Shown here: positions 1-64,000 of the stretch, one piece after another
Layout: each line of letters begins with the position of its first letter
Numbering within the stretch: position 1 is the first letter of the stretch
Assembly: GCF_001577775.1 (NCBI RefSeq)
Contig: NZ_CP010835.1
Location: 1,364,001-1,428,000, forward strand
Direction of reading: 5' to 3'
Length of the DNA stretch: 64,000 bases
From: Pyrococcus kukulkanii
GTDB taxonomy: Archaea > Methanobacteriota_B > Thermococci > Thermococcales > Thermococcaceae
Translations under genes and position numbers: made by a program
Notes under the pieces: model-generated
Seen by the model: the letters and a program-made list of their open reading frames with translations, nothing else
Database searches by the model: none
Told to the model about the DNA's origin: nothing

Positions 1-876
1 TCCCATGCTTTCCATTTCTCTTATCTTCTCGCTGATTTCTTCTGGGCTGACACCCAGTAGCTCTTCGGCATCGTCACCGAAGAGTGTGACCCTTATATAG
101 CCAGTTCCATCATCGAGACCGAAGTCAAGGATCGTGATCTTTATTGGCTCAACTTCTCCGTGCTCTGGACATATCCACGTTTCTATTCCTGGGTCGTAGT
201 CGACTTTTCTCTTGCACTCGGGGCATGCATCATAAACTAGAACCCTGTAGACCTTGGCTATTGTTCCTCTGAGCTCTATGAACCTGTCTCCTGACTCAAC
301 GTCTTTTATCTTCTTTCTCGTGTACGTGGCAATCCTCACTTCCTCAAGTGGTGGAATTGAATCTATCCTGGGATCCTCTGGGTTGAGAATTATTCTAGCC
401 CTAAAGTTTATGTGCAACTCTGGGAGTCCTGAGAGGCTTTCCCTCACTTGAGCATCTAGAACCTTGATTACATCACCAACTTCGATCTTATTGTAATACT
501 CGAGGACTTTAGAGTCCCATAGAACTACCCTGGCCCTTCCACTGTCATCGTATATAATTAAGCTGGCAACCCTTCCAACTGAGCCGTCCTTCTTGGTGTA
601 TTCCCTGGGTGGATACTTCTTAAGAACCCTTCCTACTACGTTTACCTCCCTGGGATCAATTCCTGGGTACAGATCTGAGATCTTCATGAGACTTTCTTCC
701 CTTTCTTCTAGTAATTCTACTCCCAATCTTTCCGCAAGCAATGCTGCAGCTCCCTGTTCGCTTAGTAATGGATCCTCTTCCATAATCCTTCTTATCTCTT
801 CCTCGATCTCCTCTCTACTCATTCCTGTTTTCCTTTCGATAATTTCAATTATCTTATCCTTTGTCAGCACCACCAT
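1..876 (-). CDS. rpa41: Replication factor A large subunit (RPA41), C-terminus outside window
   Basis: Single-stranded DNA-binding protein of replication, repair and recombination; in Pyrococcus it acts as an RPA41/14/32 heterotrimer. Reading the minus strand from an ATG at 876 gives 292 residues open to the window edge, so the C-terminus lies outside. The N-terminus is helical (VVLTKDKIIEIIERKTG). An OB fold follows at about residues 70-180 (NVVGRVLKKYPPREY, RARVVLWDS), then a zinc-finger-like CPEC...CPEH at about 218-238, as in RPA41. It starts 25 bp after the scpB stop, so the two look co-transcribed; rpa14 and rpa32 would be expected next, beyond base 1. Confidence 0.93.
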   Translation of the reverse strand, partial: MVVLTKDKIIEIIERKTGMSREEIEEEIRRIMEEDPLLSEQGAAALLAERLGVELLEEREESLMKISDLYPGIDPREVNVVGRVLKKYPPREYTKKDGSVGRVASLIIYDDSGRARVVLWDSKVLEYYNKIEVGDVIKVLDAQVRESLSGLPELHINFRARIILNPEDPRIDSIPPLEEVRIATYTRKKIKDVESGDRFIELRGTIAKVYRVLVYDACPECKRKVDYDPGIETWICPEHGEVEPIKITILDFGLDDGTGYIRVTLFGDDAEELLGVSPEEISEKIREMESMG

Positions 877-901
877 AATAATCACCTTTCCAATAATTTA
901 A

Positions 902-1519
902 TTAAGTGGGGTTTTTAATACTTTCGTCTGTGGTACTAGAATTGGTAGTAGCGCTCTTTCTTTGAACCTCAGTTTCCTCCAGCTTCTTAACGAGGTCCTC
1001 GTATTCCGCGTGAATAACTTTCTTGAAGGCCTCTCTTATTATCTTAGGATCATTTTCTGGGAATCCATAGAGTTCAGCGAACTTATCGGTAGTGCCGAGA
1101 AGCTTTGTTCTCTCGTAGGGTTCGGCGTATATTAGGCCCATTTCAAGGAGCTTCCTTATGTGCTCATAGGCCTGACTTCCTCTAAGCTTGATTATCTTGC
1201 TCTGTTCTACTGGTTGAAGATATGCAATTAATGCGAGCGTCTTTAGCTCTCCAGCCCTAAGTTCTGGCTTTGGCATTAGGTGGATAACCCTCTGCGAGTA
1301 CTCCTGCTTAACTTGCATGACCCATTTGTCACCCGCAACTTTAACGACCTCTATTGCGCTCTTTCTCTCCGCGTATTCACTTGCTATAAGTTCAATAAGC
1401 TTCTCAAGGTAGTCTAGGGATTTAATGCCAAGGGCCTTGGACAACTCCTTGATACTCAATGGCCTTCCGGCAACAAAAAGCGCAGCTTCGACTAACGCCT
1501 TGTCCTCAAGCAACCCCAT
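902..1519 (-). CDS. scpB: Segregation and condensation protein B (ScpB)
   Basis: Winged-helix kleisin-partner of the SMC-ScpAB condensin, acting in chromosome compaction and segregation. About 205 residues show the family's two winged-helix domains: the N-terminal ALFVAGRPLSIKELSKALGI and the second with ELRAGELKTLALIAYLQPVEQSKI and IRKLLEMGLIY. The ATG at 1519 is preferred over the upstream in-frame GTG because an AGGTG ribosome-binding sequence lies just before it. No ScpA or SMC gene adjoins it; instead it leads into the RPA41 gene. The C-terminal tail after the second domain is low-complexity and Ser/Thr-rich. Confidence 0.92.
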   Translation of the reverse strand: MGLLEDKALVEAALFVAGRPLSIKELSKALGIKSLDYLEKLIELIASEYAERKSAIEVVKVAGDKWVMQVKQEYSQRVIHLMPKPELRAGELKTLALIAYLQPVEQSKIIKLRGSQAYEHIRKLLEMGLIYAEPYERTKLLGTTDKFAELYGFPENDPKIIREAFKKVIHAEYEDLVKKLEETEVQRKSATTNSSTTDESIKNPT

Positions 1520-1560
1520 GATTTGCACCTAAGAATAAATAGAAAAGGGAAATTAAAAGT

Positions 1561-3162
1561 TCACTCTGAAATTTCGGTTGGGTATATTGGAACCCTTCCA
1601 TGTGGAATGCCGTACTTCTTACCGTACCACTCGCTGAGGAAGTACCATGCAAGAACTAATAGGACGGCGCCTATCGGTAGGAGTATTACTGGACTTCTAA
1701 TGCCTGCAGCGAAGAGGACGTAGAGGACTAAACCTACTGATGCCGCGGTCACCGCGTACGGTATTTGCGTTGTGACGTGGTCGATGTGATCTGAGCCTGA
1801 GAACATTGAGCTCATAATTGTCGTATCACTTATCGGTGAGCAGTGGTCTCCGAAGATACCCCCTGCGAAGACAGCACCTATGCTGGCGAATAATATGTGC
1901 GGATCGTTGGGGGCTAGCTCATGGGCTAGTGGTATTGCAATAGGCATTAGTATTCCGAAGGTTCCCCAGCTCGTTCCAGTTGTGAACGATATGAACATTG
2001 CCGTTAGGAAGATTATCATTGGAATTAATCCTGCAGGAACGTTGGCGCTCTTTGCTAAGCCAACGACATAGTCAGCAGTTCCAACGGCCTCGGTTGCACT
2101 CTTAATGCTCCATGCCAGAACTAAGATGACCGTAGCCATCATCATCTGCTTCATACCCTGAATCATTGCACTCTCGGCTTCCTCGACGGTCATCGTTTTG
2201 GTCGCCAATATCAGGACTAGGGCAACTAATACCATTGCGAATGAGCCCCAGAGCAGAGAGGTTGCTGAATCTGCATTTCCGAGAATGTCCTTGAAGGAGC
2301 ATGCCCCCTCACATGCACTCTTACCAGTATAGTAGAGGCCGTAGAGCGTGACGAAGACCAATGATAGAATTGGCCAGACGAAGAAGTGGATGCTGCCTTT
2401 TTCAAGCTTTGGCTGTCCTAAGTCACTCTCAGTTGCCATTAATGGTTTTGCACCATCCCTTACTACTTTTCCTGTAGTTCTAGCTCTCATTTCTGCCTTG
2501 AGCATTGCACCGTAGTGCCTCTGGGTGTAAGCCACGATGAAAACGAGGATTATTGCGAATATTGAATAGAACCTGTAGGGTACGCTATGAAGCCATGCAT
2601 AGTATTCACCCATCGATATGTTGAGCTTTCCAAAGGCCTCCTTAATTAGTCCGAGCTCGTAACCTATCCAAGTTGAGACTAAGGCAATCCCAGCTACCGG
2701 TGCGGCAGTTGAATCGTCAATGTAAGCAAGCATCTCTCTTGAAACTCTCATCTTGTCGGTTATTGGCCTCATTGTGTTACCGACTATTATCGTGTTTGTA
2801 TAATCGTCGAAAAATACGAGGACTCCAAGGAGCCAGCCTAATAACGTCGCATCCCTACTCGTCTTTATTCTCTTAGTAAGGGCATTTGCTATTGCATGAA
2901 CCCCACCAGACTTATAAATCAGTCCAACTCCGGCACCAATCAAGAAGTCAAATATCAGGATTGTAGCGTTCCAGCTATCTGTTACGTTCCCTACTATCCA
3001 TTCGAACGTTTTTATTGTACCTGTTATAGGGTTCCATCCTGCGGCCATCCAGCCTCCTACCCAAACACCCGCGAACAACGCAAACACTACCCTCTTCGTC
3101 CATATCGCCAATACTATAGCTACCAATGGGGGCAATAGGGATAAAACCCCAAAATCACCCAT
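1561..3162 (-). CDS. nhaC: NhaC-family Na+/H+ antiporter
   Basis: Integral membrane secondary transporter exchanging Na+ for H+. The 533 residues contain about a dozen hydrophobic segments and family-typical signatures: GVLVFFDDYTNTIIVG in the first half and the repeat-related FAGGIFGDHCSPISDTTIMSS in the second. Length fits the NhaC/YkuX-type family. The ATG at 3162 follows a strong AGGAGGTGA site. A long leader with a perfect palindrome precedes it (3262-3282), so expression may be controlled at that point. The charged loop with paired cysteines (SACEGACSF) between helices is unusual and might be disulphide-bonded outside the cell. The exact substrate (Na+ alone or with an organic anion) cannot be read from sequence. 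Confidence 0.88.
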   Translation of the reverse strand: MGDFGVLSLLPPLVAIVLAIWTKRVVFALFAGVWVGGWMAAGWNPITGTIKTFEWIVGNVTDSWNATILIFDFLIGAGVGLIYKSGGVHAIANALTKRIKTSRDATLLGWLLGVLVFFDDYTNTIIVGNTMRPITDKMRVSREMLAYIDDSTAAPVAGIALVSTWIGYELGLIKEAFGKLNISMGEYYAWLHSVPYRFYSIFAIILVFIVAYTQRHYGAMLKAEMRARTTGKVVRDGAKPLMATESDLGQPKLEKGSIHFFVWPILSLVFVTLYGLYYTGKSACEGACSFKDILGNADSATSLLWGSFAMVLVALVLILATKTMTVEEAESAMIQGMKQMMMATVILVLAWSIKSATEAVGTADYVVGLAKSANVPAGLIPMIIFLTAMFISFTTGTSWGTFGILMPIAIPLAHELAPNDPHILFASIGAVFAGGIFGDHCSPISDTTIMSSMFSGSDHIDHVTTQIPYAVTAASVGLVLYVLFAAGIRSPVILLPIGAVLLVLAWYFLSEWYGKKYGIPHGRVPIYPTEISE

Positions 3163-3261
3163 CTATGTCACCTCCTAAAAATTTTCGAAGTAGAATTTCA
3201 TGTCCAGATCCTTTTCCTGTAGTCTCTGCTATGTCTATTAAAAAATGTAAAGACACCGTTG

Positions 3262-3282
3262 CTTTTACTGTTTCAGTAAAAG
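3262..3282. promoter_or_regulatory. Perfect 9-bp palindrome in the nhaC leader
   Basis: CTTTTACTG, three bases, then CAGTAAAAG: a perfect inverted repeat 100 nt upstream of the nhaC ATG. On the minus strand a TATA-like GGTTTTAAAC lies near 3323-3335, which would place transcription start near 3300 and leave the palindrome inside a leader of about 140 nt. It could be an operator or an RNA hairpin. No T-run follows on either side close enough for an obvious terminator. Confidence 0.5.
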
Positions 3283-3395
3283 TTCTCCTTCGTACGTCGA
3301 TCATCAAAAAAGTTCTTCAGCGCTTTTGTTTAAAACCTTTGCTTACACTTGGAATGTCAATAAGGCTTTTAAAATTGGACGTTTATGACAGTTTC

Positions 3396-4382
3396 ATGTA
3401 CTGGATCGGAGAAGACAACGTGGCCGGGGAACCTGGGAAGGTGCTCTACGTTATACTCCCCACAATTGGGTGTTACAGGTATAGGCTTGGAAAGGCATGT
3501 TACATGTGCTCCTATCCTGCCCAATCCCCCAAGAGCACATCCCAGGAAAAAATCTTGAACTATTTCCTTGAGGCTCTCTCTAAGATAAAGGGTAAAGAAG
3601 GAAGATTTGCAATTAGGATTTTCACTTCAGGCTCATTCTTTGATTCAGCTGAGGTTAGGAGAGAAACTAGGCGTAGGATATTTAAGGAAATAGCTAAGCT
3701 TGACAACGTTTATGAAGTAGTCGTTGAGACGAGGAGTGAGATAATAAAGAAGGAATGGGTTGAAGAGCTTGCGGAGATAGTTGAGGGGAAGTGGTTTGAA
3801 GTTGCCCTGGGGCTTGAAACTGCTAACGATGATATAGCGGAGGTATCGATAAACAAGGGAAACACATTTGAACAGTTCGTGAGGGCTAGCGAAATAATCC
3901 ATGATGCTGGGGCTAGGGTTAAGACCTACTTACTTTTGAAGCCCATCTTCCTCTCCGAGAGGGATGCAATTGAGGATGCAAAGTACAGCATAGAGAGGGC
4001 CGAGCCCTACACGGACACGTTCTCGATCAACATAACGAACATTCAGCGGGGAACGCTTTATGAAATGATATGGGAAAAAGGGGAATACAGGCCTCCTTGG
4101 CTCTGGAGCGTTGTTAAAGTTCTCAAATGGGCAAAAAGGAGGTTCCCCAGGAAGAGATTCCTCTCGGATCCCGTGGGCGCTGGATCAATTAGGGGGCCTC
4201 ATAACTGTGGTGACGATAAGACCTTTGAGAGGGCAATAAGAAAGTTCTCGACAACTCAAGACATTAAGCATTTAGAGAACCTTCCTTCGGATTGCCTAGA
4301 AAACTGGAAATACATAGTGGATGAAGGAATACTTGACTGGCAACTAATTAGAGCTAAGACTTCGCAGTACTCAGATTTTTGA
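3396..4382 (+). CDS. Archaeosine-forming radical SAM enzyme RaSEA
   Basis: Radical SAM enzyme that works with ArcS to convert the lysine adduct of preQ0 to archaeosine (G+) at position 15 of tRNA. The cluster motif is C-x7-C-x2-C (GCYRYRLGKACYMCSYP), characteristic of this Elp3-related subfamily; EVVVETRSE and the EVALGLETAND segment follow. The reading frame is open further upstream to 3126, but a TATA-like CTTTTAAAAT at 3364-3373 lies about 28 bp before the ATG at 3396, which favours a near-leaderless start there (328 aa). ATG 3354 is the alternative. It converges on taw3 with a 29-bp tail overlap, pairing two tRNA-modification genes. Confidence 0.85.
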   Translation: MYWIGEDNVAGEPGKVLYVILPTIGCYRYRLGKACYMCSYPAQSPKSTSQEKILNYFLEALSKIKGKEGRFAIRIFTSGSFFDSAEVRRETRRRIFKEIAKLDNVYEVVVETRSEIIKKEWVEELAEIVEGKWFEVALGLETANDDIAEVSINKGNTFEQFVRASEIIHDAGARVKTYLLLKPIFLSERDAIEDAKYSIERAEPYTDTFSINITNIQRGTLYEMIWEKGEYRPPWLWSVVKVLKWAKRRFPRKRFLSDPVGAGSIRGPHNCGDDKTFERAIRKFSTTQDIKHLENLPSDCLENWKYIVDEGILDWQLIRAKTSQYSDF

Positions 4383-4968
4383 AAAGTGGATCTTCTCCCA
4401 GCTCCTCTTTAAGCCTTTCAAAGTTCTTGTAAAGCCTGGGGAGCCTTGACTTACTCCTCTCCAACATCTGATTTCCGATGTCTATTGTAAATTTTAAGTA
4501 TTCATCAGCAACGAGAACCCTCCCATCCTTACCCAGGGGGACGGTAAGGTACTCGGTTCCATTAATCTCAACGAGATACCTGGAGGATATAGCCTTGAAA
4601 GTTGTGTACTTAAAACCGCTTGAAAGGCCAACCTCATGAACGAGCTTGGCTTTCTCTTCATCTTCTGCCACCACGTGAAATATTGGAGGTTGACTCTTCA
4701 GGAATATTATCCCACTTTTGGCTTTCTTTAAAGCCTCTTTAGCCTCTTCAAACTTCAAAGGTCTGTGAACTTTTATGAGCCATCTAGAAAGGGGTTTCGC
4801 TCCGAGTGCTGGCTCCTCTAATATTCCAATTCTCCCCGAACAGGAGGATGTCGTGTAAATTCCCTTTATTGAATTAATCAGGAGAAGTAAGTCAATAATA
4901 TCTTCATCAACTTCTCCTTTCTCCATTGCTTGAAATAGGCTTATTAGCGCCTCGCGTTTAGCTTTCAT
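4354..4968 (-). CDS. taw3: tRNA-Phe wyosine-pathway methyltransferase Taw3 (TYW3)
   Basis: SAM-dependent N4-methyltransferase of 7-(3-amino-3-carboxypropyl)wyosine at G37 of tRNA-Phe, part of archaeal wyosine biosynthesis. Its 204 residues match the TYW3 family: an early IYTTSSCSGRIGI segment containing the conserved Ser/Cys motif, and HEVGLSSGFKYTTFKAIS, which is also conserved in the family. The gene lies tail-to-tail with the RaSEA gene. It starts 73 bp from the tRNA-His gene on the opposite strand. Confidence 0.92.
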   Translation of the reverse strand: MKAKREALISLFQAMEKGEVDEDIIDLLLLINSIKGIYTTSSCSGRIGILEEPALGAKPLSRWLIKVHRPLKFEEAKEALKKAKSGIIFLKSQPPIFHVVAEDEEKAKLVHEVGLSSGFKYTTFKAISSRYLVEINGTEYLTVPLGKDGRVLVADEYLKFTIDIGNQMLERSKSRLPRLYKNFERLKEELGEDPLFKNLSTAKS

Positions 4969-5326
4969 AGAATAATCCCCCTTCTTTAGTTAATTCTGGC
5001 GAAAACTTTATAAATCTATTCCAAAAGCTCTCGATTGAGTGGCCGGGGTGGTGTAGCCTGGTTAGCACAGGGGACTGTGGATCCCCTAGCCCGGGTTCAA
5101 ATCCCGGCCCCGGCCCCATAACGATCTTAATTTGGAGGACAGCTGTTCTCTCATCCATAAGAAACCACCTCAGGAGAGCGTTAATGAGTTTTGACTTGTT
5201 AAACGTAAGTTCACTAAGCCTAGTGGACACGTCTTCATCGAGCGTAATATGAATGCGTTTCTTTCGCCTCTTTTTAGCGAAATCTCTTTTATGAGGGCCC
5301 CTTTTATTAGTAACAACTTTTTCCAT
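4958..5326 (-). CDS. Putative ribbon-helix-helix protein read antisense through tRNA-His
   Basis: From the ATG at 5326 the first 60 residues look genuine: a basic N-terminus (KRDFAKKRRKKR), then RIHITLDEDVSTRLSEL and NKSKLINALLRWFL, the beta-helix-helix pattern of an RHH DNA-binding domain. The C-terminal third is simply the antisense of tRNA-His and is probably not a selected protein sequence, so the original 3' end may have been replaced. The frame opens at 5407, but a TATA-like sequence at 5411-5419 would put transcription start inside that extension, favouring 5326. The gene could be a remnant of an element that integrated at the tRNA. Confidence 0.4.
   Translation of the reverse strand: MEKVVTNKRGPHKRDFAKKRRKKRIHITLDEDVSTRLSELTFNKSKLINALLRWFLMDERTAVLQIKIVMGPGPGFEPGLGDPQSPVLTRLHHPGHSIESFWNRFIKFSPELTKEGGLFYES
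5007..5015 (+). promoter_or_regulatory. TATA box of tRNA-His
   Basis: TTTATAAAT preceded by an A-rich BRE-like GAAAAC, about 30 bp upstream of the tRNA-His 5' end; spacing is right for archaeal transcription. Confidence 0.7.
5041..5118 (+). tRNA. tRNA-His (GTG anticodon)
   Basis: Cloverleaf can be drawn by eye: G-1 at 5041, acceptor arms GCCGGGG/CCCCGGC, D-arm with GGTTAGC, anticodon stem around GGGGACTGTGGATCCCC giving anticodon GTG, and a T-arm with GTTCAAAT. The extra 5' G opposite C73 is the tRNA-His identity element. CCA is encoded at 5116-5118. An RHH-like ORF runs antisense through this gene. Confidence 0.95.
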
Positions 5327-5410
5327 TTTGGTTCCCCAAATGTGGAAGCGCGTGGGGATATTATTAACTTCTCTCCAATGTAGGTTTTTCAGAATTTCCT
5401 CAGGCATAAT

Positions 5411-5419
5411 ACTATAAAC
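5411..5419. promoter_or_regulatory. Shared TATA element between pcm and the RHH ORF
   Basis: ACTATAAAC reads as a TATA box on the plus strand about 27 bp before the pcm ATG (a near-leaderless start), and GTTTATAGT reads as one on the minus strand for the divergent RHH ORF. Confidence 0.45.
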
Positions 5420-5429
5420 CCTTCACTAG

Positions 5430-8454
<3,025 letters not shown>

Positions 8455-8455
8455 A

Positions 8456-9481
8456 TTACATCACCTCCAACTTAACAGGTTCACCCTTTCTGATGCTCTC
8501 TCTTGCTTTTTCCGCTATATAGAGGGCTATTAAAGCATCTTTCGCGGTAACAACGGGCTCACAGTCGCTTCTTATGCACTCAAAGAAGTGCCTAAGCTCT
8601 GCCTCAAATGCCTCAGGGAACGTTGAGAGCATTGGAGAAAATCTTGGCATCTCAAAAGTGCTCTTCACTACTCCCACTACTGGGGTGTCTAGTGGAGTAT
8701 ATCTTATCCTTCCGTTCTTACCAATTATGTCGAGGTGATGGTAGAAGACGCCATACTTGGCCGGTAATGGGTAGCTCCAGCTTACCTCAGCTATTCCTGT
8801 TTTGTCTCCTTCAAACTTTATGAACATTACAACGTGATCGTAAGTCTTGTTTACTCTTGCCTCTCCCCTTATCGCTTTTCCTATTGCGAACACTTCAATG
8901 GGCTCGCTCTCAAAGAACCATCTCAAGAAGTCTGTCACATGAACGCCGAGGTCTATAACAACTCCACCACTCTTGCTTTCGTCCCAATACCAGTAGTCGG
9001 CGGGGAATGGTAAATGTTGCACTTCAGTTTTCCTAATTTGCATTGGGAGAATGTTTCTGGACTTAATAACATCCTTAATTTGTCTCCATCTCTTGTCAAA
9101 TCTCCTTACGTGGCCAACGAAAAGCTTAAGCCCTTGTTGTTCTGCCTCTTTGATCATTTTTTCTGCTTCCTCTACCGTTAAAGCTATTGGCTTCTCGACT
9201 ATCACATGCTTGCCAGCCTTTAGCGCTTTTATTGTAAGATCTGCATGCGTGTAGGTTGGTGTTAGTATTTCGACTACATCCATATCCTGCTCTAGGAACT
9301 CATCTAAGTTAGTTAAGGCCTTGGCATTTAGTTCTTTTCCTGCCTTCTTTGCTGCTTCCTCGTCTATATCCATTACTGCAACTACCTTTACAGTTTTTCT
9401 CATTGCCTTTAATGCGGGCTTGTGAGCTAAGTTAAAGATGTTTCCACAGCCTATCACGCCAACTTTGAGTCTCTCTGGCAT
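8456..9481 (-). CDS. Gfo/Idh/MocA-family oxidoreductase (first of a pair)
   Basis: 341-residue NAD(P)-binding oxidoreductase. The Rossmann motif VGVIGCGNIFN is intact, followed by VVEILTPTYTHADL and the EKP motif HVIVEKPIALTVEEA. The C-terminal domain has SKSGGVVIDLGVHVTDFLRW, where a catalytic Asp/His pair is expected. It heads the two-gene operon and its promoter lies in the 198-bp gap shared with the divergent glycosyltransferase, where TATA-like TTTATATTTAAC and ATTTAAAAG are seen on the minus strand near 9540-9560. Confidence 0.88.
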   Translation of the reverse strand: MPERLKVGVIGCGNIFNLAHKPALKAMRKTVKVVAVMDIDEEAAKKAGKELNAKALTNLDEFLEQDMDVVEILTPTYTHADLTIKALKAGKHVIVEKPIALTVEEAEKMIKEAEQQGLKLFVGHVRRFDKRWRQIKDVIKSRNILPMQIRKTEVQHLPFPADYWYWDESKSGGVVIDLGVHVTDFLRWFFESEPIEVFAIGKAIRGEARVNKTYDHVVMFIKFEGDKTGIAEVSWSYPLPAKYGVFYHHLDIIGKNGRIRYTPLDTPVVGVVKSTFEMPRFSPMLSTFPEAFEAELRHFFECIRSDCEPVVTAKDALIALYIAEKARESIRKGEPVKLEVM

Positions 9482-9679
9482 GACCGCTCACCTATAACTA
9501 TCTACAAAAGCTTGATGTTAAAAAAAGTGACGGTTACTTTTAAATGTTAAATATAAAGGATAAATGAGCTTGTATTGGCATGAAAAGCTCAATCAATCTT
9601 AGCTTTCCCTAATTGTCAGTTTAGTTACTAAAAGTTTTAAAATTCTTAAGGAGGAGATAGTTGTGGGGGGTGAATAGAT

Positions 9680-10828
9680 ATGAGAGTGGTTGTTGGAATC
9701 CCAAGCTATAACAACGCTGACACGATAGGATTCGTTGTAAAGCAGGCAGCTGAGGGTCTAAAGAAGTACTTTGGTGGAGGGATAATAGTAAATGCTGACG
9801 GTGGGAGTACGGATGGAACAAGGGACGTTGTCCTTTCAACTAAGGTTCCTGATGGAGTTGAAGTCTATAGCTTTGTCTATAAGTGGCCAATCCCGGGAAA
9901 GGGAAGTGCAATGAAAGAAATAATGGAGTTTGCAAGGGAAAAGGATGCGGATGCCGTCGTATTTGTGGATAGTGATTTGAGAAGCATTACTCCAGAGTGG
10001 ATATACAAGTTCGCTAAACCGATTGAGCAAGGCTATGATTTCGTAGCCCCCCTGTACTTGAGGCATAAGTGGGATGGGACTATAACCAATAACATAGCAT
10101 ATCCCATGACGGCTTCCCTGTATGGGTTTGATATACGGCAACCAATTGGGGGAGACTTTGGGATAAGTGCAGAGATGATAAGTATTTACCTTGAAGATGA
10201 GGACGTGTGGAGGACTGACGTTGCAAGGTTCGGCGTTGATATATTCCTTACAACGACTGCAATCGCAAACAAAAGGAAGGTGATACAGGTTAGTTTGGGC
10301 ATGAAGATACACAATCCAAAGGATCCCGCTGCGTCATTAGGTCCGATGTTTAACCAGGTTGTCGGTACCCTGTTCATGTTAATGAAGAAATACGAGGAAG
10401 TCTGGAAAGATGTTAAGGAGATAAGACCCGTTGAAACTTGGGGAGAGGAAGTTAAAGGGGAACCTGAAGAAGTTAAAGTGACGCTTGAATTATTAAAACA
10501 AAAATCAAAGGAGCTGTTCGAGAAAGAAAAAGACATTTTGAGAAAGATCCTTAGTGAAGAAACGTTTAGTGGCGTAGTAAAAGCTCTTGAAAGCTTTGAG
10601 TTCTCGGATGAACTTTGGGCGAGGGTTCTCTTTGACGGTGCAGTTGCGTACAAGAATGGAGTTATAAAAAATGCAGAACCCTTAATACCTCTATACTTTG
10701 CTAAGACAGCTGATTTCGTGATAAAGACTATGGATATGACCACGATGGAGGCTGAAAGGCTCATCAGGGAGAGAGCTAGAACGTTCTTAAAGGAGAAGGA
10801 CTACCTTATAGAAAGATGGTTTACTTGA
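9680..10828 (+). CDS. Family 2-like glycosyltransferase (GT-A fold)
   Basis: Soluble nucleotide-sugar-dependent glycosyltransferase, 382 aa. The N-terminus VVVGIPSYNNADTIGF, NADGGSTDGT and the metal-binding FVDSDLRS form a GT-A fold. The length and the late helical region (residues 250-370) resemble glucosylglycerate/phosphoglycerate synthase-type enzymes (GT78/GT81 relatives) more than membrane GT2 enzymes, and no membrane segment is seen. A compatible-solute role is therefore possible but not shown. ATG 9680 follows GGGGGGTGA; the promoter region has AGTTTTAAAATTC near 9628-9640. Its last 8 bp overlap the convergent TPR gene. Confidence 0.78.
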   Translation: MRVVVGIPSYNNADTIGFVVKQAAEGLKKYFGGGIIVNADGGSTDGTRDVVLSTKVPDGVEVYSFVYKWPIPGKGSAMKEIMEFAREKDADAVVFVDSDLRSITPEWIYKFAKPIEQGYDFVAPLYLRHKWDGTITNNIAYPMTASLYGFDIRQPIGGDFGISAEMISIYLEDEDVWRTDVARFGVDIFLTTTAIANKRKVIQVSLGMKIHNPKDPAASLGPMFNQVVGTLFMLMKKYEEVWKDVKEIRPVETWGEEVKGEPEEVKVTLELLKQKSKELFEKEKDILRKILSEETFSGVVKALESFEFSDELWARVLFDGAVAYKNGVIKNAEPLIPLYFAKTADFVIKTMDMTTMEAERLIRERARTFLKEKDYLIERWFT

Positions 10829-12002
10829 CACCCTCCGCCTGGTACATGGCTTTTAATATCTTTTCTCCTTCTTCGTATTTTCTTATTGCCTCCTCAGCTA
10901 GCTCCATGGCATCAAGAAACTTAGCATGCTTCATTAGGAAGTCAACGGCGTCTAGTATTCTTAGCATCTCTAACTTCATTTCTTTTGCCGCAATGTACTT
11001 TATGATGCTCGTTCTTATTCTAGCCCTTATATCGATCCTACCCTCGGTTTCTTCTAATGCTTCCCTGTAAACCTTCATCGCATTTTCAAACTTTCCTAAC
11101 CCTACCAGGGCCTCTGCTAGCTCAATAAGTTTATCCCCTACCACATCAAATCTTCCTGAGCTCCTGTAGTTTTCAATAACCTGATTGAGCATTTTAATTA
11201 GGTTTACCCCAATAAGATTGGCCCTATTAAAATTCCTTGCGAGCAGATATGCATACTGAGCCTTAAGAAGGAGTCTCGTCATAGTTTCCAAGTCACCTTC
11301 AGCATATGCCAATTTGCTAGCTTTTTCATAGTGTTTTCCTGCTGTCTCCATTAATTCTCTGTACCTTTCGTCGTATCCGAATATGGTTTTTATGTAATTA
11401 GCTACCCTTTCAAAGGCTTCTGCGCTCTCTTCATACATTTCGTTTGAAATAGCATCCTCTGCGATCCTACCATAAATTTCGACTAATCTTCCTGCTATCC
11501 TTTCTATCCCCTCCTTGTTTGACAAGAGATCATAATATCTATAAGCTGATTCATACGCCACTATTGCTGACTCAATCTCCCCTGCTTCCTCGTAACTTGA
11601 ACCTAAGTCCTCGTACATCTTTGCAAATTCTTCAGCGTATTTCTTAACATGTTCTTGATCCCCAAGAAACGTGAATGCCTCTATTACACTTAAACATGAG
11701 TTAGTTAACCTGTCTAGATTGACTTCTGATTTGTCAACTTCTCTCTCTATGATCCGTAAATAAAGATATGCCGCCCTTAACATTATGGGCTTTGCCTGCT
11801 CATATACTCCCAACTTATTCCTCAATAATATCCCAGCTTCTTTGTAAAGACTCGCTGCTTTTTGGATGTCTCTCTTTTCTTCGTACCCCTTAGCAGCTCT
11901 CACAAGCATTTTAACGCCATCCTTAATTTTACCCTCTTTGATGTACTTATACCCCTCTCTTTCAAGCTCCTCTGGAGTTGATATGAGAAGATCTATATCC
12001 AA
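10821..12002 (-). CDS. TPR-repeat (SNAP-like) helical protein
   Basis: 393 residues made of repeated helix pairs with TPR spacing: EREGYKYIKEGKIKDGVKML, AASLYKEAGILLR, VAYESAYRYYDLL, ESAEAFERVANYIK, NAMKVYREALEE, DAMELAEEAIRKYEEG. No signal peptide or membrane helix is seen, so it is a cytoplasmic scaffold-type protein. The arrangement resembles archaeal alpha-SNAP-like proteins of unknown function. The start is a TTG at 12002, preceded by GGTGGAGG. It stands alone between the glycosyltransferase (convergent) and the rnp3 operon. Confidence 0.7.
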   Translation of the reverse strand: MDIDLLISTPEELEREGYKYIKEGKIKDGVKMLVRAAKGYEEKRDIQKAASLYKEAGILLRNKLGVYEQAKPIMLRAAYLYLRIIEREVDKSEVNLDRLTNSCLSVIEAFTFLGDQEHVKKYAEEFAKMYEDLGSSYEEAGEIESAIVAYESAYRYYDLLSNKEGIERIAGRLVEIYGRIAEDAISNEMYEESAEAFERVANYIKTIFGYDERYRELMETAGKHYEKASKLAYAEGDLETMTRLLLKAQYAYLLARNFNRANLIGVNLIKMLNQVIENYRSSGRFDVVGDKLIELAEALVGLGKFENAMKVYREALEETEGRIDIRARIRTSIIKYIAAKEMKLEMLRILDAVDFLMKHAKFLDAMELAEEAIRKYEEGEKILKAMYQAEGVK

Positions 12003-12047
12003 CCCTCCACCCTCCCTTACTTTAGCTTGAATTGTATTACCCTAATC

Positions 12048-12671
12048 TTATTTAAGCCTTTTTAGAATGAGTTCTGGATACGCGGAGAGACATGCTTTTG
12101 CTTGTGGCACGTCCATGCCTAGGACTATCCCCAGGCTTGCTAGATCTCGTGGTTCTCGGACTTCCCACTTGCTCTTGGATGATGAGGTTATGAACCTTCT
12201 GACTTTATATTTGTTGGCAAGCTCCCATGCCTTTCTCATAAACCTTAGCATGTTTGCTCTTTCGTACTGGCTTGCGTAAAGTAGGGGCCTTAGGGAGAAT
12301 CCCAGGGCCACATTTCTCTTAGCCATTAATCTTGCTAAGACATGATCTATTCCTGGGTCCTTTCTCCCCGTCCAGGGGCTTATAATTGCATCCACACCCC
12401 TCTCGATTGAATATCTAACGATCCTAAGATCTTTCGATTCGACGTAAATTAAGTAACTTTGCCGAAACTTCTGGATGACTTCTTTGACTAAGCTTGGTTT
12501 TGGATTAACTAAAGTTATTGCAACTTTTTCGTATTTTTCTCTAAGTTCCCTTAAAGTTGATTTGTCAAGGCTTCCTGGGGGAACCTCATAGGAGAAAACA
12601 ACTTCGTCGAACCATTCCTTGGTTAATTCGAATGCCTCCTCGCTTCTTACATCCAACTCAATCCACTTCAC
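12048..12671 (-). CDS. rnp3: Ribonuclease P protein component 3 (Rpp30)
   Basis: Protein subunit of the RNA-based archaeal RNase P, which removes 5' leaders from pre-tRNA; in Pyrococcus it pairs with Pop5. 207 residues of the polymerase/histidinol-phosphatase-like TIM barrel: [35 protein letters not shown] and the basic [24 protein letters not shown] are the Rpp30 core. Translation starts at a GTG (12671) overlapping the stop of the upstream RNA-binding gene (GTGA), so the two are coupled. Confidence 0.93.
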
Positions 12672-13132
12672 TCCTCACCCTCCAGCCACTCCCTCACAGC
12701 TTTAACAACACTCTCCTTTTTCATAGGAAAAGCCTTAACCTTAATCCTCACGTGGATTACATCTTCTCCCTCGCTGACTTTTACCTCCCCCAAGTAGGCT
12801 TTCTGTTTGTCAAACCTTATGTAAAATGTTCCAGTTTCATCAACTTTCTCTTCTGCATGCTCCCATAGGTACTTCCGATCTTCTTCGCTGAGCATGTTTC
12901 TTAAGTTCTCAAGGAACTTCCTTATGTTCCTTGAGTGCCTTAGTTCCGCGTCGACTACGAGTATTGGATTGCCAAAGTATCCTTCAGTTTCGATGACTTC
13001 AAAGTCTACATCCTTGGCGGAGATGTCCTCGGGGAATAACGTTTCAAGGGCTTCAAGTACCTTTTCAGGATCCTCAGTTGCATGGATGAACGTTCTTATC
13101 CTGATGTTGTGAGCCTGAAGCCTCTTAGTCAT
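12668..13132 (-). CDS. COG1325-type RNA-binding protein (DUF54)
   Basis: About 154 residues of a small alpha/beta protein matching the predicted exosome-associated or RNA-binding family found upstream of rnp3 in Thermococcales. Features seen are [27 protein letters not shown], the conserved [15 protein letters not shown] and [15 protein letters not shown]. It begins at the ATG after GGTGGTGAG (13132), rather than the GTG three codons before. The 4-bp overlap with rnp3 ties it to RNase P expression. Biochemical function not established to my knowledge. Confidence 0.82.
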
Positions 13133-13173
13133 TCTCACCACCAGAATAAATTTGGAATAAGTTATTAAAAATC

Positions 13174-14451
13174 TTAGTTTACTATCTCGCCCAAAAGATA
13201 GGTTGAAGTTGCTCCTTTAACTTTTACTTCTGCGAATTTGCCTTTTTCTCCCTGAGGTAAAATTATGTGCTTGTAATTCATTGTAACTGCATCTATGTTA
13301 CCCTTCTTTCCTTCTCCATGAATAAGGACCTTTAACTTCCTTCCAATGTATCTCTTATTGATATCATAACTGATTTGTAGTCTTATCCTATGCATTATCC
13401 TTGACCTTTCCTTTACAAGCCATCCTGGGAGTTGCTTCCATTTGGCAGCTATAGTTCCTGGCCTCGGAGAGTACCTTGAGACGTTGACTTTGTCTGGTTT
13501 AATTCTCTTTATCAGCTCAACGCTCCTTTGAAATGCTTCTTCTGTCTCTCCAGGAAAACCTACGATTATATCAGTGTGTAAGTTTAGGTCGGGAAATTCC
13601 CTTCTAAAGGCCTTGACTATTTCTTCGAACTCTTCTACGGTGTACGTTCTCCCCATCCTTCTTAGGATCTCGTTATCCCCGCTTTGAACTGGTAAGTGCA
13701 AAAACTTGTAGATTTTCTCATCCTTGTAAGCATCTATAAGCTCATCAAGGAACTTTATTACATGGTTTGGATTCATCATCCCAACTCTTATCCTAAATTC
13801 TCCCTCTATTGCAGTTATCTCATCCAAGAGCTTAGCTAAGTTAGTTCCTATATCAAAACCATAACATCCGGTATCCTCCGCTGATAACCATATTTCCTTA
13901 TATCCCTGTCTAATTGCCCATTTGACCCACTCAATGACTTTTTCTGGTGCATAACTCTTTAAGACACCTCTTGCAAGTCTCGTTGCGCAGTACGTACATG
14001 CATTCAGACAACCTTCGGCTATTGGCACTATAAAGTGGACACCTCTTGGAGATAACCTTGGAAGGTCAAGTTTGTCTAAATTTCTCTTTCTCCAGTCGGG
14101 AACGCTTATTAGCTTCTCTCCTCTTAAAGCGTATTCGACTGCTTGAGTTATTCTGTCTATGCTCTTAACTCCTAACACCGCGGAAACTCTCTCATCAATC
14201 ACGTCGGGATTAACATGAGGAAGGCATCCTGTTACAATTACTTTCTTTCCGGAGTCTAATAACTCTTTAATTCTCCTTGAGATCTTTCTCTCAGTTGGAT
14301 CCTTAACGGCACAGCTATTCACAACAGCTATCTCTGCCTCCTCAGGAGTATCAACTAACTCATGTCCCGCTAAGTAAAGCAAAGCTGCCATCATCTCCCC
14401 ATCTGCCTTATTTCTTGCACAACCGTAATTCTCGATGTAAACTTTGACCAT
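13174..14451 (-). CDS. MtaB-type tRNA methylthiotransferase
   Basis: Radical SAM enzyme adding a 2-methylthio group to threonylcarbamoyladenosine at position 37 (ms2t6A). 425 residues with full MTTase architecture: UPF0004 domain with cysteines in YGCARNKADGE, VVNSCAVKD and VTGCLPH; the radical SAM cluster CLNACTYC at about residue 155; and a C-terminal TRAM domain (IGRKLKVLIHGEGKKGN...). The archaeal CDKAL1/e-MtaB subgroup fits better than MiaB. It is monocistronic; the NfnS-like operon diverges from it across a 200-bp gap. Confidence 0.9.
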   Translation of the reverse strand: MVKVYIENYGCARNKADGEMMAALLYLAGHELVDTPEEAEIAVVNSCAVKDPTERKISRRIKELLDSGKKVIVTGCLPHVNPDVIDERVSAVLGVKSIDRITQAVEYALRGEKLISVPDWRKRNLDKLDLPRLSPRGVHFIVPIAEGCLNACTYCATRLARGVLKSYAPEKVIEWVKWAIRQGYKEIWLSAEDTGCYGFDIGTNLAKLLDEITAIEGEFRIRVGMMNPNHVIKFLDELIDAYKDEKIYKFLHLPVQSGDNEILRRMGRTYTVEEFEEIVKAFRREFPDLNLHTDIIVGFPGETEEAFQRSVELIKRIKPDKVNVSRYSPRPGTIAAKWKQLPGWLVKERSRIMHRIRLQISYDINKRYIGRKLKVLIHGEGKKGNIDAVTMNYKHIILPQGEKGKFAEVKVKGATSTYLLGEIVN

Positions 14452-14585
14452 CACTTCAGCCTTGGAAGTTTACTTAATAGATTTTCGTTTATGGGGAGAT
14501 TATGCCACATTTTAGGGTATTGACCAAAAATCTTCTGTTGTTTCCTCTGGGGATTTTAGGATTTTCACCCTTGGTTTACAATAAT

Positions 14586-14594
14586 TTTATAAAT
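14586..14594 (+). promoter_or_regulatory. TATA box of the NfnSL-like operon
   Basis: TTTATAAAT, placing transcription start near 14617-14620, directly over the ATGTTCA repeats described next. Confidence 0.6.
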
Positions 14595-14599
14595 ACTAA

Positions 14600-14635
14600 A
14601 TGTACAAAACCTAATGTAATGTTCAAAAATGTTCA
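14600..14635 (+). promoter_or_regulatory. Three phased ATGTWCA repeats at the NfnSL promoter
   Basis: ATGTACA at 14600-14606, ATGTTCA at 14619-14625 and 14629-14635. Start-to-start distances of 19 and 10 bp keep all three on one DNA face. They lie between TATA box and ribosome-binding site, across the predicted start of transcription, a typical repressor position in archaea. The regulator is unknown; it does not match the SurR GTTTnnnAAC motif. Confidence 0.45.
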
Positions 14636-14655
14636 TTTAGACGGAGGTGTTCATA

Positions 14656-15525
14656 GTGTACAAGATCCTTGAGAAGAGAGAGATAGCGATGAGAAACACT
14701 TGGTATAAAATCTATGCCCCTCACGTAGCTAAGAAAGTTCAGCCAGGGCAATTCGTCATCGTTAGAGCATTCCAAAATGGTGAGAGAATTCCCCTAACTC
14801 CAGTGATGTGGGACAGGGAAGAGGGGTGGATAGTTCTAATAGTCTTCACAAGAGGAAAGACCACTATGAGAATGGCCCTTGAACTTAGTGAGGGTGATTC
14901 TCTTCTCAACGTTGCAGGACCTCTTGGCAATCCCGCCCCAATGGAGAAGTTTGGCAAGGTACTTGCAATTGGGGCTTATACTGGAATAGTTGAGGTTTAT
15001 CCAATAGCTAAGGCATGGCAAGAAATTGGGAATGACGTTACAACGTTGCATGTGACCTTTGAGCCAATGGTAATACTACAAGATTACCTTGAGAATGCCG
15101 TTTCAAGGCATATAGTTGAGCCAGTTAAGCTTGATCCAAGGTTTGACTTTAAGGTGAACATGAAATATGTAACCAAGAGACTTGTTGAGAAAGTTAGAGA
15201 ACTTTTGGAAAGTGAGAATTGGGATCTAGTCTTTATGGTTGGTCCACCAGGAGATCAAAAAGCCGTATTTGAAGTCGTTAGGGAGTTTGGAATTCCAATG
15301 AGGGTTGACTTGCATCCGATAATGGTTGACGGGACTGGAATGTGCGGAGCATGTAGGGTAAGAGTTGGGGGAGAAGTTAAGTTTGCCTGTGTTGACGGGC
15401 CCGAGTTCGATGCTTACCAGGTTGATTGGGACGAGTTAATTCACAGAGTTGGGTTCTATTCTAAGATGGAAAGAATTGCACTGGAGAGATATTTAGAAGA
15501 GCTTAAGGCTAAGGGGGTGATCTGA
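14656..15525 (+). CDS. NfnS-like ferredoxin:NADP oxidoreductase small subunit (SudB/SudX type)
   Basis: FAD-binding diaphorase subunit of a two-subunit ferredoxin-NADP(H) oxidoreductase. About 289 residues: FAD domain with GQFVIVRAF, NAD(P) domain with VLAIGAYTGIVEVYPIAKA, and a C-terminal [2Fe-2S] segment DGTGMCGACRVRVGGEVKFAC. GTG 14656 is chosen because GGAGGT (14643-14648) is 7 nt upstream; the in-frame GTG at 14647 overlaps that site. The next gene encodes the large subunit, and a ferredoxin follows, as with the second Nfn-like pair (PF1910-PF1911) and ferredoxin of P. furiosus as I recall it. It may control NADPH/ferredoxin balance. Confidence 0.88.
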   Translation: MYKILEKREIAMRNTWYKIYAPHVAKKVQPGQFVIVRAFQNGERIPLTPVMWDREEGWIVLIVFTRGKTTMRMALELSEGDSLLNVAGPLGNPAPMEKFGKVLAIGAYTGIVEVYPIAKAWQEIGNDVTTLHVTFEPMVILQDYLENAVSRHIVEPVKLDPRFDFKVNMKYVTKRLVEKVRELLESENWDLVFMVGPPGDQKAVFEVVREFGIPMRVDLHPIMVDGTGMCGACRVRVGGEVKFACVDGPEFDAYQVDWDELIHRVGFYSKMERIALERYLEELKAKGVI

Positions 15526-16956
<1,431 letters not shown>

Positions 16957-17015
16957 ACCTTCTTCTTCAATTTAATTATCTTAGGTTTCCCTAATTCCCA
17001 ACTTGGGGATTTTAA

Positions 17016-17312
<297 letters not shown>

Positions 17313-17323
17313 TCCTCTTTCTT

Positions 17324-18493
17324 TTATTCTATCGTTAGGTTGAACTTCTTGGCTTGTTCTAGCACGTATTCCCTGATTTCCCTGGCCTTTGGAAACTCTG
17401 CCACAATTTCACCGTTCTCGATTATCGGTTTAAGTAGAGGTTCAACCTTTGCTCCACAAACTGGGCACTTCTCAAGCTTCTTGTTTGCTGGTACGACGTG
17501 GTAATGGCCGTTCTCACACCGATAAACCTGCTTTCTACCGCTCAGCTTACCCCTCTTTGCCATTGGCTTTCCTTCAACCTCAACTATATCCAGAGCAAAG
17601 TCGATTGGCTTCGCGCTTGCAATTGCACCTCCAACTCCAAATGCATCCGCGACATCAACTATCTCCTTTATCTTTTCTTCATCGAGTCCGCCCGAGATAA
17701 ATATCTTGACCCAGTCGTAGCCCCTAACGTTGAGCTCCCACCTTACCTCTTCGATGATCTTTCTGAAGTTGCCCCTCCTTGAGCTCGGAGTGTCGAGTCT
17801 TACAGCGAACAGCCTTTTTCCTAGGGCTTCGGCGGCCATTACAGCTTCAACCTTCTCATCGTAGAAGGTATCGACTAGGGCTATCCTGGGGACTTCCTCC
17901 TCTATAACCTCGTCAAAGTACTTCCATGCCTTCACTTGATCTCCTACCGTGATTATGAGGGCATGGGGCATAGTTCCAACTGCCTTCTCGTCAATCATCT
18001 CAGCTCCTAAAACGCCAGAGATTCCATCGCAGCCGCCTATGAAGGCCGCCCTATCTATCATTGGTGCTATTGCCGGATGCATATGTCTAATCCCGAAGGA
18101 GTAGACGGGCTTGAACTTTGCAGCGATCTTAATCCTTAAGGCAGCGGTTGCGATGCCACTTGCCTGACTCAGCATTCCCAGCAATGCTGTCTCGTAAATT
18201 CCGAAGTCCTCGTAGTAGCCTTCGATCTGGAGAACGGGCTCATATGGATGGAATATCGTCCCCTCGGGCATTGCGTAAACGTTTACGGGTAATCCTTCAA
18301 GGAGCTTTGCAACCTCTTCAACTCCAACGAGAACTCCCCACTTCCAGTTCTTTGGGAGAGAAGTAGTTGTAACATCCGCCAAAACTTTTTTGTGGATGTT
18401 CTTTGCCTCTAGAATCTTCTTCGTTCTTATGAAGTATACATCGGTCGTCTTTCCAGCCTTTATATCCTCCTCGCTGGCTATGTAGAACTTCAT
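17324..18493 (-). CDS. pncB: Nicotinate phosphoribosyltransferase
   Basis: Makes nicotinate mononucleotide from nicotinate and PRPP in NAD salvage. 389 residues: TSLPKNWKWGVLVGVEEV, the SFGIRHMHPAIAPMIDRAAFIGGCDGISG active-site region (split here: FGIRHMHP, GGCDGISG), phosphate-binding IFISGGLDEE and AFGVGGAIA. A C-terminal zinc ribbon (CENGHYHVVP...CPVCGAK) is typical of the archaeal form. ATG 18493 follows GGTGGT; in-frame codons before it lack a site. Confidence 0.92.
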   Translation of the reverse strand: MKFYIASEEDIKAGKTTDVYFIRTKKILEAKNIHKKVLADVTTTSLPKNWKWGVLVGVEEVAKLLEGLPVNVYAMPEGTIFHPYEPVLQIEGYYEDFGIYETALLGMLSQASGIATAALRIKIAAKFKPVYSFGIRHMHPAIAPMIDRAAFIGGCDGISGVLGAEMIDEKAVGTMPHALIITVGDQVKAWKYFDEVIEEEVPRIALVDTFYDEKVEAVMAAEALGKRLFAVRLDTPSSRRGNFRKIIEEVRWELNVRGYDWVKIFISGGLDEEKIKEIVDVADAFGVGGAIASAKPIDFALDIVEVEGKPMAKRGKLSGRKQVYRCENGHYHVVPANKKLEKCPVCGAKVEPLLKPIIENGEIVAEFPKAREIREYVLEQAKKFNLTIE

Positions 18494-18555
18494 GACCACC
18501 ACCATAATAAGTATCCTCAGGAACCTTTAAGACTTCCCACACCCATCTATGGTCA

Positions 18556-19053
18556 ATGATAGTGTATTCAACTAGAAGGGGATCTACGAAGAAAATAGCT
18601 GAGGCCATTGCTGAGGGCCTGGGGGATGAAGCTTTTAACCTTAGAGAGGAATGGCCGGAGGAGCTGGAGGATTTCATAGTCCTCGGAACCCCGATATACT
18701 ACGAAAGGCCCCTGCCTGAAGTCTTAGAGTTCATTCGGCGGAACGATGGGTTGGAGGGAAAAGTCATTGCTGTGTTCGTGGTTTGTATGGCCGATCTTTT
18801 TGGGGTGCTTGGGAAAAGGTACGCGGAGCTTAGGTACCTCAATCTCGTTAAGAGGGAGATTAAGGGCGATGTCATTGATGAGAGGATCTTCAGGGGATGG
18901 ATAAGAAAGGAAAACTCTAGGACAATTAAGGAAGCTTATTCCTGGGGTCTTGAGCTTGCTGAGATATTTGGAGGAAAGCATTTAATGCCTACGCTTCATG
19001 TTGAAGATAGCCAGGGTGAGGAAGAGGATACTAGAGCAAAAATAAAATGGTGA
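18556..19053 (+). CDS. Flavodoxin-like protein
   Basis: 165 residues beginning directly with an FMN phosphate loop: IVYSTRRGSTKKIAEAIAEGL, followed by FIVLGTPIYYERPLPEVLEFI and VIAVFVVCMADLFG, as in flavodoxin or HemG-type domains. It probably carries electrons with FMN. The last 30 residues are charged and disordered-looking. It is divergent from pncB, with both starts within 65 bp. Redox partner unknown; the ferredoxin/Nfn genes nearby are a reasonable but unproven context. Confidence 0.75.
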   Translation: MIVYSTRRGSTKKIAEAIAEGLGDEAFNLREEWPEELEDFIVLGTPIYYERPLPEVLEFIRRNDGLEGKVIAVFVVCMADLFGVLGKRYAELRYLNLVKREIKGDVIDERIFRGWIRKENSRTIKEAYSWGLELAEIFGGKHLMPTLHVEDSQGEEEDTRAKIKW

Positions 19054-19087
19054 CATCGTTGAGCACCTCAGATAAGCCGTTCTGGAG

Positions 19088-19113
19088 TTTCACCGATAAT
19101 CCTTGATTGGTGA
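19088..19113. other. Inverted repeat downstream of the flavodoxin-like gene
   Basis: TTTCACC and GGTGAAA flank a 13-14 nt loop containing GATAATCCTTGATT. It sits in the 175-bp gap before the SDR gene; function unclear (terminator, operator or small RNA hairpin). No other feature is apparent in that gap except the SDR promoter (TTATATACC at about 19207-19215). Confidence 0.3.
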
Positions 19114-19228
19114 AATTGACCCGATGCTTAGGAAGGAATATCTGAGAAAATTACGTTCCCTTCTACCCTTTTAGCCCAACCGATAATGTTTAGATGATCC
19201 ACTCCTTATTATATACCTAGGTGATCCC

Positions 19229-20020
19229 ATGAAGCCACTGCATGAGCTCATCTCACTCTCCGGGAAGACTGCCCTAATAACAGGTGCGGCCTCGGGAATA
19301 GGTAAAGCAACAGCCTTCAGGTTTGCCGAGGCTGGAGCTGACTTATACCTTTCGGACATAAACGAAGAGGGTCTTAACCTCGTCAGGGATAGGATTCGGG
19401 AGAAATTTAACGTCAATGTTGAAACGTTTAGGATCGACCTCTCAAAGAAACCCGAGATAGATCTCCTCTGGGAGCAGCTTAAAGGTAGGGAGCCAGATAT
19501 CCTAGTGAACAACGCGGGAGTTTACTGGTTCAAGGACTTCCTTGAGGCTGATGAAGCCTTTTACAGGAAGGTCATGGCTATAAATCTAGACTCAGTCTTC
19601 TGGATGTGCCAGCACTTCGTGAGAAGGAGGAAGGAGCGTGGGGGAGTGGTAATAAATGTCAGCTCAATAGAGGCCTTCCTCCCATTTGCCAAGGGCTTGG
19701 TTCACTACGATGCCTCAAAGCTCGGCGTTGTGGCACTAACCAGGGCAATAGCCCGAGAATATGGAAAGAGGATAAGGGCGAACGTCGTTGTTCCGGGAGG
19801 AATAGAGACTGAAGGAGTAAAAAGGCTGAAGAAAGAGGCGATAATGAAGTTTGACATGGAGAAGATTGCGATCTCCTTCAACTTCAACGCAAGGCTTCCA
19901 ATGGGAAGGTTTGGAGATCCCGATGAAGTAGCTAGAGTTATCCTGTTCCTCGCAAGCGATCTGGCGAGCTACGTCAACGGGGCAATAATTCCGGTCGATG
20001 GTGGGTTTCTATCCACGTGA
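19229..20020 (+). CDS. Short-chain dehydrogenase/reductase
   Basis: Classical SDR oxidoreductase, 263 aa: cofactor motif TGAASGIGKAT at about residue 17, NNAGVYW, catalytic Ser in INVSSIEA and the YxxxK pair in HYDASKLG, ending with the usual VNGAIIPVDGGF. The aspartate in YLSDINEE after beta-2 suggests NAD(H) preference. Substrate unknown. Preceded by TTATATACC and GGTGAT. The 3' end overlaps the convergent lipoprotein gene by 12 bp. Confidence 0.9.
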   Translation: MKPLHELISLSGKTALITGAASGIGKATAFRFAEAGADLYLSDINEEGLNLVRDRIREKFNVNVETFRIDLSKKPEIDLLWEQLKGREPDILVNNAGVYWFKDFLEADEAFYRKVMAINLDSVFWMCQHFVRRRKERGGVVINVSSIEAFLPFAKGLVHYDASKLGVVALTRAIAREYGKRIRANVVVPGGIETEGVKRLKKEAIMKFDMEKIAISFNFNARLPMGRFGDPDEVARVILFLASDLASYVNGAIIPVDGGFLST

Positions 20021-20650
20021 ATAGTATATTCCTCCGACGGTTTCGTTGTTCCATACTGCGAATATCTTCCACTCATTATCTCCTGTTTTCTCCACGAAGA
20101 CTTCAACCTCAACCCCCAGCGTGAAAATAGTTCCTAGCCTTGTCCTGTTCTTTATTTCGCTAAATTTGAGCTGATAATCTGCTTTAGTTTTCCTTAATGG
20201 CTTTTTTATCGTAATATTTCCGGAGTAAACCTTCCCATCGTAAACAATGCCAATCGAAGGGATAGTGTTTGATGTGACAATTGTACCATTGAGTACTGGA
20301 CTGAAATCCACTCGTAACTTTATAGACTCGGGAACCTTGGGGAATTTCAATACGTACACTCTAAATCCAGCTCCACTATATCCTTCCTTTGCGGCGATAT
20401 CTATCTGTTCAATTATTATATTGGCTAAAAGTTCTTCGACTTCTTTTGCAATATTTACTGGAACCAGAATAGTTACATTGTATTCGGAGTTATTCACATA
20501 CACCCATATTTTATCGAGCTTAGTAGTCGTTAGTTGCTGTGTAGTAGTATTTTCTGGGGAGGTGTGACTCATAGTTGGAGTTTCAGTTGAGATGCACCCG
20601 CTAAACCCTACAACTAACATAAATAATATAGCAAGTACCTCTATTTTCAT
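20009..20650 (-). CDS. Putative membrane-anchored lipoprotein
   Basis: 213 residues with a hydrophobic leader ending in a lipobox-like VVGFSGCIS, then a Thr/Ser-rich linker (about residues 22-45) and an extracellular alpha/beta domain with several N-glycosylation sequons (NNSE, NVT, NGT, NIT, NRT, NET). I recognise no family. Probably exposed at the cell surface. AT-rich relative to its neighbours. Confidence 0.7.
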   Translation of the reverse strand: MKIEVLAILFMLVVGFSGCISTETPTMSHTSPENTTTQQLTTTKLDKIWVYVNNSEYNVTILVPVNIAKEVEELLANIIIEQIDIAAKEGYSGAGFRVYVLKFPKVPESIKLRVDFSPVLNGTIVTSNTIPSIGIVYDGKVYSGNITIKKPLRKTKADYQLKFSEIKNRTRLGTIFTLGVEVEVFVEKTGDNEWKIFAVWNNETVGGIYYSRG

Positions 20651-20761
20651 TGATGCTCCCTCAGATCATGATAAGTTACTTCAATTTAAACTTTTCGTTG
20701 TAAATTGTTGTAAAGCAAACACTTTAAAGCTAATGCTTAACTTGGGCTGAGAGGTGTTCCA

Positions 20762-22531
20762 ATGGGTGAGTTTGAGAAAGCCGTGGAGGAGATCGTGAGG
20801 ATCCTTTTACGTGGCGAGATTAAGGATAGAGAGGAGTTAAACAAGCTCAAGATAGAGGTCTCTAGGAAGTATCACCTTCCACGCTTACCCAGGAATTCCG
20901 AAATCTGGAGGGCACTTCCTAAAGATAGAAGGGAGGAGTTCAGGGATCTCCTAAAGAAAAAGCCCACTAGAACTATCAGCGGAGTTGCTGTAGTTGCCAT
21001 GATGACAAAGCCTTTCCCATGTCCCCATGGACGCTGTATCTACTGTCCTGGGGGTCCTGCCGTTGGCTCTCCCCAGAGCTACACTGGAAAGGAGCCTTCT
21101 GCCTTGAGGGCCGCTCAGTATGGCTATCATCCGTACATAATCATGATGGCAAGGCTGAAGCAGCTCTACGACATAGGTCATCCAATTGATAAGGTCGAGG
21201 TGATAATTCAGGGAGGAACTTTTCCTGCCGTCGATCTGGACTATCAGGAGTGGTTCATCAAGTGTGCCTTTAAGGCGATGAACGACTTCCCCTACTTCAA
21301 GGATATAGAGAACCTTGAAGAGAAGCTTGTAAGGCTTATCCTTCAGAAAGACAAGTCCGTATTTGAGGAGGATCCCAAGTTTAAGAAAGCCTGGGAGAGG
21401 ACTCATAAGAAACCCTACTACTATCTTGAGGATGAGCAAAGGAAGAACGAGAAGGCTAAGGTTAGAATGGTTGGCTTGACTATTGAAACTAGGCCAGATT
21501 GGGCCTTCGAGAGGCAGATAGACAGAATGCTCGCCTTTGGAACGACGAGGGTTGAGCTTGGAGTGCAGACTATATTCAACTTCATCCATGAGAGGACGAG
21601 GAGGGGTCATGGGGTCGAGGAAATAGTTAAGGCCACGCAGCTGTTGAGGGATGCTGGGTTGAAGATTAACTACCACATAATGCCCGGCCTTCCTGGGAGC
21701 AACTTCGAAAGGGATCTATATACCTTCAAAACAATTTTCGAGGATCCAAGGTTCAGGCCTGACATGTTGAAAATTTATCCAACGCTTGTTACTAGGGATG
21801 CTCCCCTGTACGCTTGGTACAAGGCCGGCCTTTACAGGCCTTACACAACCCAGGAAGCCCTTGAGCTCTTAGTCGAGGCCTATAAGATCTTCCCAAAGTG
21901 GGTCAGGGTCATGAGGATCCAGAGGGACATCCCTGCTCATCTGATAGTTGCTGGGGTTAAGCACTCCAACCTCGGGCAGCTCGTCTTTGAGGAACTAATT
22001 AGGAGGGGAATAAGGCCGAGGGAGATAAGGTTCAGGGAAGTTGGACATCAGATGCAGAAGTTCGGTAAGATTCCCGAGGTGGAGCATATCAAGCTACTGA
22101 GGGAGGATTACGAGGCTGCAGGCGGAACGGAGATATTCCTCAGCTTTGAGGATGTAAAGAATGACATTCTTATTGGCTTCCTTCGCCTGAGGATTCCGAG
22201 CGAAAAGGCTCACAGAAAGGAGATAAACTGCTGTCCTTCAGCCATAGTCAGGGAGCTTCACGTTTATGGTCCTCTGGTTCCAATCGGGGAGAAGCCCAAG
22301 TACGAGTGGCAACATAGGGGTTACGGTAGGGAGCTGCTTAGGGAGGCCGAGAGGATAGCGAGAGAGGAGTTTGATGTTAAGAAGATGCTTATCATTAGCG
22401 GTGTGGGCGTTAGGGAGTATTATCGCAGGTTCGGCTATAGGAAGGACGGGCCTTACGTAAGCAAGAGACTCGATAAATCTTATGCAGATTATGAAAAGAC
22501 TGATAAGTTCGATGCTCACCTTAACACTTAG
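20762..22531 (+). CDS. elp3: Elp3, tRNA U34 carboxymethyltransferase
   Basis: Radical SAM/GNAT enzyme making 5-carboxymethyluridine at wobble U34, using acetyl-CoA; archaea have Elp3 without other Elongator subunits. 589 residues: cluster motif CPHGRCIYCPGG at about residue 88, VEVIIQGGTFPAV, and GVQTIFNFIHERTRRGH. The C-terminal acetyltransferase domain has WQHRGYGRELLREAE and GVGVREYYRRFGY. ATG 20762 follows GAGGTG. It heads a three-gene operon with a small protein and a YkgJ-type cysteine-cluster protein. Confidence 0.95.
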   Translation: MGEFEKAVEEIVRILLRGEIKDREELNKLKIEVSRKYHLPRLPRNSEIWRALPKDRREEFRDLLKKKPTRTISGVAVVAMMTKPFPCPHGRCIYCPGGPAVGSPQSYTGKEPSALRAAQYGYHPYIIMMARLKQLYDIGHPIDKVEVIIQGGTFPAVDLDYQEWFIKCAFKAMNDFPYFKDIENLEEKLVRLILQKDKSVFEEDPKFKKAWERTHKKPYYYLEDEQRKNEKAKVRMVGLTIETRPDWAFERQIDRMLAFGTTRVELGVQTIFNFIHERTRRGHGVEEIVKATQLLRDAGLKINYHIMPGLPGSNFERDLYTFKTIFEDPRFRPDMLKIYPTLVTRDAPLYAWYKAGLYRPYTTQEALELLVEAYKIFPKWVRVMRIQRDIPAHLIVAGVKHSNLGQLVFEELIRRGIRPREIRFREVGHQMQKFGKIPEVEHIKLLREDYEAAGGTEIFLSFEDVKNDILIGFLRLRIPSEKAHRKEINCCPSAIVRELHVYGPLVPIGEKPKYEWQHRGYGRELLREAERIAREEFDVKKMLIISGVGVREYYRRFGYRKDGPYVSKRLDKSYADYEKTDKFDAHLNT

Positions 22532-22540
22532 GTGTCCAAC

Positions 22541-22795
22541 ATGGAGTTTAAGCACAATGCCGAAACGATAAACGAGGCTCTTGGAATTCCTGAGGGAAGG
22601 GCTAGAGACATTAAAATGTTCGTAACAAAGCAGATCCTCCTTCTCTTGGAGGGGAAGCTTGACAGCGTTAGTAGGATAATGGAGATGATAGATTCGAAGT
22701 ACAAGGAGAGAAATGAATTTGGCTATGCAATGTTCCTCTTGGGGCAGGGGTTGATAATAGTTGCCCAGGAAAAGGCAAAGGAGGAGAAAAGTTGA
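22541..22795 (+). CDS. Small helical protein of unknown function, in the elp3 operon
   Basis: 84 residues, predicted all-helical (EFKHNAETINEALGIPEG, MFVTKQILLLLEGKLDSV, GYAMFLLGQGLIIVAQEKAKEE), no cysteine cluster or membrane span. Start at the ATG 22541, nine bases after the elp3 stop; an in-frame GTG adjoins that stop. Its TGA overlaps the TTG of the next gene. Function unknown. Confidence 0.75.
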   Translation: MEFKHNAETINEALGIPEGRARDIKMFVTKQILLLLEGKLDSVSRIMEMIDSKYKERNEFGYAMFLLGQGLIIVAQEKAKEEKS

Positions 22796-23292
22796 GGTTC
22801 AAACCTAAGCCATTCCTTAAGCCTGTTAAGTTCAAGTGCCTATTTTGCCTAGACTGTTGCAGGGGTAGACACGTTTATCTAACCTACAAGGACATTGAGA
22901 GGCTAATTAAAGCCGGCTACGATCCCCAGGAATTCTTGACATTCTCAATAGAGAACGGGAAGGTGAGGTTCGTCCTATCAGTTAGGGAGTGGGACCTTGG
23001 TTGCATCTTTCACGACCCCGAGACAGGGAAGTGCAAAGTTCATCCACACAGGCCTCTTATCTGCAGAATCTATCCGTTCATAGTGTCAAGGAAGCCCCTT
23101 GGTGTGGAGGGTGAAGAGCCTGTAGAGGTTAATGGTGTTAAGTACTGGCTCTATTATGATGAGAGTTGCCCAGGAATAAATGCCGAGGATGGGGAGGAAG
23201 TGATGACACCTGAGGAAATCCTTAAGCTGGGCATAAAATTTGAAGAAGAGCTAGAGGGCACTGATCTTGATTCCGTTTTGTCCCTGCTCTAG
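22792..23292 (+). CDS. YkgJ-family cysteine-cluster protein
   Basis: 166 residues with CLFCLDCCRGR near residue 13 and GCIFHDPETGKCKVHPHRPLICRIYPF at about 65-90 (seen as GCIFH, GKCKVH, ICRIYP), then SCPGIN: the CxxCxxCC / CxxH/CxxY pattern of the zinc- or Fe-S-chelating YkgJ (PF03692) family. Begins at TTG 22792 overlapping the previous stop (TTGA). Role unknown; being in the elp3 operon, a part in metal supply to, or RNA modification with, Elp3 is a guess. Confidence 0.8.
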   Translation: MRFKPKPFLKPVKFKCLFCLDCCRGRHVYLTYKDIERLIKAGYDPQEFLTFSIENGKVRFVLSVREWDLGCIFHDPETGKCKVHPHRPLICRIYPFIVSRKPLGVEGEEPVEVNGVKYWLYYDESCPGINAEDGEEVMTPEEILKLGIKFEEELEGTDLDSVLSLL

Positions 23293-23469
23293 TTTGAACC
23301 CTGGGTTCACCATATATAGTCTTTTTCTGGCATCTTCTAGAAGGTATATCTCCCTAATAATGCCAGAATCCTTTAAAACTTTCAAGGCGTAGCGTACTGT
23401 TCTTTCAGAAAGGTTAGTTGCTTTTGCTAATTCCTTAGAAGACATAGGTTTCTCTAACGCTTCAAGCAC
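23251..23469 (-). CDS. Small winged-helix regulator, atypical start
   Basis: Predicted DNA-binding protein: PMSSKELAKATNLSERTVRYALKVLKDSGIIREIYL is a MarR/ArsR-like helix-turn-helix plus wing (seen as SSKELAKATNL, TVRYALKVLKDSG). From GTG 23469 it has 72 residues. The same frame is open 15 further codons and encodes DFAKLPRSAILVLEAL, which looks like the missing first helix, yet has no ATG, GTG or TTG start; GGAGGG lies just before an ATC codon there. It overlaps the tail of the convergent ykgJ gene by 42 bp. Confidence 0.65.
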   Translation of the reverse strand: MLEALEKPMSSKELAKATNLSERTVRYALKVLKDSGIIREIYLLEDARKRLYMVNPGFKLEQGQNGIKISAL

Positions 23470-23541
23470 TAGAATAGCCGATCTGGGGAGTTTAGCAAAG
23501 TCGATCCCTCCTCATTTCGAAACCCCTTTACGAGCTAAGAA

Positions 23542-23560
23542 AATACATTTAAAATGTTTT
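23542..23560. promoter_or_regulatory. Palindrome over the TATA region of the winged-helix gene
   Basis: ACATTT-A-AAATGT at 23545-23557, extended by AA/TT with one mismatch on each side. It overlaps the TTTTAAAT element used on the minus strand by the regulator gene, so it is a candidate autoregulatory operator. Confidence 0.45.
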
Positions 23561-23577
23561 CGAATTAGGCATTGTCG

Positions 23578-24258
23578 CTAATTCAAGTAATTCTCAAGTT
23601 TTTCCAATAGCTTAGCAATATCTTCCTGAGACACCGTTTTTGATGTTTTTAATTTCTTAGCTTCCTTTAGTATCTCAATAAGCTCTTCATCTTCTAGTTC
23701 TTCTTCTATTTGGCCTACATTAAAAACTATCTTTCCCTTGTTTTTCAGTACCCACGCTTGGGACGTTAAAGTTACCGCCACGTAGAGTTTCGTTGCTAAT
23801 TTCTGCAATAATAGCTCGCATTGTGTGAGACCGAGTTTCACGTCCCTTAACTCTTCGGAAATTAGGGCCTTAAAAGTTTCATCTGTAATGACGCTCCCAT
23901 AAACTAGTTTGGCGAACTTGTGGAGGCTAATGAATACATCTTCCCCATATATTGGCGTCCCCTTGAAGAGAGCGTTAAATGCTATTGGATTGCCATTATA
24001 GAGTAAGTCGAAAAGGAACTCAGAAAGCCTAACTACATTGTTTGCTATCTTTATGTTATTCTGTTCCGATAACATGGTTATGAGATTCTCTATCTCCTGA
24101 ATTACGCTATTTGGCTCGCTATCCTTAACTACAACGACAATATCAATGTCATTTGGCCTATCCCTCTCAAACGCACTTCCAAATCCGATGAGCATTATGA
24201 GTTTCGACCCATACTTCCTTAGGATTTCCTCGCTAACCTTCCTGATTATCTCTTTCAT
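23578..24258 (-). CDS. MNT-type nucleotidyltransferase-fold protein
   Basis: About 226 residues. The N-terminal domain has the minimal nucleotidyltransferase signature LIGFGSAFERDRPNDIDIVVVV (visible as GFGSAFERDR plus NDIDIVV: GS-x9-DxD), so metal and nucleotide binding residues are intact. The C-terminal half is helical and could be a fused HEPN-like or substrate-binding bundle. ATG 24258 is preferred to 24282 because TATA-like GATAATATT lies only about 10 bp before the latter. No separate HEPN gene adjoins, so a classical MNT-HEPN toxin-antitoxin is not evident. Confidence 0.7.
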   Translation of the reverse strand: MKEIIRKVSEEILRKYGSKLIMLIGFGSAFERDRPNDIDIVVVVKDSEPNSVIQEIENLITMLSEQNNIKIANNVVRLSEFLFDLLYNGNPIAFNALFKGTPIYGEDVFISLHKFAKLVYGSVITDETFKALISEELRDVKLGLTQCELLLQKLATKLYVAVTLTSQAWVLKNKGKIVFNVGQIEEELEDEELIEILKEAKKLKTSKTVSQEDIAKLLEKLENYLN

Positions 24259-24320
24259 GGTTTTTCCTTGGGGGGAAGGCATTTAATATTATCCTTTACC
24301 TTATAGTTGAGGGCGTAGGT

Positions 24321-24701
24321 ATGGAGGAGTGGGACCCTTTTAAAAGGAAGAAGTCCTTGAAACTTCCATTTGAAAATGATATCTTCGATAAGCTAAGGCT
24401 TGATATTCCACTAATTACGGATAAACTAAAGCCTCCAGAAGTTTTTGAGCCTATAGTAAGGTTTGATAATGGCTGGGAAGTCTATAGGGGCATCCATACT
24501 GAAAAATACATTATAAGATCTTCAAGTGGAGGTTTTGTTGTTCGCCAAGTTGGAGATAAGCATATAGTAACGGGGAGAATTGGGACCGTGGATATAAACG
24601 TGGAGGTCAAGATTGGTACGTACTGGAACGTTGAAGGAGAGGTTGTGGAGATACTTGAGAAAGTTTTCAGGAAATTGGGGAGTAAATGGCTTGAAAGCTA
24701 G
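24321..24701 (+). CDS. Conserved hypothetical protein
   Basis: 126 residues, acidic and basic stretches mixed; the second half is beta-rich (GWEVYRGIHTEKYIIRSSSGG, GRIGTVDINVEVKIGTYW) and ends with a helix. No family recognised, no signal peptide. Divergent from the nucleotidyltransferase gene, with the two starts sharing a short promoter region. Confidence 0.6.
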   Translation: MEEWDPFKRKKSLKLPFENDIFDKLRLDIPLITDKLKPPEVFEPIVRFDNGWEVYRGIHTEKYIIRSSSGGFVVRQVGDKHIVTGRIGTVDINVEVKIGTYWNVEGEVVEILEKVFRKLGSKWLES

Positions 24702-24702
24702 C

Positions 24703-24825
24703 TTATGGATATTTTTCCTTCTTTGCTTCTTCTCTTGCCAAGGTGCTAACTTCCTCTAGGAACTTTTCAAATCCTACCATGTCAAGTCCATATTTCCGAA
24801 GTGGATAAAACTTTACGAGTTCCAT
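24703..24825 (-). CDS. Possible 40-residue small protein or gene remnant
   Basis: Minus-strand frame from ATG 24825 to TAA 24703: MELVKFYPLRKYGLDMV then a charged helix ending AREEAKKEKYP. Composition is protein-like, but no ribosome-binding site is visible and the frame stays open upstream, so it may be the C-terminal remnant of a longer gene cut off by the GH5 gene. Confidence 0.3.
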   Translation of the reverse strand: MELVKFYPLRKYGLDMVGFEKFLEEVSTLAREEAKKEKYP

Positions 24826-24856
24826 GCTAACGACTAATAATGAGTTGATAACTATG

Positions 24857-26330
24857 GCTGAAACACCAACTCTCCTCCTGTCCTCTGTTTTCCTCGCACT
24901 TCTTTCCCCGGTGTTGGCTTCTTCTGTCTATTATGAGGCAGTTGATGGTAACATATACAAAGTTAACATGACAACCAGAGAAAGGGAGAGAATCTACCTG
25001 TTTGGGGTTAGTTGGTTTGGTTTTGAGCTTAAGGAATCACATCGTTTATGGCTTAAACGTCAGAAACTGGAAAGATATCCTCAAAGACGTTAAGAGGCTT
25101 GGTTTTAATGCTATTAGGCTTCCCTTCTGTAGTGAGACCATTCACGATGCGATGCCAAATCCAAACATGATAAACTACGATTTAAATCCTAATTTGAGGA
25201 ACTTAACAGGCTTGGAGATAATGGAAAAGATAATTCAAGAGGCCAATAGACTTGGCATTTACGTGCTCCTTGACTATCATAGGATTGGCTGCACTGAAAT
25301 TGAGCCCTTGTGGTACACCGATAACTACAGCGAAGAGCAGTACATCCAAGATTGGGTGTTTTTGGCGAAGAAGTTCGGGAGGTATCCAAACGTTATTGGG
25401 GCCGACATAAAGAATGAACCTCACGATGAGGCATCTTGGGGAACTGGAGATAATACAGATTTTAGGTTATTTGCTGAGAGGGTTGGCAAGGCTATACTCA
25501 AAGTTGCTCCTCACTTGCTGATTTTCGTTGAGGGGACGCAGTATACTCACGTTCCTGAGATTGTAATGGGAGTCAAGTACTATCCCATTAGGTTACCCAG
25601 GGACAAGGTAGTCTATTCTCCTCACGTTTATGGGCCCAGCGTTTACAACATGCCCTACTTCGATTCCCCAGACTTCCCCAAGAACATGCCTCAGATATGG
25701 GAGACGCACTTCGGTTACTTGACGAGCCTCAACTATACCCTCGTTATTGGAGAGTGGGGTGGGAAATACACTGGTAAGGACAAAGTCTGGCAGGATGCTT
25801 TCTCCGAGTGGTTAATCAAAAAGGGAATTTACAACTTCTTTTACTGGTGTCTAAATCCCGAAAGTGGCGATACTGGCGGAATATTCCTTGATGACTGGAA
25901 AACAGTGAATTGGGAGAAAATGAGAGTTATCTACAGGATAATAAAGGCAGCTAGGCCTAACTTTAATGAGCCGCTCTTCATAATCTTGAAGAAGAACACC
26001 TCGAGGCAGGTGTTTGATAAAGGAGAGAAAGTAACGATATACTGGTACACGAATGGAGAGATAATTGACTCTAACTTCGCTAAGTCCAACGAAGGGGAAA
26101 TAATTTTGACGTTAAACGAGAGCATTAACCTCTACATAGTCGCCAAGAAGGGAAATGAAACCATGAGGAAAGACTTGTATCTTTCTGTAATAGAGCCGAA
26201 TACTCCGATAACTACAACTTCCCGACCAACGATATCTGAGAGAAATCCTAAGATTTTTACAATGCTTCTAGTGTCTTTGGGTATATTGAGTTTTGTAGTT
26301 TTTCTGGTTCTCAAAAAGAAGCTTGTTTGA
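24857..26330 (+). pseudogene. GH5 endoglucanase, secreted, interrupted by a +1 frameshift
   Basis: Homologue of the P. horikoshii hyperthermophilic endo-1,4-beta-glucanase. Frame 1 (from ATG 24857) encodes a signal peptide and LFGVSWFGFEL, then terminates at 25093. The rest resumes one base out of frame with NHIVYGLNVRNWKDIL near 25036-25042 and continues to 26330. Catalytic residues survive: acid/base Glu in GADIKNEPHDE and nucleophile Glu in VIGEWGGKY. After the catalytic domain come a beta-rich module and a C-terminal membrane anchor after a Thr/Ser linker. So one base is extra near 25032-25036 relative to a functional gene; decay, sequencing error or programmed shifting are all possible. 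Confidence 0.8.
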
Positions 26331-26489
26331 TATTTCAGCGTTCCAAATCTCTATTCCCATTATATCCTCTTTCTCTTTCTCATAGTATTCTACCCAAACA
26401 TCTTCCGCTACTTCGTCAGTATCGGCAACTTCTCCCTCCCTAATTAGGATGTATAGGATTTTGTTCTTTAGATCGTACCTAACTTTCAT
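26268..26489 (-). CDS. DUF2283 small protein
   Basis: 73 residues from ATG 26489 (after GGTGA). MKVRYDLKNKILYILIREG, VWVEYYEKEKEDIMGIEIWNA is the DUF2283 pattern of a short beta protein. Such proteins are common in archaea; some sit near toxin genes. The 3' end overlaps the GH5 tail by 63 bp. Function unknown. Confidence 0.72.
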   Translation of the reverse strand: MKVRYDLKNKILYILIREGEVADTDEVAEDVWVEYYEKEKEDIMGIEIWNAEISNKLLFENQKNYKTQYTQRH

Positions 26490-26512
26490 ACATTTCACCA
26501 TAGAACAGAATT

Positions 26513-26589
26513 TGGTGGGCCCGCGGGGATTCGAACCCCGGACCTCCGCCTCGTAAGGGCGGCGTCATGACCAACTAGACCACGGGCCC
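26513..26589 (-). tRNA. tRNA-Val (TAC anticodon)
   Basis: Minus-strand cloverleaf: acceptor GGGCCCG/CGGGCCC, D-arm with GGTCTAGTTGGTCA, anticodon stem CCGCC/GGCGG with loop CTTACGA giving anticodon TAC, T-arm GGGGTTCGAATCCCC, A73 and encoded CCA. Promoter TTTATAATT lies at 26616-26624. Confidence 0.95.
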
Positions 26590-26615
26590 ATGCCCATGGA
26601 TTACCTTTAAATTCA

Positions 26616-26624
26616 AATTATAAA
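26616..26624 (-). promoter_or_regulatory. TATA box of tRNA-Val
   Basis: TTTATAATT on the minus strand about 30 bp upstream of the mature tRNA 5' end, with GAAAGG before it. Confidence 0.6.
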
Positions 26625-26646
26625 CCTTTCTCTTGGATGATGATCT

Positions 26647-27450
26647 TCACGGTACCCTGAGAGGACTCTCGATGATGAGCCCCCTCTCGTCTGATTCTTG
26701 ATCCACTGACTTTAATGGTAGCACGTGGGGGATTTCTCCGTGAACTACCTTGGCCCTAACCCCATACACTCTCAGTATCATTTCCTCCGTTATTACCTTC
26801 CTGGGATCTCCCCTGCAGTAAACTTCTCCCCTGTTCAGAACCACAACTCTATCCCCATATCTAATGGCAAAGTCCAGCTCGTGGAGTACCAATACCGTTA
26901 CGATGTCTTCTTCCCTTGTTATCTGCCTGACCATCTCCAGAACTTTAAGCTTGTTCTTGAGGTCGAGGTTACTTATCGGTTCATCTAACAAGAGTATCCT
27001 TGGTTCCTTTGCAAGTGCTTGGGCTATGAATACCAATTGCCTCTGACCTCCGCTCAACTCCCCTATGTACCTCTTAGCAAGGTTCTCTATGCCAACCTTC
27101 TTCATGGCATTAAATGCTGCCGCTAAATCCTCCCTCCTCACCTTCCAAGACATTTGGGTTACCCTTCCAAGGAGGACTATCTCAAGCACGGTTAAAGGGG
27201 CTCTTATGGAGTATTCTTGAGGTACGTAGCCTATCATTTTTACCCTATCCTCGTGATCCATTGGTTTCCCATTGAACATTACCTTTCCTTTACACTTTAA
27301 CATGCCCGCTATGCACCTTAGAAGTGTTGACTTACCTGCCCCGTTAGGCCCCAAGATTACCGTTATTTCCCCAGGATAGGCATCAAAGCTAACGTTTTTG
27401 AGTACCTCTTCATCATAGGAGAAGCTTAGTCCTATTACCTCTAAGCTCAC
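26647..27450 (-). CDS. Iron-chelate/cobalamin-type ABC transporter, ATP-binding protein
   Basis: Energy-coupling ATPase of a FecCD/BtuCD-type importer. 267 residues: Walker A GPNGAGKST, Q-loop GYVPQEY, signature LSGGQRQLV, Walker B ILLLDEP, and switch His in VLHELDFA. GTG start overlaps the permease stop, so the operon is tightly coupled. A further 30-residue tail after the ATPase core is variable. Substrate to be read from the binding protein: a metal chelate or tetrapyrrole. Confidence 0.92.
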   Translation of the reverse strand: MSLEVIGLSFSYDEEVLKNVSFDAYPGEITVILGPNGAGKSTLLRCIAGMLKCKGKVMFNGKPMDHEDRVKMIGYVPQEYSIRAPLTVLEIVLLGRVTQMSWKVRREDLAAAFNAMKKVGIENLAKRYIGELSGGQRQLVFIAQALAKEPRILLLDEPISNLDLKNKLKVLEMVRQITREEDIVTVLVLHELDFAIRYGDRVVVLNRGEVYCRGDPRKVITEEMILRVYGVRAKVVHGEIPHVLPLKSVDQESDERGLIIESPLRVP

Positions 27451-28460
27451 CAGAACTCCCTCCTCTTTCTCATGACGAGGAACATGAAGAATGGAACCCC
27501 TATTATTGATGTTATTATTCCTATCGGTAACACGGCTCCTGGGACAATGGATTTACTGATTACCGATGCAAAGGATAGTATGAAGGCACCGCTTAGGGCT
27601 GAAGCTGGAATGAGGAACCTCTGATCTTCTCCGATTAACATTCTAGCTATGTGCGGTCCAACGAGCCCAACGAATCCAATAGTGCCAACGAAGCACACCG
27701 CAATGGCCGTTAAAATTGATATCAGAATTAAAACTTTGAGCCTTAACTCTTCAACATTTATTCCAAGGCTTTTCGCTCCATCATCTCCTAATCTCATCGC
27801 TGTTAGCTGCCATGCATTCTTAATGAGGATCAAGAACGTTGGTAAAAATCCCAGGAATATTATCCCTGCTTTAGTCCAACTGGCCTTTAATAGGCTACCG
27901 AACAGCCAAAATACTATAGCCTGAAGTGTTTCTTCAGATGCCAAGTATTCTATAAACGCAAGGGCGGAATTGAAGAGGAAGACTATTCCAATTCCAGCTA
28001 GAACCATGATCTCCGTGCTGGCACCTTTAATTTTCGCTATGGAATATATCAGTAAGCTTGATAGCATTGCAAAGATGAAGGCGCTTATTGGAACAAAAAC
28101 TATGTTTGCTCCAAGTAGAATTGCTAGGGCGGCCCCAAATCCAGCCCCCGCAGAAATTCCAAGGGTGTAGGGACTTGCCAAGGGATTGTTTAGTATAGTT
28201 TGCATCTCAACTCCCGCGAGTCCCAGGGAAGCTCCAACTAAAAGCGCTGTTATTGCTATCGGGAGTCTTATGTTCCATATTATAACTCTCGTCACGTTAT
28301 CAACTGAGTTGGGCATTAAAACGCCTAACAACACATCCTTAGGTGATAAGAATGCGGGCCCTATTGAGAGATCTAGAAGGAAAGAGAGAAGGCATGCAAA
28401 AAGAAAAAGTGTAAGGAGTTGGATCCTCCTAATTATTATTCCCCTATAAACTACCTCCAT
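27447..28460 (-). CDS. FecCD/BtuC-family ABC transporter permease
   Basis: 337-residue polytopic membrane protein of the type II importer family: about ten hydrophobic segments, LPIAITALLVGASLGLAGVEMQTILNNPLASPYTLGIS (seen as RLPIAITALLVGASLG and NNPLASPYTLGIS), FVGLVGPHIARMLIG before the coupling helix. Imports iron-siderophore, cobamide or heme-like ligands as a homodimer. It follows the binding-protein gene by 10 bp. Confidence 0.93.
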   Translation of the reverse strand: MEVVYRGIIIRRIQLLTLFLFACLLSFLLDLSIGPAFLSPKDVLLGVLMPNSVDNVTRVIIWNIRLPIAITALLVGASLGLAGVEMQTILNNPLASPYTLGISAGAGFGAALAILLGANIVFVPISAFIFAMLSSLLIYSIAKIKGASTEIMVLAGIGIVFLFNSALAFIEYLASEETLQAIVFWLFGSLLKASWTKAGIIFLGFLPTFLILIKNAWQLTAMRLGDDGAKSLGINVEELRLKVLILISILTAIAVCFVGTIGFVGLVGPHIARMLIGEDQRFLIPASALSGAFILSFASVISKSIVPGAVLPIGIITSIIGVPFFMFLVMRKRREFW

Positions 28461-28470
28461 CTTAGCTCCC

Positions 28471-29589
28471 TCATGGATCTGCGAAGCCTACCGCCCAGGT
28501 TCCGTTGTACCCTACAGGTAAGAACTTCTCGTGGAATTCTTTCCATGATTTCTCTGGATCTATGTCCTTAAATGCCTCTGGATAGAACCATTTTACAAAG
28601 TACTGGAGGGCTACGAAGTCGTAGATGTGTCCGTGAACGAAGTAGATGTGGATTGCATAAACCCTTTTGTTCTTTACAGCGTTCAGATTCTCCCAACCTG
28701 GTCTCTTGATTATCTCTTTCAGCATCCCCTTCGCTCTCTCCTTGCTTACGGTGTAGCCTAAGTCAATGTTCCAGCCCTTCTTTCCGATGAATATTATGAC
28801 GTCTGGATTTTCCTTAAGGACGTATTCTGGGTTTATCTCCCCTGAGCTCTCAAGAACATTGGCTGCTATATTTATTCCTCCTGCAAATTCTATCATTTTT
28901 CCTCTGTAGTGGTTCCTTCCATAGCTTGTCCATCCCTTACCCAGAAGTAGAACTTTTGGCTTTGGATACTCCTTCTCGACCTTTTGGAGTCTTTCGAGTA
29001 TACTTTGAACCTGCTGCTTATAATACTGCATTAACTCCTTTGCCCTGTCCTCTTTTCCAAGTAGAGTGCCAAGGATCATGGTGCTCTTTTCGTGGGCCGT
29101 TATGTTAAATGGTTCATAGTAGTCGATGAACACAACTGGGATTCCAGCCTTCTCTATCCTCTCTATTTGCTCCTTTGCATACCTATACTGCTCTTTTGAC
29201 ATTATCACAACATCTGGCTTTAATTCAATGACTTTCTCCGCACTGAACGTTCCCTTCCATGGATATCCAACGTCTGGGATATCCTTTATCCATGGGAACT
29301 TCTTTACATAAACTTCCCATACAGTGGGTCTTCTTCCCTCCCAGTAATATCTGCTCCATCCCACTATCTTCTTCAGGGCATTAACGCCACCAACGGCAAG
29401 GTATTCCTCGACGTTGAACGTTATGACAACCCTCTGCACTGGAACTTTGACCTTGACCTGTCTTCCCATCATGTCCGTAATAGTTACTACCTTTCCCGTT
29501 TGGGTTTGGGTGGCTTTTGCCCCTATGCATCCAGCTCCAAAGATTGCCATCGTTATTATCAAAACAAGGAGTAATCCAGCTTTCTTCAT
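28471..29589 (-). CDS. Metal-chelate ABC transporter substrate-binding lipoprotein
   Basis: 372 residues. Signal peptide with lipobox GAGCIG, short Gln/Thr linker, then a two-lobed helical-backbone binding protein: VQRVVITFNVEEYLAVGGV, ELKPDVVIM and ENPDVIIFIGKKG are the FecB/BtuF (PF01497) conserved strands. The large size and the WSRYYWEGRRP loop rich in Tyr/Trp suggest an aromatic or metallated ligand. ATG after GGAGGGAG; overlaps the methyltransferase stop by 4 bp, so the methyltransferase is the first gene of the import operon. Confidence 0.9.
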   Translation of the reverse strand: MKKAGLLLVLIITMAIFGAGCIGAKATQTQTGKVVTITDMMGRQVKVKVPVQRVVITFNVEEYLAVGGVNALKKIVGWSRYYWEGRRPTVWEVYVKKFPWIKDIPDVGYPWKGTFSAEKVIELKPDVVIMSKEQYRYAKEQIERIEKAGIPVVFIDYYEPFNITAHEKSTMILGTLLGKEDRAKELMQYYKQQVQSILERLQKVEKEYPKPKVLLLGKGWTSYGRNHYRGKMIEFAGGINIAANVLESSGEINPEYVLKENPDVIIFIGKKGWNIDLGYTVSKERAKGMLKEIIKRPGWENLNAVKNKRVYAIHIYFVHGHIYDFVALQYFVKWFYPEAFKDIDPEKSWKEFHEKFLPVGYNGTWAVGFADP

Positions 29590-30317
29590 TTTTCTCCCTC
29601 CTTGATGGCTTGAATTAAATAGTACTCATAATTTGACCAAACAAGCCTGTAGAAAAGGGGAAATTCCTTCCTTTGGATCTCTCTAAGCCAGGATAGATCC
29701 TCAATAATTATTTCCTTAATTCCGAGCCTTCTTAAAATGTCCACTATGGAATCTGGGACCTTCCCTCTTCTGAGAGGAAGTTTCTCGTTGATCCATGGTG
29801 GTAGACTCGTTGGTTTCCTTTTCTCGTATATGAGAGTTGCAAAGTACCTTATGGCTTTTTTAAGGCCTGTAGGTTGCTTCCAGTTCCCTTCTATTATAAC
29901 CACTTTCCCTCCAGGCTTTGTTACTCTGAAGAACTCCATAAGGGCTTTTTCTGGATTTGGAAGTGTCCATAGAACGTGCCTGCATATGACGCCATTAAAC
30001 TCTCCATCCTCGAAGGGCAGATTCTCCGCATCACCAATGAGGAATCTAATTGGTAAATTCGCCCTACGGGCCTTTTCTTTTGCAATTTCTATCATGTTTT
30101 CGGAGATATCAATTCCAGTAACGTCGTGTCCTAGTTCGGCTAATCTCATCGCTATAAATCCGGTACCAGTTCCAACGTCAAGGATCTTCATCTTCTTAGG
30201 AAAAACTCTTGATAAAACTCTTCTCCACTCGTCAGGTGAGGATACGTGTCCAGGGGATTTATCAAAAGTTTCCGCCCTGCCGTTCCAGTAATCCCGAATG
30301 ATGGCTTTAACGCTCAT
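29586..30317 (-). CDS. Class I SAM methyltransferase, first gene of a metal-chelate import operon
   Basis: 243 residues: SAM motif I ILDVGTGTGFIAM, acidic loop GIDISENMIEIA, DAENLPFEDGEF, and LRVT/ FFRVTKPGGKVVII. This is the UbiE/ArsM-like fold, with no recognisable substrate-specific motif. It precedes and overlaps the lipoprotein gene, so it is co-expressed with the importer; it may methylate or remodel the imported ligand (chelator, corrinoid or porphyrinoid). Promoter GAATATATATT near 30335-30346 on the minus strand. Confidence 0.82.
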   Translation of the reverse strand: MSVKAIIRDYWNGRAETFDKSPGHVSSPDEWRRVLSRVFPKKMKILDVGTGTGFIAMRLAELGHDVTGIDISENMIEIAKEKARRANLPIRFLIGDAENLPFEDGEFNGVICRHVLWTLPNPEKALMEFFRVTKPGGKVVIIEGNWKQPTGLKKAIRYFATLIYEKRKPTSLPPWINEKLPLRRGKVPDSIVDILRRLGIKEIIIEDLSWLREIQRKEFPLFYRLVWSNYEYYLIQAIKEGEK

Positions 30318-30430
30318 TGTGTATCACCATCTTAATATATATTCAAATAATGTACTACTAATCTTCAAAAGAGTAACACAAAATGACAAAATTTAAAGAT
30401 TTTTTAATATGTAAGTTTAAAACAAAAAGT

Positions 30431-31192
30431 TCAAATCTTTCGGGCAAACGTTATGTATCCAGTGTGAGCAAGAATTGTAGTGGTGGGCCTCATGCACTCC
30501 TTCTTTACCTCTTGCTCGAATATTACTACATCAATAGTTCTAGGCTTCATGAAAACGTCCTTGAACTCCCTAAGTTTTTCTCTAAGCCTTATCACCTGAT
30601 TAGCGCAGGGAGTGTAGGCAACGAAGAATCCTCCTGGCTTTAATGCTTTTGCTGCATGCTCCACAACCCTTTCTGGTTGGGGCAGGTCTAGGATTACATG
30701 ATCAACGTTCTCCTCGTCTATTCCCTCGTAAATGTCCTTCAGCTTTATCGTAACTCGATCGTCAAAACCTGCCCACTTTATGTTCTCCCAGGCAAGCTTT
30801 GCAAAATCCTCCCTTATTTCGTAGCTGACTATCTTTCCCTGGGACCCCACTATGTTTGCTAGGAATAAAGTTAAAGCCCCACTTCCTACTCCAGCTTCCA
30901 CTATGAAATCCCCTGGGGAAATCCCAGCGTATGCAACTATTAATGCAGCATCCTTAGGGTGAACTATTTGGGGGCCTCTCTTCATTTTATCTAGGTAATC
31001 TACTATCCTGGGCTTTAGAATTTTGAACTCATGCCCTTTGTGGCTCTTTATTGATTCTCCGTACTCCTTGCCAATTATCTCCTCCAGCTTTAATATCCCC
31101 AGATCGGTGTGGAAGTCCCTATCTTGAACGGTGACTAAATACCTTTTTCCCCTTGGGTCAACGAGAACTACTTTCTCTCCTTCCTTAATCAT
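30431..31192 (-). CDS. trmI: tRNA (adenine-57/58-N1)-methyltransferase TrmI
   Basis: Archaeal TrmI forms m1A57/58 in the T-loop, a thermostability modification. 253 residues: N-terminal beta domain (VVLVDPRGKRYLVTV), FHTDLGILKLEEIIG, GPQIVHPKDAALIVAYAG, SAM motif I VEAGVGSGALT, and VILDLPQPERVVEHAAKALKPGG (visible as LDLPQPE). Highly similar to the P. abyssi enzyme, but with clear differences from the sequence I remember. Its start overlaps the stop of the DUF257 gene. Confidence 0.95.
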   Translation of the reverse strand: MIKEGEKVVLVDPRGKRYLVTVQDRDFHTDLGILKLEEIIGKEYGESIKSHKGHEFKILKPRIVDYLDKMKRGPQIVHPKDAALIVAYAGISPGDFIVEAGVGSGALTLFLANIVGSQGKIVSYEIREDFAKLAWENIKWAGFDDRVTIKLKDIYEGIDEENVDHVILDLPQPERVVEHAAKALKPGGFFVAYTPCANQVIRLREKLREFKDVFMKPRTIDVVIFEQEVKKECMRPTTTILAHTGYITFARKI

Positions 31193-31803
31193 CCTTTCTT
31201 CACCAGAATTCCCTTGTTTGAGGCATATATTACCAATGGACTTATCTCTTCCAAGGCTGCAACGCTCTTTTCAGGGGCTAGATCCAAGTTCAGGAGGTAT
31301 ATTGAGGTCCAGTCCTCTATTGGCAAAACACTCCTACTTAGCAGAATCGTCTCCAGAGCCCTCTCCCCTCCAAAGTACAAGTATTCGGCAAGTCCTACCG
31401 TGATAAATATCACCCTTTTAGATGACTTAGCAAGTATCTCTCTTATCCCTGGGTAATATAGTTTGATGAATTCAGATAGGTCATACGTGAGGGGTATCTC
31501 TTCGACTATTTCGCTGTAACTAATTTTCCCGGGCCCAATTTTAACTGCCTTAACGTTCCCCACTATGCTCTCCATTACCCTTTTGTACTTTTCCGGGGAG
31601 ACTCTTCTTATGTACGTCCTGAAAAGTATGTCCCCCACGCCAAAAAAATCATCTATGACGACCTCGAATTCCTTAATGAAACTCATGACTAGGTTATCCC
31701 AAAGAAGTTCATGAGCAGGGAACGTGCTTGGGTATTCTATTATCGCTATGTCCCCATTCTTTATTTCATCTATGATCATTTTAGCTATGATATCATGTTC
31801 CAT
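31189..31803 (-). CDS. DUF257 (KaiC-like fold) protein, operon with trmI
   Basis: 204 residues of a Thermococcales-specific family (DUF257): DIAIIEYPSTFPAHELLWDNLVM is the first strand and helix, where a RecA/KaiC ATPase would have a P-loop, but no GxxxxGK[ST] is present; RVIFITVGLAEYLYFG and IYLLNLDLAPEKS are the later strands. It is therefore a likely non-ATPase relative of KaiC. It overlaps trmI by 4 bp. Two related proteins flank the chemoreceptor at 35-38 kb. Confidence 0.72.
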   Translation of the reverse strand: MEHDIIAKMIIDEIKNGDIAIIEYPSTFPAHELLWDNLVMSFIKEFEVVIDDFFGVGDILFRTYIRRVSPEKYKRVMESIVGNVKAVKIGPGKISYSEIVEEIPLTYDLSEFIKLYYPGIREILAKSSKRVIFITVGLAEYLYFGGERALETILLSRSVLPIEDWTSIYLLNLDLAPEKSVAALEEISPLVIYASNKGILVKKG

Positions 31804-31860
31804 ACTCGCTCCCCAAAGATTTTAAACCCATGAAATTTTTAAAGTTTGGGGGATTTTAAA

Positions 31861-32163
31861 ATGGGAAAATTTGTTGTTTGGCCCTCTGAGCTTGATGCTA
31901 GGCTCACCAAAAAATATGGAAGGGTAGTTCCCAGGAACATCGCAGTTGATAGTCCCTCTTTGGATGAAATAGTTGATGCCTTAGAGATGATTGGGGCTAA
32001 AGTCGTTGAGATTGAGCGAGATAAACTAAACCCGAGGTTATCTGGGATAGATGAAGATTTGAGAACTTATGGAATGCTCGTTGTAGAAAGCCCCTATGGG
32101 AAGGCAAAAACCCTCAAACTTGTTGCTCAGAAAATCAGAGAGCTTAGGAAGAGAAAGAAATAG
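31861..32163 (+). CDS. srp19: Signal recognition particle subunit SRP19
   Basis: Binds helices 6 and 8 of SRP RNA to prepare SRP54 binding. 100 residues: FVVWPSELDARLTKKYGRVVPRNIAV and VEIERDKLNPRLSG are the SRP19 core, with a basic tail (RELRKRKK). Start is the ATG at 31861 after GGGGGATTTTAAA; the ORF upstream has an earlier in-frame start without support. Confidence 0.95.
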   Translation: MGKFVVWPSELDARLTKKYGRVVPRNIAVDSPSLDEIVDALEMIGAKVVEIERDKLNPRLSGIDEDLRTYGMLVVESPYGKAKTLKLVAQKIRELRKRKK

Positions 32164-32406
32164 CTACTCTTCTTCAATTTCGACGACAATTGCTGTGGTT
32201 GTGTCTATAACTCCATCAATGTTGTGGATATCGTGGAGTATTTTCCTTGTTAGCTCTCCTAAGTCTGAGGCCTCTATGTGAACTATAGCGTCATAGGGGC
32301 CAGTAACGGCATCTGCCTTTGTAACCCCTGGTATCTTCTTAATCTCCTCAATAACCTTCTCAACTTTTCCGATCTCAATTGTCAACAAAACGTAAGCCCT
32401 AACCAT
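32164..32406 (-). CDS. Stand-alone RAM-domain protein (Lrp/AsnC effector domain)
   Basis: 80 residues without a helix-turn-helix: VRAYVLLTIEIGKVEKVIEEI, VTKADAVTGPYDAIVHIEA and the acidic end. This is the ligand-binding RAM domain of Lrp/AsnC regulators on its own, known in Pyrococcus as small octameric amino-acid sensors. ATG 32406 after the TTGG..GGTGG sequence; longer reading frame is not part of the protein. Convergent with srp19 (1-bp gap). Confidence 0.85.
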   Translation of the reverse strand: MVRAYVLLTIEIGKVEKVIEEIKKIPGVTKADAVTGPYDAIVHIEASDLGELTRKILHDIHNIDGVIDTTTAIVVEIEEE

Positions 32407-32517
32407 TTTCCACCACCCTTGGAAGTTTTCCCAATGAAAAGTTAGTTTACTCAGCTTATATCGTTTTCCATTGGACACCGAAAGGTTAAATTCTCCAGAA
32501 GGGGAAGTATTAATCGT

Positions 32518-33741
32518 ATGATAAAGGTTAACTCTAAGCTTTGTGCCATATGTAAGGGTAGGAAACTTCTATGTGGTAGACCCGTCTGTCCAATTCTGGA
32601 GAGATTTAGGGCAGTTCAGGAGGTCACCCCCTTAATAAATAGGGAGGATATTTTTGGTTCATCTCCACCAAGCATTTTTGTTGGGGAGTATGGATACCCC
32701 AAAGTAAGACTCGGGCCTTTGGTCCCCCCTATAGAGGGTGAGACTTCTTATCTAGATAGTCCGAATTCCTGGGAGAACGTCACGATAAGGGACGTGCTAA
32801 GGTACAGGTCTCTGCTGGTTATGGGCCAGGTGAAGGTTGATGTCGATGTAAGGAAATCTGGAAGGCTAATTGAAAGTATTCAGGAGCTGGCCTTATCTTC
32901 TAAGCCCGTGGATAGTGAAATTTTACTAAAAGGAAAACCGATTATTAAGGTCCTTCCAAGTGAATTTGCGCCTCCGGTTGGGCCTAGAGGTGCTCTAAGG
33001 AAGTTAGAGGTTGTAGATAACCCAAAGGTACCTAGGAAAGTTGATTATGTAGTCAGCGATGAACTTAAGGCTAAGGATGCGATAATAACTTTATATGAGG
33101 CGGGTTTTGATGAGTATTACATAATAAGGCTATTGTCCGCTGGATTACTTGGTATTAGGAGGAAGTTAGTGCCTACAAGATGGAGCATCACCGCGGTTCA
33201 GGACACCATAGGTAGTTACCTTAGGAAGATCATCCTTGACTACGAGCCGATAGAAAAGTACGAGCTTTACTTTTACGAATTCCTGGGTAATAGGTACGTA
33301 GTCCTTTTAATCCCCAGGAGATACTCTTTTGAGTTGCTAGAGGTTTGGCTGAAAGGTTCCCTCTTTGGGAGTGACGAGCCTTCCGTGATTCATGACTATG
33401 AGGACTTTAGGGGAATACGGGGGTACGCTGAAGAGACAAGTGGAGCTTATTACGCTGCAAGGTTAAGCGTCTTGGAGTATTTAAGGAGGAGAAAGAAGCA
33501 GGCAAGTGCAATAGTATTTAGGGAAGTTACGCCAGCTTATTACGCTCCGGTTGGTGTATGGCAGATCAGGGTTGGGGTCAGAAAGGCGTTAGAGAAGATG
33601 CCCAAGACTTTTGAAGCACTTACGGAAGCTTTAAATGAAGTTAGGAAGATATTACAGCACCCTCTAGATAAGTACTTAGAGAGGAGTTGGTTAATTAAGC
33701 AATTAAGACAGAGAAGTATTGAGGCCTTCCTGGGGGTTTAA
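32518..33741 (+). CDS. nreA: NreA DNA-repair protein with C-terminal PIP box
   Basis: Archaeal Nre proteins act in DNA damage response and bind PCNA. 407 residues: N-terminal zinc-binding CAICKGRKLLCGRPVCPI, SIFVGEYGYPKVRLGPLVPP, and GLLGIRRKLVPTRWSITAVQD (seen as RRKLVPTRWSITA). The extreme C-terminus QRSIEAFLGV fits the PCNA-binding PIP box (Q-x-x-I-x-x-F-L). A CBS-domain gene follows after 2 bp. Confidence 0.88.
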   Translation: MIKVNSKLCAICKGRKLLCGRPVCPILERFRAVQEVTPLINREDIFGSSPPSIFVGEYGYPKVRLGPLVPPIEGETSYLDSPNSWENVTIRDVLRYRSLLVMGQVKVDVDVRKSGRLIESIQELALSSKPVDSEILLKGKPIIKVLPSEFAPPVGPRGALRKLEVVDNPKVPRKVDYVVSDELKAKDAIITLYEAGFDEYYIIRLLSAGLLGIRRKLVPTRWSITAVQDTIGSYLRKIILDYEPIEKYELYFYEFLGNRYVVLLIPRRYSFELLEVWLKGSLFGSDEPSVIHDYEDFRGIRGYAEETSGAYYAARLSVLEYLRRRKKQASAIVFREVTPAYYAPVGVWQIRVGVRKALEKMPKTFEALTEALNEVRKILQHPLDKYLERSWLIKQLRQRSIEAFLGV

Positions 33742-33743
33742 GA

Positions 33744-34262
33744 ATGGAAAGGAAGGTCGCGAGAATAATGGGTAAGAGAAAGCTTGTCCTATTAGCCAGA
33801 AAAGAGGAATTGAGTCATAATATAAAGTACATCTCAAAAGTTCCCGTGAGGATAGTTATGGATAGGGAGTTCCTAAAGGTTCAGCCCGAGACTCCAATTT
33901 TTGAGCTAATAGGGATGTTCACAAGCGAAGAAACTTCTGCAGTGGTTGTCGATGAAAGGGATAGATTAATTGGTTTTATAACAATGAAAGACCTATTGAG
34001 CTATTTCGTCCCTCCCAGGAAGTACTCCGTTGTGGGTTTTGGTCTGCTTAAGAGGTACGCCTTCACAAGGGCATCTAGGGTTGCCGATGTGATGGTAAAA
34101 AGGCCCATAACGATTAGCGTCAATGATGACCTTGGCCATGCCATAAAGCTCATGATTGAAACTGGAAAGCATCATTTACCCGTCATCGATGAGGAGAGGA
34201 AGGTGCATGGTATACTGGAAGTTAAGGACATAATAAGATTGATCAGAATAGTCGCGATGTAG
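33744..34262 (+). CDS. CBS-domain pair protein
   Basis: 172 residues. A basic N-terminal segment (RKVARIMGKRKLVLLARK), then two CBS motifs: FEL..SAVVVDERDRLIGFITMKDLL and VADVMVKRPITISVNDDLGHAIKLM / HHLPVIDEERKVHGILEVKDII. The pair binds adenine nucleotides in known relatives. Being two bases after nreA, it is translated from the same message; whether it regulates repair is unknown. Confidence 0.85.
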   Translation: MERKVARIMGKRKLVLLARKEELSHNIKYISKVPVRIVMDREFLKVQPETPIFELIGMFTSEETSAVVVDERDRLIGFITMKDLLSYFVPPRKYSVVGFGLLKRYAFTRASRVADVMVKRPITISVNDDLGHAIKLMIETGKHHLPVIDEERKVHGILEVKDIIRLIRIVAM

Positions 34263-34407
34263 ACCGGTGTGTTAGAGAATTTGCCAAGGTGTGCAACCAA
34301 ATGTTTATAAATTATTTCTGTTATAAAATTGTTATAAAATTTACACGAAAAAGACGATTTTTAAAGATAAAATTTAAAAAACTAAAAAAAATTTGCAAAG
34401 AGGGAAA

Positions 34408-34821
34408 ATGAAAGGGGAAGTTATACTTGACGTTCAGAGGTTGCTCTCCCTTACGGATGAAGAAGTAGTGGAAGCTGTTAGGAAACTAAGGGGTAGGGTT
34501 AGATGTCCCTATTGTGGATCCTCGGAGATTGTCAAGATAGGATTCATAAAGAGACATAATGGACTTGGAATTCGGAGGTTCAAGTGCAAGAATTGTGGAA
34601 GAACATTTAACGAGCTGGATGGAACTCCTTTAAGCGGTGTTCATTCACTGAGGCGAATAGTACTCATAGCATACTTTGCATTGTACTTGAAATTTACCCC
34701 CTCGACTATTATGGCGATAGTTGACTTGAAGTATCCAACTGTCGTTAGATTGTACAGAAAGGTTACTGAGAATAAGGAATTTTTCAATGAATTGTTGGAA
34801 TTATTACTAAATGAACAATAA
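34408..34821 (+). CDS. Transposase-like zinc-ribbon/HTH protein without catalytic domain
   Basis: 137 residues. C4 zinc ribbon CPYCGSSEIVKIG...FKCKNCGRTF at about residues 30-65, then a helical part with a helix-turn-helix (STIMAIVDLKYPTVVRLYRKVTE). This is the N-terminal part of IS1/IS1595-type transposases, but no DDE domain follows within 290 bp, so it is either a truncated transposase or a domesticated regulator. ATG 34408 follows GAGGG. Base composition here and in the flanks is more AT-rich than neighbours. Confidence 0.6.
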   Translation: MKGEVILDVQRLLSLTDEEVVEAVRKLRGRVRCPYCGSSEIVKIGFIKRHNGLGIRRFKCKNCGRTFNELDGTPLSGVHSLRRIVLIAYFALYLKFTPSTIMAIVDLKYPTVVRLYRKVTENKEFFNELLELLLNEQ

Positions 34822-35111
34822 GCCCTATATAATTTCTAAATTTGTTTATTTTGATATTTAGTTTGAAAATCGCACTTCATAATGCGTTAATATGGAACTA
34901 TTTTGTACATTTTTCTGAAATAGAGTATTAACTTGATAGCTATTTTGATAGCTATATCCCCGTTATCAACAAATTTTGTTAGTCTTGGACATTTGTTGTA
35001 AATATCAATAAAAAGTGTAACATTTCGTCATAAAAATTTTGAACAAAAATGCACACAAAACTTAAAATTCTCGAATGAGTGTTATATTATGTGACAGGTG
35101 GTGAGGTAGCC
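34822..35111 (+). promoter_or_regulatory. AT-rich 290-bp intergenic region with tandem repeat before the chemoreceptor operon
   Basis: Mostly A/T. Contains two head-to-tail copies of TTGATAGCTATT/A at 34933-34956, each with the palindrome TAGCTA, spaced 12 bp. TATA-like CTTAAAATT near 35060 and GTTATATTA at 35081-35089 precede the ribosome-binding GGTGGTGAGG. The repeats are candidate operator sites. No RNA gene is evident. Confidence 0.45.
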
Positions 35112-35774
35112 ATGGAGATATCGGATGTGCTCGAAAAGGAAAAGATAAGCGTATTGGTAGAATATACATCCGAGGATGTACTTGGCCCAACGGTGTTTAC
35201 AATACTGCAGAGAATTATAGAAAAGTACGGAGAGAGGGCTTTGGTCATAATTACGGACTTCCTTGACACCCTCCCTATATATAAGTATCAAGCAGAGCTC
35301 TTGGGTATGAAAACGGATTTAATAGACAACGTTCCAGTGATAAAGGTCGGTGGAAAGATCAGCGTTGGTAATGTACTTCACAAGATTCCGATCTCAGCAT
35401 ACCCGGTGTATAAAACCCTGTACGAGGAAGCCTTAGGGAAGCTGTTGGACAACGTGAGACATCACAACGGTTTCTACGTAAATATGCAACTTGGAATAGA
35501 GAATATAATGAACATATTTGATAAGAAAGAGCTTATCGAACAGGTTCACGATATTGGGGAATACGTTGTGACGAAGAGCAAAGATATTAGGGATATCGTT
35601 TTCGTTAACACTGATTCGATGAAGAACGTTTCTCTTCAAGTGATTTCAATGCTGAAGATGATCTTTCCAATAGTTTTGAAGCTAACAAATGATGGAAAGT
35701 CCTTTGTTGTGAGTAAAAGCGTTTTTCCAAGCCTTAAAGGAAGTAGTGGTACAATATGGGAGGTGAAGGAGTAA
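35112..35774 (+). CDS. DUF257/KaiC-like degenerate protein upstream of the chemoreceptor
   Basis: 220 residues: ISVLVEYTSEDVLGPTVFTILQRII parallels the DUF257 protein at 31.2 kb, with a RecA-like strand but no Walker A. LVIITDFLDTLPIYKYQAELLG and VFVNTDSMKNVSLQVISMLK are further strands. No membrane span. ATG 35112 follows GGTGGTGAGG. Its stop abuts the chemoreceptor ATG (TAAATG), so the two are co-translated. Confidence 0.68.
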   Translation: MEISDVLEKEKISVLVEYTSEDVLGPTVFTILQRIIEKYGERALVIITDFLDTLPIYKYQAELLGMKTDLIDNVPVIKVGGKISVGNVLHKIPISAYPVYKTLYEEALGKLLDNVRHHNGFYVNMQLGIENIMNIFDKKELIEQVHDIGEYVVTKSKDIRDIVFVNTDSMKNVSLQVISMLKMIFPIVLKLTNDGKSFVVSKSVFPSLKGSSGTIWEVKE

Positions 35775-37280
35775 ATGGAGTTCAAGAGGAAACTTACGCT
35801 TTCAATATTCCTTCCCTTAATCTTGGTCGTTGTTACGGCAATAGTAATCGAGAACATCGCTATCTCTGACCTTTACGATAACTTAGCGAAGACAATGGAG
35901 ATAGTAAGGTCAGGAGGTTCAGTGGAGGCCATACAGTCGAGCATGAGTTCGGCCTTATCCCAACTAAAGAAAACCTTATGGATTAGCATAGGGGCCATGG
36001 CTGCAGTTGCAGCAGGTTCAGGGGTGGTAGCGTATGGATTAATGAAATCAGCACTTGATCCTGTAAGCAAGATGGCAAGAGTTGCAGAGAATATAGCTCA
36101 GGGAAGATTGAGTAAGGCTAGGCAGATGATCAGGGAAATTAGGTATGAGGAGAGCGATGAGATAGGAAAGCTCCTTGAGGCATTTAAATCAATATCTCAG
36201 GATGTCCTTAGGACGCTTGAAGTAATAACAGAGAGAATGGAGAAGATAGCTGAAGGAGATGTAAGAGACGATATAACCTTGCATGCTAAGGGTGACTTTG
36301 AGAGTATACTTAATTCAATGAGGAAAACGATAACACAACTAAGAACTCTAATGAAAACCGTAAAGGATCTTGCCCTAACGCTTGAGAAGAGGGCTGATGA
36401 GTTGACTAGGATTGCCTCAGAAATCACGGAGGCAGTAAATCAGGTGGCCGAGGCAATTCAGCAGGTTAGCACTGAAGCCCAGAGGCAACAGGAGAACATA
36501 AGCATGATAATGGATGGGATGAACATTACCGCCGATGTAACTCAGAAGACAGTAGATACCATGGAGGAGTTTAGTGGAGTAGTCAATGAAGTAATATCGA
36601 TAGCTAGGGAAGGCAAAGAAAAAGGTGAGAAGGCAATAACCCAAGTGGGAGACATTCAGGAGGCTATGAAAGTCATTAGGGACGCGGTTCAAGAAGTAGC
36701 CGAGATGAGTAAGAACGTTGGTGAGATAATAAACACGATAGCTGATATAGCCGAGCAAACAAACCTCTTAGCATTGAATGCTGCTATAGAAGCTGCTAGA
36801 GCAGGCGAACTTGGAAGAGGTTTTGCCGTTGTAGCCCAGGAAGTTAGGAATTTAGCTGAAGAAAGCAAGGATGCAGCCGAGAGAATAAGGTCGATTCTTA
36901 GGGAGATACAGGAGAAAGTGGAGAGGGCCGTTGAGGAGACAGAAAGGGGGGTTAAGATCGTGGATAATTCCGTGGACTTTCTGAAGGAGACAGTCAGCTA
37001 CCTAATGAATATTGGAGAACTGCTAGATGATGTGGAGGAGAGGCTTAGTGCCGTTAAGTCAGAAATCGCCAACACCCAGGAGCATGTTGAGAATGCTAAG
37101 AAAGCCCTTGAGAACTTGGCGGCAAGTGCAGAAGAGATGACCGCCAGTGCCCAGGAAGTTAGTGCAAGCGCTGAGGAGCAGGCCTCATCCCTAGAGGAAG
37201 TAAAGAGGAACATAATCGATCTCAGGAACATAGTCAAGGAGCTCAGGAAGGCCATTGACTTCATAAAAGTTGAGGGGTGA
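35775..37280 (+). CDS. Methyl-accepting chemotaxis protein
   Basis: 501 residues. TM1 about residues 8-30, an unusually short external loop (about 36 residues), and TM2 about 67-90 ([21 protein letters not shown]). HAMP at about 93-150 and a second HAMP-like segment ([14 protein letters not shown]) follow, then a coiled-coil signalling domain whose hairpin tip reads [21 protein letters not shown] at about 325 (seen as [15 protein letters not shown]). With no room for a ligand domain outside, it may sense membrane or cytoplasmic state, or receive signals from the flanking KaiC-like proteins. It signals to CheA/CheW encoded elsewhere. Confidence 0.93.
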
Positions 37281-37286
37281 ATTATA

Positions 37287-38069
37287 TTGGATGTTGAGTT
37301 TTTCTCTCCCCTTCCCATTGATATTGAAGAAATTGATAAGGCGATTGGAGGGGGTTTGGTCAGGGGAGCAACGATATCGATAATGTACGATGCGTTCTCC
37401 CTGGGATGGGCGCTTGGTTTTGAGATCTTTAAGAACATGTTATTTAAGGACTCTTTTGGAGTAATTCACAATTACAGTCTTCCCGTAATAAAGTTAATTT
37501 CCAGGGCATCCTTCGTTGGCCTTAATGTGCAGAGATTAGCTAAGAGCGAGAGGAGGGTTAAGATAATAGATGTATTTGGGTCGAAGTACGAAATTCCTCC
37601 TTACGATGACTACGTCCTCACGATACCTAACCCGACAGAGGAGACGTTAAACCCTAAGATAGAATGGTTATATGAGGATAAGATTTATCCCGTGGCGGGT
37701 GAGAAGAGGATAGTGAAACTCATTCACACTCTCGATGGCGTCGTCACGTTATTTGGTGAGAACGCTACAATAAAATTGCTAAACTCAGAAGTGGCGTATT
37801 TAGCGAAGATGTACAGGAAGAGGAATATAATCTCGATAGTACTACTAAACGTTGATGTGGTCTCGAGGAAGTTCGTTGCCTGGGTTTCTGGTTTGAGTGA
37901 CGTGGTCATACTATTTAACTCAAGGATTGGGGATGGTGAGCTGATTGAGACTATGAGCATTCTCAAGTCGCCAAATCCAGACTTTGAACCGAGTACCTAT
38001 GAGTTTAAAGTAGCTGCCAATAATGGAACCCACTCACTCTCCTTTAAGAAGTCAGAGGGGACTGGATAA
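37287..38069 (+). CDS. KaiC-like protein with degenerate Walker A, downstream of the chemoreceptor
   Basis: 260 residues. EEIDKAIGGGLVRGATISIMYDAFSLGWALG aligns with the KaiC start LD-x-x-L-GGG-x-x-G...GxxGxGKT, but the P-loop has become YDAFSLGWA (seen as IGGGLVRGATISI, YDAFSLGW), so nucleotide binding is doubtful. IVLLNVDVVSRKFVAWVSGLSDVVILF is the later KaiC strand region. TTG 37287 follows GAGGGGTGA, 6 bp after the chemoreceptor stop. Third member of the operon. Confidence 0.68.
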   Translation: MDVEFFSPLPIDIEEIDKAIGGGLVRGATISIMYDAFSLGWALGFEIFKNMLFKDSFGVIHNYSLPVIKLISRASFVGLNVQRLAKSERRVKIIDVFGSKYEIPPYDDYVLTIPNPTEETLNPKIEWLYEDKIYPVAGEKRIVKLIHTLDGVVTLFGENATIKLLNSEVAYLAKMYRKRNIISIVLLNVDVVSRKFVAWVSGLSDVVILFNSRIGDGELIETMSILKSPNPDFEPSTYEFKVAANNGTHSLSFKKSEGTG

Positions 38070-38104
38070 CCTTTTTATTTCCTTTGTCTAATTCTCTCAA
38101 CGTT

Positions 38105-39064
38105 ATGAAGGCAATCGAAGTAAGGAACCTAAAGAAGCTTTACCCGAAAAAGATCCCTCTCCCCTTCAGAAAGGTTGAATGGTTTGAAGCATTGAAGGGG
38201 ATAAGCTTTACCGTCAAAAAGGGAGAGTTATTCGGCTTGTTAGGGCCTAACGGTGCAGGTAAAACAACGACAATAAAAATCCTCACTACCTTGCTTGAGC
38301 CAACCTCCGGCGAGGCCAAGGTTTTAGGCCACGATGTGATTAGGGAGGCAGGAGAAGTAAGGAGAAAGATAAACCTTGTTGCCGAGGGCGAGAGAACCCT
38401 TTACTGGAGGCTTACAGCTTACGAAAACTTGAGATACTTTGCCAGCATCTATTACGTCCCGAAGCGCGAGGCCGAGAGGAGGATTGAAGAGCTCCTCAAG
38501 ATGGTGGGCCTGTGGGAGAGAAGGAATGATCTCGTCATGAACTACTCGAGAGGTATGAAACAGCGCTTAGCTATAGCCAAGGCCTTAATCAATGATCCGG
38601 AGGTTCTCTTTCTGGATGAACCGACTTTAGGTTTGGACGTTCAGAGCGCGATATTCGTTAGGGAGCTCGTTAAAAGGCTCGTTGAGGACGAGGGCAAGAC
38701 CGTTTTATTAACGACTCACTACATGCACGAAGCTGAAGAGCTTTGCGACAGGATAGCGATAATAGATCACGGGAAGATAATAGCACTAGACACTCCTGAG
38801 GGCCTGAAGAAGCTCGTCAAAGATGAGACGATAGTTGAAGTCAGGGTGAGAAACTACCCTGGGGACAATCCGTTTGGGTTAGCTAAGGTGTCTTCTGAGG
38901 AAAATGGGATCACGGTTCTGAGGGGTAGCCTCGATGAGGAAGATATCCCTAAGCTAGTTGAGTTCCTCGTTAAGAGAAACGCCAAGGTTCTCTCGGTCGA
39001 AGTTAAGGAGCCTACCCTTGAGGACGTTTTCATAAAGCTCACGGGGAGGGGGCTGAGGGATTGA
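38105..39064 (+). CDS. ABC-2 type exporter, ATP-binding protein
   Basis: 319-residue ATPase of the DrrA/CcmA class: Walker A GPNGAGKTT, Q-loop region INLVAEGERTLYWR, signature YSRGMKQRLAIAKAL, Walker B VLFLDEPTLGLD, switch His TTHYMHEA. A C-terminal DUF4162-like domain (IVEVRVRN...LEDVFIKLTGRGL) is typical. ATG 38105 chosen over earlier in-frame ATG 38084. Its stop overlaps the TTG of the first permease. Cargo unknown (lipid, antibiotic or polymer). Confidence 0.93.
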   Translation: MKAIEVRNLKKLYPKKIPLPFRKVEWFEALKGISFTVKKGELFGLLGPNGAGKTTTIKILTTLLEPTSGEAKVLGHDVIREAGEVRRKINLVAEGERTLYWRLTAYENLRYFASIYYVPKREAERRIEELLKMVGLWERRNDLVMNYSRGMKQRLAIAKALINDPEVLFLDEPTLGLDVQSAIFVRELVKRLVEDEGKTVLLTTHYMHEAEELCDRIAIIDHGKIIALDTPEGLKKLVKDETIVEVRVRNYPGDNPFGLAKVSSEENGITVLRGSLDEEDIPKLVEFLVKRNAKVLSVEVKEPTLEDVFIKLTGRGLRD

Positions 39065-39864
39065 GCATACTCGCGATAATTGATAAGGAGTTCAGAATGT
39101 TCTTCCGCTATCCTCTGAGAGTTATCAGTTCCCTGTTAGTTGGTATAGTCTTCCTAGTTCAGTTCATATACTTCGGTCAAGCCATCCTTGGGGGTAGATT
39201 CTCTTCCCTCCTTCAAGCTTCGACGGGTGTGGGTGATTACCCGACGTACGTTCTCATAGGCTATACCCTATGGTGGGTCTCCGTTTCGCCGATGGAGGCA
39301 TCAGTATGGGGGATAAGGAGGGAGCTTCAGAGGGGAACGTTCGAGAGCAACGTTGCATCTCCCACCGGGATATTGAAGATGATTCTGGGCCTTGCCATAG
39401 CCTGGATGCTCATGGATTCTGTCCTAATGCTTGCCGTATTTGTGTTTGGTGTTTTAGCCTTTCACATACCGATAAGCCTAACTGCAGTGATTAAGGTAAC
39501 TCCAGTTCTATTTCTCTCGTTCTTGGCCTTCCTGGGCTTCGGCTTAATGTTCTCCGGGCTAGTTATGATGCTCAAGAACATAGGTCCCCTAGCTAATATC
39601 CTCGAGTTCGCTATCCTCTTCCTCTCTGGAGTTTTCTTCCCCCTCTCTACCCTGCCCCAGGATGTAAGGGCTATCTCTTCTCTAATTCCACTAACCCACG
39701 CGACAAACGCCATCAGAAAGCTTTTCCTTGGCTATACGTACTCCGCAGTCTTTCATGAGATAAAGTGGATGCTCATCTTAATCCCGCTGTACTGGGCGGT
39801 AAGCTTGATCATATTTAAGTGGGCGGAGAGAATAACGAGGATGATGGGGTATGGAGGCTACTGA
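39061..39864 (+). CDS. ABC-2 type permease, first
   Basis: 267 residues with six hydrophobic segments and the ABC-2 signature region EFAILFLSGVFFPLSTLPQDVRAISSLIPLTHATNAIR (seen as LFLSGVFFPLSTLP). TTG start overlapping the ATPase stop. It forms the exporter channel with the following, similar permease. Confidence 0.9.
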   Translation: MSILAIIDKEFRMFFRYPLRVISSLLVGIVFLVQFIYFGQAILGGRFSSLLQASTGVGDYPTYVLIGYTLWWVSVSPMEASVWGIRRELQRGTFESNVASPTGILKMILGLAIAWMLMDSVLMLAVFVFGVLAFHIPISLTAVIKVTPVLFLSFLAFLGFGLMFSGLVMMLKNIGPLANILEFAILFLSGVFFPLSTLPQDVRAISSLIPLTHATNAIRKLFLGYTYSAVFHEIKWMLILIPLYWAVSLIIFKWAERITRMMGYGGY

Positions 39865-40669
39865 GCTTAGAGCATTAATGGGCGTTGCGAGGAAGAGCTG
39901 GAAGGTGTTCGTGAGCTACAAAGTATGGTTTGTCAGCGATATAGCGATGGGACTCTTTTTCGTAGCGAACGCCCTGCTGATAGGCTTAGGTCTCACAGGG
40001 AAGAGAACCTCTGAGGCATTAGCAAAGCTCACTGGTTACTCCGACTACCTGACGTTTGCCGTCTTAGGTTTTATGGTTCTGGCGTTTGGCCTCACGTTTA
40101 TGAGTGGCTTCGTGTGGAGCATAGTTGATGAGCTATATGCTGGAACCCTTGAGTACTCATTTGCCGCCCCGATGAGGAGGATAACCTTCTTCCTGGGGAA
40201 CGTCTTAGTTAGGCTAGCTTTAAACTTCCTGTACCTTGCTATTTACGTTCCACTCTTTTATTTTATCTTTGACTTAACCTTAAGCTTTTCTGGCTTGTTG
40301 AAGGGACTTTTGGTTCTCCTTCTCGGCTCTGTTGGCATGATAGGTCTCGGCATGGCTGTAGCTGGAATAGTGCTTTACCTAAAGGACCCTGGGCCCTTCA
40401 TAAACGTTATGGAGATGCTTGTCTTTGCGCTCAGCGGTGCCATGTATCCAGTGGAAATTTTGCCGGACCCACTTAGACTTTTGGCACTAGTTCTTCCGTA
40501 TGCCCCAACCACAGAGGCCGTGAGGAGTGTGGTTGCTCATGGATTAGCTGAAAGTTTGGACAAAATAGCTTATTTAATAGTGATATCCCTTGCGTATGCC
40601 ATTTTGGGATATTTGGGGTATAAGTGGAGCGAGAAGAGGGCAAGGGAAGTAGGTCTAAAGAGCTACTAA
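39851..40669 (+). CDS. ABC-2 type permease, second
   Basis: 272 residues, six membrane segments; [38 protein letters not shown] (seen as [14 protein letters not shown]) is the ABC-2 signature. Overlaps the first permease by 14 bp; the pair likely makes a heterodimer. The stop overlaps the convergent sugar kinase gene by 4 bp. Confidence 0.9.
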
Positions 40670-41547
40670 AGGGGGATTCCAAGTTTAAGCTCTCTAGCGA
40701 TTTTCCTTATTTCGTCAAGGGGCCTGATAGCTGTTCTTGCCCCTACTTCTTGAACTGTCAAGTACGCTAAGAGCATCCCAAGCTTGGCCGAGCTTACAAC
40801 ATCCCATCCGTTGAGGAAGCCGTATATGAAGCCCGCATTGAATGAGTCTCCACCTCCGGTTGTATCAACGGCTTTAGCCGATAATCCCCTTACTTCATGC
40901 ACCTCTCCATTCACATCCCTCACGAGGGCTCCACCACCATTTAGAGTTGCTATAGCTATCCTTGCCTTCACATCTTTTATCCTTTCTAAGTTGCCATACT
41001 TCCTCTTGAACTCGTCCTCGTTCATCATCAAAATGTCGAGCTTCTCTTCGATATCCGGGGGAACTTCCATTTCTCCAGGATCAAATGAAACCGTTAATCC
41101 TAGCCTTTTCGCCTTCTCAACAGCATTCCTTACGAGCTCTATGGGGTTAGAGGAGAGGTGAAGGTGCCTCGCCCTCGCTAAATACTCCTCATTCACTTCT
41201 TTGAACCTGTTTGCCCCAGGGTACTTGACTATCCTCTTGTCCTCCCCCTTTACCATCATTACCGCAACTCCCGTCGCGTCATCAACGATCTTAATTCCCG
41301 CGACGTCTACACCCACCTTCTTGAAGTACTCCAAGTGAAGCCTTCCAAAATCGTCATCGCCCACAGCCCCAATGAATCCCACTCTAAGTCCTAAGCTTGC
41401 TAGCCAGCTTGCTGTATTCCCTGCGGAACCTCCAAGGCCTGTATACACTGATTTTGCATTAACCTTCTCGTGGAACTCTGGAAACTTCTCCATTAGAAAT
41501 GTTATGTCGTAATTAAGGTTTCCCATGCAGATTACATCGAGCTTCAT
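40666..41547 (-). CDS. PfkB-family carbohydrate/nucleoside kinase
   Basis: 293 residues of the ribokinase fold: [31 protein letters not shown] at the N-terminal signature (seen as [15 protein letters not shown]) and the C-terminal [18 protein letters not shown] with catalytic Asp. The closest family I can name is archaeal PfkB nucleoside/sugar kinases; substrate not readable. ATG 41547 follows GGTGATG; an ORF start 93 bases earlier would include the hsp20-side promoter. Divergent from hsp20. Confidence 0.85.
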
Positions 41548-41602
41548 CTCATCACCTACTCGAGTTATGTAATCAGGACTATTTAACATACCTGCCGAAA
41601 GG

Positions 41603-41610
41603 TTTAAAAG
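41603..41610 (+). promoter_or_regulatory. TATA box of hsp20
   Basis: TTTAAAAG preceded by CGAAAGG (BRE). Transcription start expected near 41630, within the Phr operator. Confidence 0.65.
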
Positions 41611-41620
41611 CTTGGATATT

Positions 41621-41640
41621 TTAATAACTATTGGTAACAA
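41621..41640 (+). promoter_or_regulatory. Phr heat-shock operator upstream of hsp20
   Basis: TTAATAACTATTGGTAACAA: shares A-TAAC-ATTGGTAA with the sequence before the Cdc48 gene (42237-42256). Phr is the known Pyrococcus heat-shock repressor of hsp20 and of an AAA+ ATPase gene, binding over the transcription start; position here fits. Confidence 0.7.
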
Positions 41641-41664
41641 AAAAGGTGAGAGGGGGTGAGGAAG

Positions 41665-42168
41665 ATGGTAGTGAGGAGGAGAAGGTGGGATATATGGGAT
41701 CCATTTGATCTGATAAGGGAGATTCAGGAAGAGATTGATGCAATGTTCGATGAGTTCTTCAGCAGGCCAAGGTTCTGGACTTACAGGAGATGGAGCGAGC
41801 CAGAGTACTACGAGGAGAGGGTTGGTGAAGTCTGGAGGGAGCCATTCGTCGACATATTCGACAGGGGTGATGAGTTCGTAATTACAGCAGAGCTCCCAGG
41901 AGTCAAGAAGGAGGACATAAAGGTCAGGGTAACCGATGATGCAGTGTACATTGAGGCCACAGTGAAGAGAGAGAAAGAGCTTGAGAAGGAGGGGGCAGTG
42001 AGAATAGAGAGGTACTACACAGGATACAGGAGAGTCATTAGGCTACCAGAGGAGGTAATCCCAGAGAAGGCCAAGGCAAGGTACAACAACGGTGTCCTTG
42101 AGATCAGGATTCCAAAGAGGCACCCAACAAAGAAGGAAGGAGAGGGCTTCGAAGTTGAGATCGAGTGA
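41665..42168 (+). CDS. hsp20: Small heat-shock protein Hsp20
   Basis: ATP-independent chaperone that binds unfolding proteins. 167 residues, near-identical to the P. furiosus sHSP as I recall it: [29 protein letters not shown] starts the alpha-crystallin domain (seen as [19 protein letters not shown]), [34 protein letters not shown], and the C-terminal tail. ATG 41665 follows GAGGGGGTG. Under a Phr operator; heat inducible. Confidence 0.97.
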
Positions 42169-42218
42169 TCTTCTCCCTTTAGAAGTTTCTTTTTTGGTCA
42201 AGATATTCAATCGAAAAG

Positions 42219-42226
42219 TTTATAAA
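42219..42226 (+). promoter_or_regulatory. TATA box of the Cdc48 gene
   Basis: TTTATAAA with BRE-like CGAAAAG before it; start of transcription expected near 42247. Confidence 0.65.
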
Positions 42227-42236
42227 GAGATACGAT

Positions 42237-42256
42237 TTTAGTAACCATTGGTAAAG
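42237..42256 (+). promoter_or_regulatory. Phr operator upstream of the AAA+ ATPase
   Basis: TTTAGTAACCATTGGTAAAG, matching the hsp20 site in AxTAxCxATTGGTAA and lying across the expected transcription start. Known Phr regulon in P. furiosus comprises these same two genes, as far as I recall. Confidence 0.72.
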
Positions 42257-42277
42257 AAAATAGCGAGGTGATGCAAG

Positions 42278-44665
42278 ATGCCTGAGAGGAAGGAGATTAA
42301 ACTCAAGGTTGCGTCTGCTTATCAGAGGGATGTTGGTAGGGGCATTGTTAGGATTGATAGAAAGGCTATGAAGGAGCTAGGGATTTCACCGGGTGACATT
42401 GTGGAGATCATTGGTACTAAGAATACTGCAGCTGTTGCGTGGCCTGCTTACCCAGAGGACGAGGGGCTTGGAATAATCAGGATGGATGGTACTATCAGGA
42501 AGAACGCTGGCGTTGGCTTGGGTGACGAGGTTATAGTCAGGAAAGCTGAGGTCAGGGAGGCTAAGAAGGTAACACTAGCTCCAACCGAGCCGATAAGGTT
42601 TGGCAGGGACTTTGTCGAGTGGCTACACGAGAGGCTCATTGGTAGGCCAGTCGTTAGGGGAGATTACATCAGGATCGGAGTTCTCGGTCAGGAGTTAACG
42701 TTTGTAGTTACCGCAACCCAGCCAAGCGGAGTAGTTCAGATTACGGAGTTCACGGAGTTCAACGTTAGTGAGAAGCCAGTGAAGGAAGTAGAGAAGAGAA
42801 TGACTACTGGAGTTACCTACGAGGACATTGGTGGCCTCAAGGACGTCATAGAGAAGATCAGGGAGATGATAGAGCTACCACTCAAGCACCCAGAGCTCTT
42901 CGAGAAGCTCGGCATTGAACCACCAAAGGGAGTCCTCCTCTATGGTCCGCCAGGGACAGGTAAAACGTTGTTAGCCAAGGCTGTGGCTAATGAGGCTAAT
43001 GCTTACTTCATTGCAATCAATGGGCCAGAGATAATGAGCAAATACTATGGAGAGAGCGAAGAGAGATTAAGGGAAGTGTTCAAGGAGGCTGAGGAGAACG
43101 CTCCAGCAATAATCTTCATAGACGAGATTGACGCAATAGCACCAAAGAGGAGTGAAGTCACCGGAGAGGTCGAGAAGAGAGTCGTTGCTCAGTTGCTTGC
43201 ATTAATGGACGGTCTCAAGAGCAGGGGTAAGGTTATCGTCATAGGTGCAACCAACAGGCCTGATGCTTTGGATCCTGCTCTTAGGAGGCCTGGGAGGTTT
43301 GATAGGGAGATTGAGGTTGGTGTTCCAGACAAGCAGGGTAGGAAGGAAATCCTACAAATCCACACAAGAGGAATGCCAATAGAACCAGACTTCAGGAAGG
43401 GTGACGTGCTCAAGGCCCTCGAAGAGATCAAGAAGGATGAGAAGTTTAAGGATGTTATTGATAAGGCGATTGAGAGGGTCAAGGCAAGCAGGGAGGAGGA
43501 GATTCCAAAGGTACTCAAAGAGATCAGTGAGGACTTGTACAATGAGGTTAAGGCCAAGCTAATAGACTACTTACTCGAGGAACTCGCTGAGGTCACTCAC
43601 GGATTCGTTGGTGCTGACTTAGCTGCACTGGCCAGAGAAGCTGCAATGGCTGCGCTTAGGAGGCTGATTAGGGAGGGCAAGATAGACTTCGAGGCAGAGA
43701 CAATTCCAAGAGAAGTCTTAGATGAGCTCAAAGTGACAAGAAAGGACTTCTACGAGGCGCTCAAGATGGTTGAGCCTTCGGCATTGAGGGAGGTGTTGAT
43801 TGAAGTTCCAAACGTCCACTGGGATGACATCGGAGGCCTTGAAGATGTAAAGCAGGAGCTTAGAGAAGCAGTAGAATGGCCGCTTAAGTATCCGGAGGCG
43901 TTTAGGGCTTACGGAATAACACCACCAAAGGGAATCCTCCTGTACGGACCGCCGGGAACAGGCAAGACCCTATTAGCTAAGGCAGTTGCAACTGAGAGCG
44001 AGGCAAACTTCATAGCTGTCAGAGGTCCAGAGATCCTCAGCAAGTGGGTCGGTGAGAGCGAGAAGAACATCAGGGAGATATTCAGGAAGGCAAGGCAGGC
44101 AGCTCCAACGGTGATATTCATAGATGAGATAGATGCCATTGCCCCGAGAAGAGGAACTGATGTCAACAGGGTAACTGACAGGATAATCAACCAGCTACTC
44201 ACTGAGATGGATGGTCTCGTTGAGAACAGCGGAGTAGTGGTGATAGCTGCAACTAACAGACCCGACATAATTGACCCAGCTCTGCTCAGGCCGGGCAGGT
44301 TTGACAGGCTGATCTTGGTTCCAGCGCCCGACGAAAAGGCAAGGCTCGAGATATTCAAAGTACACACCAGAAACATGCCACTGGCGAAAGACGTTGATCT
44401 TAAGGAGCTCGCCAAGAGAACTGAGGGATACACCGGAGCCGACATAGCGGCCGTGTGCAGAGAGGCAGCAATGATAGCCATGAGGAGGGCACTGGAGCAG
44501 GGAATACTCAAGGAGGGCATGAAGGCAGATGAGATCAGGAGGATAGCAAAGGTTACGATGAAGGACTTCGAAGAGGCCCTCAAGAAGATAGGGCCTTCGG
44601 TCAGCAAGGAGACGATGGAGTACTACAGGAGGATTCAAGAGCAGTTCAAGCAGGCTAGGGGATGA
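42278..44665 (+). CDS. vat: Cdc48/VAT-type AAA+ ATPase
   Basis: Hexameric protein unfoldase feeding the proteasome and extracting proteins from complexes. 795 residues: N-domain (double-psi barrel plus clam, residues 1-185), D1 Walker A GPPGTGKT at about 222 and [13 protein letters not shown]2 Walker A at about 553 with [13 protein letters not shown], ending with a C-terminal tail (EQFKQARG). It is longer than Thermoplasma VAT: an extra charged stretch of about 60 residues sits in the D1 lid region near 370-435. Codon choice varies between regions, but the gene is intact. Phr-regulated promoter. Confidence 0.96.
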
Positions 44666-44703
44666 CCTTTTCCTATCATTTTTCCATTTAAGGAGGTGGT
44701 GGC

Positions 44704-44949
44704 ATGATCTATGGGGTTCTCTTGAGCATTCCAGAAAAGCATGTGGCAAAGTATGAGGATGAGGTTAGAAAAGCAATAGGTAATGGGATTGCTAGAGGAG
44801 ACATAATAAGCTTCACCGAGGCTAGGTATAAGGGTGATGTCGCATTTGTGATGCTGGCGAGATCTCAGAAGGCTGCGGAGAGGACCGTTAACGAGCTTAA
44901 GGAGCTCCCAATAAATGTGAAGGTCATAGAGATTGAGGGAGAGAGCTGA
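44704..44949 (+). CDS. Small hypothetical protein between Cdc48 and Alba
   Basis: 81 residues, alternating strands and helices: MIYGVLLSIPEKHVAKYEDEV, DIISFTEARYKGDVAFVMLA, NVKVIEIEG. Looks like a ferredoxin-like fold, no family recognised. Start follows AAGGAGGTGG, so translation should be strong. It is 38 bp after the cdc48 stop and may be co-transcribed with it. Confidence 0.65.
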   Translation: MIYGVLLSIPEKHVAKYEDEVRKAIGNGIARGDIISFTEARYKGDVAFVMLARSQKAAERTVNELKELPINVKVIEIEGES

Positions 44950-45016
44950 TAACCGAAAAGTATTTAACTTGACTTAAGCATTTGGGTGATGACAAAAAGC
45001 CAGGAGGTGTCAAGAG

Positions 45017-45298
45017 ATGGCTGAGGAGCACGTCGTATACATCGGAAAGAAGCCTGTTATGAACTACGTCCTAGCCGTTATAACCCAGTTCAACGAGGGT
45101 GCAAAGGAGGTCGTTATAAAGGCCCGTGGTAGGGCTATTAGCAGGGCCGTTGACGTTGCAGAAATCGTCAGGAACAGGTTCCTCAAGGACACTGTCGATG
45201 TTAAGGACATTAAGATCGGTACTGAGGAGCTCCCAACCGCTGATGGTAGGACTACAAACACCTCAACCATCGAGATCGTTCTCGAGAGGAAGATCTGA
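45017..45298 (+). CDS. albA: DNA/RNA-binding protein Alba
   Basis: Abundant archaeal chromatin and RNA-binding protein. 93 residues: [20 protein letters not shown] with the conserved lysines at 11-12, [21 protein letters not shown], and the loop [20 protein letters not shown] 45017 follows GGAGGTG. Own promoter: AAGTATTTAAC near 44958-44968. Confidence 0.97.
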
Positions 45299-45300
45299 AC

Positions 45301-45912
45301 TCACTTCCTTTCCTTTTCACTTTCACTTCTAAACTTCTCGACGAGCTCTTCTAGCACTTCCTTGAATTTAAATGCATCAACCCACTTTATTCCCATTTTC
45401 TCGGCCCATGTTAGTATTCCAACATCTGCAGAAACTATTATCCCATCGAGCTCTTTCGCGAGGAGAATCAATTCGAAGTCCTCCTTACTATCAAGAATTC
45501 CCTCTCTAAGGGCCTTCCTGTAATTTCTCCTTAATTTTTGTATTACCTTGTCAACATTTTCCGTGTCCAGAACGCTCTCCCTTACAGCTTTTTCTGCAAC
45601 TCTCAAACCTTTATCCACCCTCCTTCTTATATCCTCTATTAGCTCGTACACTACGAAAGCTGGTATCTTTATGTCGTGAACGTTTGGAGGCTTCTTTATT
45701 ATGTAGAGCTCTAACTCTGGGGAAACTTCTTCTTCCTCAACGAAGTGCATAACCTCCCTGTAAATTCCTGGGGGCATGTAAAATTCTACTTTTCCGAAGA
45801 GCTTCTCTGCGTAACTCAGAAACGTTTTCATAGCCTCCGTAGGAGTTTCACCGAACTTCTTCCTTACATCGGGATTAACAAAGATGCTGGTGTCGAGAAC
45901 GAAGCGTATCAT
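45301..45912 (-). CDS. HARP: protein-only (RNA-free) RNase P, PIN-like
   Basis: Homologue of Aquifex RNase P, formerly called RNA ligase partner protein (UPF0278). 203 residues: IRFVLDTSIFVNPDVR is the PIN-domain first Asp strand; a helical spike (RVDKGLRVAEKAVRESVL to LRRNYRKALREG) is inserted; then SKEDFELILLAKELDGIIVSADVGI with the metal-binding Asp/Glu residues. Cleaves 5' leaders from pre-tRNA in characterised members. The same window carries Rpp30 of the RNA-based enzyme. ATG 45912 follows GGTGATG and lies just after the H/ACA RNA 3' end. Confidence 0.88.
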   Translation of the reverse strand: MIRFVLDTSIFVNPDVRKKFGETPTEAMKTFLSYAEKLFGKVEFYMPPGIYREVMHFVEEEEVSPELELYIIKKPPNVHDIKIPAFVVYELIEDIRRRVDKGLRVAEKAVRESVLDTENVDKVIQKLRRNYRKALREGILDSKEDFELILLAKELDGIIVSADVGILTWAEKMGIKWVDAFKFKEVLEELVEKFRSESEKERK

Positions 45913-45931
45913 GGCCATCACCTTTGCTATT

Positions 45932-46149
45932 GTATGTGGCCCGCCCGTAACACCCGCCTTCATCGAAGGCTTAGCCACCCTCAGGCGGGCTAACCCAGAC
46001 GGGCCTGTGCCCGGCCAGGGTTACCCCCGGTCACGGCACTCCGTGACGCGGAAGGCACCTCCCGAGGGGACCTCGCTGAGGCCGGGCTGTTACCCCCGCA
46101 TCGCACCTGGCCTCATTAAGAATCGGCCAAGCCCTCGCTTGCGGGGGCA
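45932..46149 (-). ncRNA. Three-hairpin H/ACA guide sRNA
   Basis: GC-rich, non-coding, about 215 nt. Three adjacent hairpins each end directly at an ACA box. Unit 1: outer stem CCCCCGC/GCGGGGG (46147-46141 with 46099-46093), then ACA at 46090-46088. Unit 2: GCCCGGCC/GGCCGGGC (46087-46080 with 46016-46009), then ACA at 46008-46006. Unit 3: GGCCCG/CGGGCC (46005-46000 with 45943-45938), then ACA at 45937-45935. Units 1 and 3 have K-loop signatures (GGCC-GA...TGA-GGCC; CGCCTGA...TGAAGGCG). A TATA box lies 25 bp upstream of the predicted 5' end. It should guide three pseudouridylations in rRNA and resembles known multi-hairpin H/ACA RNAs such as Afu46 and Pab35. Confidence 0.82.
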
Positions 46150-46167
46150 TTTATATTATGGATAGGA

Positions 46168-46178
46168 GGGTTTATAGC
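46168..46178 (-). promoter_or_regulatory. TATA box of the H/ACA RNA
   Basis: GGCTATAAACC on the minus strand, centred about 25 bp before the first base of hairpin 1. A second TATA-like ATATAAAT (46149-46157) lies too close to the RNA to be the main promoter. The following 46180-46330 is AT-rich and carries no gene besides the promoter of the 46.3 kb gene. Confidence 0.55.
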
Positions 46179-46344
46179 CATCACTATTATTTTTACTACT
46201 TAAAGTTGTATAAATTGAATATCTGCATGAACATGACAATAGTGTAAATATCAGAAAAAAACTTACATAATATATGGAGAAAAATTTTATAAGCATTGTA
46301 AGACTTAAGTATATTGCAAATATTTGTGTTTGGAGGTATTGAAA

Positions 46345-46891
46345 ATGAGAAGAAAAATAGAAATAGTTTTGGTTGGACTTCTATTATTAGTAATGACAGT
46401 AGCAACTAGTGTCAGCGCAATGCCATCAAAAGATATCGTTCTGCCTGAGAGAATTACTCCAGGGGTAAAAACTGAGTATTGGACTGTAGAAAGTGTTACA
46501 CTATACACTATCAAATACGGTCCTTGGCAAATTGCTGCCATCCATCATTGTGACAGCTCAGATGCTGAGTGTAGTGTTTCAAAGACGGTTTGGCATTGTA
46601 CATCTATTTCGGTATCTGGCAGTGTTAAAGTAGGAATAGAAGTAATAGAGCAAGAACTAGGAGTGACGATTGGAGCAACAGACTGCGAAAGTACGACATG
46701 TATTGGTACATGTCATGGCAAAAAGGATGTAATTCTTGAGTGGAGGTATGTAGAACCTATAAAGAAAATAGTTCATAAGGAAACATATAGTGTATCCTGA
46801 TGGACATGAAGAATTAGGGGAGACTGCAACTGCATATGTAAAATTGAATGCTGCTCCTGAGTGTCGCACCTATTGTGTGCCAAGGGGGTGA
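46345..46891 (+). pseudogene. Secreted cysteine-rich protein, frameshifted near the 3' end
   Basis: From ATG 46345 (GGAGGT at 46332) a signal peptide (VLVGLLLLVMTVATSVSA) and 126 mature residues with six or more cysteines (HHCDSSDAEC, VWHCTS, TDCESTTCIGTC) read to TGA 46798-46800. One base out of frame the sequence continues protein-like from about 46785: YPDGHEELGETATAYVKL, then APECRTYCVPRG to TGA 46889-46891, just before the next gene. The intact product would be about 182 residues, secreted and disulphide-rich. Either it is a 158-residue truncated protein or a frameshifted gene. Family not recognised. Confidence 0.62.
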
Positions 46892-46898
46892 ATAGTTA

Positions 46899-47864
46899 AT
46901 GAAAAAGTATGCTATGGGAATTTTTATTTTAATATTCTTTTTTATTATATTTTTAACAAAGGGGGGAATGTCTGAACATATTGTCTCTCAAGTTGAAAAT
47001 AGTCCGTCCCAGCACTTCATCGAGGCCAGCAATAACACTTTTCAGGGCTCAGAGATAAAACGTGAGGTTGTACCCCTAAATTCAAGCAATTTTGTATTGC
47101 CATATGTTGGTTATGTATATGGGACTCCAAATAACACAGTAGCTCAGGTAATGCTTTATTGGTGCTATCCAAAGACTCTCGTAAACCAATCGGTAGCTGT
47201 TACTGTAACTATGAACTTTGGTAGCTCTATTCTGTCAGCCTCGTACAATGGGAGAAGAATTCCCGTGTTCTATCATGGATACCTCGGAATTATCCTGCCA
47301 ATAAACTTCTCACAACTTGACCTTTCAGCGCCTGGTAGTTATAAATTCCTTGACGTGCAAGGTACCCTACATTGGATTCAGGAAGGCCACATGCAGAGAA
47401 TTCCGTTAAATCTTGGAAACTGGACATTTGAAACTGCAAAGGAAGAACCAGAACTTAGGCCTAATATAACAGCGTTCTCGCTAGAAAATCTAGAATTTAA
47501 CGGAGGAATGAGAGAGGTAGAATACAGTTTTGGGTTATACAACCCACTTAACACCACGATTAGGCTCGTTAATGTGAGCTTTAAGATACCTTCTAACTTA
47601 GTAAGAATAATTAAAATAGAGGTGTATAATGCTTCGACTCCTTATGAAATAGACAAATCAAGATTGGTATCAAGCAAGGCCATACCGCCCAAAGAGTCAA
47701 GATACTTCGTCATAACCCTGAGGATAGATGGTAAAGTTAGAAGCCTATTTATTCAACCAAAACTTGTATACTCAGTAGGAAATAAGACTTATGCAATGCC
47801 AGGACCACCCTTCCAAGATACAGCGTTGCCTATGGCATGCACTTACAACATTAAGACTAGTTAA
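46899..47864 (+). CDS. Secreted/surface protein rich in N-glycosylation sites
   Basis: 321 residues: hydrophobic N-terminal segment (GIFILIFFFIIFLTKG), then a beta-rich extracellular domain with many Asn-x-Ser/Thr sites (NNT, NSS, NQS, NFS, NWT, NIT, NTT, NVS, NAS, NKT). Two repeated immunoglobulin-like halves are suspected (residues 65-180 and 195-310). Lone cysteines are LYWCYPKT and ALPMACTYN. ATG 46899 follows GGGGGTGA, 7 bp after the frameshifted gene, so they form an operon. AT-rich. No family recognised. Confidence 0.65.
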   Translation: MKKYAMGIFILIFFFIIFLTKGGMSEHIVSQVENSPSQHFIEASNNTFQGSEIKREVVPLNSSNFVLPYVGYVYGTPNNTVAQVMLYWCYPKTLVNQSVAVTVTMNFGSSILSASYNGRRIPVFYHGYLGIILPINFSQLDLSAPGSYKFLDVQGTLHWIQEGHMQRIPLNLGNWTFETAKEEPELRPNITAFSLENLEFNGGMREVEYSFGLYNPLNTTIRLVNVSFKIPSNLVRIIKIEVYNASTPYEIDKSRLVSSKAIPPKESRYFVITLRIDGKVRSLFIQPKLVYSVGNKTYAMPGPPFQDTALPMACTYNIKTS

Positions 47865-47885
47865 GATGGAGAAAGGAAAAGAATA

Positions 47886-48902
47886 TCACTTCGGAAATTT
47901 TGAAGTCTCTTCATTGGCTTTCATAATCTTTTGCCTGTATTCCTCGTATTTCTTCCTTGCCTCTTCGGCTTTCTCTTTGTCCCCTAAGTATTCATAAGCT
48001 TCAGCAACGTGTTTCCACCACATTGGATCTTCTTCAGCCTCCTTAAGGCAGTACTCCAAGAACTTCTGGTAAGCTTCTCTGGCGAGATCTTCCATGCCGA
48101 GCTTTCTCGCTATATTTCCTACATCCTCCCAGAACACTCCTTCTTCCTCAGCTTCTTTCTTGTAGTACTCTAGGGCCTTCTGCCATGCTTTCCTTGCTTT
48201 TTCTTCATTACCTAACTCCTCGTACAGCTTTGCGACATCCTCCCAGAACCATGGTTCCTCTTCTGCGTATCTCTCTAGGGCTTTTGCGGCTCTCTCCATG
48301 TCTCCTGCCTTCTTCCAGTATTCATGGGCCTCCTTTAAGTAATAAGTATCCTTTTCCTTCTCATACAATTGTTCGTAGAGCTCGGCAGCCTTTGCATATT
48401 CTCCAGCTTTCTCATAAGCCCATGCTGCGCTCTCGAGCCAGCCTAGCTTAAGGTACATTTCCGCGGCCTTCTTGTAGTTTCCGGCTTTCTCGTACTTTCT
48501 CGCTGCCTGCTTGTACCTTCCCATCTTCTCTAATTTTTCTGCACTTCTGAACCTATCGGCCAAGCTCAGGTCTGGCTCGCTAATGTACCATATCCCAAAT
48601 GCTACTGCAACTATGAAGAACGCTATAATTCCGCCAACTATCTTGAGCTTTTGCCATGTAATTGAGAGATAAGTTCCGTATGCTGATAGCGCTGTAAAGG
48701 GCAGGAGCATTAGTGCATATTTCCAGCTTTCAGCGTAAATTGTCAATGCTAGGAAAAATCCGAGCATTAATGTTAATCCTAGAAATCCAAGGCTTAAAAT
48801 TATCCTTATTAACATCCAAAAGCCCCACTTCCAGATTATAAATCCCGCGATACCAAGAACAATTGCTATGAACAATCCTATATACAGCTTTAACTTATCC
48901 AT
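47886..48902 (-). CDS. Membrane-anchored TPR protein
   Basis: 338 residues: four hydrophobic helices in the first 115 residues, then TPR units (AEKLEKMGRYKQAARKYEKAGNYKKAAEMY, SAAWAYEKAGEYAKAAELYEQLY, AAKALERYAEEEPWFWEDVAKLYEELG, KAWQKALEYYKKEAEEEG..., seen in part), the last ones strongly repetitive at the DNA level. The repeats should face the cytoplasm and mediate protein assembly. ATG after GGAGGTGG overlaps the ogt stop by 13 bp. Confidence 0.8.
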   Translation of the reverse strand: MDKLKLYIGLFIAIVLGIAGFIIWKWGFWMLIRIILSLGFLGLTLMLGFFLALTIYAESWKYALMLLPFTALSAYGTYLSITWQKLKIVGGIIAFFIVAVAFGIWYISEPDLSLADRFRSAEKLEKMGRYKQAARKYEKAGNYKKAAEMYLKLGWLESAAWAYEKAGEYAKAAELYEQLYEKEKDTYYLKEAHEYWKKAGDMERAAKALERYAEEEPWFWEDVAKLYEELGNEEKARKAWQKALEYYKKEAEEEGVFWEDVGNIARKLGMEDLAREAYQKFLEYCLKEAEEDPMWWKHVAEAYEYLGDKEKAEEARKKYEEYRQKIMKANEETSKFPK

Positions 48903-49402
48903 CCTTCCACCTCCAATAGGAATCTCTTGTATTCAGGCTTTGGAGTGTAAAGCCATTGATTCACTTTCCCTATGACTCGATGACAGGGAACTATTATCGG
49001 GTAGGGGTTCCTCTTCATTGCTCCTCCTATGGCTCGAGGGGACGTTCCCAGTGCTTTGGCGAGTTCGCCATACGTTATAACTTGTCCCCTTTTAACGTTT
49101 TTCACTAACCACTCGTACACTTTTTTCTCGAAATTCGTTAAACCTCTAAGCGAAAGTTGTGCAAACCCTTGAGCATTGCTAGTTTTTCCTACTAATACTT
49201 CATACACGATATCTGGATATTTTGAATCGGTTAACGTTAAGTTGACTTTTACTCCCCTTTTGACAAGAAACTTGGACAGTCTCTCTATGCTAGACTCTAT
49301 GTTCCCATCTAGGGAGTACGCTATCCCGTCTATCTTTTTATCCCAGATTACTGCGATCGTTATTCCTTTGTCCTTGATTTTAAATTTTCTAACGCTTAGC
49401 AT
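48890..49402 (-). CDS. ogt: Methylated-DNA-protein cysteine methyltransferase (MGMT)
   Basis: Suicide DNA repair protein removing O6-alkyl groups from guanine. 170 residues, similar to the T. kodakarensis protein: LTNFEKKVYEWLVKNVKRGQVITYGELAKALGTSPRAIGGAMKRNPYPIIVPCHRV (active-site PCHRV; recognition helix RAIGGAMKRNP). ATG 49402 inside the thiL tail; the two overlap by 14 bp. Confidence 0.94.
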   Translation of the reverse strand: MLSVRKFKIKDKGITIAVIWDKKIDGIAYSLDGNIESSIERLSKFLVKRGVKVNLTLTDSKYPDIVYEVLVGKTSNAQGFAQLSLRGLTNFEKKVYEWLVKNVKRGQVITYGELAKALGTSPRAIGGAMKRNPYPIIVPCHRVIGKVNQWLYTPKPEYKRFLLEVEGWIS

Positions 49403-50300
49403 TTCCGAACCCCACAAAGTGTTCCCAGCCCAGGATTGGCATTTCTCCTTTTCCTTTAATGTAAACTCCTCTTCCTTTTTCTACTTTCCCTATCACCGTA
49501 AAATCGAATGGTATATCGGGAATGTTCTCTGGAGAAATTGTAAATATAAGTTCAAATTCCTCACCACTTGAGAGGGCTATTTCCGTGGGATTATGTGAGA
49601 GTTCCTTAACCGTTGGGTGAATTGGCAGGGCATCTTCCTCTATAACAATTTTCACGCTACTTGCCCTTGAAATCTCCCATAACTCTTTGGACAAGCCATC
49701 ACTAATATCGATGGTAGCATTTGCTACTTCCGATAGGATCTTCCCTTCTTCAACTCTCGCTTGAGGATCTCTTGCTTTTTCAAGAACTTCTCTTGGAATA
49801 TCTTCACCTTTTGACCAAAGGATAAGTGCCAAGAGTGGTCTCCCTAATTCACCAGTTACGCACACAACATCTCCTGGCTTTGCGTTGCTCCTTAACAATA
49901 GCCTTTTACCTATTCCTAGTGCTCCTCCATCTATTACTATCTCGCTAACATCGTTAGTGTCCCCGCTAATGACTCTAATTTTGTATCTTCTACTACCTTC
50001 TCTGATTCCTTTAGCGATCCTCCTTAGTAAATTTTCATCAATATCCTTGGGAACACCTAATGAAAAGAAGAAGGCCTTAGGCTCTCCTCCCATTGCTGCG
50101 ATGTCACTGACGTTCATTGTAACTACTTTTCTTCCCGCGTCTTCGGGCTTCATAAAGTCTGGGATGTCTGTCCTCCAAACTAGCATATCCGTTGTTATTA
50201 GTATCCAGTCTTCATTGAACTTAATGTATCCTGCATCGTCCCCAAGTATCTTGTCTTTTATTTCAGACATGAATACCCTTATTATCTCGCTTTCCTTCAT
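49389..50300 (-). CDS. thiL: Thiamine-monophosphate kinase
   Basis: Phosphorylates thiamine monophosphate to the pyrophosphate cofactor. 303 residues: GDDAGYIKFNEDWILITTDMLV (ATP-binding; seen as ILGDDAGY, LITTDML), FFFSLGVPKDI, ISGDTNDVSEIVIDGGALG and DISDGLSKEL with metal-binding Asp. ATG after GGTGAGAGC. Divergent from an ECF transporter S component. Confidence 0.93.
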   Translation of the reverse strand: MKESEIIRVFMSEIKDKILGDDAGYIKFNEDWILITTDMLVWRTDIPDFMKPEDAGRKVVTMNVSDIAAMGGEPKAFFFSLGVPKDIDENLLRRIAKGIREGSRRYKIRVISGDTNDVSEIVIDGGALGIGKRLLLRSNAKPGDVVCVTGELGRPLLALILWSKGEDIPREVLEKARDPQARVEEGKILSEVANATIDISDGLSKELWEISRASSVKIVIEEDALPIHPTVKELSHNPTEIALSSGEEFELIFTISPENIPDIPFDFTVIGKVEKGRGVYIKGKGEMPILGWEHFVGFGNAKR

Positions 50301-50366
50301 GCTCTCACCATGTTAAACTTAACCTTTATATTTAGATCAAGTTTTAGCTTAACATTGGGTGATGCC

Positions 50367-50957
50367 ATGAACGAGGAGACACTTCAGGCTTACGTTCCAT
50401 ACTTTAAGGCTATTGTTGCCTTGGTTGCAATAGGCTACTTTGGATATATATTTATAAACCGGAAAAAGTTTAAAGTTGCGAATGTAGCAGCGTTATCAGC
50501 TGTAATGGCGGGCTTAGTAACCGTAATGACGATGATAGTTAGGGTTCCAATACCTGCATCCCAGGGTTACCTTAACTTTGGAGATATCATGATAATGCTC
50601 ACGGCAGTTCTGTTTGGTCCATTGATTGGAGGATTTGCTGGAGGCGTTGGTTCAGCACTCGCGGATCTCCTAGGTTACCCATCCTGGGCCCTCTTCACGC
50701 TTATAATCAAGGGTTCTGAGGGGATCGTTGTAGGGTATCTAGCTAAGGGGGATGCAAGCTACGCCAGAATCTTAGTTGCTACTACCCTTGGTGGGGCTGT
50801 AATGGTGATAGGTTATGTGAGTGTTGCTTACCTGCTCTATGGTCCTGCGGGTGCAGTTGCGGAGTTTTACAACGATATAGTACAAGCCGTTTCAGGAATA
50901 ATAATAGGTGGTGGACTTGGCTATGTGTTAAAGAAAAGGCTTGGGAATATGATCTGA
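50367..50957 (+). CDS. ECF-type transporter substrate-binding (S) component
   Basis: 196 residues, six membrane segments. The typical ECF-S pattern is present: VAALSAVMAGLVTVMTMIVRVPIP, YLNFGDIMIMLTAVLFGPLIGGFAGGVGSALADLLGYP (seen as NFGDIMIMLTAVLFGP and GVGSALADLLGYP). Used with an energizing module elsewhere to import a vitamin or precursor. Facing thiL suggests thiamin or its precursor, but specificity cannot be read. ATG 50367 follows GGGTGATG. Confidence 0.82.
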   Translation: MNEETLQAYVPYFKAIVALVAIGYFGYIFINRKKFKVANVAALSAVMAGLVTVMTMIVRVPIPASQGYLNFGDIMIMLTAVLFGPLIGGFAGGVGSALADLLGYPSWALFTLIIKGSEGIVVGYLAKGDASYARILVATTLGGAVMVIGYVSVAYLLYGPAGAVAEFYNDIVQAVSGIIIGGGLGYVLKKRLGNMI

Positions 50958-50959
50958 GA

Positions 50960-51283
50960 TTATTCCTCACTTATCTCTGGAAGCTGTTTTATTATCTCTT
51001 CCCATTCCTCCTCTTCTAAGAGGGGTTCTATTGAGATCCTTTTTGAAGCCTTTTTCAGTTGCCCCATGTACTTTGAATCTGCAATTACGGCATCTGCCCC
51101 AAGCTCCTCGATTACATAAATCCTTAGGTTAACGAGTCTTGACAAGTCTTCAGTTAGGTGCTTTTGAAAGTCTGGGCCTACGAGCATTATATCAGGTTCT
51201 AGCCCTTCCTCCCTTAGTTCATTAATTGCCGTAGTTATTAGGTCTATCAGTTGTGTTGTTATATCTGAACTTCCTTTTCCCAT
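50960..51283 (-). CDS. DUF1884 protein, A-domain (family 4) encapsulin-like
   Basis: 107 residues: TTQLIDLITTAINELREEGLEPDIMLVGPDFQKHL (seen as INELREEGLEPDIMLVGPDF), LRIYVIEELGADAVIADSKYMG, KRISIEPLLEE. It is closely parallel to PF0899 of P. furiosus (DUF1884), a truncated HK97-type A-domain classed as a family 4 encapsulin. In that class small A-domain proteins sit beside an enzyme thought to be the cargo; here the upstream gene is GAPDH. It carries an extra acidic tail (EEEWEEIIKQLPEISEE). ATG 51283, 63 bp after the GAPDH stop. Confidence 0.72.
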   Translation of the reverse strand: MGKGSSDITTQLIDLITTAINELREEGLEPDIMLVGPDFQKHLTEDLSRLVNLRIYVIEELGADAVIADSKYMGQLKKASKRISIEPLLEEEEWEEIIKQLPEISEE

Positions 51284-51346
51284 GTTAATCACTCGCATTA
51301 CGAAATATCAAGTAAACCTTTAAAATAATTTTTTAGGGCAGAGAAG

Positions 51347-52351
51347 TTACTTTAGTATTCCCAAGCTTTTGTTGGTCTTTCTTATGCTCTCCCACTTCTC
51401 GGCTAATTCAAACATGGCCCTTATGGCATCGATGTTCTCTGGAATCACATCACTCTCTTGGTGAACTGCTTGGATGTAGAATAATCTATTGCCTTTGACA
51501 CTTATGCTCTCCTTCCACACAGCTATCTCGTACAGGTTGTTCCACTCCCTGTGTAAGTCCCTTGCGAATTCTATTATCTGGGCTGTACTTTCGAAGCCCT
51601 TTTCCTTCTCGAATAACAGGACCCTTGTGGTACTCTCGAATATGTTAATGACATCTTCTGGCTTGAGGGGCTTCTTCAATTCTACCATTATTGAGTGAAC
51701 GTGCATTATAGTCGTTGGAACGACAAAGGCTGAGGTCTCTATATTTATTGGGATCACAGTTTGGACATCGGGCCCGTGGTGAGATGGAACCGTTACGGTG
51801 GGCTTTATGGCGTTTATTGGCCCTCTTTTTATGTCATTAGGGTCTGCTGCTCTCCTGATCATCACGGCATATACGTAGTCTATGTACTCCTGAATTGCAC
51901 TTAATGTCCTAACAAGGCCAGTTGTGTTGCATGAGACGACCCTAACGTAATCCTTTCCAAGGGCCTCCTCATAATTTGCTTGGGCTACGAATGAAACCTC
52001 CGCAACATCAGCCTTTTCTCCTCCTTGGAATACTGCCTTGACTCCCGCCTTCTCGTACAAGGGCTTGTTCTTTGCTCCCATTCCTCCTGGGGTTGCATCT
52101 ACTATGACGTCTACTTTTTCCAGGAGATCATTAAGAGTTCCCTCAACTTCGAATCCTGCCTTTTCAAACCTTGGTAAGAACTCCTCGCTTGCTGCATATA
52201 CGGGAATCCCAAGTTCCTTAGCCCTATAAGCTTCGAAGTCTGGTTTTGTCTTTGTGACTCCAATGAGTTCCATGTCGTCTTGCTTCATAACGGCATAGGC
52301 AACTCTCTTTCCTATAGTTCCGTAACCGTTGATTCCAACCTTAACCTTCAT
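51347..52351 (-). CDS. gap: Type II glyceraldehyde-3-phosphate dehydrogenase
   Basis: Archaeal NAD(P)-dependent phosphorylating GAPDH; in Pyrococcus it runs in gluconeogenesis while GAPOR and GAPN serve glycolysis. 334 residues: [27 protein letters not shown], catalytic Cys in [12 protein letters not shown] at about residue 140, [20 protein letters not shown] after GGGTGAG. Upstream TATA TTATAGAT and a TGM-like operator located before that TATA box (activation position). Confidence 0.95.
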
Positions 52352-52382
52352 TTTCTCACCCAGTTTTCACTTTCTTGGGGCC

Positions 52383-52391
52383 ATCTATAAG
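52383..52391 (-). promoter_or_regulatory. TATA box of the GAPDH gene
   Basis: CTTATAGAT on the minus strand; transcription start expected near 52362, giving an 11-nt leader containing GGGTGAG. Confidence 0.5.
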
Positions 52392-52399
52392 CGTTGTTT

Positions 52400-52416
52400 A
52401 ATCACTCACGGTGAGT
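52400..52416. promoter_or_regulatory. TGM-like operator between GAPDH and L35Ae
   Basis: AATCAC, five bases, GTGAGT: matches the Thermococcales glycolytic motif TATCAC-N5-GTGATA at 9 of 12 positions with exact spacing; the centre CTCACGGTGAG is a perfect palindrome. It is upstream of the GAPDH TATA box, the position in which TrmBL1/Tgr activates gluconeogenic genes. Confidence 0.6.
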
Positions 52417-52471
52417 TTGACTGGGAATAATATTTAAAAGCTACGTAGGTTATGTATGGCCGGTGGTGAGG

Positions 52472-52735
52472 ATGAGGATTAAGGGAGTTGTTTTAAGTTA
52501 CAGGAGGAGCAAGGAAAATCAGCACACTAACGTCATGATTATTAAGCCTCTGAACGTTAACAGCAGGGAGGAAGCTTCAAAACTTATTGGTAGACTAGTC
52601 ATTTGGAAGAGCCCGAGCGGCAAGATCCTTAAGGGCAAGATAGTTAGGGTTCATGGCACTAGGGGAGCTGTAAGGGCCAGATTTGAGAAGGGTCTTCCTG
52701 GGCAAGCTCTTGGTGACTACGTTGAGATTCTCTAA
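52472..52735 (+). CDS. rpl35ae: Ribosomal protein L35Ae
   Basis: Large-subunit ribosomal protein shared with eukaryotes. 87 residues: [62 protein letters not shown] (seen as [18 protein letters not shown]). ATG 52472 follows GGTGGTGAG. TATA TATTTAAAAG at 52431-52440. Confidence 0.96.
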
Positions 52736-52759
52736 CTAACTTTGTTTTTTGGTGAGAAA

Positions 52760-53899
52760 ATGGAGCTTTTTGAAGTCATTGAAGGAAAAGCTAAGATTTT
52801 AGTTCCGAAAGCCGAGAGTATTTACGATTCTCCAGTCTTTTACAACCCTAGAATGGCTCTGAATAGGGACGTTGTAGTTCTTCTCTTGAAGGTGCTAAAA
52901 CCCAAAATAGTTCTTGATGCACTTTCGGCTACGGGTATAAGAGGAATAAGGTTTGCCTTAGAAACTCCCGCTGAGGAAATCTGGTTAAATGACATAAGTA
53001 TGGAGGCTTACGAATTAATGAAAAGGAATGTAACTTTAAATTTCCCTGGGGAACTTAAGGAGGGAGAGAATAGGGCATTTCTTGAGGGTGAGAAAAGGAT
53101 AGTAATAAACAATAATGATGCCAATAGGTTAATGGCTGAAAAACATAGATATTTCCACTTTATAGATCTTGATCCATTTGGTTCCCCAATGGAGTTTCTT
53201 GACACCGCGTTAAGGAGCGTAAAGAGAAAGGGCATTCTTGGGGTTACGGCAACCGACGGTGCTCCCTTATGTGGGGCTCACCCTAAGGCTTGCTTGAGGA
53301 AGTACCTTGCTGTTCCTTTGAGGGGTGAATTGTGCCATGAGGTTGGCACTAGAATTCTAGTTGGGGTAATAGCTCGCTATGCTGCAAAGTACGACTTGGG
53401 GATAGAGGTTCTTTTAGCGTACTACAAAGATCACTACTTTAGGGCATTTGTGAGGCTTAGGGACGGTGCAAAAAAAGGAGATGAAAGCTTGGAGAACCTT
53501 GGATATATATATTTTGACGAAAAAACTGGAAAATTCGAAATAGAAAGAGGATTCTTACCAACAAGACCAAACGCTTACGGGCCAGTTTGGCTCGGTCCTC
53601 TGAAAAATGAAGATGTCGTCGAGGAAATGTTTAAGCTCGTTAAATCTGGTGTTGAGTTGGCTAAGCCTAGAGAAGCTTTAAAATTATTGCATATGCTTCA
53701 TGAGGAACTTGATGTCCCCCTATTTTACGATACCCATGCAATTGGAAAGAGAATAAAGATAGAGACGAAGAAACTTGGGGAGATAATAAAGGCACTACAG
53801 GAAAAGGGATATAAGGCAACTAGAACCCATTTCTCGCCAACTGGAATTAAAACCGATGCTCCATATGAAGTCTTCGTTGATGTCATGAGAAAACTTTAA
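52760..53899 (+). CDS. trm1: tRNA (guanine-26-N2)-dimethyltransferase
   Basis: Forms m2,2G26 in tRNA. 379 residues, close to the P. horikoshii enzyme as I recall it: [40 protein letters not shown] (SAM motif I), [16 protein letters not shown] (catalytic DPFG), GTHP-like [16 protein letters not shown]. The ATG is at 52760; upstream in-frame ATG would be in the L35Ae gap. Last 4 bp overlap the convergent small membrane protein. Confidence 0.95.
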
Positions 53900-54111
53900 C
53901 GTTTCCTATACCATTCAAAAGTAACTGTTGCAATGAATCCGAATAAAAATGATATTATCCAAGGGATTCTCTCGTATAATCCAAATGCTAGCGCTAACCC
54001 TCCAGCTATTCCTGCAGTAAATATTGCTTCAGCCTTCCTTTTCTTATACCCAAGATACCCTGAGAGAAGGACGAATATTAGTGCAGTCCAGAAAAAGATA
54101 TCTTTACTCAC
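53896..54111 (-). CDS. Small membrane protein
   Basis: 71 residues, two or three membrane helices ([53 protein letters not shown]) with basic ends. GTG start. Overlaps the pantoate kinase 3' end by 8 bp, so co-transcribed with it. No family recognised. Confidence 0.65.
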
Positions 54112-55012
54112 TTCCGATCCACCTCCCTACCCTAGGTTTACCCCAGTATATGTTAACTATGTCAAATGGTAAGTCTAAATCTAAAACGACACCTCTAACC
54201 TTTTCAACCTCTTCCTCCCTTACAAGAGCAAAAAGTCCTCTTCCCAACATTATCATTGATGAAGGGAGAGTTAGACTCTTGTCTATACTCTTTGCTATCT
54301 CTATTAGCTCGTCATCCATTAGTCCGATACTCTCAGCAAATCTTCGGGCTTCATACATTAACGTTTCGGGTCGAGGATCCTTAAGTAGCTTATCGATTGC
54401 CTCTCTTCCTTTGTTCCCTATCTCTTCCATGATGTCACTAGATAGCACATCTTTTGTTGTTAGCCTTCCAAGGGGGATTACTAAAACCCTATATCCCTCG
54501 CACAAAATGTTATCAACTATAGCTTCCCCAGGGCCTCCTTCCTTTAGCCTAATCTCAATTCCACCTGTAAGTTGGGCAACGACGTCTCCTAATCCTCCCT
54601 TATAGAGGACTTCAGCTTCATGGGCAATTTTTGCGGCTTGAAGTAGCGTTCCTCCAAACTTATATGCTAAGGTTAATGCTGTCCCTAATGCGCCTCCCGC
54701 ACTATTACCGAAGCCATAGCCGTTTGGAAAATCGAAGTACTGCCACACTTCAACTTCTCCAATGAAATCTTCGGGAATGAGTTTTTCCGCAACATGATAG
54801 GTTATCCTTGCGTTTTCCCTATCAACAGGCTCTCCATTGAAGGCTACATGAACGTGTCTTTCCAGGGTCGTTTCCTCAACATTAAGGAACACATTAGTTC
54901 CCTTATCTAAGTTTATTCCAGCCCCTAATGAGCCTGAAAGCTGTGGTTCCTCTTTGATAATGGGAACAAAAAAAGCAGTTATATGGGCTGGGATGAAAGC
55001 TCTGATTAGCAT
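54104..55012 (-). CDS. Pantoate kinase (archaeal CoA pathway)
   Basis: GHMP-superfamily kinase phosphorylating pantoate; with phosphopantothenate synthetase it replaces the bacterial PanC/PanK route in archaea. 302 residues: IPAHITAFFVPIIKEEPQLSGSLGAGINLDKG, the GHMP motif GYGFGNSAGGALGTALTLA, EVLYKGGLGDVVAQLTGGIEIR. ATG 55012, 2 bp after the xerA stop; same operon. Confidence 0.92.
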   Translation of the reverse strand: MLIRAFIPAHITAFFVPIIKEEPQLSGSLGAGINLDKGTNVFLNVEETTLERHVHVAFNGEPVDRENARITYHVAEKLIPEDFIGEVEVWQYFDFPNGYGFGNSAGGALGTALTLAYKFGGTLLQAAKIAHEAEVLYKGGLGDVVAQLTGGIEIRLKEGGPGEAIVDNILCEGYRVLVIPLGRLTTKDVLSSDIMEEIGNKGREAIDKLLKDPRPETLMYEARRFAESIGLMDDELIEIAKSIDKSLTLPSSMIMLGRGLFALVREEEVEKVRGVVLDLDLPFDIVNIYWGKPRVGRWIGSE

Positions 55013-55014
55013 TA

Positions 55015-55845
55015 TTACACCTCCCTAAGGTTTTCAATCAACTTTGCCCTTTCAACGGCTTCCCTAAGATGTTTCGCTGTTACTTTAGTGTAAATTTGGG
55101 TTGTAGATAAGTTTGCATGGCCGAGAAGTTCTTGGATTATCCTTATATCCACCCCACTCTCAAGCATATGGGTTGCGAAACTATGCCTTAGTTGGTGAGG
55201 GGTTAACTTTATCCCCGCTTTCTCCCCGTACATCTTAACTATTCGCCACACCGTTTTTGGAGACAGCCTATCTTTCTTTTTCCTTCTTTTCTCTACGAAG
55301 AGATAAGGACTATCATCTTTTCTAGCGTTGATGTATCTCCTAATTTCCTCAAGTAGATCTTTAGGTAAGGGTATTACCCTATCTTTTCCTCCTTTTCCAC
55401 CCCTTACTCTAAGAAGGCCATTCTCAAAATCTACATCCTCTTTTCTCAAGTTGCAAAGCTCCGATATTCTCAAACCAGCCCCATACATCAGGAGGATCAT
55501 TAGCCTGTCCCTCGGGCTTTCAATAACGCTTATGAGCTTCCTAACTTCCTCTCGGGTTAAACTTTTTGGTAATGTTTTGGGAATTTTTGGGTTCTTTAAC
55601 CTTTCAGCTTCATAGTTGAGTCCTTCAAATCGGAAATACGCCTTTAATGCTTGTACCACTAAATTTAGGCTCCTCATAGAGTACCCCTTTCTTCTAAGCT
55701 TGGCCAAGAATTTTAAAGCGTCTCGAGCCGTCGGAGAGTATCCTTCCTCTAAAAATTTTGAAACAAAGTAAGTGTACATCCTTATGGTGTTTAGACTTTT
55801 TCCTTCAAGCTCTAAGTATGTTGCAAATTCCTCAATGTCACTCAA
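55015..55845 (-). CDS. xerA: XerA tyrosine recombinase
   Basis: Site-specific recombinase resolving chromosome dimers at dif. 276 residues: N-terminal SAM-like core-binding domain, catalytic [13 protein letters not shown] (Arg I), [10 protein letters not shown] (Lys), [14 protein letters not shown] (HxxR), [16 protein letters not shown] (His/Trp-like and nucleophile Tyr). TTG start overlaps the Toprim gene stop by 8 bp. No dif-like site recognised in this window. Confidence 0.94.
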
Positions 55846-56701
55846 CTTTCTCTCCCTCAGTCTCTATGACTTCAATTTCTTCTTCAACTTTCTCTCCTCC
55901 TTCAACAACCTCAATTTCCCTTTCTTCTCTTTCTTCCTTTTCAGTTAACTTAAGGGCTAGATATACTGTCCTCAGAAGCTCCTCCAATAACTTTTCATCC
56001 TCCGCGTAAACGAACCCTTGGCCAACTATTACTTTCCCTGAAAAGCCAAGATTTTTTACTGCTTTATCGAAGAGCTCCTCGCTTGGTAGTTCAATTCCTG
56101 GGAATAACTCTTCCCATTTTTCTTTTAAGCTATAAACTTTTGCTCTCTTTTTAACTATATCCATTAGCCTTGAATTTTCTGCTTCGGCTCTCTTTAATTC
56201 TTCTTGGGCTTCTTGGTACTTCTTCTCGAGCTCTTCTATCTTCTTTTTTAGCTCTTCATTTTCTTTTTCCAATTCTTCAAACTTCCCCTTTAGGTCAAGA
56301 TAATCTCTTCTGAGCTCCATATATTCTGGGAGTCTTTGTAGGGTCTTGAGTCCTGCCCTAACAAGGGCGTTCTTTAATTCCTTTCTTACAAGCTCTACAT
56401 CTATATGCTCTAAGTCGTGCCCCAGGGGCAATTTCATTCTCTCTATATGCCCCACCATCTCACTTAACTCATTGAATAATCTCTCTGCCAACTCCCTACC
56501 TACCCTGTCTGCATCAGTTGCTATGATTAAGAGGTCAGCACCGGCGGCAGCACTCTTCGCTATCTCTATGTTTGTTGTCGGTATAATAGAAGATATTGTT
56601 ATGTTATACTCACTTCCAAGTGCTAGACCTTGGAGGGCCTTACTAACTACTTCAACATCACTTGCTCCTTCCACGAGAATTCTAACGTCAACAATTGTCA
56701 T
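55838..56701 (-). CDS. Toprim-domain protein with coiled coil, partner gene of xerA
   Basis: 287 residues. N-terminal Toprim fold: [16 protein letters not shown] (catalytic Glu) and [17 protein letters not shown] (DxD), as in OLD/primase/topoisomerase relatives. A long coiled coil lies at about residues 150-190 ([20 protein letters not shown]), followed by a globular part and an acidic tail. ATG 56701 follows GGTGG; the ORF start at 56743 would be leader. It overlaps xerA, so may act with it in chromosome or recombination metabolism; function not known to me. Confidence 0.75.
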
Positions 56702-56853
56702 TCCTACCACCTCCGGTTTTCCCGGTTGGTTTACTCTTGGCAACCCGTTAATTAAACCTTGTCCTTAAATAACCCAGAGGAATAATTCAAAGCCATTATA
56801 TATGCCGAAAATTATATAAGTTTAGTTGGGCTTGGGTTGGTGAGGTGACGATC

Positions 56854-58059
56854 ATGGCGAGGAACATCGTTGTCGAGGAAATTGTAAGGACACCAGTTGA
56901 AATGCAGAAGGTTGAGCTAGTGGAGAGAAAGGGAATTGGTCATCCGGATAGCATAGCTGATGGAATTGCCGAGGCCGTAAGCAGAGCGCTTTGTAGGGAG
57001 TACATAAAGAGGTACGGGGTTATTCTTCATCACAACACCGATCAGGTAGAGGTAGTTGGTGGAAGGGCCTACCCAAAGTTCGGTGGTGGGGAGGTAGTTA
57101 AGCCCATCTATATCCTACTATCCGGAAGGGCAGTTGAGCTTGTTGATCAGGAGCTCTTCCCGGTTCATGAGGTTGCCATAAGGGCGGCAAAGGAGTACCT
57201 AAAGAAGAATATAAGACACCTCGACGTCGAGAATCACGTTGTGATAGATTCAAGGATCGGTCAGGGAAGCGTTGACCTTGTAAGCGTGTTCAATAAGGCC
57301 AAGGAAAACCCAATACCACTTGCAAACGACACATCATTTGGAGTTGGTTTTGCCCCCTTAACGGAGACAGAAAGGCTCGTTCTTGAAACTGAGAGGTTAC
57401 TGAATAGTGAAAAATTTAAGAAAGAGTATCCTGCGGTTGGAGAAGATATAAAAGTCATGGGGCTCAGGAAGGGGGATGAAATCGACCTGACAATTGCTGC
57501 CGCAATAGTTGACAGTGAAGTTGCTAATCCAAAAGAGTACATGGAGGTAAAGGACAAGATCAAGGAGACCGTTGAAGAGCTGGCTAAAGACATAACGTCA
57601 AGGAAAGTCAACATATATGTTAACACGGCTGATGATCCTAAGAAGGACATCTATTACATCACCGTTACCGGAACGTCGGCTGAGGCAGGTGACGATGGAT
57701 CTGTGGGAAGGGGCAACAGAGTTAACGGCCTTATAACTCCAAACAGGCACATGAGCATGGAGGCCGCTGCCGGTAAAAATCCTGTTTCGCACGTTGGGAA
57801 GATATACAACATTCTTGCAATGTTTATAGCTAACGATATAGCGAAGGCCCTTCCAGTTGAGGAGGTTTACGTGAGGATACTCAGCCAGATAGGTAAGCCG
57901 ATTGACCAGCCCCTAGTTGCCAGCATTCAGGTTATTCCAAAGCAGGGTCACACTGTCAAGGAGTTCGAGAAGGATGCCTATGCAATAGCTGATGAATGGT
58001 TGGCAAACATAACAAAGATCCAGAAAATGATACTTGAAGATAAGATTACAGTGTTCTAG
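56854..58059 (+). CDS. mat: Archaeal S-adenosylmethionine synthetase
   Basis: Makes SAM from methionine and ATP for the many methyltransferases and radical SAM enzymes encoded here. 401 residues of the archaeal-type MAT (not close to bacterial MetK): [77 protein letters not shown] (seen in part as [15 protein letters not shown]). ATG 56854 after GAGGTGACG. TATA AAATTATATAAG near 56808-56819. Confidence 0.97.
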
Positions 58060-58838
58060 ATTATTTCCAGTTCTTTTAATTCTCTTTTCAATACTGCAAG
58101 TTGGTGGTCATCTAAAGTCTTTTCTCCTACAAAGGTTATTAATATGGATCCTTTCGTTATCATATAATCCCTTGCACTTGATAAAAACTTCATCACGCTT
58201 TCAAAGCCGTTCTCTAAGATTAGGTATTCCAATCCATCAAGGATGAATGCCGTATTTCCGTTAGCATGGGTTACCATTGTGTGAAGTAGCTTTGGAAGGT
58301 TTGTTGGGTATATAGTATTTTCTCCTTCAGTCTTTGTCAGCCAGATATAAGGTATTCCAAGCTTTTCATAGTCTTGGGGTCTTCTTGTTATTGCTAACAT
58401 GCTTTTTCCCTTCAGGAACTTTACAACATCTTCTAGAGGGACGTTTGAGGAAATTAGATATGCCCCAGGAGAAAGTTTGGAACTTCCCATGTCAATTGGG
58501 ACCTGCATAGGAGTTACTTTCGGCATTTTCTTCTCAAAGACCTGATAGAGATAATAAGTTACGAGACTTGCACCTAGGATTATGAAGACATCGTCTGCAG
58601 TTTTTGATACCTTTATTGCCTTAACTGACGTTGTCAGCCTCGGTACAAATTCATTAGCAAAATTGACTAAGAACCCAATCCAAATTAAAACTAAACCCCA
58701 CATGAGAATGTCCCCAAGTTTTCCAATGGAGTAGGGGAGAGCCTTTCTATGTTTTATCATCAAATAGAGCCACAGGCTTGAAATAATGACTGCCCCAAAT
58801 TCGGTCAATATCTTAAGGAGGTCCAGGGCATCGACCAT
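58056..58838 (-). CDS. DUF835 membrane protein
   Basis: 260 residues. Three N-terminal hydrophobic segments, then a cytoplasmic domain typical of DUF835: [38 protein letters not shown] (seen as [16 protein letters not shown]), [24 protein letters not shown]. Such proteins are numerous in Thermococcales and have a KaiC-like core without a clear ATP-binding motif. Function unknown. Convergent with mat (4-bp overlap). Confidence 0.75.
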
Positions 58839-58862
58839 TATATCACGCTCATTAAATACTAT

Positions 58863-60300
<1,438 letters not shown>

Positions 60301-60378
60301 AGTCAACCCCCCAGGAATCTATGAATGCAGAGTTTTAATACTTTTGTTCGCTATCCCGAATTGTTTAAATATCTTTGA

Positions 60379-61454
<1,076 letters not shown>

Positions 61455-61455
<1 letters not shown>

Positions 61456-62030
61456 TGGGAATGATAGCGATAGTTCCCATCGGGGAAGTTCCTGGGGACG
61501 TTCTTTCCTTCCTTCAAACAAATCTTTCGGCATTTTACGCGAGATACGGTATAGAGGTTAGGATTATTGGTGGCCTCTCTCTAAATGCGTTCTCACATGC
61601 TTTTGACATGTATAGGGGACAGTTTCTGGGAAGGGCTTTTCTTCCGGCTCTCTCCCTTGTGAAGAGAGATTTTAGGGCTCTTGCAGTTTTGGGGGTAGTT
61701 GACGTTGACTTATATGAGCCAGGTTTGAACTTCATATTTGGAATAGCCCACCCTGGGTTTGGGGTTGCCCTGATATCACTGTACAGGCTCTATCCCGAGT
61801 TCTATGGTGAACCTCCGGACAGAAAGCTCCTCAAGGAAAGGGCCTTAAAAGAGGCCATGCACGAGCTTGGTCATGTCTTTGGCTTGGAGCACTGCCCAAA
61901 TCCGAAGTGCGTTATGCACTTCTCGAACTCGATCATAGATACCGATATTAAGTCCTGGATGTACTGCGAAAGCTGTTTAAGGAAGTTGGAAGAGAGGATA
62001 TCGAGGAGCCATGTACGAAGTGGAACTTAA
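61455..62030 (+). CDS. amzA: Archaemetzincin metalloprotease
   Basis: Zinc protease of the archaemetzincin family. About 190 residues: IAIVPIGEVPGDVLSFL, ALAVLGVVDVDLY, the zinc motif MHELGHVFGLEHC with CPNPKCVMHFS (the extended HExxHxxGxxH-x3-CxxxxCxM signature) and a following CxxC (MYCESCLRKLEE). Substrate unknown. ATG 61455 is coupled to the aminopeptidase stop; ATG 61461 is the alternative. Overlaps the next gene by 20 bp. Confidence 0.92.
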
Positions 62031-62562
62031 GGGGTATGCAACCGATGAGATATTTGAGAGGGTGAGAGAGAAGTTCGAGTTTATGCGTAAGGAGATCCAT
62101 GAGGACATCTACTACCAGCATCCCTGTAGAGACTTTTCAAAGACTGATGAGGCTTTGAGAATTAGGATAAAACGGTTTAACGGACACTTTGAAGCTTTTC
62201 TCACATATAAAGGCCCGAAAATAGATCCAAGATCTAAGACAAGGCTGGAGATTGAAGTTGAGATTGACGATGTCGATAAGTACTCCCAGCTCCTTGAGGC
62301 TCTCGGTTTTAAGGAAGTCCTTACAATAGTGAAGACTAGGGAAAAATATTACGTTGATAAGGGCGTTACAATAACCTTGGACGAGGTTGAAGGGCTCGGT
62401 AAGTTCATTGAAATTGAAACCTTGGTGAAGGAAAAAGAAGAGATCCCAGGAGCTGTTGAAAGGCTGGAGAGAATACTCAAGGAGCTTGGTGTTGAAAGGT
62501 TTGAGAGGAGATCATATCTTGAGCTCTTGTTAGAAACCTCTCAAATATCTCAACGTACTTGA
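62011..62562 (+). CDS. CYTH-domain protein (class IV cyclase / triphosphatase family)
   Basis: 183 residues of the triphosphate-tunnel fold: N-terminal YEVELKGYA (ExExK), [65 protein letters not shown]. These bind inorganic or organic triphosphates (thiamine triphosphatase, polyphosphatase or cyclase activity). Start at ATG 62011, overlapping archaemetzincin. The gene tail overlaps the antisense remnant of a cysteine synthase. Confidence 0.88.
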
Positions 62563-63078
62563 AGCCGTCATCGGGGAATATTAGAACCGTCGTCCCTTCA
62601 GGTTTTACTTTTTCGTAGGTAGCAACGACCGCCCCGAGCTCATTCCTATTAACGAGCAATCACTCCGTGCGATCTTGACAACTCCTTTAAATGCTTCCTC
62701 TTCTGTAATTTCAACTACTTCATCGACTTTAACCTTGAAGAACCACTTTGGTTTCGTTTCAAGTCTTTTTGTCCCAGGAATAGTGCTCCCTTGGACTGGG
62801 ACAACGCCAATGATTATGGTTCCATACTTTTCCTTCAGGTACTTTGCTATTCCCGCTATATGTCTCGAGGTTCCGCCCAGCTCACTTTTTTGTATGTATG
62901 ATCCGAATTCAAGGCCAAATACCGAAGACAAATCGGTCATTGCTATGCCAACATTTCCAGAGGTAGCCTCATAGTGCTTCCTCGTACCGTTGAAGTTTTC
63001 CTCCTTAAAGGCCTCCATTATCATGCTATAAACTGCTCTGTCCTTTATGCTCCTGCTAAAGTTAAAAGGACTTTAGCT
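62520..63078 (-). pseudogene. Decayed PLP-dependent cysteine synthase
   Basis: Minus-strand pieces of a CysK/CysM-type protein. The first fragment reads NFSRSIKDRAVYSMIMEAFKEEN (PLP lysine in SIKDR; seen in part), YEATSGNVGIAMTD, GGTSRHIAGIAKYLKEKYG and VDEVVEITEEEAFKG. Then the frame is lost near 62655 and resumes as [38 protein letters not shown]. The N-terminal start is missing and the stop has been replaced by the opposing gene. Several defects make it a pseudogene, not sequencing error. The gap 63079-63209 contains nothing recognisable. Confidence 0.8.
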
Positions 63079-63209
63079 TGACGAAAGACACCTAATCAAG
63101 CTTAGCTTAACGAGGGGGTTGGTCTGTACTTTTCATATAGCTCCCTCGTGCTTGAAAAAACACGTTCATGTTATCACTAAGCGGTGTACGTAACTCTGGG
63201 GATTAAGCC

Positions 63210-63989
63210 CTATGATTTCGGCAATTCTTCCGATAGCATTGCGAATCCTAGACTAATTACTCCCATTGCAATTATTGGAGCTATTATCCACCACCAGTAG
63301 CCCCCATAAAGGGCTCCCTCATTCATAGCCTCAATTATATAGGTTCCCCAGTTTATCCCAGGAGAAAGACCAAAGAACCCAAATATTGAGACCAGGGCTA
63401 TCGTTCGAGGAACTAGAAACGTCACGTGTCTTATAGAAAATTCTAAAATCTTGGGCATAATATGCTTTTTAAGTACCCACGTCTCTCCCCCGCCAATTGC
63501 TATGCTGGCCCTCACGTACTCCATTGCTCTCTCTTTCAGGGAGATCATCCTGACCGTCTTGGCGAATTTTCCAAATGTGAGCAACGAAAATATCACGGAA
63601 AACTCTAGAGTGGATACACGAACATTATATCCGACTCCTTGGGTCGCAATCAGCCACGTGAGGATAAGGAGAAAAGGAAAGACAGGTAAGGCCGTCAACA
63701 CCTCTAACATCCAGTTTATTATTTCTGAGTACATTGAGGCTATTCCAACGGTAATCCCCAGGAGGAGAGTCAACCCAACAACTAAAGCCGTAAGGATCAA
63801 CGTGTTATTCATCCCGAGGATGAACCCCACCCACATATCTCTGCCAAATCTGTCCGTCCCTAGGAATCCGTAACAATTTCCCAGAACTTTAACTTTTTCA
63901 GCACCGCTCACTATGAAGATGTACCTCCCATTCAGCACGTCTAGGTCTGGAATCTTAGAGAATAGTAAGAAAGTTGATGATTTTAGCAT
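63210..63989 (-). CDS. Peptide/oligosaccharide ABC transporter permease, DppC-like (start outside window)
   Basis: At least 259 residues, frame open to the window edge, so the true start may lie beyond 64000. The N-terminal part ends with LGTDRFGRDMWVGFILG, typical of DppC/OppC after the first membrane helix. Five or so hydrophobic segments follow, with the EAA loop VRASIAIGGGETWVLKKHIMPKILEF. Works with a DppB-like partner expected upstream. In Thermococcales this class often imports oligosaccharides or peptides. Confidence 0.85.
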   Translation of the reverse strand: MLKSSTFLLFSKIPDLDVLNGRYIFIVSGAEKVKVLGNCYGFLGTDRFGRDMWVGFILGMNNTLILTALVVGLTLLLGITVGIASMYSEIINWMLEVLTALPVFPFLLILTWLIATQGVGYNVRVSTLEFSVIFSLLTFGKFAKTVRMISLKERAMEYVRASIAIGGGETWVLKKHIMPKILEFSIRHVTFLVPRTIALVSIFGFFGLSPGINWGTYIIEAMNEGALYGGYWWWIIAPIIAMGVISLGFAMLSEELPKS

Positions 63990-64000
63990 GGCCTTCTCTA

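Follow-up and report, generated by a model that had tools for sequence, protein, structure and literature searches.

The window analysed here, a stretch of 64,000 nucleotides from the genome of Pyrococcus kukulkanii (G000; 1.98 Mb, one contig), carries an operon at 35112-38069 in which a DUF257 protein, a chemoreceptor (MCP) and a KaiC-fold protein at 37287-38069, labelled KAI throughout, are encoded in that order on the + strand with near-zero spacing, and this make-up suggests a receptor that is fed from inside the cell. That the operon specifies a split chemoreceptor, receiving a cytoplasmic signal through DUF257 and KAI, is a reading to which we would give slightly under an even chance. 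Its more specific form is put forward tentatively: the KaiC-fold proteins, as a homologous pair, may act as a cytoplasmic sensory head on the membrane MCP, the onetime ATP site (YDxxSxxW) having been rebuilt to take a metabolite or peptide. The genes and elements of concern are the following.

31189-31803, - strand: second DUF257 protein, a paralog outside the operon that overlaps the trmI start (PF03192, E 1e-7).
34393-34821, + strand: zinc-ribbon and helix-turn-helix (HTH) protein, 142 aa, a candidate for control of operon transcription (weak zinc-ribbon Pfam matches, co-occurrence).
34968-34980, no strand assigned: AACAAATTTTGTT, palindrome-like element, a possible operator offered as a lead only (sequence reading; part-conserved in the Pyrococcus intergenic alignment).
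35061-35069, + strand: CTTAAAATT, putative BRE/TATA-like promoter element about 43 nt upstream of the DUF257 start (conservation in the Pyrococcus alignment).
35112-35774, + strand: DUF257 protein, 220 aa, without Walker A, a predicted divergent and inactivated KaiC-like protein (PF03192; relative 2ekd; homology to the KAI family).
35775-37280, + strand: MCP, 501 aa (Pfam, hydropathy, ortholog alignment).
36753-36809, + strand: receptor hairpin tip, 19 residues, nearly invariant in 13 aligned orthologs.
37287-38069, + strand: KAI, predicted KaiC/RecA-fold pseudo-ATPase, 260 aa (AlphaFold and Foldseek).
37386-37409, + strand: YDAFSLGW in the place of the Walker A P-loop, family motif YDxxSxxW (47-member census; alignment with KaiC GATGTGKT).

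The stop codon of the DUF257 gene abuts the MCP start codon, and the MCP stop is followed after 6 nt by the TTG start of KAI; the first-pass annotation of this DNA had the coordinates, the reading frames, the TAAATG junction and the 6-bp gap right. It also identified the three genes correctly, and overlooked a fourth conserved gene upstream, that of the zinc-ribbon/HTH protein at 34393-34821. The HTH part of this protein was recognised by reading the sequence, and its zinc-ribbon matches are weak and of transposase and transcription factor types, the best (PF12760, Zn_ribbon_IS1595, E 5e-5) lying just below the cut-off. At E<1e-20 the gene occurs in 16 of 16 genomes with the operon DUF257 versus none of 78 others, always upstream and on the same strand, with two copies in five Thermococcus genomes. 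Position and domain type make its product the likely transcription regulator of the operon. The downstream ABC transporter (38084-40669) was considered as a further part of the operon and rejected, as it adjoins in Pyrococcus and not in Thermococcus or in G051, a genome taken up below. A DUF257-MCP fusion in Thermococcus, suggested by apparent frames of about 700 aa, was likewise dismissed: a TGA stop and one codon lie between the genes. A search for RNA elements gave no Rfam match.

The KAI protein is central to the proposal. Structure prediction, which the first-pass annotation had named as a check, gave for KAI a model with pLDDT 90.4 and a KaiC/RecA fold, for which the best Foldseek match is 3bs4 (PH0321; E 1e-15; TM 0.76/0.80), followed by 2w0m and KaiC (query TM about 0.73). 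By sequence the resemblance is fainter, the window protein matching Pfam KaiC (PF06745) with E 0.07 and 13.0 bits, under the cut-off of 26.6, and 10 of 28 relatives matching at E<0.01 (best 3e-6); PH0321 is recovered as a homolog with E 1e-18 using a wider profile. Among the named Pfam families of inactivated KaiC (iKaiC) domains, DUF835 and MEDS, no match was found for the window KAI, and MEDS was found in one of the 28 relatives (E 0.0017). In alignment with KaiC in the PDB, YDAFSLGW falls in register with GATGTGKT. Across a census of 47 non-redundant family members the column of the Walker Lys holds G, A, I or S and never K (0/47), the Thr column has 45 W and 2 Q, and the Ser at motif position 5 is present in all 47; the Y, D, S and W of the motif are almost invariant. 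The catalytic Glu pair that follows beta 2 in KaiC (YEES) has become Y(S/N)LP. An earlier description of the P-loop as degenerate (YDAFSLGWA) is borne out by the missing Lys in 47/47. From these alignments KAI is a predicted pseudo-ATPase in which a new conserved motif occupies the old nucleotide site, and the change at its P-loop, as read from the same columns, is not random decay; that the motif is invariant instead of drifting suggests that the site was selected for a new use. The crystal structure of PH0321 is titled as a complex with an unknown peptide, which fits a binding role for KAI relatives.

It could be argued that KAI or DUF257 is no pseudo-enzyme and binds or hydrolyses nucleotides through a non-standard site, and the retention of a Walker-B-like Asp (TLDG) in 44/47 KAI members is in keeping with this. 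With the Lys and Thr of Walker A absent throughout the 47-member alignment, and the catalytic Glu pair with them, we regard such an activity as highly improbable.

The DUF257 protein of the operon is a clear member of its family (PF03192; E 4e-21, 76.2 bits against a cut-off of 25), and its solved relative is PH0250 (2ekd; E 3e-13). PH0250 and PH0321, structures from Pyrococcus that are both uncharacterised, are distant paralogs of the operon proteins, and PH0321 differs in keeping a more P-loop-like stretch, EEDASSRGKD. A literature search on DUF257 or PH0321 returned nothing relevant. The AlphaFold model of the window DUF257 has a pLDDT of 35, too low for use, and its relationship to KAI was approached through profiles. 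Shallow alignments gave no profile signal and were superseded by deeper ones of 47 (KAI) and 30 (DUF257) sequences, in which hhalign aligned 207 collinear columns with a probability of 95-97% and a score of 59.3, against at most 20.8 for 30 column-shuffled controls, 14.7 for a reversed profile and 14.0 for the MCP profile. We conclude from the profile comparison that DUF257 and KAI are distant homologs. This homology supports the description of the pair as two KaiC-like pseudo-ATPases, a claim of the first-pass annotation that has fared well, both proteins appearing inactivated by sequence and related to each other. The same annotation had pointed to a further relative beside trmI and to an expanded family; the gene at 31189-31803 is such a DUF257 gene, one of nine in this genome. 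Tandem DUF257 pairs are frequent: among the 140 DUF257 genes of 16 genomes, 62 lie within 300 bp of another family member. A general pairing of KAI with DUF257 outside the operon was looked for and rejected, since the 62 KAI and 140 DUF257 genes of 16 genomes yield one further close pair, about what chance would give.

The receptor itself is conventional in its signalling parts. The Pfam MCPsignal domain (PF00015) is matched with E 3e-42 (144.8 bits against a cut-off of 34.6) along with two HAMP matches, and the architecture runs from TM1 (residues 3-35) and TM2 (67-90) through HAMP (89-139) and HAMP_2 (134-188) to MCPsignal (277-423). The hairpin tip, the CheA/CheW contact region in known MCPs, is nearly invariant in 13 aligned orthologs, including one from a genome without CheA, so that transmembrane helices, HAMP and a conserved tip are all present. 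By hydropathy, about 32-36 residues between the hydrophobic segments lie outside the membrane, and in Thermococcus orthologs the loop has some 20-25 residues; because it is short in both, the absence of an extracellular sensor is conserved. The minimal extracellular domain reported previously is therefore real, but it is not remarkable for this genome, in which one of five MCPs (L002, dCache) has a recognised extracellular sensor. Of the others, L003 is a membrane MCP with MCPsignal as its sole Pfam domain, and L001 and L005 look soluble. The che set of the genome comprises CheW domains in two proteins, a CheA dimerisation domain and CheY/CheB-type receivers.

A search of 94 Thermococcales genomes found the operon DUF257 in 16, namely all nine of Pyrococcus (g1, the genus of the close relatives), six of Thermococcus (g2) and one of g5, the genus labels resting on gene content and on relatives. 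Fifteen of the 94 keep the order DUF257-MCP-KAI, usually with few or zero bases between genes, although the units are not all whole. A frameshift breaks KAI in G029 and an insertion interrupts the MCP in G053, each in a genome with a full che set, which indicates that the unit is dispensable and tells against a split receptor; G037 has an altered KAI C-terminus, and in G080 the contig ends within KAI. The insertion in G053 (L103:6372-7912) holds a TnpB-like ORF of 436 aa and a small ORF of 82 aa. Between the window genome and G028, dN/dS is 0.05 for DUF257, 0.04 for the MCP and 0.06 for KAI, and the operon genes are under purifying selection. Taken with the recurrence of the order in 15 genomes, this argues that the arrangement is not due to chance. 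A lack of conserved linkage with MCP genes, which the first-pass annotation had named as evidence against its proposal, was looked for, and linkage was found to be kept in those 15. The operon KAI sequences form one clade with support of 100/99, separate from many paralogs, and every member found lies in the operon, so a single lineage joined the MCP and has been retained there.

These patterns of linkage bear on whether the KaiC-like pair and the receptor act together at all. The two might have separate outputs, the pair forming a transcription or archaellum regulatory unit whose only tie to the MCP is a shared transcript under one HTH regulator. Both families are common in Thermococcales genomes without any MCP, so that most of their members do not serve chemoreceptors, and some KAI paralogs are encoded 4 nt behind genes for TBP-interacting proteins or beside a FilR1-like regulator. 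In G097, moreover, the HTH gene and DUF257 are kept, the MCP and KAI are absent downstream (L165:8235-9580) and the gene after DUF257 presumably encodes a MarC-like membrane protein; DUF257 may thus have a role of its own. Against separate outputs, all KAI of the operon clade lie in the operon, G097 lost the MCP and KAI as a pair, the two decay jointly in G059, and near-zero intergenic gaps favour stoichiometric partners. On balance this reading seems rather improbable, with the abundance of both families in MCP-less genomes still counting against a split receptor.

The connection to the chemotaxis pathway is drawn from the genomes that have lost it. CheA/CheW domains are found in 14 of 15 operon carriers, counted without correction for shared ancestry. 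In G059, where CheW, CheA, response regulators and archaellins were not found, the operon is ruined, with the DUF257 gene gone, an MCP remnant of 93 codons and a frameshifted KAI remnant. The same four components were not found in G051 (one contig, 99% complete), in which the operon MCP is the sole MCP of the genome, all three reading frames (DUF257, MCP, KAI) remain open and the hairpin tip shows no change; here (L110) the MCP gene has an intact ribosome site followed by ATA in place of ATG, and the HTH gene carries a frameshift. The ruin in G059 and incipient decay in G051 point to a unit that works through CheA and decays after the loss of che genes, and they suggest that the operon may need the che pathway. 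The persistence of intact DUF257 and KAI in G051 although the pathway is absent counts against a split receptor, and could be read as the sign of a CheA-independent signalling unit in which receptor and pseudo-ATPases act outside chemotaxis. Such a function, considered from G051 alone, was set back by the ATA start and the HTH frameshift, which bespeak a recent loss, and with the operon ruined in G059 and che genes present in all other tested carriers we consider it very unlikely.

One plausible scheme for a split receptor is as follows. The MCP would be the membrane-anchored output part, with two transmembrane helices, tandem HAMP domains and a hairpin predicted to bind CheA/CheW, and, having no extracellular ligand domain, it would take its signal from the cytoplasmic side. 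DUF257 and KAI may bind the receptor beside which they are translated, or may bind one another. A small ligand from the cytoplasm, or some other protein, would dock in the former nucleotide/P-loop site (YDxxSxxW in KAI), and docking would alter the contact between pseudo-ATPase and receptor and so bias CheA. Transcription of the unit is probably controlled by the zinc-ribbon/HTH protein. What we infer in this scheme, the input step included, is complex formation, the direction of signalling, the ligand and the part played by the regulator; the recurrent gene order, the operon KAI clade, the invariant new motif and the CheA/CheW domains of most carriers speak for it. The pseudo-ATPases might instead be adaptors or scaffolds of the array, concerned with placement, packing or adaptation, while the membrane part of the MCP senses proton motive force, membrane state or temperature. 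A receptor built of transmembrane helices and tandem HAMP domains, lacking any ligand domain, could respond directly to membrane state, oligomers are common among KaiC-fold proteins, and the linkage data fit equally well; a strictly conserved new motif at the old nucleotide site is left unexplained, and we judge this role unlikely.

For a split receptor there are two kinds of precedent. Inactivated KaiC domains (DUF835, MEDS) have been catalogued in signalling proteins of archaea (Galperin et al., 2018; PMC5847659), and KAI shares with them the KaiC fold, the loss of the ATPase site, Walker A included, and a setting among signal transduction genes. Those domains are fused to REC, whereas here a stand-alone pair flanks an MCP, belongs to other Pfam families and carries the new YDxxSxxW motif. 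In Treponema the oxygen sensor ODP is genetically coupled to an MCP that has no sensor of its own (the ODP/MCP pair TDE2498/TDE2496; PMC7666581), and the window genome has an ODP-MCP gene pair as well (L005), a likeness that lies in a sensor-less receptor with a neighbouring gene for the input protein, gene coupling being what is seen here; the cases differ in that the ODP input is a diiron metallo-lactamase fold, its receptor is soluble and it has one partner rather than two. Inactivated KaiC in archaeal signalling and receptors with separate sensor proteins are therefore already known. KAI also has its fold and topology in common with KaiC and SSO2452. KaiC, ArlH and SSO2452 are active RecA-like ATPases with Walker A; KAI, unlike these, has lost the Lys, the Thr and the catalytic Glu pair. 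To our knowledge the combination of two homologous pseudo-ATPases with an MCP and a dedicated regulator is undescribed, the 2017 work on KaiC-like hubs lying outside this comparison. Inactivated KaiC-like proteins are numerous in archaeal genomes; a role as signalling hubs has been suggested for them, firm connections to a particular pathway are few, and an operon that joins two of them to an MCP offers a direct test of function in an order with genetics and taxis assays. A split receptor, if true, would be the second case after ODP of a chemoreceptor with a separate cytoplasmic sensor protein, and a KaiC-fold sensory head, if true, would connect the KaiC-like signalling network of archaea with the CheA pathway, which is of bacterial type.

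Paralogs at other loci merit mention in their own right. At L134:5277-6726 a KAI paralog with YDAYSSAW lies 4 nt behind the gene of a TBP-interacting protein (TBPIP), with a similar gene at the Thermococcus loci L117, L119, L125, L127, L128, L130, L132, L139 and L144; in loci of this type a pseudo-KaiC adjoins a basal transcription regulator. Another KAI paralog clade, with SFSLGW, is encoded beside a FilR1-like HTH regulator gene (L118:846-4399, and L120, L122, L126, L131, L141 and L145), and these loci also encode a large protein that matches no Pfam family. In the window genome, finally, an ODP-family metallo-beta-lactamase gene (PF19583, E 6e-72) stands directly before the gene of a soluble 260-aa MCP at L005:467-2019 (G000:C1, about 150516-152068), and by its domains this locus is a predicted ODP/MCP oxygen-receptor pair.
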